Virus record (IMG/VR): IMGVR_UViG_3300021963_000572 | Coordinates: 1-26,144 of that record | From: a virus | DNA: 26,144 nucleotides | Strand: one strand, 5' to 3' | In this document: positions 1 to 26,144 of the stretch, piece after piece | How positions within the stretch are numbered: the stretch's first letter is position 1 | Layout of the letters: the number at the start of each line of letters is the position of its first letter | Made by a program: the position numbers and the translations under genes | The notes under the pieces: generated by a model | Databases searched by the model: none | The model's input: the letters and a program-made list of their open reading frames with translations, nothing else | What the model was told of the DNA's origin: nothing

Positions 1-16
1 CTCATTTTAGACTATG

Positions 17-24
17 TATTTATC
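17..24 (-). promoter_or_regulatory. Late promoter-like octamer (GATAAATA)
   Basis: On the minus strand this reads GATAAATA, one base from the T4 late promoter TATAAATA that gp55-RNA polymerase recognises. The same octamer occurs in two other intergenic positions of this window (8908-8915 minus, 22076-22083 plus). It lies just past the gp23 terminator, so it would drive a minus-strand gene beyond the left edge. The target gene is not visible. Confidence 0.5.
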
Positions 25-32
25 AGATAAAG

Positions 33-58
33 AAAAAGGGCTCCTAAGAGCCCTTTTT
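33..58. terminator. Strong bidirectional intrinsic terminator downstream of gp23
   Basis: An 11-bp perfect inverted repeat (AAAAAGGGCTC / GAGCCCTTTTT) surrounds a CTAA loop. The GC-rich stem is flanked by an A-run and a T-run, so it can terminate in both directions. It begins 26 bases past the gp23 stop codon and is well placed to end the minus-strand head operon. A 12-bp palindrome at 59-70 and a weaker hairpin at 67-83 lie between it and the gene. Confidence 0.9.
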
Positions 59-84
59 GTTGTTAACAACCTTTTAAGGGTTGA

Positions 85-1257
85 TTAGCTAAACTTAACG
101 TTAGCTGTTGTGATTGCAACTTTACCTAAGTAGTCAGCTGCGTTACCTAGAGAAGAAGCTGTATTGCTTAGTTCAACATAACCATAACGTGTCATAAATG
201 ATACGACTGGTTCAAATGTTGATGGATCTAATACAACACCAGAGCTCATTAGAGGAACGTATGGGCAGTAGAATGCTGCTGCATCGCTCTCAGAGCCACC
301 TTTGTAACCAATAAGAACATCATCAGATGTTGCATATGTGTTTACATAGATCTTCATTGCATTGTTTAATGTACCAACAAACTTGGTGTTTGTTGGAGCT
401 TCAAATGTACCTTCTGTTGTACGAGCGAATGCGCTAGTAGTAGCAGACTGTAGAATTGTCAATGCTGTTGGACTTACAACGGCCCAGTTACCAGCGCCAC
501 GACGTGTACGCTGAGCAATTAAGTTAGCAACACGGTTGATTTGAACAGCAAGAGCTGCGTGCTCGTCACCAACAAATGTAGCTGTACCGCTTACAAATGC
601 CTGATTGTAAGTTTCTGTAGCTGTACCTGCTAGAACGCCTAGAGAGTTTAGAACTTCTTGATCGATTTCAGCAGTAATCTCTTGTGCAAGAGCAGCCATA
701 ATTTCAGCTTCGATATCAATACCTTGCTGAGCTTGTGCATCCTGTGCAGCTTCGAATGTCCAACGAGCACTTAGCTTGCGGGTCTTAGCTTCAACAGTTT
801 GCTTTAAGATTTGAATGCTCATTCTGTTACCAGCTGCACCTTCTAGAGCGGCTGTATTAGCTGCCTTAGGTGTGCCACTGACTTCATTACCAGAATAGCT
901 TTCTGCAATCTTAAATGGGCTGAATGCCTCTTCACCAGCTACAACTCCAGCACCGGAACGTGTGTCAGCATAGCGAACACGTAGAGTATGGATTTGACCA
1001 ACTGGGCCAGTCATTGGTTGTACACCAACTAGTTCGTTAGCAATAACGGTTGGCATAACGCGACGGATTACTGGAAGAATCACGCGGTTTAGGGTCGCAA
1101 CGTTACCAGCGGAAGTAGCACCGGCTGTGGCACTTTCTGCTAGATACTTGCGAGTATTTTCTAATGTGACAGCCATTGTTGAACGCTTAACGCCTTGTAG
1201 GCCTTCTAATAGGGCTTCCTTGGTCTCGTTCCAACGGCTTGATAGTAGTTCAGACAT
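85..1257 (-). CDS. 23: Major capsid protein, gp23-like
   Basis: This encodes the hexameric shell subunit of the head (HK97 fold in T4). The 390-aa product carries the gp23 hallmark near residues 77-96, LVGVQPMTGPVGQIHTLRVR, followed by the conserved YADTRSGAG and GEEAFSP segments. It is shorter than T4 gp23 (521 aa), as in many aquatic T4-like phages. The N-terminus is probably a propeptide removed by gp21: LAE at residues 39-41 followed by SATAG fits the (I/L)xE cleavage rule, which would free a mature protein of about 349 aa. An AAGGAG ribosome site lies 7 bases before the ATG. It is the last gene of the head operon and ends just before the terminator at 33-58. The protein assignment is very secure; the cleavage site is inferred. 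Confidence 0.97.
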   Translation of the reverse strand: MSELLSSRWNETKEALLEGLQGVKRSTMAVTLENTRKYLAESATAGATSAGNVATLNRVILPVIRRVMPTVIANELVGVQPMTGPVGQIHTLRVRYADTRSGAGVVAGEEAFSPFKIAESYSGNEVSGTPKAANTAALEGAAGNRMSIQILKQTVEAKTRKLSARWTFEAAQDAQAQQGIDIEAEIMAALAQEITAEIDQEVLNSLGVLAGTATETYNQAFVSGTATFVGDEHAALAVQINRVANLIAQRTRRGAGNWAVVSPTALTILQSATTSAFARTTEGTFEAPTNTKFVGTLNNAMKIYVNTYATSDDVLIGYKGGSESDAAAFYCPYVPLMSSGVVLDPSTFEPVVSFMTRYGYVELSNTASSLGNAADYLGKVAITTANVKFS

Positions 1258-1268
1258 TTAATTTCTCC

Positions 1269-2363
1269 TTAAATTTTTAATCCAGCGAGCTTACGAATTT
1301 CAATGATGTTTGAATCAGTCTCGCTACTACTTGCGCTGTTAGGAATTTTATTTCCTGTAATTTCTTTTGCCTCTACTAGAGCCTTACGTTTTTGTGGTTG
1401 TTCACCGGCAATTACTGCTGGTAAGTATTTGTCAAAACTACCACGTAGTTTTGTAGTTTGAACGCTTTCTAAGAGTTCTGTCATAATAGCTTTTTGGTCT
1501 CTTGCGAGAGGGGCTAGTAATTCTGACATAATTTCTTGACGCTGTTTACTTTCCACTAGTGCCTTAACTTCGTGTTCTTTGCTTTCTGCGAGTTGACGTG
1601 CTTGTGCAGCATCGTTCTTAGCTTGTGCTAAAGCCAACTCTTTCTGGTCTATAACCTTGAGCAATTTAGCTGTCTCAGATTTCTCTGATAGATAACTGGT
1701 TTGATATTCATTAGCAAATGCTTCAAACAATTTACGTCCAAAGTCATTGCGACGAGCTGTTTCGATATCTTCTTTTAGCTGTCCGATCTCTGTAGTTAGA
1801 GTCTTTTCAACTGTAGATTCTACTAGGCTTGCTGCACGACGGATGAATTGTTCTTTGACTTTTGCAAAAGCCTCGCGGCCTTCTCTAATCAAACGCACTT
1901 TTGATTCTGCAAGTTCTTGCTTGTCTGTATGGAACTCGGCGATTTCTTGTGCTAAAGCTTCTACAACGAACTGTTCAAGTTTGCCAAATTTTTCTGCCAT
2001 TTGCACTTGATCTTCATGTAACTCTTTAACTTCAGTAGCTAATTGACGAATAATGAATTCCTTCATTTTCTCGGCATCTTTTTTAGCTTTCGCTACAACT
2101 TTTGCCTTAGCTTCTGCTAGTTGGTTACGATCATCTGCAAATTGTGCAATTTCTTCACGTAGTTGGTCGCCCAACATACGATCAATAGCTTCAACCATAA
2201 CTTGTTTGTCATGTTCGTAGCGTTGTGCAAACTCTTCGCGTAGTTGTTGAGTTACTTGTGTGCGATTTTCGTCAATACGCTTTTCCCAAGCAGCCTCAAT
2301 TTCTGCTTTAACGTCTTCAGAAATCACATTGTTTTCAAACAGAGATTTTAGTGCTTCCAACAT
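1269..2363 (-). CDS. 22: Prohead core scaffold protein, gp22-like
   Basis: This is the internal scaffold around which gp23 assembles; in T4 it is degraded to small peptides by gp21 during maturation. The 364-aa product is highly charged, rich in Glu, Lys, Gln and Ala, and reads as nearly continuous coiled coil from about residue 15 to 290. At least eight (I/L)xE motifs are followed by Ala or Ser (LAEAK, LAESK twice, LVEST, LFEAF, LVESK, LLESV, LVEAK), which is what a gp21 substrate cut many times should show. The start has an AGGAG site 7 bases upstream. It lies between the protease gene and the capsid gene, the conserved 21-22-23 order. T4 gp22 is 269 aa, so this one is longer. Family membership rests on context and composition more than on a sharp motif. 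Confidence 0.9.
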   Translation of the reverse strand: MLEALKSLFENNVISEDVKAEIEAAWEKRIDENRTQVTQQLREEFAQRYEHDKQVMVEAIDRMLGDQLREEIAQFADDRNQLAEAKAKVVAKAKKDAEKMKEFIIRQLATEVKELHEDQVQMAEKFGKLEQFVVEALAQEIAEFHTDKQELAESKVRLIREGREAFAKVKEQFIRRAASLVESTVEKTLTTEIGQLKEDIETARRNDFGRKLFEAFANEYQTSYLSEKSETAKLLKVIDQKELALAQAKNDAAQARQLAESKEHEVKALVESKQRQEIMSELLAPLARDQKAIMTELLESVQTTKLRGSFDKYLPAVIAGEQPQKRKALVEAKEITGNKIPNSASSSETDSNIIEIRKLAGLKI

Positions 2364-2376
2364 GTGATTCTCCTCG

Positions 2377-3003
2377 TTATTGGAGTCCGCCTATTATTCT
2401 TAATAGGCTTTCTTTTAGATATTTTTGCGCCTTAGGGTCGCCCTGCACTTCCTTTGCTATGCGAAGGCTACTATAACCGCCACGATTATTCATGAGGTGT
2501 TCGTAAATGGGTGTAGGATACGCTCCTGGAGCACTTGGTTGAGCTACTACGTCTACCGTAATAATCTCAAAATCACTCACTTCACCGGAACCGTCTTCTT
2601 TGACGTTTCCGGATCCGCGTGAACTAACGCCTAACTTAACACCACTTTCTAGCATAGTTTTCACTAGCTGTCCCATAGGTGTAGGTAGGATTTTTAATTT
2701 TCCAAAACCGTTTGGGCCATCCATCCACATTTCTGTGATCATATGGCTTACACGATCAAGGTTGATTCTTAGGTCATCTGGATGATCTACTTCGCCTAAA
2801 ACTGAGTATCCACCACTAATTTGGTCGTTCAGGGTCTTGACAGCCCTGCCAATTTCATTAACAGGATAAACTCGCTGATTTTGATTCCTAACGCCACCTT
2901 GAATGCAAATACCTTTCATATAAAGATTTTTGCCGTCTTGGCCGTCGGACTCAACGACCATTCTCGCTTGATCAAAACTCAAATTTTCACGTAAGTAATT
3001 CAT
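2377..3003 (-). CDS. 21: Prohead core maturation protease, gp21-like
   Basis: This serine protease cleaves scaffold, capsid and internal proteins at (I/L)xE during head maturation. The 208-aa product has the expected landmarks: GGVRNQNQRVYP near residues 36-47, GEVDHP with probable catalytic His74, and GVSSRGSG with the nucleophile Ser127 or Ser128. DVVAQPSAPGAYP follows at 151-163, a block shared by related herpesvirus-type prohead proteases. Length matches T4 gp21 (212 aa). An LKES site near residues 197-200 could be a self-processing site. The gene lies 12 bases from gp22 and from the upstream core-protein gene, so it is cotranscribed with them. The ribosome site (AGGTAAG) is modest. Assignment is secure; which serine is catalytic is inferred from the family. 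Confidence 0.95.
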   Translation of the reverse strand: MNYLRENLSFDQARMVVESDGQDGKNLYMKGICIQGGVRNQNQRVYPVNEIGRAVKTLNDQISGGYSVLGEVDHPDDLRINLDRVSHMITEMWMDGPNGFGKLKILPTPMGQLVKTMLESGVKLGVSSRGSGNVKEDGSGEVSDFEIITVDVVAQPSAPGAYPTPIYEHLMNNRGGYSSLRIAKEVQGDPKAQKYLKESLLRIIGGLQ

Positions 3004-3015
3004 CTTCTTACCTGA

Positions 3016-3894
3016 TTACTTTGCTCTTTTAGGAGCTCCGTTCAACGGGCTGTTTGTGTCAGCACCGCTTTCTGCTGCGCCTTTCTTCTCTGCGCCATGA
3101 CCAGGTTCTTTCTTCTTGAATGCTGTTTTACCAGCATTGCCGCCTGGAACATTAATGTTACCAAAGTTTTCTTCTTTGGTACTTGGGTTTAGCAAACCGC
3201 CTTTGGTGCCTTCACCTTTAGCTTCGCCTCCCTTAGCAATATTAGCAGATGTTCCGCCCATATTGTTCTTACCAGCTACAATAGATTTAGTATTGACGCC
3301 GTCATCTCCACCCTTAGGTGTTGTTACTTTTTCAATGTATTCACGCATGAAGTTGTCGCTAACGCTGAAGCTGTCTTTCATTTCTTCTTCATCGTCGCCC
3401 ATGTCGCCCATGTCGTCACCGCCCATGTCGTCCATTTCGTCACCCATGTCTTCTTCGCCGCCCATTAGCTTTTCAAATTCAGCTTTTAGGTCGTCTAGTG
3501 CGTCTTCTAGGTCAACTACGCGATCTTCTAAATCGCCTTCGCCTTCCATATCGTCACCTTCTTCGTCTCCAGCTTCGATGTCACTCATGAAGTCGTCTGT
3601 TGCGTCTCCGCCAACTTCTTCGTCATCGCCTTCCATGCTGAAGTTTTCGTCCATTTCGTCTTCTTCACCAGTTTCAGGATTTACACCTTCAACTTGTTCT
3701 TCGTCGTCTTCGTCTTTAACTTCTTCAATTTCTTCGTCGTCTTCGGCAGACTCATTGAAATCTTCAGATAAAATTTCTTCGTAGATTTCACGGCTTTTTT
3801 CAACGACTAGTTGATGAAATAGTTCTTTTGCTTTATCCTGTTCTTCGGAAATAAGGTATTCGAGCATCTGCTCGAACTTGCTTCGATCAGTCAT
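3016..3894 (-). CDS. 67: Acidic prohead core protein, gp67-like with long acidic extension
   Basis: In T4, gp67 is an abundant 80-aa prohead core component with a short helical N-terminus and a run of acidic residues. Here the first 45 residues (KFEQMLEYLISEEQDKAKEL and the following helix) recall that layout. They are followed by a very long Asp/Glu-rich tract at about residues 45-185 with repeated Met-Gly-Asp-Asp elements. A Gly/Lys/Asn-rich tail of about 90 aa then ends in basic residues. At 292 aa it is several times T4 gp67. I start it at the ATG at 3894, preceded by AGGAG at ideal spacing; an upstream in-frame ATG at 3927 has no such site. It sits directly before gp21, as gene 67 does in T4-like phages. 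It may combine roles T4 splits between gp67 and gp68. Function is inferred from position and composition. Confidence 0.75.
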   Translation of the reverse strand: MTDRSKFEQMLEYLISEEQDKAKELFHQLVVEKSREIYEEILSEDFNESAEDDEEIEEVKDEDDEEQVEGVNPETGEEDEMDENFSMEGDDEEVGGDATDDFMSDIEAGDEEGDDMEGEGDLEDRVVDLEDALDDLKAEFEKLMGGEEDMGDEMDDMGGDDMGDMGDDEEEMKDSFSVSDNFMREYIEKVTTPKGGDDGVNTKSIVAGKNNMGGTSANIAKGGEAKGEGTKGGLLNPSTKEENFGNINVPGGNAGKTAFKKKEPGHGAEKKGAAESGADTNSPLNGAPKRAK

Positions 3895-3936
3895 GTTTAT
3901 TCTCCTATTAAGTTGCAAGGCTGTCAAATATATTTA

Positions 3937-3956
3937 CATATTATTGTAATAATATG
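3937..3956. repeat. AT-rich perfect inverted repeat between head genes
   Basis: CATATTATT and AATAATATG are separated by GT, a 9-bp inverted repeat in the 95-base gap between the 79-aa gene and the gp67-like gene. It is too AT-rich for a normal terminator. On the minus strand it is followed at 3931-3938 by TGTAAATA, one base from the T4 late promoter, about 40 bases before the gp67-like ATG. It may be a promoter-associated site or an RNA processing or stability hairpin. The role is unknown. Confidence 0.45.
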
Positions 3957-3989
3957 CTTAAAATGGTGTGATTTTAATGAATTTTGATA

Positions 3990-4229
3990 TTAAGCAGCAG
4001 GTTGAGCTGGTGCTTTGTACATTTGCTCAACAAATTCTAATTCTTTTTCCTGTTCGAGGATGTGCTGCTCAGAGGCTTTTCTTAGCTCGTTTATCTGTTT
4101 GAGAGTTAATCTTGTTTTACGTGTGTCGCCTTTTGACAAAGATGTAGAGTCGCGGCTAGGATTATATCTCAAATCGTTTGAGATTTTTTTAGCATCGTCA
4201 TCAATATAAAACAATTCTCGAAGTATCAT
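3990..4229 (-). CDS. Small conserved head-operon protein of unknown function
   Basis: A 79-aa, highly charged protein beginning MILRELFYIDDDAKKISNDL, then a Ser/Thr/Arg-rich middle (RDSTSLSKGDTRKTRLT), an amphipathic helix with Lys, Arg and Glu, and a C-terminal PAQPAA. It has no membrane segment or catalytic motif. It lies 8 bases downstream of the gp20 stop and upstream of the gp67-like gene, the place occupied by small unnamed or core proteins in aquatic T4-like phages. Context suggests a prohead core or portal-associated role, but that is only positional. The gene is real: it fits the operon spacing, and its composition resembles its neighbours. I do not recognise a named T4 homologue. 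Confidence 0.7.
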   Translation of the reverse strand: MILRELFYIDDDAKKISNDLRYNPSRDSTSLSKGDTRKTRLTLKQINELRKASEQHILEQEKELEFVEQMYKAPAQPAA

Positions 4230-4237
4230 GTTAATAT

Positions 4238-5968
4238 TTATGCTGCCGGGGGTGTTGTTGCGGCTGGTGGAGTTGCTGCGGCTGGTGGAGTTGCTGCTGC
4301 TCCTCCTGGTGCTGCTGCCATATCAGGCGGAGCGTCTGTGTCAGTTGCAGATGCTGCATCACTTTCTATACCAGCTTGACTTACACCCACACCTCGCAAT
4401 TCACCTGAACTGTCTGTTACTACAGGAGAACCTTTGCCGTTTTCTTCTGCCCATAAGCGTTCGTTTTCAGCAATTTCTTCTTCACTTAGACCTAGATAAC
4501 GTTTAAGTGCAAAGCGTTTAGATATGTAAGTCTGTTGTGAAATAGTACCAAATGTATTAATACGTTGGTTATCAAGCTCTGCTTGTCGATATGTAGCAAA
4601 GTTCTGCGGAGGTTGGAACTTTAATTCAAATAGGCTTGAATCAATATTAACTCCGCGATCGTATAGATAAAGTTTAAATTCTTGATCGAAACAATCTTGC
4701 ATTAAACTTTGTAATCGCATACAATAGTTGTTAAACCGCAGTTCTTGAATGTATGCTGTGCCAACGCGACCGTCGTTATACTGAGCTTGGCTATCATCTG
4801 CACCAGTTGGCAGATAGCTTGAAGGAATTCTTAAACCACGGAATAACTTGTTAGTAAAATACTTTAAGTCATCAATTTCACCTAGATTAGTACCGCCTGG
4901 AAGTGTTTCAACTTTACTACCGCGACCTTCTGCTGTTGTTGGAAAGAAGTAATCTTCATTGATGGATAACGGATTATAAGCACTGTCAATGACATTAGTA
5001 GCGCCACCGGTTGCACTAGGAATGCGACGTTGATGTATTTCGTTTTTAACACGCTCTACGAAGCCCATTGCCAAGTGACTAGGCATATTTCCCACGTCAA
5101 TATAGAAGATTCTACGCTCCGGAGCACGTTGAATACGGTATATTAGTATAGCGTCTTCCAACAATTCTTTCTGTTTAAACACCTTAAAAACGTTTTCTAA
5201 CAAGCTGTTACCAAACGGAAAGTTGTTGTCAAGACCTTCGCTTAGACTTAGATGAATAACATGTTTAGCTTCAATTGCTAGTTCATTTTGTAGTGTTTCA
5301 AATCGGCTGTTGCTAGAACTTGATGCAGGATATGCACCAATCATACCTCTAGCGGCTTGGCCGCCACCAACGTAGGCAGTACCTCTGTTATTAGTATTGG
5401 TAGTATTTGGATTAATAGTAGTTACTACAAGATCTTGGAAATTAGGATTTAGATCACGAATAACGTACTGTTCGGGCTCTTTACCTTCACTTTCGTTTAC
5501 AATAATTTTGACAATTTTAGCAGGATCAATATAGACCCACTTTTTATTTTCAGGATCTCGAATAAAGAAACAATCACCGTATTTGAATACATTACGCACA
5601 ATACGAAATATTCTTGTTTCAAACTGTTGTAGTTTTGTCCACTGTTGTAGATACTCTCTTAAGATTGCTATTTCTGAGTTAGTAGCTTTACTTTTAAAAA
5701 ACAAATGAAATGGTGTATTGTTTTCTCTGTTTTTTTGACTACAGAATTCAGCAATAATGTCTAAGGCAGCATTAACTTCGCTGTCCATATCCATAGTATC
5801 ATATTGCAAATATCGTTCAATTCTGTTTGGAGCACCTGTATAAACATCAGGGAGGAAACTAGAATAATTTTTTCTAGCAGGACCCATGCTACTTGAAGTA
5901 GCTGTTGTCAACGGGCTTGACGGCGAATTATTAACAGGTACAGGTGTGAAGTATTTTTTCCAGCTCAT
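4238..5968 (-). CDS. 20: Portal vertex protein, gp20-like
   Basis: This forms the dodecameric portal through which DNA is packaged and to which the neck and tail attach. The 576-aa product matches gp20 throughout. It has an N-terminal YTGAPNRIERYLQYDTMDMD, the VNAALDIIAEFCSQKN block, KYGDCFFIRDP near residue 130, and IYRIQRAPERRIFYIDVGNM near 278. LPGGTNLGEIDDLKYFTNKL and RGLRIPSSYLPTG follow. T4 gp20 is 524 aa; the extra length is mostly a C-terminal tail of about 60 residues rich in Ala, Pro, Thr and Asp with repeated TPPAA units. The start lies 2 bases after the upstream stop codon, with a weak GAG ribosome site, so it is probably translationally coupled to the tape-measure-like gene. Assignment is very secure; the tail's role is unknown. 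Confidence 0.96.
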   Translation of the reverse strand: MSWKKYFTPVPVNNSPSSPLTTATSSSMGPARKNYSSFLPDVYTGAPNRIERYLQYDTMDMDSEVNAALDIIAEFCSQKNRENNTPFHLFFKSKATNSEIAILREYLQQWTKLQQFETRIFRIVRNVFKYGDCFFIRDPENKKWVYIDPAKIVKIIVNESEGKEPEQYVIRDLNPNFQDLVVTTINPNTTNTNNRGTAYVGGGQAARGMIGAYPASSSSNSRFETLQNELAIEAKHVIHLSLSEGLDNNFPFGNSLLENVFKVFKQKELLEDAILIYRIQRAPERRIFYIDVGNMPSHLAMGFVERVKNEIHQRRIPSATGGATNVIDSAYNPLSINEDYFFPTTAEGRGSKVETLPGGTNLGEIDDLKYFTNKLFRGLRIPSSYLPTGADDSQAQYNDGRVGTAYIQELRFNNYCMRLQSLMQDCFDQEFKLYLYDRGVNIDSSLFELKFQPPQNFATYRQAELDNQRINTFGTISQQTYISKRFALKRYLGLSEEEIAENERLWAEENGKGSPVVTDSSGELRGVGVSQAGIESDAASATDTDAPPDMAAAPGGAAATPPAAATPPAATTPPAA

Positions 5969-5970
5969 TT

Positions 5971-8865
5971 TTATCTCGCTAACACATTAGAACTATTTGC
6001 TCTAGTTGCGTTGATTTGTTTTCTACCAAGCTCTTCAGTTTGACTCAGAAGTTTCCCCATAAACATATTTAATGTTTCTAGATTTTTAACAACATCATCT
6101 AGAGTAGCTGCTTTACTACCAGCTGCTGCTGCTGCTGGTGCTGCTGCTGGTGCTGCTGCTGGTGCAGCAGTTCCTGCTGCCGCAGGCCTAGTTTCATTAG
6201 TTTTGGTTTCACCTGCTTTCTTTTCTTCGACTGCTTTTGGTATTGCTGCCTGTGCAGATCTAAGTTGCGGGCCAAATCCTGGTAAATTAATTTTACCTAA
6301 ATCTAATGATTTAGCTTTTGGTTCAGCATCTACAGGAGTATATTCTTCTCCCGTTTCGGGATTGATCGCTTTTTTAGGAGAAGCTACTTTTTTCATTGCA
6401 CCTTCTAGGTCGCCAAATTCAGTGTCAACATTAGCTGCTACTTTGGCCATTGCTGCTTCCAAATCGCCAAATTCTGTATCCGGATACATGTCTTCGGCAG
6501 CACGTTTCATTGCACCGGCAAGATCACCGAATTCTGTATCAACGTCTTGTGCTACTTTGGCCATAGCACCTTCTAGATCTCCAAATTCGGTATCTGGGTA
6601 CATGTCTTCGGCAGCACGTTTCATTGCTCCAGCTAGATCACCAAATTCAGTGTCAACATCAGCTGCTACTTTGACCATCGCTGCTTCCAAATCGCCAAAT
6701 TCGTCAAGTGCTGGTAATTCTTCTAGTCCGCCGGCAAAGTCTAATAATTCATTATCAAAGTCTTCAGCTAATCCTTCAAAGCTAGAACTTATTCCCGTCA
6801 TAGCACTATCAATTACCGATGTTAATTGTTCTTTAGCTTTTTCAAATTCTTCCCATGCTGAATTTAATTCTTCGTCACTGCCTTCGTTCAACATCTTATT
6901 AACTTTGGCCAATGCTTCTTCTTTCTTAGCAATCGCTTCATCTATAGATGCTAACATTTTATCAGCAGAACTGGCAGCGCCTGCGCCAGGAGCAGCACTT
7001 ACTGTAGTAGAAATATCTTTAGAAATTTTATTTAAATCTAGTGTTTCTGTAGTTGGTTCCGTACTAGCTAAATCGTTCATACCTTTAGCAAAATCAGTCA
7101 TTCCTGTTGTCATAGATTTCATTGACATGCCAACTAGTTTTTCTAAATCTTGTGGTCTTACTACACCTTCCATACCATGTAATTCAACTAGTGTACCTTT
7201 GCCCCAATTTTCAAAAATATTGCCAGTCATTTCAAGTGAGCCGCCTTGGCGTCTAGCTGCTGGAGTTGCCGTTCCTCTATCTGTTTCAGGAAGTACTCCA
7301 ATTACTTTAACTTTTAATGTTGCTTTTTCTAATGCAGTTACAGTTGCATTGGCAGCTTCACTGGCTAGTTTTGTGCCACCGCCTATTATTCCGCCTGCTG
7401 CTTCTTCTTGGCGTTTTTTCAATTGTAAGGCACCTTCGCCTTCTCTTGGTTCTACTGTTACAGGTTGTTGTCCTCGTTCTGCGGCTCGTCTAATATTTCC
7501 ACCAAGTGTACCACCAGGACCACTAACTCTATCTAATGTTTCAGCAGCAGCAACACCAGTTCTTCTTGCTGCGCCTGCTATGCTCTCTCCTTGAGCATTT
7601 TCTGCCATAGCCGCTCCGGCTACGCCTGCTCTAATTTCTTGAGCAGCTCGTTGCGCTGCTACTACGCCTTGAGTTGCTCCGCTAACTTGCCGACCTCTAG
7701 CATCTACACCTTGTCGAGACAGTTCAATTTCATTACGCACTTTGGTCAATGCTTTGCCAAAATCTTCAGTGCTAGTTAACAGTCCAGGTTTCATTGATTT
7801 AGAAACTGCCATTACACTGTCATGAAGAGCCATATTATCTTCAACATTTTTCTTCATGATTGAGCCAGCAACACCCGCGGCATCACCTAGTGTGGCTAGT
7901 CTTAATAGTGTAGGATCTCTTTGATTTTTAGCATTAGCTGCATCTGCCTGTTTACTAGCAGCCTCAGCAGCTTTAATATTTCCTTCAGATAAAAATCTCA
8001 TCTGATCGCCAGTTTTTTGCGCTGCTTCTCCCATTAATGCATATTGTGTAGCAGCTTCGTTACTGGTCAGCGTTCCTGTGGCAAACATTTCTTTTGCCAT
8101 TTGCCCCATACCTCGTGCTTCAGCTTCAGCAAACTGTTTTTGGAACGCAGCGCGAGCAGCAGCTTCTGCTTCTGCACCTTGTTCGATACCAATCAATCTT
8201 AACTTTGCTTCTACCTGCCCGTCGGCTGCTCGTTTCTTAGCTTCTTCCATCTGCTGCTCACGATTTTTACCTGTGAGTTTAGCAATCATGTCCATTTCTT
8301 TGGCCAAGGCTTGTGCGCTTTCGTATGCCTGCTTTCTTCCCTGCTCAGTATCTTTAAATGTTGTTCGCTGTGTGCCTAGTTGAACTGCTAGTACTTCATT
8401 GAGATCTTTAGCAGTATAGCCCATATTTTGTAGCTGTTTTGAAAAATCTCCTTCAAAAAATCCTTTACTTACTTTGGCGAAAGCTTCTGTACCTCTTGTA
8501 ACAGATCCACCAAGGCCTGCTAGATTTTTTCCGTTTTGTGCAACTACATCAGCAAACTCGCCGAGACTCAATCGAGACTCGTGTGCTGCTGCGGTCATTC
8601 CAATAATGTCGTTACTAAAATTTGAACCAGTTTTACTTAAGCCTCGCCATGTATTAGTGCTTTCGCTAATTGTGTCAACAAAAGAGCTAGCATTGTCTTT
8701 AACCTTCTCCATTGCCGCCTTAAGATCAGCAGTTGTTAATGTTTGACTGCCAGACTCAGTTTTTGAAGGTGTAAATCCGCCGCCACTACCACCGCCTGAG
8801 ATGCCGCGATTTTTTAAAGCATTTTCAAAGGCTTTCTCAAGTTTATTATAGTCAATGTCAGCCAT
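5971..8865 (-). CDS. Putative tail tape-measure / tail-length protein
   Basis: A 964-aa, Ala/Glu/Lys-rich, mostly helical protein. The N-terminus (about 1-45) is Gly/Ser-rich; a long helical region with many AEAA/AKE segments follows to about 460. Near residues 553-570 is GTLVELHGMEGVVRPQDLEK, of a GxPVxLHGxE type that I associate with phage tape-measure proteins. Residues 722-828 form a tandem repeat with six EFGDL motifs, then comes an Ala/Pro linker (about 890-915) and a helical C-terminus. Tape-measure proteins set tail length and are ejected ahead of the DNA; in T4 the role belongs to gp29 (590 aa). I see no clear transmembrane helix. It precedes the portal gene and is divergent from the gp26-like chaperone candidate, which supports a tail role. 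Some other large virion protein remains possible. Confidence 0.6.
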   Translation of the reverse strand: MADIDYNKLEKAFENALKNRGISGGGSGGGFTPSKTESGSQTLTTADLKAAMEKVKDNASSFVDTISESTNTWRGLSKTGSNFSNDIIGMTAAAHESRLSLGEFADVVAQNGKNLAGLGGSVTRGTEAFAKVSKGFFEGDFSKQLQNMGYTAKDLNEVLAVQLGTQRTTFKDTEQGRKQAYESAQALAKEMDMIAKLTGKNREQQMEEAKKRAADGQVEAKLRLIGIEQGAEAEAAARAAFQKQFAEAEARGMGQMAKEMFATGTLTSNEAATQYALMGEAAQKTGDQMRFLSEGNIKAAEAASKQADAANAKNQRDPTLLRLATLGDAAGVAGSIMKKNVEDNMALHDSVMAVSKSMKPGLLTSTEDFGKALTKVRNEIELSRQGVDARGRQVSGATQGVVAAQRAAQEIRAGVAGAAMAENAQGESIAGAARRTGVAAAETLDRVSGPGGTLGGNIRRAAERGQQPVTVEPREGEGALQLKKRQEEAAGGIIGGGTKLASEAANATVTALEKATLKVKVIGVLPETDRGTATPAARRQGGSLEMTGNIFENWGKGTLVELHGMEGVVRPQDLEKLVGMSMKSMTTGMTDFAKGMNDLASTEPTTETLDLNKISKDISTTVSAAPGAGAASSADKMLASIDEAIAKKEEALAKVNKMLNEGSDEELNSAWEEFEKAKEQLTSVIDSAMTGISSSFEGLAEDFDNELLDFAGGLEELPALDEFGDLEAAMVKVAADVDTEFGDLAGAMKRAAEDMYPDTEFGDLEGAMAKVAQDVDTEFGDLAGAMKRAAEDMYPDTEFGDLEAAMAKVAANVDTEFGDLEGAMKKVASPKKAINPETGEEYTPVDAEPKAKSLDLGKINLPGFGPQLRSAQAAIPKAVEEKKAGETKTNETRPAAAGTAAPAAAPAAAPAAAAAGSKAATLDDVVKNLETLNMFMGKLLSQTEELGRKQINATRANSSNVLAR
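6367..6702 (-). repeat. Coding tandem repeat, three units of 38 aa with EFGDL motifs
   Basis: Inside the tape-measure-like gene, the codons for EFGDL recur with their 5' ends at 6702, 6648, 6588, 6534, 6474 and 6420. Spacing alternates strictly 54, 60, 54, 60, 54 bases. This makes a 114-bp super-unit of two related helical modules (one of 18 aa with AKVA, one of 20 aa ending MYPDT). Synonymous changes separate the copies, so they are not a very recent duplication. Confidence 0.9.
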
Positions 8866-8889
8866 TATTTTTTTCCTAAAATCTGCGTA

Positions 8890-8897
8890 TATAAATA
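8890..8897 (+). promoter_or_regulatory. T4-type late promoter TATAAATA for the gp26-like gene
   Basis: This is an exact TATAAATA, the T4 late promoter octamer read by gp55-bound RNA polymerase. It starts 36 bases before the ATG at 8926, a normal distance for a short leader. It faces away from the octamer at 8908-8915 on the other strand; the two overlap in transcription span and together drive the tail-chaperone and head operons. Confidence 0.8.
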
Positions 8898-8907
8898 ATA
8901 CTAACTA

Positions 8908-8915
8908 TATTTATC
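8908..8915 (-). promoter_or_regulatory. Late promoter GATAAATA for the tape-measure/head operon
   Basis: The minus strand reads GATAAATA, one base from the T4 late consensus and identical to the octamers at 17-24 and 22076-22083. It lies about 43 bases before the ATG at 8865 and is the only good late octamer ahead of the tightly packed 8865-to-85 gene run. It therefore probably drives the tape-measure-like gene, gp20 and perhaps the whole head cluster. Confidence 0.7.
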
Positions 8916-8925
8916 GAGATTAAAA

Positions 8926-9744
8926 ATGACTGGAAATCCATTACAAAAATACTTTAGACAACCAAAGATTTACATTCAATTGCCTAGCAAAGGTCTATTT
9001 TATAAAGAAGGCACACTTGCAGGGGATCATTCTAATGTGCCAATATATGCTATGACTGGTATGGATGAAATCTTAATGAAAACGCCTGATGCTCTGTTTA
9101 ACGGTGAAGCTACTATTAAACTGATCGAAAGCTGTTGTTCATATATTAAAGATGCACATGCTGTACCTAGTTTAGACATTGACGTTCTGTTAACTGCCAT
9201 TAGAATTGCTTCTTTTGGTGAGTCTATGTCAGTTACCCACACTTGCAAAAACTGCGGAACTGAAAACGAATATGACATAGATCTTACCAAAGTCATTGAA
9301 CATTATGCAGACAAACAGTATGATAATAGGCTAGGCATAAACGATATAACTGTCAATTTTAGACCGTTAAATTATCAAGAATTAACTGAATTTAATATGG
9401 AAAATTTTAAATTACAACGGTTACTTGGACAACTGGCCAATGTCAGTGACGACGAAAAACAAAAACATATTGATGCTGTCTATGAAAAATTAGGTCAAAT
9501 ACAAGCTCAATTGTTTTTATTAAGCATTGAATCAGTGCAAACTCCGGACACACTAGTATCTGAAAGAGATCATATTAGAGAATGGTTACTTAATTCTAAT
9601 AGAGATGATTATAGCAAGATAAAAGATCATCTAGAAAAAACCAAAGAGGCTTGGTCAATGCCCAATCATCAAGTTAAATGTTCTAATTGCGGAACAGAAG
9701 CTAGTATTGAAGTAGGATTGGATCAATCAAATTTTTTCGTTTAA
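8926..9744 (+). CDS. gp26-like baseplate hub assembly protein / tail chaperone
   Basis: A 272-aa protein of the T4 baseplate-protein family that aquatic T4-like phages list as gp26. It begins with IYIQLPSKGLFYKEGT (residues 15-30) and YAMTGMDEILMKTPDALFNG (41-60), then SFGESM. Two zinc-ribbon half-sites are visible, CKNCG at 107-111 and CSNCG at 252-256. In T4, genes 26 and 51 are needed to build the central hub. It has its own late promoter at 8890-8897 and a weak GAG ribosome site. The last codons, for NFFV, contain a -1 slippery heptamer at 9729-9735 that opens into the 9735-9971 frame. This suggests a short form of 272 aa and a fused form of 348 aa, like lambda gpG and gpGT. Family assignment is good; which T4 number applies is less certain. 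Confidence 0.8.
   Translation: MTGNPLQKYFRQPKIYIQLPSKGLFYKEGTLAGDHSNVPIYAMTGMDEILMKTPDALFNGEATIKLIESCCSYIKDAHAVPSLDIDVLLTAIRIASFGESMSVTHTCKNCGTENEYDIDLTKVIEHYADKQYDNRLGINDITVNFRPLNYQELTEFNMENFKLQRLLGQLANVSDDEKQKHIDAVYEKLGQIQAQLFLLSIESVQTPDTLVSERDHIREWLLNSNRDDYSKIKDHLEKTKEAWSMPNHQVKCSNCGTEASIEVGLDQSNFFV
9729..9735 (+). promoter_or_regulatory. Candidate -1 ribosomal frameshift site (A AAT TTT)
   Basis: In the gp26-like frame the bases read A AAT TTT, a perfect X XXY YYZ slippery heptamer, 6 bases before the in-frame TAA. A -1 slip moves both tRNAs onto AAA and TTT and continues into an open frame of 78 more codons. A purine-rich AGTAGGA (9711-9717) lies about 12 bases upstream, where Shine-Dalgarno-like stimulators sit in dnaX-type sites. 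I see no strong downstream hairpin. Confidence 0.65.
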
Positions 9745-9971
9745 GGTTACTGTCACTCGATAACTCTGGCATTGCTAACTATATTCAAAATTTAGACAAA
9801 GAATCAAAACAGATCAAAGACGAAATTTTTAGAATTAGCTGGTATATGCGAGGAGGTGTATCTAGTGAATCTCTGCTGCATTCATACTCATACGAAGATC
9901 GAATGATTATGAATGAAATTATCAAAGATAATATTGAAATTACTAAAAATTCTAGATTACCACTTATTTAG
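9735..9971 (+). CDS. Frameshift-encoded extension of the gp26-like protein (gp51-like small ORF)
   Basis: The frame lies -1 relative to the gp26-like gene and is open from 9711 to the TAG at 9969-9971. After a slip at 9729-9735 it adds 78 residues beginning FRLRLLSLDNSGIANYIQ. It continues with ISWYMRGG, the HSYSYEDRMIMNEIIKDNIE helix and KNSRLPLI. This matches the style of small proteins annotated as gp51 in aquatic T4-like phages, and of the second-frame domains of tail-assembly chaperones. No ATG, GTG or TTG precedes the conserved part; the first ATG is the Met of WYMRGG, mid-domain. It must therefore be reached by frameshifting, or by a rare start such as ATT at 9717. Its end overlaps the convergent 451-aa gene by 8 bases. 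Coding reality is strong; the mechanism is inferred. Confidence 0.7.
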   Translation, partial: FRLRLLSLDNSGIANYIQNLDKESKQIKDEIFRISWYMRGGVSSESLLHSYSYEDRMIMNEIIKDNIEITKNSRLPLI

Positions 9972-11319
9972 GATTGTATCTTGTGTAATCTCGTCCTGGA
10001 CGTTTAGGAATTCCTGCTGTTGGATCTGGTCTACCTAATAAATTAGCTCTATTTTTAATATCATCAAGTGTTGAGTTCATGACATCTTGATATCCTTCTG
10101 CATCAGTTATCTGAACTCCGTCTACATATATTATTTTAGGATTTTGTGGATTGCGTTGAACTTTCATAGCAACACCATACTTGTCGTCTGGTGATGTCGC
10201 AGAAGCAGGATCGTCAGGATCAGCTGCTGGCGGCTTAGGACCTGGCAATATTTGAGGAGCAGTTACTCCTAGCTTTTCTCCAGCAGCTTCAAGTCCTGCA
10301 TTTAAAATCCCAATGGCCGTATCAGTAGTCATTCCCAACCAATCTCTTAAAGTTCTAACAGGCAAATCAAGGAAACCTCCTGTTAGATAAGAAGCAAGTT
10401 TTTGCGCTTCTGGCATTTGAACAAATGTTGTAAATGCTATTTTTCTAGCAGGACTACCGTCAAATAATTTAGCTGCTGCCTGCACAGTTCCGCCAGGTAA
10501 TTTACCTACTAGTTCGGTAATTGCTGCCAACTGTCTACCTCCAACAGCATACCCGGCTCCTTTGCCTAATACTCCACCTACTATTTTAAAGAATGCACCA
10601 ACTTTATTAAGTAGACCAAATTGAACTGCTATTACTGCCGAAGCTTCTCCTAATAAAGCTATACGTTCTCTTTGAAGAAGCTCGTAGGCTTCTTCTGGAC
10701 CAGCATCACCAAATTTTGTTGTTTTGTCGCCGTCTAGGCAAGCCTGATATTCAATTTCTAACAGTTTGTATTTTTCGTACCACTCTCTTAAATAGTTAGC
10801 GGTAAACATTAAACTAACTGCTTCTAGCGCATATCTTGGAAGATTGCTTAAACCAGTTTCAGCAGCTTTTTTAGCTTTGGCTTTACGTTCTTCGTAACGC
10901 TTTTTAGCTGCTGCTCGACCTTCGGGGGTCCTTGCATTACGCATTTCTCGATCGTATTTTTCTTTGGCTTTTCGTCTAGCTTCTCTGTGTTTTTTAATCA
11001 CATGCTCTCGAATCCAATTACCTCCCCATTTTTTAGCTGCATCAGGGAATAACCTTGCTACTGCTCGACGACCTAATCTAGCTAGACCAGGAGTGAATAA
11101 TAGAGCTGCATCTATAAAAAGTTCGCCCCATTGTTCTTCTGTAACTGACTCAGGATCATCGCCGTATTGCTTGATAAAATTGTAAATGTCATAGGCACCC
11201 CAAGCAGCCATACCTACAGAAATTGCACTCACAATAGTGCCAATACCAATTCCTGCAATAACAGCAGCAGGTGCTACTTCATTAATCTGTTTTCTTTCGA
11301 GAATTTCGTAAACTTTCAT
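9964..11319 (-). CDS. Unknown 451-aa protein, candidate internal (co-ejected) head protein
   Basis: I do not recognise a family. The N-terminus MKVYEILERKQINE is followed by VAP. It resembles the T4 capsid-targeting sequence (MKTYQEFIAE in T4 internal proteins), and INE at 12-14 (or ILE at 6-8) would be a gp21 cleavage site. Next comes a long hydrophobic stretch (about residues 16-48) able to span a membrane, and a very basic helical region (about 110-155) rich in Arg, Lys and Ala. A second hydrophobic/Gly-rich stretch (about 226-262) follows, then a Pro/Asp linker and a basic C-terminus. No enzyme motif is evident. It lies alone between the hub-chaperone gene and the structured intergenic region, with no clear Shine-Dalgarno. 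The reading as a packaged, DNA-binding, membrane-active ejection protein is inference. Confidence 0.75.
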   Translation of the reverse strand: MKVYEILERKQINEVAPAAVIAGIGIGTIVSAISVGMAAWGAYDIYNFIKQYGDDPESVTEEQWGELFIDAALLFTPGLARLGRRAVARLFPDAAKKWGGNWIREHVIKKHREARRKAKEKYDREMRNARTPEGRAAAKKRYEERKAKAKKAAETGLSNLPRYALEAVSLMFTANYLREWYEKYKLLEIEYQACLDGDKTTKFGDAGPEEAYELLQRERIALLGEASAVIAVQFGLLNKVGAFFKIVGGVLGKGAGYAVGGRQLAAITELVGKLPGGTVQAAAKLFDGSPARKIAFTTFVQMPEAQKLASYLTGGFLDLPVRTLRDWLGMTTDTAIGILNAGLEAAGEKLGVTAPQILPGPKPPAADPDDPASATSPDDKYGVAMKVQRNPQNPKIIYVDGVQITDAEGYQDVMNSTLDDIKNRANLLGRPDPTAGIPKRPGRDYTRYNPK

Positions 11320-11337
11320 GATATCTTATTTATTTAA

Positions 11338-11357
11338 AGAAGAACTAACGTTCTTCT
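11338..11357 (-). other. 8-bp hairpin in the leader of the 451-aa gene
   Basis: AGAAGAAC and GTTCTTCT form a perfect 8-bp stem with a 4-base loop, ending 19 bases before the ATG at 11319. The start has no recognisable Shine-Dalgarno, so this hairpin and the next one upstream could affect translation or protect the 5' end. It is not a terminator: no T-run follows on either strand. Confidence 0.4.
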
Positions 11358-11437
11358 GTTCTTCGCTTGCGCTCGAACTATTTTTCTTTTTTTTCTAATG
11401 CGAAGCATTTAAATATTATCTAGATTGTGTAGTCACA

Positions 11438-11457
11438 CTTAGCCCGTTAGGGCTAAG
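11438..11457. other. Perfect 8-bp GC-containing hairpin in the intergenic region
   Basis: CTTAGCCC and GGGCTAAG enclose a GTTA tetraloop. Smaller hairpins flank it: a 4-bp stem with TAGT loop at 11427-11438 and AATGC/GCATT with a 3-base loop at 11397-11409. No T-run follows, so it does not look like an intrinsic terminator. On the minus strand all three would lie in the long leader between the promoter at 11496-11523 and the 451-aa gene. Confidence 0.5.
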
Positions 11458-11495
11458 AAACATTATCTGAGTTGCTAATGTCACACAGCGTTAGG

Positions 11496-11523
11496 ACTAT
11501 AAAATGTACAATATATTAAACAA
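11496..11523 (-). promoter_or_regulatory. Promoter-like sequence overlapping an operator-like repeat
   Basis: On the minus strand TTGTTT (11518-11523) and TATAGT (11496-11501) are 16 bases apart, close to a sigma-70 promoter. It points toward the 451-aa gene, about 175 bases downstream. The spacer and -35 box coincide with one copy of the 18-bp repeat (11505-11522), the usual layout for repression. It is weaker than the gp55 and gp47 promoters. Confidence 0.4.
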
Positions 11524-11553
11524 AACACAGGATTTTGTACAATATATTAAACA
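11505..11553. repeat. Two exact 18-bp direct repeats, operator-like
   Basis: TGTACAATATATTAAACA occurs at 11505-11522 and again at 11536-11553, identical over 18 bp and 31 bp apart (about three helical turns). Each copy is itself an imperfect palindrome: TGT, two bases, AATATATT, two bases, ACA. Paired palindromes on one DNA face beside a promoter are typical of repressor or activator binding. No regulator gene is visible in this window. Confidence 0.7.
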
Positions 11554-11560
11554 TTTTTAC

Positions 11561-11820
11561 GTAGGCGGTTGTCCGGTACCTACTCATCCCGTCTTATCAC
11601 AACGGCAGGCCTGTACTGATACGCTATCATCTGTACAGCCGTTAGGGAGTCACCCTTCTTTTAGCCTTTTTTAAATCTTTTCAAACAGCAAATCCGGTTG
11701 TATGTAGGCATATCCGAACATCGTCCTGTAAAGGATAGTTGCTATAAACTCACAACGGCGAGAGATTTCCTTACCCCGCGACATCACCAGGGATTTGGGC
11801 GTCCGAAATTAGCTGACGCT
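11561..11820. ncRNA. Candidate structured non-coding RNA, class unknown
   Basis: About 260 gene-free bases carry dense nested complementarity and look more GC-rich than the neighbouring genes. The best element is an extended hairpin at 11582-11650: ACT/AGT and CCC/GGG, then AACGG/CCGTT (11601-05/11639-43), CTGTAC/GTACAG (11611-16/11633-38) and TGATA/TATCA (11617-21/11625-29) with a CGC loop. Beside it are GTAGG/CCTAC with inner CGG/CCG (11561-11583). GTTGT/ACAAC encloses smaller stems (about 11697-11756), and GCGTC/GACGC lies at 11799-11819. I find no tRNA, tmRNA or group I intron core. Strand is undecided: on the minus strand it would be the 3' end of the early operon transcript, just after the GIY-YIG gene. 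Function is unknown. Confidence 0.5.
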
Positions 11821-11824
11821 GGCT

Positions 11825-12268
11825 TTAACCGTTTGATTTTGCCTGTGCTTGTTCTAGTAATCGCTGCCTGAGTATATTTGATCCGCCAATTCTACAGTTG
11901 ATAATACCGTTATAGTATTCATCTGTTTCAAGTACACGACGTTCAAACTGTTCTCTAGCCTCTAGATATGACATTTCTGCCTTACTCTTACAGTAATAAA
12001 GTATTTCTCTAGTGAAATTTTCTGGACCTAATTGTGCTACATCTGCCTGTAGTCTATCACTTGACCCCCAATAGTCACGCCAGTCGCTTTCAACAACTGA
12101 ACGTCTTTTGAGTTTTTTGCCTTTGAGAGGTGGCCGTGTTTTTTTAAATTGGGCTAATTTTTTGCCTATATACTTTTGTCCAGTGGTGAGATTTGTAATA
12201 AGATATACAAAACCTATGTAGCCTTCGGGTATGTCTTCTACTATTTGATCTTGATATTTCCACAACAT
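11825..12268 (-). CDS. GIY-YIG-like nuclease-domain protein
   Basis: A 147-aa protein with a GIY-YIG-type N-terminus: GFVYLITN at 19-26 and KYIGKK at 32-37. A basic loop (about 42-56), SDWRDYWGSS (61-70), NFTREIL (84-90) and YLEAREQFERRVL (101-113) with likely catalytic Glu103 follow, then NGIINCRIGG. Similar small proteins occur in many aquatic T4-like phages and are usually called putative endonucleases. GIY-YIG proteins cut DNA, in homing, repair or restriction. It starts 4 bases after the 83-aa gene, as last member of the gp55-47-46 run, so it is expressed early. There is no adjacent intron core or extra DNA-binding domain, so it may be a stand-alone nuclease rather than an intron homing enzyme. 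Its activity is inferred. Confidence 0.75.
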   Translation of the reverse strand: MLWKYQDQIVEDIPEGYIGFVYLITNLTTGQKYIGKKLAQFKKTRPPLKGKKLKRRSVVESDWRDYWGSSDRLQADVAQLGPENFTREILYYCKSKAEMSYLEAREQFERRVLETDEYYNGIINCRIGGSNILRQRLLEQAQAKSNG

Positions 12269-12272
12269 GCAC

Positions 12273-12524
12273 TTAGTTAGTGTTGTTGTCGTCTTCTGCC
12301 TGTCTTTTTTGGTTTTCTTTGTACTTGGGACTTTTTACTTTTGGTTTAGTAACTCTTACTGCCTGAATTTCCTTGCGCCTATCACTGGCCAAATGCCTCA
12401 TATCACTTAATGCCTTGCGTACACGCATGCCGGCTGCGTGAGTTTCTTTAGATTCCCATTCTTGATTTAATCTAAAGTATTCACGGAATAATTCTACTAA
12501 CCGGTCATGTGCTGTTTTTGTCAT
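12273..12524 (-). CDS. Small basic protein of unknown function in the gp46/47 operon
   Basis: An 83-aa, strongly basic, mostly helical protein. It starts MTKTAHDRLVELFREYFRLN and has a second charged helix with RVRKALSDMRHLASDRRKEI. The C-terminus has a Lys-rich KPKVKSPKYKENQKRQ and an Asp/Asn end. It has no recognised domain. Its ATG overlaps the gp46 stop by 4 bases (ATGA), so it is translationally coupled to gp46, and the GIY-YIG gene follows closely. This suggests a nucleic-acid-binding helper of DNA metabolism, but that rests only on charge and position. Confidence 0.7.
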   Translation of the reverse strand: MTKTAHDRLVELFREYFRLNQEWESKETHAAGMRVRKALSDMRHLASDRRKEIQAVRVTKPKVKSPKYKENQKRQAEDDNNTN

Positions 12525-14299
12525 TCTACTATTTCTAAATCATTTGAATAACTGGTAAATCCGTTTTCTTTAATAACTTTCAATACATTATTGACACGAC
12601 CTACTAGTTCATCTTTATGACTGATAAGATAAATGTTCTTTTTACGTTCTCTTCCCATTTTCTTTAAAATACCCAGTGCATTTTCTACACCACTAGCATC
12701 AAGACCGTTATCAATTAGTTCATCAATGAACAATAAATTAATGCTTTGATATAGACTTTCCCATACATCACGAAATGCCCAAGATAATCCTAGTATCAAT
12801 CTGTTGCGTTCGCCACGACTTAGGTTATCAAAGTCTAAATCCTGTCCTAGCTGTGTAATTTCTACAGTTAAATCATTTTGAAATACAACTGTGTGAGGTA
12901 ATCCCATCTTGTCCAGATAGTAAGTTAATCTGTTATTGAGGTAGGCTAGGTTTTGATCTATGATCTTTTTGCGGATAAAGCTGTCTTTGTTAGTTAATAG
13001 CTTCAATAAAAATTCTTGATGATCTTTTAGGGTAGTTAAATTGTTAATATTGTCCCAAGTTATTTCTTGAATGGCAGTATTTCTCAACTCGTCAATTTGT
13101 TCTTGATAAGGATCTATTTCTTGTTGACGTAATGCAAGACCATTTTCTAATCCTGTAAGATTGTTCTGATGTGTCAATGCTTCTTCAATGGTGTCGTAAT
13201 AAGTTTTTGGTCTGCCATTGATGTCGCCTATTTCTTCTAGTTCTTGAACTACAGTAGCATAGCTGTCTGATACACTTTGTAGGTAAAGAAAAGCATCTGC
13301 TAAATTCTTTTCTGCAACGGCAGTCATTTCTTCGTGTGTTTGAGTATGCACACCCTGCTTACAGCTTGGACAGGTATTATTTTTTAGTTGTTCAACTTCG
13401 GTTTGATATTTTGTAACCTGTTTGTCTGCTTGAATGACAGCAGTTTCTAGTGTAGCCTTTTCTTTATTAAGGCTTTTTATCCTTGCTGCTTGCTCTTCGT
13501 AATTTTTTAATTTAGCATGTTGCTCTAATTCTTGATTAATGTCAACACTTTGTAGTTCTAAAATACTTTTAGCAATTTTTTCGCAGTCAAGTTTTTGTTG
13601 TTTAAGCCAAGCTGTTTGTCTAGTGATAAGACTGTCAATACTCTGCTGGATTTTATCGTTAGATTTTTTTGCTGCTTCTATATCAGCATTTTCTTGTGTA
13701 ATTTGATCTTTAGTCTGTCTAATTTGTTCTTTAAGAGTTTCAGCTTTTTCACTTAAAAGGGTAATTCCTAATAACTGTTCAATGATTTCTCTTTGCTCAT
13801 TGGATTTAGTAGCTAAAAAAGGCTGAGTATACGTGTTAAGAGCTACAATATTTTGAAACATTTGATGACTCATGCTAATGATGTCATCTATGTCTTTTTG
13901 TGTTTCACGCATATCGCCTTGACTATCATCGGTTTCCTCAGAAGTCAGTTCTTGATTGTCAATAAAAAATTTCATTACACTGGGTTTACGACCACGTTCT
14001 ATTCTGTAGTCTCGACCATCTTTTTCAAAAGATAATGTAACCAACATATTCTTGTTGTTGATTTTGTTAATCAAGTTATCTTTTTTAATACTAGTTAGTG
14101 CTTGGCCGTAGATAGCATAACTCAATGCGTTGACTATGGTAGTTTTACCTGTGCCATTGCGTGATCCACTATCGTCTCCACCTTGATCTAAGTTTTCTCC
14201 TAGTACAAGAGTAAGATTTTCTTTACCAAAGTCTACTGCCTGGGTTTGATTGCCCACGCTCATGAAATTTTTAACTGTTAATTCTTTGATTTTAATCAT
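12521..14299 (-). CDS. 46: Recombination endonuclease subunit gp46 (SbcC/Rad50-like ATPase)
   Basis: This is the ATPase partner of gp47. The T4 46/47 complex resects DNA ends to start recombination-dependent replication and helps degrade host DNA. The 592-aa product shows the whole SMC/Rad50 plan: Walker A ending NGTGKTT (residues 48-54) after an unusual DQGGDDSGSR insertion, and a coiled coil. A zinc hook CPSC follows at 310-313, then a second coiled coil, the ABC signature LSRGERNRLILGLSW, Walker B LLFIDELID and the H-loop ISHKDE. T4 gp46 is 560 aa, so it is full length. Its ATG overlaps the gp47 stop (ATGA), coupling the two subunits. Membership is beyond doubt; the role is taken from T4. 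Confidence 0.96.
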   Translation of the reverse strand: MIKIKELTVKNFMSVGNQTQAVDFGKENLTLVLGENLDQGGDDSGSRNGTGKTTIVNALSYAIYGQALTSIKKDNLINKINNKNMLVTLSFEKDGRDYRIERGRKPSVMKFFIDNQELTSEETDDSQGDMRETQKDIDDIISMSHQMFQNIVALNTYTQPFLATKSNEQREIIEQLLGITLLSEKAETLKEQIRQTKDQITQENADIEAAKKSNDKIQQSIDSLITRQTAWLKQQKLDCEKIAKSILELQSVDINQELEQHAKLKNYEEQAARIKSLNKEKATLETAVIQADKQVTKYQTEVEQLKNNTCPSCKQGVHTQTHEEMTAVAEKNLADAFLYLQSVSDSYATVVQELEEIGDINGRPKTYYDTIEEALTHQNNLTGLENGLALRQQEIDPYQEQIDELRNTAIQEITWDNINNLTTLKDHQEFLLKLLTNKDSFIRKKIIDQNLAYLNNRLTYYLDKMGLPHTVVFQNDLTVEITQLGQDLDFDNLSRGERNRLILGLSWAFRDVWESLYQSINLLFIDELIDNGLDASGVENALGILKKMGRERKKNIYLISHKDELVGRVNNVLKVIKENGFTSYSNDLEIVE

Positions 14300-15309
14300 A
14301 AGTTGTTGTAAATGCTCAGTAATACATTCTTGTCGTAAGTACCATTTTCAATATTAACAAGTTGATTACTCACAATTTGATCTACGCTTTCAAATGCCTG
14401 AATGTCAATATCGGTATTAATTTCAATTTCTTTCTTTTCAGGTATGAGAGTAAGTTCTCGAATGTTATAATCAGTCAAGAACTTTTCTTTAATAAAGCTG
14501 GCTTCTTCGTAGCTAATGTCAATATCTAAACTTACTCTAAGATGCATTTTACTAGTGAGCAAAGTATCGGCTTCGTCAATAAGTTGACTTAGTTTTACAG
14601 TTCTAAATCTAGGACAGTTATCCCAGTTGATATATTTTGGCTTTCCGCCCCATTCTAAAATCATCATACCGCGATCATCGTCCCATGCATCTGCATAGTT
14701 GTGCGGAAATGCATTACCAATGTAGTGCATATTTTTCTTATTTTGACGCTTATGAAAGTGTCCGCTGAAGCCTAGTTCGTATTCAGCAAAATTATCCAGT
14801 TGAATCTCACCATGATCCGGCATCTGTACCATGGCATTCATAAAGAAGTTAGGCAGTTCAAAGTGACCAAAAATATACTTGCCACCTTTTTTACCAATTG
14901 ATTTCCATTCGTCGCCTACTAACCACGGACACATAGTGACATCGCCTGTGGTTATTGGCTTATGTACAATGGTAATGCCTGGAATATACTTGCCAAACTC
15001 AACAGAGTGGATATCACGTTTATCTTTATAGTAAAGATCATGATTGCCTGGAAAGAAAAAGAACTGATCAAATGCAGCTCCTAGTTTTTCCAAGGCACGT
15101 AGACTGTAATCCATTGTGGTAATGTTTAACGAATTACGATTGTGATGCCAATCTCCTAAAAAGATGCCAGTATCGCATCCTTCTTTTTTAGCAGTAGCAA
15201 TAAACCAATCAATGAACTCGTCGCAGTCTTGATTGTGTACTTGACTATTTGATTTTAAACCAAAGTGAATATCAGTAAAACATGCGGCTTTTTTAAAAAG
15301 ATTACTCAA
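14296..15309 (-). CDS. 47: Recombination endonuclease subunit gp47 (SbcD/Mre11-like nuclease)
   Basis: This is the metallophosphoesterase nuclease that works with gp46. All metal-binding motifs are present in the 337-aa product: DIH (13-15), LGDWHHNR (51-58), GNHD (88-91), GHFE (148-151) and SGHFHKR (182-188). Length matches T4 gp47 (339 aa). The start is TTG at 15309, chosen because a perfect GGAGG lies 7 bases upstream and no in-frame ATG precedes the DIH motif. It has its own near-consensus sigma-70 promoter at 15330-15358, whose -35 box overlaps the gp55 stop codon, so it can be expressed apart from gp55. gp46 follows with a 4-base overlap. Confidence 0.96.
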   Translation of the reverse strand: MSNLFKKAACFTDIHFGLKSNSQVHNQDCDEFIDWFIATAKKEGCDTGIFLGDWHHNRNSLNITTMDYSLRALEKLGAAFDQFFFFPGNHDLYYKDKRDIHSVEFGKYIPGITIVHKPITTGDVTMCPWLVGDEWKSIGKKGGKYIFGHFELPNFFMNAMVQMPDHGEIQLDNFAEYELGFSGHFHKRQNKKNMHYIGNAFPHNYADAWDDDRGMMILEWGGKPKYINWDNCPRFRTVKLSQLIDEADTLLTSKMHLRVSLDIDISYEEASFIKEKFLTDYNIRELTLIPEKKEIEINTDIDIQAFESVDQIVSNQLVNIENGTYDKNVLLSIYNNL

Positions 15310-15329
15310 ACTTGAACCTCCAGTCCTAT

Positions 15330-15358
15330 AGTATAGACATAACTTTTAAAAAAGTCAA
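15330..15358 (-). promoter_or_regulatory. Near-consensus sigma-70 promoter for gp47-gp46
   Basis: The minus strand has TTGACT (15353-15358), a 17-base spacer, and TATACT (15330-15335): five of six consensus bases in each box at ideal spacing. Transcription would start about 7 bases further on, shortly before the GGAGG of gp47. The -35 box spans the TGA stop of gp55. It indicates early transcription by unmodified host polymerase. Confidence 0.75.
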
Positions 15359-16176
15359 TCGTCGACATTTTCAAAACGTTTTACTGCATTTTCATAATCA
15401 CCTTGACCCATTCTAGTATAGCTAGGATTCATGCCGTTCATTTCTAAGAGATCGTCACGAATATTTTGATTACGTTTTTCTAAATTGATAATACGAACAA
15501 AGCTGTTAGTCACTGCGGCAGTAAAATAAGCAAATGGATTATCTGATTTTGATTCGTCAAACTGAAGACCAATTTGTGTTAACTGTAAAATTGCCTGCCC
15601 TTTCATTTCGTCGTTGTAGGTATAGCCTCTGACGTTGCCTCGAGTGGCATATCGTTCGCATAATTTAATATACATTCGAGCAAGGGTATTGGTAATCTGA
15701 CCGTGCTCTTTTGAAAACTTGCCTTTTTCAACAGAGCCCTTCCAGTGGCTTTTGCCTACACATACTAGTACATCGTTTTCGTCAAATTTCCAATGTTGGA
15801 ACGGCGGGAAATTTACTTTGTCCCTATGGTCAGCTAGTGTTTTTGGATTCTTTTTTCTAGTACTGTTTAATGGAATATGATCGAAAGTCATAATTCTAAA
15901 CACTAGATCGCCTTTTGCTATTTTTTTATAATCAATTTCGCAATCCGCCTGTTTGACCTTTTCTCCTGCTTGTTTTCTACGCTCATATTCTAAACCAGAT
16001 AGCCTTTTAGCTCTATTTCTTTTGGCCTCAGCTACAGTTCTAATATTGATTTTTTCAATACTGGGCAAAATTATATCGTAACGATGATATTCTGGGTCAG
16101 TAAATGAGCAAAATGTATTTTTACTTTTGTGTATTTCTTCTAATAAATCTTTGTTGTTTAGATAGTTTACTTTCAT
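15355..16176 (-). CDS. 55: Late-transcription sigma factor gp55 with a large insertion
   Basis: T4 gp55 is the small sigma-like factor that directs host RNA polymerase to TATAAATA late promoters. This 273-aa product starts like gp55 (NYLNNKDLLEEIHKSK, residues 4-19; T4 has NYVNNKELL). It resumes the family at about 160-245 with ITNTLARMYIKLCERYATRG, MKGQAILQLTQIGLQFDESK and NPFAYFTAAVTNSFVRIINL, the sigma region 2 part. Between them are about 130 residues absent from T4 gp55 (185 aa), including a very basic helix (KRNRAKRLSGLEYERRKQ). A consensus host promoter lies just upstream, and the probable leader is only about 15 bases with a GGA ribosome site. It heads the early operon with gp47/46. 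Assignment is good; the insertion's role is unknown. Confidence 0.88.
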   Translation of the reverse strand: MKVNYLNNKDLLEEIHKSKNTFCSFTDPEYHRYDIILPSIEKINIRTVAEAKRNRAKRLSGLEYERRKQAGEKVKQADCEIDYKKIAKGDLVFRIMTFDHIPLNSTRKKNPKTLADHRDKVNFPPFQHWKFDENDVLVCVGKSHWKGSVEKGKFSKEHGQITNTLARMYIKLCERYATRGNVRGYTYNDEMKGQAILQLTQIGLQFDESKSDNPFAYFTAAVTNSFVRIINLEKRNQNIRDDLLEMNGMNPSYTRMGQGDYENAVKRFENVDD

Positions 16177-16197
16177 ATAGATTCCATGTTCTCTAGT

Positions 16198-16226
16198 ATT
16201 ATAAAGTATGCACTTAATTTTGTCAA
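16198..16226 (-). promoter_or_regulatory. Perfect-consensus sigma-70 promoter of gp55
   Basis: The minus strand reads TTGACA (16221-16226), exactly 17 bases, then TATAAT (16198-16203): a full match to the sigma-70 consensus. The expected start is near 16191, leaving a leader of about 15 bases before the gp55 ATG at 16176. Its -35 box abuts the plus-strand late-type element at 16226-16233. Confidence 0.88.
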
Positions 16227-16233
16227 CTAAATA
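16226..16233 (+). promoter_or_regulatory. Late promoter-like element (ACTAAATA) of the baseplate operon
   Basis: ACTAAATA lies 22 bases before the gp48 ATG on the plus strand. It matches six of eight bases of the T4 late octamer and contains CTAAATA, a form seen at late promoters of marine T4-like phages. It is back to back with the -35 box of the gp55 promoter on the other strand. Confidence 0.5.
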
Positions 16234-16254
16234 ATAGACAAAAAGGAGAGATTG

Positions 16255-17280
16255 ATGCCATTATTTGATGTTGGACCGGGTCTTAATAGCGTAATTGGTG
16301 CTGCGTCTGGTGCATTGAACGTAGCGAGTAATCTAGCAGGTGCGCTTAATAATTTATCAAATCCCGCGGCTTTGATCTCTAAATTACGAAGCATTAATTT
16401 GCCTGCGGGCGGGATGCCGGGTAGTACTGGCAAATTAGCTCAAGCTGTCTTTGGAGGAGCAGATACCAGTAACGACTGGCGTGTTAGACTGTCTATACCG
16501 GCAGCTTTTACTAGCAGTCCAGTATTACAACCTTTAGTACAAGCGGGAAATTCGTTAGTATTTCCTTACACTCCAACAATACAAATTTCAAGTTCGGCCA
16601 GTTATGAAGATCAGGCTATAACTCATCAAAATTATGCTTTTACATTTTATCAAAACAGCAGAGTTGATCAGTTTACTATTTCAGGAGCGTTCCATGTTGA
16701 AGATGGCGCACAGGCTCTATACTGGTTAGCTGCTGTACACTTTCTACGTAGTGCTACAAAAATGTTTACAGGTGAAGGCGACCTTCAGGGTAACCCACCG
16801 CCAATATTAAAATTAAATGGTTACGGTGATTACGTGTTTAAAAATGTACCAGTTATAGTTAAAGCGTTTCAAATTGAATTGCCAGCTGATTCAAATTATA
16901 TTAATACTAGTGTGTCAGCTGCTGCCACATTTGGATCAGGCTCATCAGGTGGACCGTTAGTAAATCTTTCTAATGTATCAACGTTAGCATCTGGTCTTGC
17001 AGGTGTGGCAGGTGCAGTAGGTGCTAACAAAGTAGCAGGAGCACTGGGTAAGGTGGGCGCAATTGGAGGAGCAGTAGCAGGTATATCGAACTTGATTAGC
17101 GGCGCCGCTGCAACATTGCAAGGTGGCGGCAACTTTGGTACATCCGGAAATAGTTGGGTTCCTGTTAAAAGTACACTAACAGTTACTCTACAGCCAATTT
17201 TCAGTAGAGAAAATATGAAACAATTTAGTTTACAGCGATTTGTAAACGGAGACTATGTCTCCACAGGAGGATACGTATAA
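16255..17280 (+). CDS. 48: Baseplate tail-tube cap protein, gp48-like
   Basis: gp48 caps the hub and, with gp54, starts tail-tube polymerisation in T4. The 341-aa product has an Ala/Gly/Ser-rich N-terminus (1-60), a tube-like beta domain with DWRVRLSIPA near 73-82, FPYTPTIQIS near 101 and NYAFTFYQNS near 125. A flexible Gly/Ala linker (about 225-283) follows, then a gp48-type C-terminus KSTLTVTLQPIFSRENMKQF and FVNGDYVSTGGYV. Length fits T4 gp48 (364 aa). I chose the ATG at 16255, 7 bases after AAGGAG; a TTG at 16252 is too close to that site. First gene of the plus-strand baseplate operon. gp54 is a related alternative, but the C-terminus favours gp48. Confidence 0.82.
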   Translation: MPLFDVGPGLNSVIGAASGALNVASNLAGALNNLSNPAALISKLRSINLPAGGMPGSTGKLAQAVFGGADTSNDWRVRLSIPAAFTSSPVLQPLVQAGNSLVFPYTPTIQISSSASYEDQAITHQNYAFTFYQNSRVDQFTISGAFHVEDGAQALYWLAAVHFLRSATKMFTGEGDLQGNPPPILKLNGYGDYVFKNVPVIVKAFQIELPADSNYINTSVSAAATFGSGSSGGPLVNLSNVSTLASGLAGVAGAVGANKVAGALGKVGAIGGAVAGISNLISGAAATLQGGGNFGTSGNSWVPVKSTLTVTLQPIFSRENMKQFSLQRFVNGDYVSTGGYV

Positions 17281-17579
17281 TGGCCAAATACGCTAATACA
17301 AGTCCATGGTTTACTACAGGTGTAGTACAAAATTATTTAAATGTTTTAAGTATTAGACCTGTAGCAGCAGAAAGTGACGACTTCCTTTACACAATAGAAC
17401 CACAATATTCTCACAGGCCGGATTTATTGTCGTACGACTTATACGGAACTTCTAAACTTTGGTGGGTCTTTACACAAAGAAATTTAGACATATTGCAAGA
17501 TCCAATTTACGATTTTATTCCTGGTAAACAGATTTATATTCCTAAACGCACAGGCCTATTCAAAGTATTAGGAATTTAA
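17280..17579 (+). CDS. 53: Baseplate wedge protein, gp53-like (short form)
   Basis: gp53 is the wedge subunit that lets six wedges join around the hub in T4. The 99-aa product carries the characteristic core SYDLYGTSKLWWVFTQRNLD followed by DPIYDFIPGKQIYIPK, a LysM-like end. T4 gp53 is 196 aa; the short form matches the usual aquatic T4-like version, which lacks the C-terminal half. Its ATG overlaps the gp48 stop by one base (TAATG) and has a strong AGGAGG about 8 bases upstream within gp48. It is tightly coupled in the baseplate operon. Confidence 0.88.
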   Translation: MAKYANTSPWFTTGVVQNYLNVLSIRPVAAESDDFLYTIEPQYSHRPDLLSYDLYGTSKLWWVFTQRNLDILQDPIYDFIPGKQIYIPKRTGLFKVLGI

Positions 17580-17580
17580 C

Positions 17581-20082
17581 ATGTCTTTTGATATTGCAAG
17601 TGCAGCCACAACAGTTACGAGTAAAGTTAATCAAGTAGTATCAGATACTGGATTGGCCAAAGGACTGACTGCTGCTAGTGGAGCATTAACTTCTCTTAAA
17701 GATTCTGTAAAATCTGGACTTGGTATTAATATTAGCAGCATAACCAGCGCAATACCTGGAGCAGCTGAGATACAGAGCGCTTTAAATCAAGCAAGAAACA
17801 ATGTTAACAATTTAGGAAATTTATTTGAAAATGCTGCCGGCGCAGTAACAACAGTTCCTTCGGGACTAACAGGCCCAGTTCCAAACATACTACACAATTA
17901 TACTTCATTTAATTACATCTTTACTCTGAGTGTAATGGATGATACACAGATAAATTTTCCAAATGAAACTTATAGAAAAGGAATGTTAGGTCCACTAATA
18001 CTTAAAAGCGGCAGCGGCAATCCTACAGATAGAGTTCCAACAGCCTATCGAACAACAGCCAATCCCGCAGGCACGTTTGATTTTTTTATAGAAGGATTAC
18101 AAATTAATAGCAGTATTGGTTTTGAAAAATCAACAGGTAATACCAATGCTACAGGGTTTAAATTTAAAATAATTGAACCGTATTCGATGGGATTGTTTTT
18201 CGAAGTGTTGCAGGCCGCAGCAAAAACAGCAGGTCATAGAAATTATCTAGACATGCCGTTACTTTTAACAGTAGAATTTAAAGGTCACATTGATGCAGAT
18301 TTACAAAATGTTCAAATTGACAGAACAACAAAATATTTTCCGTTGAGACTTAGACAGTTAGGAATTAAAGTTAGCGGTAAAGGTAGTGAATATGATTGTG
18401 ATGCTTATCCAGTAAACGAAAAAGCCTACACAAGTACTTACAGTCAGTTTAAAACTGATATATCTATTTCAGGAAAAACAGTTGTTGAAATGTTGCAAAC
18501 AGGCGAAAAAAGTCTTCAGCGTGTACTTAACGACAGATTAAACGAAGCAGTTAAACGTAAAGACGTAAATGTTGCAGATCAAATTTTAATTAGTTTTCCT
18601 AAAGATTTAAAAACTGGAGATTTTACTGGCAGTCCTAACGATGATACTGGTAAACCAATGGGAGCAACTATTGCTCCAGCAAGCGCCGGCGCAGATATGG
18701 ATCTGTTCAAAAAATTAAAAGTTACCACTAGCAGTATTAACAAAACTCAAGTGCAAGAAGAAGGAACAGTTAACGATATTGGGTCAAGCACAATGGGATT
18801 TAGTTTGTTTAATGACGGTGGCACACCATTTGCCAAAGATAATTTTGCATTTGATCAAGCAACTGGAACATATCGTCGTGGAGAAATGACCATTAACCCT
18901 TCTGTAGGCGAATTTAAATTTGCACAGGGTAGCGATGTAGTTAATGCAATTAATCAAGTTATTCTAATGAGCGAGTATGGTCGTACAGCACTAACTCAAA
19001 TAGGCAATGACGGTAGTGTTAAATGGTGGAGAGTTGAAACACATCTATACTATATACCAACAGACGCTAACTTAGCTAAAACAGGTGTAAAACCAAAACT
19101 AATTGTATATCGCGTAGTACCGTATGATGTAGACGCCAGTGTGTTTTTACCTCCAAACACTCCAAAGCCCGGAACAGATCAGGCAAAAAAACAAGTAGTT
19201 AAAGAATATAATTTTATATACACTGGCAAAAACGTAGATATTTTAGATTGGGACATAGAATTTAAAGCCGGGTTTTATTCTGCAATGATGGCTGACGGCG
19301 GAAAAAATAACGGCGATACAAAAATTACTGAACAATCTAGCGGCGCCGGTCAACAAGGTACTACCGGCACTCAACCTGATCCGGCTGGATCTGCTCCTAG
19401 AGAAAATTCAATGCCAACTACTGTAATCAAAGACGGTGTTGCAACCAGTACTGCTTACAAAGGTGGCGGCGGCCTTGATGATGCAGCAAGTTTGGCTGCT
19501 AGACAATTTCACGATGCTCTTACTGCTGGAGTTGACATGATTAATTTAAATTTAACAATATTAGGAGATCCCTATTATCTAGCAGATAGCGGTATGGGGA
19601 ATTATAGTGCAGTAGCTACAGATAATAAACATATGACAGCAGATGGTTCTATGAATTATCAAAACGGTGAAGTGCATGTGCTGTGTAATTTTAGAACACC
19701 GTTGGATACAAATACAGAAACTGGTTTGTACGAATTTAGAAATAAAAATGTAAATCAATTTAGTGGCTTATATAAAGTAGTATCTGTTGATAGTAATTTT
19801 AACAGAGGAAAATTTACACAAGTATTAAAAATGTTAAGGTTAAGAGGTCAAGACGTTAAATCAACTGCCCCAGTTCAATTGGCTTCTACTCCGGGTCAAC
19901 CTGTAGCAAATGCAAACATTCAAACATTTGATGACGGATCTAGCATACAGACATTTGATGACGGATCTAAATTAATTACAGATTCTGAAGGTAATGTAAC
20001 TGCTGTTCCTTCCCCAAGCGAAGAATTAAGAACAGCGAGCGAAATACAAGCAAGTGCCGATCTTGCAGGATTCCCAGGATAA
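17581..20082 (+). CDS. Large baseplate protein, probable central-hub (gp27-like) component
   Basis: An 833-aa protein. Residues 1-95 are Ala/Ser/Thr-rich helical segments. A beta-rich domain (about 100-260) follows, with YIFTLSVMDD, FFIEGLQINSSIGFEKSTGN, FKIIEPYSMGLFFEVLQAAA and LTVEFKGHID, the style of hub and tube-fold proteins. Residues 440-600 hold a second domain with KWWRVETHLYYIPT, FIYTGKNVDILDWDIEF and FKAGFYS. The end has LGDPYYLADSGMGNY, FRNKNVNQFSGLYKVVSVDS and LKMLRLRGQD, like other gp27/gpD-type hubs. It immediately precedes the gp5-like spike, the partner of the hub in T4 (gp27-gp5). It is twice T4 gp27 (391 aa). A 27-bp tandem duplication lies near the C-terminus. The hub role is inferred from fold style and neighbours. 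Confidence 0.6.
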   Translation: MSFDIASAATTVTSKVNQVVSDTGLAKGLTAASGALTSLKDSVKSGLGINISSITSAIPGAAEIQSALNQARNNVNNLGNLFENAAGAVTTVPSGLTGPVPNILHNYTSFNYIFTLSVMDDTQINFPNETYRKGMLGPLILKSGSGNPTDRVPTAYRTTANPAGTFDFFIEGLQINSSIGFEKSTGNTNATGFKFKIIEPYSMGLFFEVLQAAAKTAGHRNYLDMPLLLTVEFKGHIDADLQNVQIDRTTKYFPLRLRQLGIKVSGKGSEYDCDAYPVNEKAYTSTYSQFKTDISISGKTVVEMLQTGEKSLQRVLNDRLNEAVKRKDVNVADQILISFPKDLKTGDFTGSPNDDTGKPMGATIAPASAGADMDLFKKLKVTTSSINKTQVQEEGTVNDIGSSTMGFSLFNDGGTPFAKDNFAFDQATGTYRRGEMTINPSVGEFKFAQGSDVVNAINQVILMSEYGRTALTQIGNDGSVKWWRVETHLYYIPTDANLAKTGVKPKLIVYRVVPYDVDASVFLPPNTPKPGTDQAKKQVVKEYNFIYTGKNVDILDWDIEFKAGFYSAMMADGGKNNGDTKITEQSSGAGQQGTTGTQPDPAGSAPRENSMPTTVIKDGVATSTAYKGGGGLDDAASLAARQFHDALTAGVDMINLNLTILGDPYYLADSGMGNYSAVATDNKHMTADGSMNYQNGEVHVLCNFRTPLDTNTETGLYEFRNKNVNQFSGLYKVVSVDSNFNRGKFTQVLKMLRLRGQDVKSTAPVQLASTPGQPVANANIQTFDDGSSIQTFDDGSKLITDSEGNVTAVPSPSEELRTASEIQASADLAGFPG

Positions 20083-20085
20083 AAC

Positions 20086-21597
20086 ATGGCAGAAGAAGTT
20101 AGACCGTCAGGCAGTCAAGAAAAATCTAGTCCTGGGCCATATTTGGCCAAAATTGTTAGTCACCTTGACCCAACATATATGGGCACCCTAGAAGTGCAAT
20201 TGTTGCACGAGGTAGGTAACGACGATGCTAAATCTGGCCAATTACACCAAGTAAGATATCTAAGCCCCTTTGCTGGTCAAACTAGTGTTGACTTTGTTGG
20301 TGACGAAGATGACTATAATAATACACAAAAAAGTTACGGCATGTGGATGATCCCACCCGATGTTGGCAGTATTGTAATGGTAATATTTGTTGACGGCGAC
20401 CCAAGAAAAGGTTTTTGGATTGGGTGTGTACAAGACAAAGCAATGAATTTTATGATGCCAGGATACGCAGCATCTTCATTTCACATCGATGGAACACAAG
20501 AACGTGTACCAGTAGCAGAGTATAACAAAGTAACTCAGGCAAACACTGCGGATCCTACATCAATTCCTAAACCTGCAAGTCCTTTGCAAGACACACTAGA
20601 TACACAGGGATTATTGCAAGACGATACAAGAGGAATTACTACTTCGAGTGCTAGACGAGAAGTACCTAGTGCAGTGTTTGGAATATCTACCCCAGGACCC
20701 GTAGATAAAAGAGACGGCGCCAAACAAGGAAGACAAGGTAAAGCTGAACACAAAGTAGTTGGTGCATTTGTTAGTAGACTTGGTGGCTCAAGTTTTGTTA
20801 TGGACGACGGCGATGACAAATTTACTAGAAAAACTACAGCTAGCGAAGGTCCTCCCGAATATGCGGCTGTTGAGCAAGGTAAAACAGATGGGCTACCAGA
20901 AATTCCTCATAACGAACTTATTAGATTACGAACACGCACAGGCCACCAAATTCTTTTACATAATTCAGAAGATTTAATTTATATTGGTAATGCTAGAGGG
21001 ACTGCTTGGATTGAATTAACCAGCGATGGGAAAATTGACATTTATGCAGAAGATAGTATTAGTGTAAGAACTAAAAAAGATTTTAATTTTTATGCAGATA
21101 GAGATTTTAACTTTGAAGCAGGCAGAAATATTAACTTTAAAAGTGCAGAACGAACACAAATAGAAGTTGGTACAGATTACAATCTTATAGTATTAGGCAG
21201 TGGAAAAATAACAACTACTGGAGATCTAGATGTTGCTACAACTGGAGATAATAATCTTACAGCCGTTGGCTCAACAAATCTTAAAAGCGGCGGCCAACAT
21301 ATTGAAACAGCTAGTGCTATTCATATGAATGGTCCTAGTGCAGCTACAGCAACTCCGGCAGTTCCGCTAACTACTTTTGCTAATCCTGATGAAACAGAAG
21401 CAACCGTTGACAGTATAATGTTAAGAATTCCTAGCCACGAGCCTTGGCCACACCATGAAAATTTAGATCCGTTAAGTTTTAAATCAGACTTAACAGATAG
21501 AGAAGCTGGCAGTGACATCCCAGTGCCAGCTAGTTGGAAAACTTACAGTACTCTTACTGATACTTTTGCTAAAATTAAAGCATCTGAAGAGGAGTAA
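20086..21597 (+). CDS. 5: Baseplate hub spike, gp5-like, lacking a lysozyme domain
   Basis: In T4, gp5 trimerises under the hub to form the membrane-piercing spike, with an OB-fold domain, a lysozyme domain and a C-terminal beta-helix. This 503-aa product has the OB domain (GPYLAKIVSHLDPTYMGTLE near 18-37, YGMWMIPPDVGSIVMVIFVD and KGFWIGCVQD) to about residue 165. An unstructured linker follows. From about 270 comes a VgrG-like part (HNELIRLRTRTGHQILLHNS, GTAWIELTSDGKIDIYAEDS, DFNFYADRDFNFEAGRNINF) of short beta repeats to about 410. The C-terminal RIPSHEPWPHHENLDP block is one I associate with aquatic T4-like gp5. No T4-lysozyme-like segment lies between the OB and helix parts, so wall lysis must come from elsewhere. 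It follows the hub gene by 3 bases. Confidence 0.88.
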   Translation: MAEEVRPSGSQEKSSPGPYLAKIVSHLDPTYMGTLEVQLLHEVGNDDAKSGQLHQVRYLSPFAGQTSVDFVGDEDDYNNTQKSYGMWMIPPDVGSIVMVIFVDGDPRKGFWIGCVQDKAMNFMMPGYAASSFHIDGTQERVPVAEYNKVTQANTADPTSIPKPASPLQDTLDTQGLLQDDTRGITTSSARREVPSAVFGISTPGPVDKRDGAKQGRQGKAEHKVVGAFVSRLGGSSFVMDDGDDKFTRKTTASEGPPEYAAVEQGKTDGLPEIPHNELIRLRTRTGHQILLHNSEDLIYIGNARGTAWIELTSDGKIDIYAEDSISVRTKKDFNFYADRDFNFEAGRNINFKSAERTQIEVGTDYNLIVLGSGKITTTGDLDVATTGDNNLTAVGSTNLKSGGQHIETASAIHMNGPSAATATPAVPLTTFANPDETEATVDSIMLRIPSHEPWPHHENLDPLSFKSDLTDREAGSDIPVPASWKTYSTLTDTFAKIKASEEE

Positions 21598-21605
21598 ATA
21601 TTAAT

Positions 21606-22055
21606 ATGAGCGCTAGTCAAAAATTATACGATAAAGTTGTACTAAAAGGCCCGCCTTTAACTAGTACAAACTTACCTGGTACTAAAACTTACAAAGGGTT
21701 TAGTACTGTAAATGGTGAAACAAAGAGTTTTGCTCTGTATGATCTTGCACTTATTAAACAGGATATTATTAATCATTTTCATATTCGACAGGGCGAAAGA
21801 TTAGAAAATCCAACATTTGGTACAGTAATTTGGGATATATTATTTGAGCCCTTAACTGAAGACATTAAACAGTTAATTGTAAAAAATGTTGAAGAAATTA
21901 TAAACTACGACCCTAGAGTTACGGCTAAACAGGTCATTGTAACCAGTTATGAAACTGGTATACAAATTGAATGTGAACTTACGTATCTTCCTTACAACAT
22001 TCAAGAAGCAATTCAATTTAGATTTGATCAAGCAAACGGACTATTAGCTAATTAA
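21606..22055 (+). CDS. 25: Baseplate wedge protein gp25
   Basis: gp25 (GPW/gp25 family) is a wedge subunit that anchors the first ring of sheath subunits. The 149-aa product has the family signature ENPTFGTVIWDILFEPLTED at about 73-92, preceded by DIINHFHIRQGERL and followed by INYDPRV. T4 gp25 is 132 aa. GAGGAG lies 11 bases before the ATG, inside the end of the gp5-like gene. The late promoter of gp6 lies downstream in the 49-base gap. Confidence 0.95.
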   Translation: MSASQKLYDKVVLKGPPLTSTNLPGTKTYKGFSTVNGETKSFALYDLALIKQDIINHFHIRQGERLENPTFGTVIWDILFEPLTEDIKQLIVKNVEEIINYDPRVTAKQVIVTSYETGIQIECELTYLPYNIQEAIQFRFDQANGLLAN

Positions 22056-22075
22056 CTTAGCACATAATAAAATCC

Positions 22076-22083
22076 GATAAATA
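22076..22083 (+). promoter_or_regulatory. Late promoter GATAAATA for gp6
   Basis: GATAAATA, identical to the octamers at 17-24 and 8908-8915 on the other strand, lies in the 49-base gap between gp25 and gp6. It is 21 bases before the gp6 ATG, giving a short leader. It would let gp6 and the following large gene be expressed more strongly than the upstream baseplate genes. Confidence 0.7.
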
Positions 22084-22104
22084 TCTGTATAATGGGACGC
22101 AGAT

Positions 22105-25100
22105 ATGTCAGCAACCGATAGACAAAATAGATTACTAGTAGCAGAAGACTGGAAACGCATTTATCAGAGCTTCCGCAACGCTGATTTTCAAAGCTATGAC
22201 TTTGAGAATCTACGTCGCGTGATGATTAGTTATATTCGCGAAAATTATCCTGAAGATTTTAATGACTACGTTGAGTCAAGTGAATACCTTGCTTTAATAG
22301 ATTTAATAGCCTTTTTAGGTCAAAGTATCAGCTTTAGAGTTGATTTAAATGCTCGAGAAAACTTCTTAGAACTAGCAGAACGCAGGGAAAGTGTTTTAAG
22401 GTTAGCTAGACTGCTTAGTTATAAAGCTAAAAGAAATATTGCCGCTAGCGGTCTACTTAAATTTGTATCAATAGCTACTTCTCAAAATGTTTATGACAGC
22501 AACGGACGAAATTTATCTGGCCAAGTAATCAGCTGGAACGATCCTGCTAATGCAAATTGGCAAGACCAATTTATTAAAATACTAAATTCTGCTCTCCCAG
22601 CTTCTCGACAATTTGGTAATCCTGACGATAAAGGCACAGTCTATGGAATTCCTACAGAGCAGTATAGATTACAAAGTGCTAACACTGATGTTCCTGTATA
22701 CAGTTTTACCAAAGCAGTAGATGGTAGAAGTATGGGATTTGAAATTGTTAGTACAACATTCAAAGCAGCCAATGAAATATACGAAGAACCACCTAGCTTA
22801 GGCAATCGTCTAGCTTTTGTGTATAGAAACGATGGTAAAGGCAACGGCAGTTCAAATACAGGTTTCTTCCTGCATTTTAGACAGGGAACACTAAATCAAG
22901 GCAGTTTTACATTGCTTCAACCTGCTACAGATGAAACTGTAGATATTGATGCTGTAAATGTTAATAACTCCGATGTTTGGCTGTACAGATTAGATAAAAA
23001 CGGTATTGAAAATGAATACTGGGCACAAGTTCCTAGTTTTGAAGGGAACAATATTATCTATAACAGCTTGAATAAAAGCATTAGAAATATTTACGGTGTG
23101 GTTACTAGAGCCAACGATAGAATTAGTTTAGTATTCAGTGACGGTGTGTTTGGAAATTTACCACAAGGAACATTTAGAACTTATTATCGTGTCAGTAACG
23201 GCATTAGTTATACAATAAATCCTAAAGATATTAAAAATGTTAGTATTGATATTCCCTATGTTAGTAATGTAGGACAAATTGAAACATTAACAATTACATT
23301 GAGTTTACAAAGCTCTGTGTCAAATTCTAGCCCAACTGAGTCTAATGATAGTATTAAGACTAGAGCACCGGCAACTTATTATACACAAAATAGAATGATT
23401 ACCGCTGAGGATTATAATATTAGTCCTTTGGGTGTCAATCAAGAAGTGGTTAAAGTAAAAGCAGTGAATAGAAGTTCAAGCGGAATTAGTCGTTATTTTG
23501 ATCTAGTTGATCCTACAGGAAAATACAGTAAAACTAATCTGTTTGCTGATGACGGTGCTCTTTATAAAGAAGATTATGTTGATAGTTTTAGATTCTCTTA
23601 TACAACTAGAACAGATATTGAAGCAATCATTTATAATGAACTATCTGACGTGTTGAAATCTTCTAATTTAAAAAACTTTTTTTATTCAAAGTTTGATCGA
23701 ATAATTTTAAATGAAGAATTATTTTGGAAAGTAAGGACAATTGATACAAATCAATCCACCGGGTATATTCAAGACGAATATAATTCAATTCAAAAAGTTA
23801 GTACGTATACCACAACTAATTTAAGATTTTTAACAGTGGGATCTTTAGTAAAATTTACAGCACCAACAGGGCAATTTTTTAACAAGAACAAAAACAACGA
23901 ATGGGAATATACTGCTACAGCTACTACAGGTCTTACTAACACGCTATGGTCTAAAATTGTAAAAATTAGTGGAGACGGCACAAACAATAATACCGGTATT
24001 CTCATTGACGGGACAGGGCCAATAGTACTCAACGATGTTATTCCAGATGGTGCTCATATCAGTGAAATAATTCCTGCGTGGAGAACTACTCTTGAGCCTG
24101 GACTAGTTACTAACATGGTTGATGTAATTTTTTCAAACAAGCAGTTTGGTCTTCGTTACGATGCTGAATCAAGAAGTTGGAAAATTATTGCAGAAACTAA
24201 TCTTAACACCACCGATGTGTTTAATACTGGTCGAGCAGGAGATGTTACAAATCAAAAAGCTGATGCCAGCTGGCTGTTACTGTTTACTACCGATACAGAA
24301 TATTATACTGTTACCAGTCGTTTGACCAGATACATCTTTGAAAGCGATCAACAGGTTAGATTTTTCTTTGATGCCAGCGATAAAATTTATGACACACGAA
24401 ACAATAGTGTAGTCAAAGATGTAGTTAAAATTTTAAACATCAATACGCAACCGGGTCTAACTGTGCCTTTTACCTATGATAGAGATTGGGAAATTACTGA
24501 AGAATTTAGAGGACTTGATGGCTATGTTGATACAAAAAAAATTCAAATTGCTTTCAATGACAGCGATGATGATGGCGTCGTAGACGATCCAACGCTCTTT
24601 GAACAAATAGTCGATTTATCAAATGTCAATTTACAAAAACGTTATGTAATATTAGAAAAGTATACTATTGCTCAAGGTCAAGAAGACTATAGATATGTGT
24701 CAAACAGCGATGAAAAAGTAAAAATTTTTACTTCTCAAACTGCTGCAATAGATTTTAATAACTATATCGATGGACAGTATTTTTATTTTATTGACACTAA
24801 TGTAATTAAGAAATTTAATAAAATTACATCTGAATTTACAGTATCAACTGATTATAAAATTTATATTGGTAGAGACAAGATTAAATTCCAGTATATACAC
24901 AATGCTGATTATGAATCAAGAATTGACCCAGGTATAACCAATCTTGTTGATGTTTATGTATTAACCAAACAGTATGACATTAATTATAGACAATGGCTTA
25001 ACGGATCAATTACAACAGAACCTCTCCCATTAAGCACTGATTCTTTATATAATCTTCTAAGTTCTGATCTTAACAAGATTAAATCAATTAGTGACGAAGT

Positions 25101-25551
25101 TATCTATCATCCGGTAAAATATAAAGTTTTATTTGGATCTAAAGCAACAGTTGATGTGCAGGCAACATTTAAAGTTGTTAAAAATTCAGAAATGGTCATT
25201 AGCGATAACGACATAAAAACTAGAGTACTTTCGGCAATCTCTGAATTTTTTGCGTTAGAAAATTGGGACTTCGGAGACAATTTCTATTTTAGTGAATTGT
25301 CAACTTATGTTATGAATAGACTAAGTCCATATGCAGTGAACTTTGTCATAGTGCCAAAGCAAAGCGGTTTAAGTTTTGGCGGATTATTTGAAATTAGAAG
25401 TGAAAAAGATCAAATTTTTATTAATGGTGCAACAATTGATGATATCGAAATTATTTCAACAATTACAGCAAGTAAGATTAAGAGTGCAATTATTAAGACT
25501 ACTCAAACATCTAGCAGCCAACAGGCAATTACAAGCTCAGGGAGTAACTGA
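22105..25551 (+). CDS. 6: Baseplate wedge protein gp6, long form
   Basis: gp6 forms the inner ring of wedges that clamps the baseplate (baseplate J-like family). The 1148-aa product has the gp6 N-terminus (LLVAEDWKRIYQSFRNADFQ, ENLRRVMISYIRENYPEDFN, YLALIDLIAFLGQSISFRVD, ENFLELAERRESVLRLARLL). The J-like core follows with RTYYRVSNGISY near 365 and TRAPATYYTQNRMITAEDYN near 425-445. The C-terminal part has STYVMNRLSPYAVNFVIVPK near 1070. T4 gp6 is only 660 aa; about 450 extra residues lie in the middle and C-terminal half, which is Asp/Asn/Thr-rich and beta-like. Long gp6 is usual in aquatic T4-like phages. The ribosome site is weak, but the late promoter at 22076-22083 is close. Its TGA overlaps the next ATG by one base. 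Confidence 0.93.
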   Translation: MSATDRQNRLLVAEDWKRIYQSFRNADFQSYDFENLRRVMISYIRENYPEDFNDYVESSEYLALIDLIAFLGQSISFRVDLNARENFLELAERRESVLRLARLLSYKAKRNIAASGLLKFVSIATSQNVYDSNGRNLSGQVISWNDPANANWQDQFIKILNSALPASRQFGNPDDKGTVYGIPTEQYRLQSANTDVPVYSFTKAVDGRSMGFEIVSTTFKAANEIYEEPPSLGNRLAFVYRNDGKGNGSSNTGFFLHFRQGTLNQGSFTLLQPATDETVDIDAVNVNNSDVWLYRLDKNGIENEYWAQVPSFEGNNIIYNSLNKSIRNIYGVVTRANDRISLVFSDGVFGNLPQGTFRTYYRVSNGISYTINPKDIKNVSIDIPYVSNVGQIETLTITLSLQSSVSNSSPTESNDSIKTRAPATYYTQNRMITAEDYNISPLGVNQEVVKVKAVNRSSSGISRYFDLVDPTGKYSKTNLFADDGALYKEDYVDSFRFSYTTRTDIEAIIYNELSDVLKSSNLKNFFYSKFDRIILNEELFWKVRTIDTNQSTGYIQDEYNSIQKVSTYTTTNLRFLTVGSLVKFTAPTGQFFNKNKNNEWEYTATATTGLTNTLWSKIVKISGDGTNNNTGILIDGTGPIVLNDVIPDGAHISEIIPAWRTTLEPGLVTNMVDVIFSNKQFGLRYDAESRSWKIIAETNLNTTDVFNTGRAGDVTNQKADASWLLLFTTDTEYYTVTSRLTRYIFESDQQVRFFFDASDKIYDTRNNSVVKDVVKILNINTQPGLTVPFTYDRDWEITEEFRGLDGYVDTKKIQIAFNDSDDDGVVDDPTLFEQIVDLSNVNLQKRYVILEKYTIAQGQEDYRYVSNSDEKVKIFTSQTAAIDFNNYIDGQYFYFIDTNVIKKFNKITSEFTVSTDYKIYIGRDKIKFQYIHNADYESRIDPGITNLVDVYVLTKQYDINYRQWLNGSITTEPLPLSTDSLYNLLSSDLNKIKSISDEVIYHPVKYKVLFGSKATVDVQATFKVVKNSEMVISDNDIKTRVLSAISEFFALENWDFGDNFYFSELSTYVMNRLSPYAVNFVIVPKQSGLSFGGLFEIRSEKDQIFINGATIDDIEIISTITASKIKSAIIKTTQTSSSQQAITSSGSN

Positions 25552-26144
25552 TGGCTTATAATAAAGATCAAAACGAACCTAAGGTTCCAATTTCTAACGT
25601 AGAGAAAAGAGAAACTTCTAATTTACTACCAAGATTTTATAGAACTAAAAGTAACAAGAAATTTTTACAGGCAACACTTGATCAATTAAATCAACCTGGT
25701 ACAGTTAAAAAATTAAACGGTTACATTGGTCGTCAAAATGCCAAAGCTGTAGTAAACTCAGATATATTTTTGTCTGCGCCAGATAAAACGCGACAAGACT
25801 ATCAATTTGAACCTGCTGCTATTGTACAAGATTATTTAGGCAATACATCATTTTTTAAAGATTACATTGATCATGTTAGTCACATTGATGTATTTGACGG
25901 AATAACTACCAACCACAGTAGATTAAACAAGGAAGAATTTTATAGTTGGAATCCCCATATCTGTTGGGATAAGTTTGTAAACTATCAACAATACTATTGG
26001 TTACCTTTTGGTCCTCGTTCTATTGAAGTATTAGGGCAGCAAAAAGAAATTCAAAGCACCTTTACTGTTAAAGGTGTTGACGAATCAGATAATGTAGCAT
26101 ATCTGTTTACTCCAAACGGATTAACTCGTAATCCTACCCTAAGA
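25551..26144 (+). CDS. Large baseplate/structural protein after gp6, cut by the window edge
   Basis: A frame opens with ATG at 25551 (TGATG overlap with the gp6 stop; GGGAG 6 bases upstream) and stays open for 198 codons to the edge. It reads MAYNKDQNEPKVPISNVEKR, then NLLPRFYRTKSNKKFLQATL, GRQNAKAVVNSDIFLSAPDK, YLGNTSFFKDYIDHVSHIDV and EFYSWNPHICWDKFVNYQQY. This is the start of a very large virion protein that usually follows gp6 in aquatic T4-like phages. The position is that of T4 gp7, the other inner wedge protein, but I cannot say it is homologous. The full length and C-terminus lie outside the window. Confidence 0.8.
   Translation, partial: MAYNKDQNEPKVPISNVEKRETSNLLPRFYRTKSNKKFLQATLDQLNQPGTVKKLNGYIGRQNAKAVVNSDIFLSAPDKTRQDYQFEPAAIVQDYLGNTSFFKDYIDHVSHIDVFDGITTNHSRLNKEEFYSWNPHICWDKFVNYQQYYWLPFGPRSIEVLGQQKEIQSTFTVKGVDESDNVAYLFTPNGLTRNPTLR

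Follow-up and report, generated by a model that had tools for sequence, protein, structure and literature searches.

Predicted −1 frameshifting at a conserved T TTT TTC site joins gp26- and gp51-like chaperone domains in a T4-type phage gene

Tail assembly chaperones (TACs) produced by −1 frameshifting are known from lambda gpG/gpGT and other phages (Xu, Hendrix and Duda 2004, as cited in PMC5009743). The T4 proteins gp26 and gp51 were named tail assembly chaperones by Vladimirov, Gautam and Davidson 2022 (Virology 566:9-15), according to PMC10885494 and PMC12846349, and PMC12846349, citing the same study, mentions poly-T −1 frameshift signals in the TAC-N genes of T4-like phages. The locus of the PAK_P1 type belongs to a kind described as a −1 frameshift TAC in PMC12846349. 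The frameshift-made TAC is therefore a kind already known. The initial annotation of the DNA studied here had offered a possible union of T4 gp26/gp51 with the tail chaperones as new; judging from these citing papers, that link had been published. What this work adds is the invariant T TTT TTC in the aquatic and jumbo-phage group, the association of this site with a missing second gene, and a candidate hairpin. A literature search on these three points, in which Vladimirov et al. 2022 was represented by the papers citing it, found no paper.

Gene layout and proposed products

The window, i.e., the whole stretch of 26,144 bases that was analysed (an IMG/VR virus record), contains one PF12322 gene. 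This gp26-like ORF (8926–9744, + strand) encodes a short product of 272 aa, the TAC-N. It scored 80.8 bits against PF12322 (cut-off 24.5), which places it in the family, and 87 bits against phrog_150 (E 2.9e-24). The AlphaFold2 model of the protein had a pLDDT of 87, and searches of the PDB with gp26 by sequence and by fold gave no significant match. The 3′ codons of the ORF are TCA AAT TTT TTC GTT TAA, with the zero-frame stop TAA at 9742–9744 (+). The −1 frame is shut on the upstream side by a stop at 9708–9710 (+), and no ATG, GTG or TTG is present between this stop and the encoded domain. The initial annotation correctly described this frame as open to 9971, closed at 9708–9710 and without a start codon, but its length of 78 codons was revised: 77 sense codons are read from the slip (9738–9968), followed by a stop at 9969–9971. 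This extension (9738–9971, +) would form the C-terminal domain of a 348-aa fusion, the TAC-NC.

Very probably, 8926–9971 is one gene that provides both tail assembly chaperones of a T4-type myophage via a −1 frameshift. Most ribosomes would terminate at 9742 and release gp26 (TAC-N, 272 aa). When a ribosome slips one base backward from T TTT TTC, both tRNA-Phe re-pair on TTT TTT. In a minority of ribosomes the two tRNA-Phe on TTT TTC would move back onto TTT TTT in this way, the next codon would be 9738–9740 (Arg), and translation to 9968 would yield the 348-aa TAC-NC carrying a gp51-type C-terminal helical domain. The peptides predicted at the gp26 end are CSNCGTEASIEVGLDQSNFFR for the fusion (across the junction) and CSNCGTEASIEVGLDQSNFFV for the short form. 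By analogy with lambda gpG/gpGT, both forms may cover the tape measure protein and bring in subunits of the tail tube. The occurrence of slippage, its efficiency and the chaperone role are what we infer here, the last because of the published gp26/gp51 assignment and the lambda analogy (PMC5009743).

The divergent neighbour (5971–8865, − strand, 964 aa) is, by its position, a putative tape measure gene. Searches with PF and phrog profiles found no tape measure family match for it, and the RaK2 homologue at this position is annotated as similar to tape measure protein. In the window, as in most jumbo phages, gp26 has a large divergent structural gene as its neighbour; the neighbour is of another kind in Vibrio 2.275, XacN1 and Atu_ph07. 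The comparative data strongly support a −1 frameshift and a lambda G/GT-like layout, as proposed in the initial annotation, with a short protein, an extension lacking a start and a large divergent structural gene alongside.

On the other side, a gene for a 451-aa protein without family match (9964–11319, −) is convergent with the −1 extension and overlaps its final 8 bases. Further downstream, a SegE-type GIY-YIG endonuclease gene (11825–12268, −; PF19835), with homing endonuclease relatives, adjoins an SbcC/SbcD pair. Between the endonuclease and SbcC lies a gene for an 83-aa protein with a weak match to PF07432, histone H1-like Hc1 (12273–12524, −).

Even with a real frameshift, the two proteins could serve in hub assembly instead of as chaperones of the tape measure. 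The family names in Pfam and PHROGs and the T4 annotation point to such a role, and gp26/gp51 have traditionally been so named. However, a short and a long product made by frameshifting is the TAC layout, and the T4 proteins were named TACs by Vladimirov et al. 2022 (via PMC10885494 and PMC12846349). We consider an exclusive hub function unlikely, and one role need not preclude the other.

The slippery site and its distribution

Two overlapping heptamers are in phase in the window, A AAT TTT (9729–9735, +) and T TTT TTC (9732–9738, +). The former, which the initial annotation had named as the slip site, is present as described, in phase and 6 nt before the stop. The relatives comprised 83 distinct gp26-like genes (the window gene and genes of viral contigs, about 43–78% protein identity), whose kinship means that the counts carry no simple probability. 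TTTTTTCG, with C as the third codon base, was found in 82 of the 83 genes, 4, 10 or 13 nt upstream of the gp26 stop. The alignment across relatives suggested in the initial annotation thus gave a heptamer conserved in the same frame, and this heptamer was T TTT TTC (in phase in 82/82 readable relatives). The 83rd gene (L073, IMGVR_UViG_3300006114_000148) has an in-frame stop well upstream, either a sequencing error or a real nonsense codon, with slip region and −1 domain intact.

The bases 5′ of T TTT TTC differed among relatives, with AAG TTT (A AGT TTT) and TAA TTT (T AAT TTT) both found. In the T AAT TTT relatives a −1 frame TAA lies directly before TTT TTT, so that the −1 frame can be entered only via a slip at TTT TTC. 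A AAT TTT was rejected as the operative heptamer, since it varies and a slip there in the T AAT TTT relatives would read a stop. The zero-frame wobble bases within the heptamer were invariant across relatives; in the same genes AAC/AGC account for about one third, and TTC for about 18%, of the respective codons. The final C of the heptamer is not independent evidence because the Arg codon of the −1 frame also fixes it.

The same site was looked at in cultured phages. Fifteen jumbo-phage records with gp26 homologues about 24–31% identical to that of the window all had a slippery site (15/15, with PAC2/PA5oct and CBB/GAP32 being near duplicates). It was T TTT TTC in 121Q, PAC2, PA5oct, Atu_ph07, RaK2, CBB, GAP32, SCTP-2, Vibrio 2.275, Phosso, XaC1, Munch and Kaldavass, and T TTT TTT in CM1 and XacN1, the phase in XacN1 being read from the junction sequence. 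The −1 frame was 70–77 codons long in the records where it was displayed. T TTT TTC or T TTT TTT was also present at the end of the gp26 homologue in the cyanophages P-SSM2 and S-PM2 and in HTVC008M, Cr30, phiW-14, KVP40 and Aeh1. The phrog_150 profile was split across two frames in P-SSM2, S-PM2, HTVC008M, Cr30 and Aeh1, whereas its match was continuous in T4 gp51, in which both parts are fused. Altogether the arrangement recurs in 82 different environmental genes and in over 20 genomes of cultured phages.

In T4, RB49 and Acj133 the short gene has no slippery run and a full-length gp51 is encoded separately; CP220 likewise has two genes, with no slippery site in the short one. Only the single gene was found in the window record and in 17 further related genomes or large contigs, of which the environmental records may be fragments; the window record holds no long form as its own gene in T4 style. 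The slippery site and the missing second gene co-occur in every phage examined except PAU. The PF12322 gene of Sphingomonas phage PAU (L191) lacks the T-run, and its −1 frame shuts at once. Its +1 frame after the gp26-like stop is open for about 70 codons with its own ATG, a departure from the −1 pattern. The Microcystis phage matches had no gp26 by PF12322 and phrog_150.

The −1 domain and its RNA context

The domain was in the −1 frame in every relative holding both parts. From the slip, the frame was exactly 77 codons long in 77 of the 82 relatives, and two of the other five end at contig ends. The pN/pS was 0.11 in the −1 frame and 1.26 and 2.84 in the other two (49 pairs, 78–97% identity), and both alternative frames were interrupted by stops in every sequence. 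These values indicate strong purifying selection on the −1 domain, which bears out the coding constraint that the initial annotation had proposed to look for in the second frame. Because the −1 placement is universal, the length is 77 codons in 77/82 and the pN/pS is 0.11, the arrangement lies far beyond chance.

In an alignment of 58 sequences, FFR, W37, M39-G41, R57 and N67 were invariant, and conservation set in at the slip site itself (FFR). The AlphaFold2 model of the domain was confident and all-helical (pLDDT 91.7). Profile comparison (hhalign) of the jumbo-phage −1 profile with the cyanophage −1 domains and gp51 C-termini gave an E of 1.3e-5 and a probability of 80.6; with the window clade alone, whose profile is too shallow, the match was weak (E 0.042). 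Residues 196–245 of T4 gp51 matched the P-SSM2 −1 frame with an E of 0.0036. By these comparisons the −1 domain is a homologue of the gp51 C-terminal domain, and not a separate new domain. Frame layout, conserved site, coding selection and gp51 homology are all seen directly in the sequences.

A PDB fold search with the −1 domain gave no significant match and no tie to a solved chaperone structure. A search of viral structures returned small uncharacterised phage proteins, including D4N451 of PAK_P1, a weak match (TM 0.63, rmsd 1.6, Foldseek probability 0.30). In PAK_P1 a 64-aa hypothetical protein sits between the annotated tail assembly chaperone and the tape measure; from length and order, D4N451 is probably this protein, and the protein is probably a TAC-C.

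The second frame might be translated as a separate small protein, by reinitiation at the gp26 stop or from a non-standard start, with no fusion made. In 121Q, Atu_ph07, Phosso and contigs L021, L026 and L139 a −1 frame ATG overlaps or just precedes the gp26 stop, and the annotation of 121Q calls the second frame as a separate gene. In the window and roughly half of the relatives, the first 20 codons of this frame contain no ATG, GTG or TTG, and for these an independent start codon was rejected. RaK2 and PAC2 also lack a start codon. Moreover, conservation begins at FFR, a coupled start would leave the invariant T TTT TTC unexplained, and T4 gp51 fuses both parts. These results make a separate protein very improbable and favour the frameshift fusion.

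Folding of the RNA behind the heptamer was compared with shuffled sequences. Family-wide, the 60 nt from 5 nt past the heptamer formed more stable folds than shuffled sequences did (mean z −1.69, with 43% below −2), while windows inside gp26 mostly lacked excess folding (means +0.12 to −0.48). The RNAalifold consensus fold after the heptamer had zero pairs. A register scan found a stem of +12..23 with +50..61 in a subset of relatives. Pairing in this register was stronger within a sequence than between different sequences, as 15 of 77 reached at least 10 pairs with 3.1 expected. Covariation was 0.33, compared with 0.19 after shuffling and no more than 0.17 after sliding. Because these sequences also served to find the stem, its support is moderate. 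No stem could be recognised downstream of the heptamer in the window itself. Eight contigs (L050, L054, L055, L061, L069, L076, L079 and L149) have a strong stem of 11–14 bp, AGCCUAAUUAG... with ...CUAGUUAGGCU, located 12 to 62 nt past the heptamer start and beginning 5 nt after the heptamer. The position of the stem is kept with different bases in other clades. Upstream, a GGA (9720–9722, +; 9 nt before the heptamer) could be a weak internal Shine-Dalgarno element, a reading confounded with the protein in the window clade; P-SSM2 and S-PM2 have GGAGGG at this position.

Alternatively, it might be RNA polymerase, and not the ribosome, that slips on the T run and so joins the two frames. The run is the kind of sequence required, and seven or eight T-rich positions are found in XacN1, CM1, HTVC008M and Cr30. 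However, for transcriptional slippage to be efficient, six T and then a C make a short run, and longer runs hardly ever occur at this site. Its phase always matches a tandem-slip heptamer, and the excess RNA structure at 5 nt spacing fits a ribosomal stimulator. Polymerase slippage is accordingly a very doubtful source of the fusion compared with ribosomal −1 frameshifting. A sequencing error or a decayed gene, for which nothing speaks beyond the single window taken alone, has a negligible probability and is already refuted by the matching environmental and cultured genes and by the purifying selection in the −1 frame.

Origin and comparison with known systems

Given the distribution of the site and of the second gene among phages, it is likely that T TTT TTY −1 frameshifting is ancestral and near-universal for gp26/gp51 in the T4 superfamily (cyanophages, SAR11 phage, jumbo phages, KVP40 and Aeh1). 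T4 and its near relatives, and separately the Campylobacter phages, would have swapped in a second fused gene and lost the site, and many lineages would have gained a stimulatory hairpin 5 nt downstream of the heptamer. On this view two separate genes, as in T4, would be exceptional for T4-type phages, and T4 gp51 would amount to a frameshift product that has become hard-wired. Several jumbo-phage records leave the C-terminal half without annotation or label it "hypothetical protein", and the long chaperone is thus absent from databases. Comparing phages that have the shift with phages that lack it is a natural way to study how tail assembly sets the proportion of short to long form.

The window gene shares with T4 gp26/gp51 the N-domain family (PF12322, phrog_150) and the C-terminal domain of gp51. 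It differs from the T4, RB49 and Acj133 arrangement, in which two genes are present and the short one has no slippery site, in being one gene with a −1 frame. The likeness to lambda gpG/gpGT drawn here is one of layout, and the heptamer is another one. In lambda, G/GT lies upstream of the tape measure on the same strand, whereas the window gene is divergent from the putative tape measure gene. The TACs of Vandenendeviridae and Andersonviridae (phage Adele, PAK_P1; PMC12846349) likewise carry a poly-T site where TAC-N ends and have a C-domain in the −1 frame. Their TAC-N is much shorter (123 aa in PAK_P1), their motif is GTTTTT, and TAC and tape measure follow each other in this order on one strand.

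What the first reader, a model, noticed from the sequence alone, without database searches (positions are those of the whole stretch)
11561..11820. About 260 nt of densely structured non-coding sequence in an otherwise packed genome
The region has no ORF, yet holds a multi-segment hairpin at 11582-11650 with four successive perfect stems (up to 6 bp) and small bulges. Further stems lie at 11561-11583, 11697-11756 and 11799-11819. Its composition differs from the flanking genes. It follows a GIY-YIG nuclease gene and precedes a candidate capsid-targeted protein. It could be a phage regulatory RNA, a processed 3' UTR, a nuclease-associated RNA or a DNA structure site. It fits no class I can recognise.
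Basis: seen in the sequence. Interest (0 to 1): 0.68.

Follow-up and report, generated by a model that had tools for sequence, protein, structure and literature searches.

The report
A 500-nucleotide structured phage RNA
The gap holds a roughly 500-letter folded RNA that many freshwater relatives of phage T4 keep, and that some bacteria carry beside antiviral genes; only about a quarter of it was known before, as an RNA of unknown function.

Summary
The gap is a conserved structured RNA on the minus strand, about 500 nt (window 11334-11834), running from the stop codon of a SegE-like GIY-YIG gene to just before the next gene's late-type promoter. Its 5' 142 nt match Rfam RF01718 (Polynucleobacter-1, 77.8 bits), a family of unknown function; the other ~360 nt are outside that model. 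Fifty diverse phage copies give overwhelming covariation (94.7% of cells paired, against 76% shuffled and 34-49% slid), including three pseudoknots. The 3' third carries two direct repeats whose 7-mer core takes ten forms yet is identical in both copies in 148 of 153 loci. The RNA keeps its genomic place but survives replacement of the GIY-YIG gene, and GIY-YIG relatives occur without it, so it is not a nuclease guide, intron or leader. Homologues sit in Burkholderiales chromosomes, beside DUF6641 genes, behind T4-late-like TAAATA motifs, in restriction/Zorya-like islands and an integrase-bearing element. Best reading: an infection-stage ornate RNA comparable to GOLLD/ROOL but unrelated to them by Rfam, shared between T4-like phages and phage-responsive host cassettes. 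What the RNA does in the cell is inferred, not shown.

The parts
11334..11834 (-). Full RNA, about 500 nt (5' end near 11834, 3' end near 11334)
   Evidence: Conserved from GIY-YIG stop to HP-B across phages; full-length fold z -3.30, 0/100 shuffles
11683..11824 (-). Part covered by Rfam RF01718 (Polynucleobacter-1)
   Evidence: cmscan 77.8 bits, gathering 37, model 1-141/141
11535..11660 (-). 3' domain found by covariance model R1, which was built without the window
   Evidence: 62.5 bits, E 9.4e-14
11828..11833 (-). PK1 5' strand AACGGU, overlapping the end of the GIY-YIG ORF; pairs with 11754-11759 in the loop of hairpin P4 (11748-11766)
   Evidence: Partner-swap test z 10.4, 0/200; coordinates
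11799..11820 (-). Hairpin P2
   Evidence: Covarying helix 1
11685..11746 (-). P5 (11738-11746 with 11685-11692), enclosing a short hairpin and P7 (11691-11719)
   Evidence: Helices 2-4
11644..11656 (-). Hairpin P8
   Evidence: Partner-swap z 11.6
11603..11641 (-).
   Evidence: Helix 5, 12/12 pairs with two-sided changes
11599..11603 (-). PK2 5' strand GUUGU, pairing with ACAAC at 11568-11572
   Evidence: Helix 7, 98.8% of cells paired; z 11
11560..11585 (-). P11 hairpin GAGUAGGUACCGGACAACCGCCUACG, carrying the PK2 3' strand
   Evidence: Helix 9, 99.5% paired
11494..11589 (-). P10 (GGAU 11586-11589 with GUCC 11494-11497); in this phage extended by a 49-nt expansion hairpin at 11505-11553
   Evidence: Helix 8
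11484..11492 (-). PK3 3' strand, pairing with the P9 loop
   Evidence: Helix 6, 98.0% paired, 7/7 pairs with two-sided changes; z 9
11461..11486 (-). Direct repeat R1, 7-mer core AGATAAT
11438..11457 (-). Central hairpin between R1 and R2
   Evidence: Outer pairs 99.6% paired vs 90% when swapped
11414..11438 (-). Direct repeat R2, same 7-mer core AGATAAT
   Evidence: Core identical to R1 in 148/153 loci over 10 forms
11358..11379 (-). HP-A, hairpin with GAGCG..AGCGA
11338..11357 (-). HP-B, terminal 8-bp hairpin
   Evidence: 35 distinct stem sequences in 50 loci
11318..11336 (-). TAAATA late-type promoter motif of the next gene, just after the RNA
   Evidence: Alignment
11825..12268 (-). Upstream SegE-like GIY-YIG gene (147 aa)
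   Evidence: PF19835 E 7.7e-35; phrog_447
12521..15309 (-). gp46 and gp47 (SbcC/SbcD-like), the fixed upstream neighbours
9964..11319 (-). Downstream 451-aa gene; this slot is variable between phages and sometimes empty

Best explanation
It is a stand-alone, large, highly structured non-coding RNA of T4-like myophages, about 500 nt, on the minus strand. Shown: it is conserved, folds with at least three pseudoknots, ends in two hairpins, and carries two short direct repeats whose cores stay identical. Shown: it keeps its place after the gp55-gp47-gp46 cluster while both neighbouring genes can be replaced. Shown: homologues with the same architecture lie in Burkholderiales chromosomes, in DUF6641 cassettes. 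Inferred: it is made as the tail of the gp47-gp46-GIY-YIG transcript and accumulates during infection as a free particle, working like GOLLD/ROOL. Inferred: the twin repeats are two copies of one contact site, for a phage- or host-specific protein, nucleic acid, or another copy of the RNA. Inferred: the host copies are switched on by the phage's late transcription machinery through TAAATA promoters, and act in the phage-host or phage-satellite contest.
For: Covariation: 51 pairs, 94.7% of cells paired vs 76.4% shuffled and 34-49% slid, 458 two-sided cells vs 134; PK1 z 10.4. A 3'-domain model built without the window finds it (E 9.4e-14) and one strong copy per genome in records up to 355 kb. 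R1 = R2 in 148/153 loci with ten core forms, and by eye in families B and C. Fixed synteny; RNA kept when GIY-YIG is replaced or missing. Bacterial copies keep a PK3-like pairing (9, 12, 11 and 8 bp in L444, L458, L460, L440) and the twin repeats. TAAATA on the cargo strand in 12/15 DUF6641 loci vs 0.11 expected. Type III R-M and ZorD-like neighbours. Precedent: the most abundant ICP1 transcript is a ~800-nt ncRNA compared there with GOLLD and ROOL (PMC7567579).
Against: No transcript data exist here for any member and no isolated phage with the RNA was found, so expression and abundance are inferred. No intrinsic terminator or promoter stands out near the RNA. Only about six bacterial copies were seen, the phage 3'-domain model does not detect them, and TAAATA could serve something other than a phage sigma factor. 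No oligomerisation or binding partner has been tested.
Confidence: 0.55

Rival explanations
1. Structured 3' UTR or processing element: the RNA protects or regulates the gp47-gp46-GIY-YIG operon in cis.
For: It starts at the GIY-YIG stop codon, PK1 overlapping the last codons, and lies on the operon's strand in fixed synteny.
Against: The preceding gene can be a PD-(D/E)XK nuclease or other unrelated genes, and the RNA lies in unrelated contexts in L251 and in bacteria. Three pseudoknots and twin repeats exceed what a stabilising UTR needs.
Confidence: 0.2
2. The RNA is a guide or cofactor of the GIY-YIG nuclease, an OMEGA-like pair.
For: In 90 of 108 RNA-pattern hits the GIY-YIG gene is directly upstream; the only Pfam domain of the 147-aa protein is the nuclease domain.
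Against: RNA without an adjacent GIY-YIG gene (L229, L251, L216, L223, L268) and GIY-YIG without the RNA. Variable segments are compensated stems, not a free guide. The locus is not mobile.
Confidence: 0.04
3. A replication-origin or recombination element, with R1/R2 as DNA sites (iterons or recombinase core sites) and the RNA as an R-loop primer.
For: The direct repeats stay identical, as a tyrosine-recombinase overlap would have to; they lie by replication genes, and some bacterial copies are near tyrosine recombinases.
Against: No recombinase is seen at the phage locus, repeat spacing varies from 47 to 79 bp, several bacterial copies have no integrase nearby (L443, L462), and most of the sequence is constrained as RNA.
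Confidence: 0.12
4. A cis-regulatory leader or riboswitch for the downstream late gene.
For: It lies upstream of a late gene in most phages; Weinberg et al. list Polynucleobacter-1 with 'y' in the second of three yes/no columns, read here as possibly cis-regulatory (PMC2864571).
Against: The downstream gene varies freely and has its own TAAATA after the RNA; in L148, L127 and L113 no such gene follows, yet the RNA is kept.
Confidence: 0.06

Closest known systems
Polynucleobacter-1 RNA (Rfam RF01718)
   Same: The 5' 142 nt match the whole model at 77.8 bits.
   Different: The model covers about 28% of the RNA, lacks PK1-PK3, the twin repeats and terminal hairpins, and misses sequence families B, C and D. 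Its phage home and DUF6641 cassettes were found in no paper searched here.
GOLLD and ROOL large ornate RNAs
   Same: Large, pseudoknotted phage RNAs outside genes, function unknown (PMC12286853).
   Different: No Rfam match to either; shorter (~500 nt vs about 660 to over 800); no tRNA in the window; twin repeats and stop-codon overlap not described for them in what was read.
The ~800-nt ncRNA of phage ICP1 and the PLE satellite transcript
   Same: Phage and satellite in one host both make abundant non-coding RNA (PMC7567579).
   Different: No homology shown; the ICP1 and PLE RNAs are not described as related to each other, whereas here the phage and chromosomal copies are one family.
OMEGA / IS200-type nuclease-RNA pairs
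   Same: RNA directly follows, and slightly overlaps, a nuclease ORF.
   Different: No obligate association, no guide, no mobility.

Membership tests
RF01718 Polynucleobacter-1 | Covariance-model score above gathering over the full model | tested here: met
   77.8 bits vs 37, model 1-141 of 141
RF01718 Polynucleobacter-1 | RNA limited to the ~141-nt motif | tested here: not met
   Conserved structure continues ~360 nt further, in phages and in the bacterial RF01718 hits
GOLLD / ROOL | Match to the Rfam models | tested here: not met
   No match at gathering or E <= 10
GOLLD / ROOL | Location often near tRNA islands | tested here: not met
   No tRNA in the window
GOLLD / ROOL | Assembly into an RNA-only nanocage | not testable with these tools
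   Needs cryo-EM or mass photometry
Group I / group II intron | Intron core and interrupted exon | tested here: not met
   No Rfam intron match; lies between intact genes in fixed synteny
OMEGA-like nuclease-RNA system | Obligate pairing of nuclease and RNA | tested here: not met
   Each occurs without the other
OMEGA-like nuclease-RNA system | Hypervariable unpaired guide | tested here: not met
   Variable stretches are mostly compensated stems; the twin 7-mers have no conserved complement nearby
tmRNA | ARAGORN or Rfam tmRNA match | tested here: not met
Cis-regulatory leader | Constant downstream gene in the same transcript | tested here: not met
   Downstream gene variable or absent; co-transcription itself not testable

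The most novel reading that the evidence does not exclude
The chromosomal copies are phage-triggered mimics: DUF6641 cassettes in defence islands and integrative elements keep a T4-late-type promoter in front of a copy of a phage RNA, so that the infecting phage's own late sigma factor makes the mimic. The mimic then competes with the phage RNA for the partner recognised by the twin repeats, or lets a satellite exploit the phage. That would be a defence or satellite principle based on a decoy of a large phage RNA.
Probability: 0.2. Interest if true: 0.9.

Novelty: new variant of a known kind. Interest (0 to 1): 0.72.

Why it matters
A 2010 orphan RNA motif turns out to be the 5' fragment of a ~500-nt ornate RNA widespread in environmental T4-like phages, also present in host cassettes beside antiviral genes. 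This gives it a strand, extent, fold, genomic home and a testable recognition element (twin 7-mers that change in step), and adds another class to the large phage RNAs whose function is a long-standing question.

Tried and rejected
Mobile-element reading: rejected, the locus is syntenic across 80+ contigs. Nuclease-guide reading: rejected by two-way dissociation. R1/R2 as promoters of the next gene: rejected, in the phage loci scanned they occur only in this RNA and persist where no such gene follows. A weak R1-model hit in phage Melnitz (16.4 bits) lies in a tail-fibre gene and is taken as chance. A pattern scan of bacterial genomes gave GC-rich chance hits. Searches for isolates with families A-D failed. 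PA5oct and Kaldavass have the same gene order but no detectable copy. The first windows chosen for the PK1 and P8 tests were wrong and were redone. The first HP-A regular expressions were too loose and were replaced. DUF6641 is not in the phage loci.

Full report
What is there. The window is a 26-kb viral fragment of a T4-like myophage: major capsid, protease, portal, gp46/gp47, late sigma factor and baseplate genes. The longest gap studied lies between a 147-aa SegE-like GIY-YIG gene (11825-12268, minus; PF19835) and a 451-aa gene (9964-11319, minus). Rfam finds one RNA in the window: RF01718 Polynucleobacter-1 at 11683-11824, minus strand, full length, 77.8 bits.

Extent and fold. Eighty GIY-YIG relatives in viral contigs showed that almost all have a conserved untranslated stretch right after the stop codon. 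Fifty diverse copies gave 32 of 46 predicted pairs with compensatory change. A hand-drawn structure of 51 pairs, with two pseudoknots, has 94.7% of cells paired against 76.4% in shuffles and 34-49% in slid controls, and 458 two-sided changes against 134. The structure was drawn from these same sequences, so the slid control favours it somewhat; the two-sided changes are the stronger evidence. A third pseudoknot, from the end of the upstream ORF into the loop of hairpin P4, is supported by partner-swap tests (z 10.4). G-U pairs kept in up to 49 of 50 sequences fix the strand. The 3' end is a pair of hairpins, HP-A and HP-B; HP-B has 35 different stem sequences in 50 loci. A covariance model of the 3' domain, built without the window, finds it at 11535-11660 (E 9.4e-14) and one strong copy per genome in large contigs.

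Twin repeats. After the third pseudoknot come two direct repeats flanking a hairpin. Their 7-mer core takes ten forms among 153 loci, but both copies carry the same form in 148; independent draws would give about 22% by the observed frequencies. Relatedness inflates this, but nine forms beyond the commonest must have arisen as joint changes, and families B and C, read by eye, add ACATGAT, ACATGAA and GAATAAT, again in both copies. No conserved complement lies nearby, so the partner is probably in trans. A strict scan found twin repeats in 66 of 76 loci, and twins plus HP-A in 45, against 0.07% in shuffled sequence. Loci not found by that scan include the window for HP-A, whose stem is shorter than the scan demands, and loci whose repeats differ slightly or whose 3' part is rearranged.

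Context in phages. Gene order is fixed: late sigma - gp47 - gp46 - small ORF - GIY-YIG - RNA - variable late gene - baseplate hub. The RNA does not need the GIY-YIG gene: in L229 that slot holds a PD-(D/E)XK nuclease (PF24608), in L216, L223, L268 and L273 other genes intervene, and in L251 the neighbourhood is different. GIY-YIG relatives occur without the RNA in Melnitz, C48C1, ACP17 and phiM12. So the pairing is positional.

Copies in bacteria. Among 399 genomes of one bacterial order, reached through a contig titled Burkholderiales, RF01718 gave three hits above cut-off and one below. Each lies divergent from a DUF6641 gene (PF20346). The DUF6641 loci found in 300 genomes were then examined (18 loci): five or six carry the RNA, others carry other cargo. 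TAAATA, the core of the T4 late promoter (established knowledge), stands on the cargo strand in 12 of 15 loci against 0.11 expected. The RNA cassettes lie by type III restriction-modification genes (L443, L462) and a ZorD-like helicase (L441), or inside a gene set with tyrosine recombinases and a clamp-loader-like ATPase (L440, compare L465). The bacterial copies keep a pairing like the third pseudoknot (L444, L458, L460, L440; L459 is unclear), the twin repeats with other 7-mers and, where looked for by eye, the terminal hairpins. The 3'-domain model built from phages does not detect them, so their kinship rests on RF01718 plus shared architecture.

What it is. The RNA and its fold are shown. 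Its production during infection, oligomer or protein partner, and role are inferred. It most resembles GOLLD and ROOL, large ornate phage RNAs of unknown function (PMC12286853), and the dominant non-coding transcript of ICP1 (PMC7567579); it is not a member of GOLLD or ROOL by Rfam. The presence of the same RNA in late-promoter cassettes of bacteria points to a role in the contest between phage and host or satellite, but that step is conjecture.

Limits. No isolate with the RNA and no transcript data were found. Literature was searched only in the open library at hand; RF01718 appears there in one paper.

Noticed in passing
window 11825-12268; L229 3963-4484; L466; L467: The slot next to gp46 holds different nucleases in related phages: GIY-YIG here, PD-(D/E)XK in L229, RusA in PA5oct, endonuclease VII in Kaldavass. 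The GIY-YIG protein may be a junction-resolving enzyme rather than a homing enzyme.
   Followed up: partly
L466 about 1500-2600 (PA5oct, record about 75.7-76.8 kb): A roughly 1-kb ORF-poor stretch with raised G+C (0.38-0.41 vs 0.24 in its flanks) at the corresponding place; possibly another large RNA, in a phage with a published omics study.
   Followed up: partly
L445, L449, L461 downstream of the DUF6641 start: A shared GC-rich non-coding stretch (AACGCGGGTTG..ACGTCGGCTAA..CCCGCAC) in DUF6641 cassettes without this RNA; possibly a second structured RNA cargo.
   Followed up: no
L440 and L465: An 8-9 kb integrative element in Burkholderiales: two tyrosine recombinases, DUF6641, TAAATA-driven cargo, two unknown proteins and a clamp-loader-like ATPase; a candidate satellite of T4-like phages.
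   Followed up: partly
window 9964-11319 and downstream genes of other loci: Unrelated downstream late genes share an N-terminus like MKVYEIL, which looks like a common targeting signal.
   Followed up: no
L011 vs window: The first ~170 nt of the RNA are nearly identical to the window, the rest belongs to another subtype: RNA halves seem to recombine.
   Followed up: no
window 12273-12524: 83-aa ORF with a weak match to histone H1-like Hc1, conserved upstream of the GIY-YIG gene.
   Followed up: no
window 11505-11553: A 49-nt near-perfect A+T-rich hairpin inserted in helix P10, absent from most relatives; family B phages have a similar expansion at the same place.
   Followed up: partly
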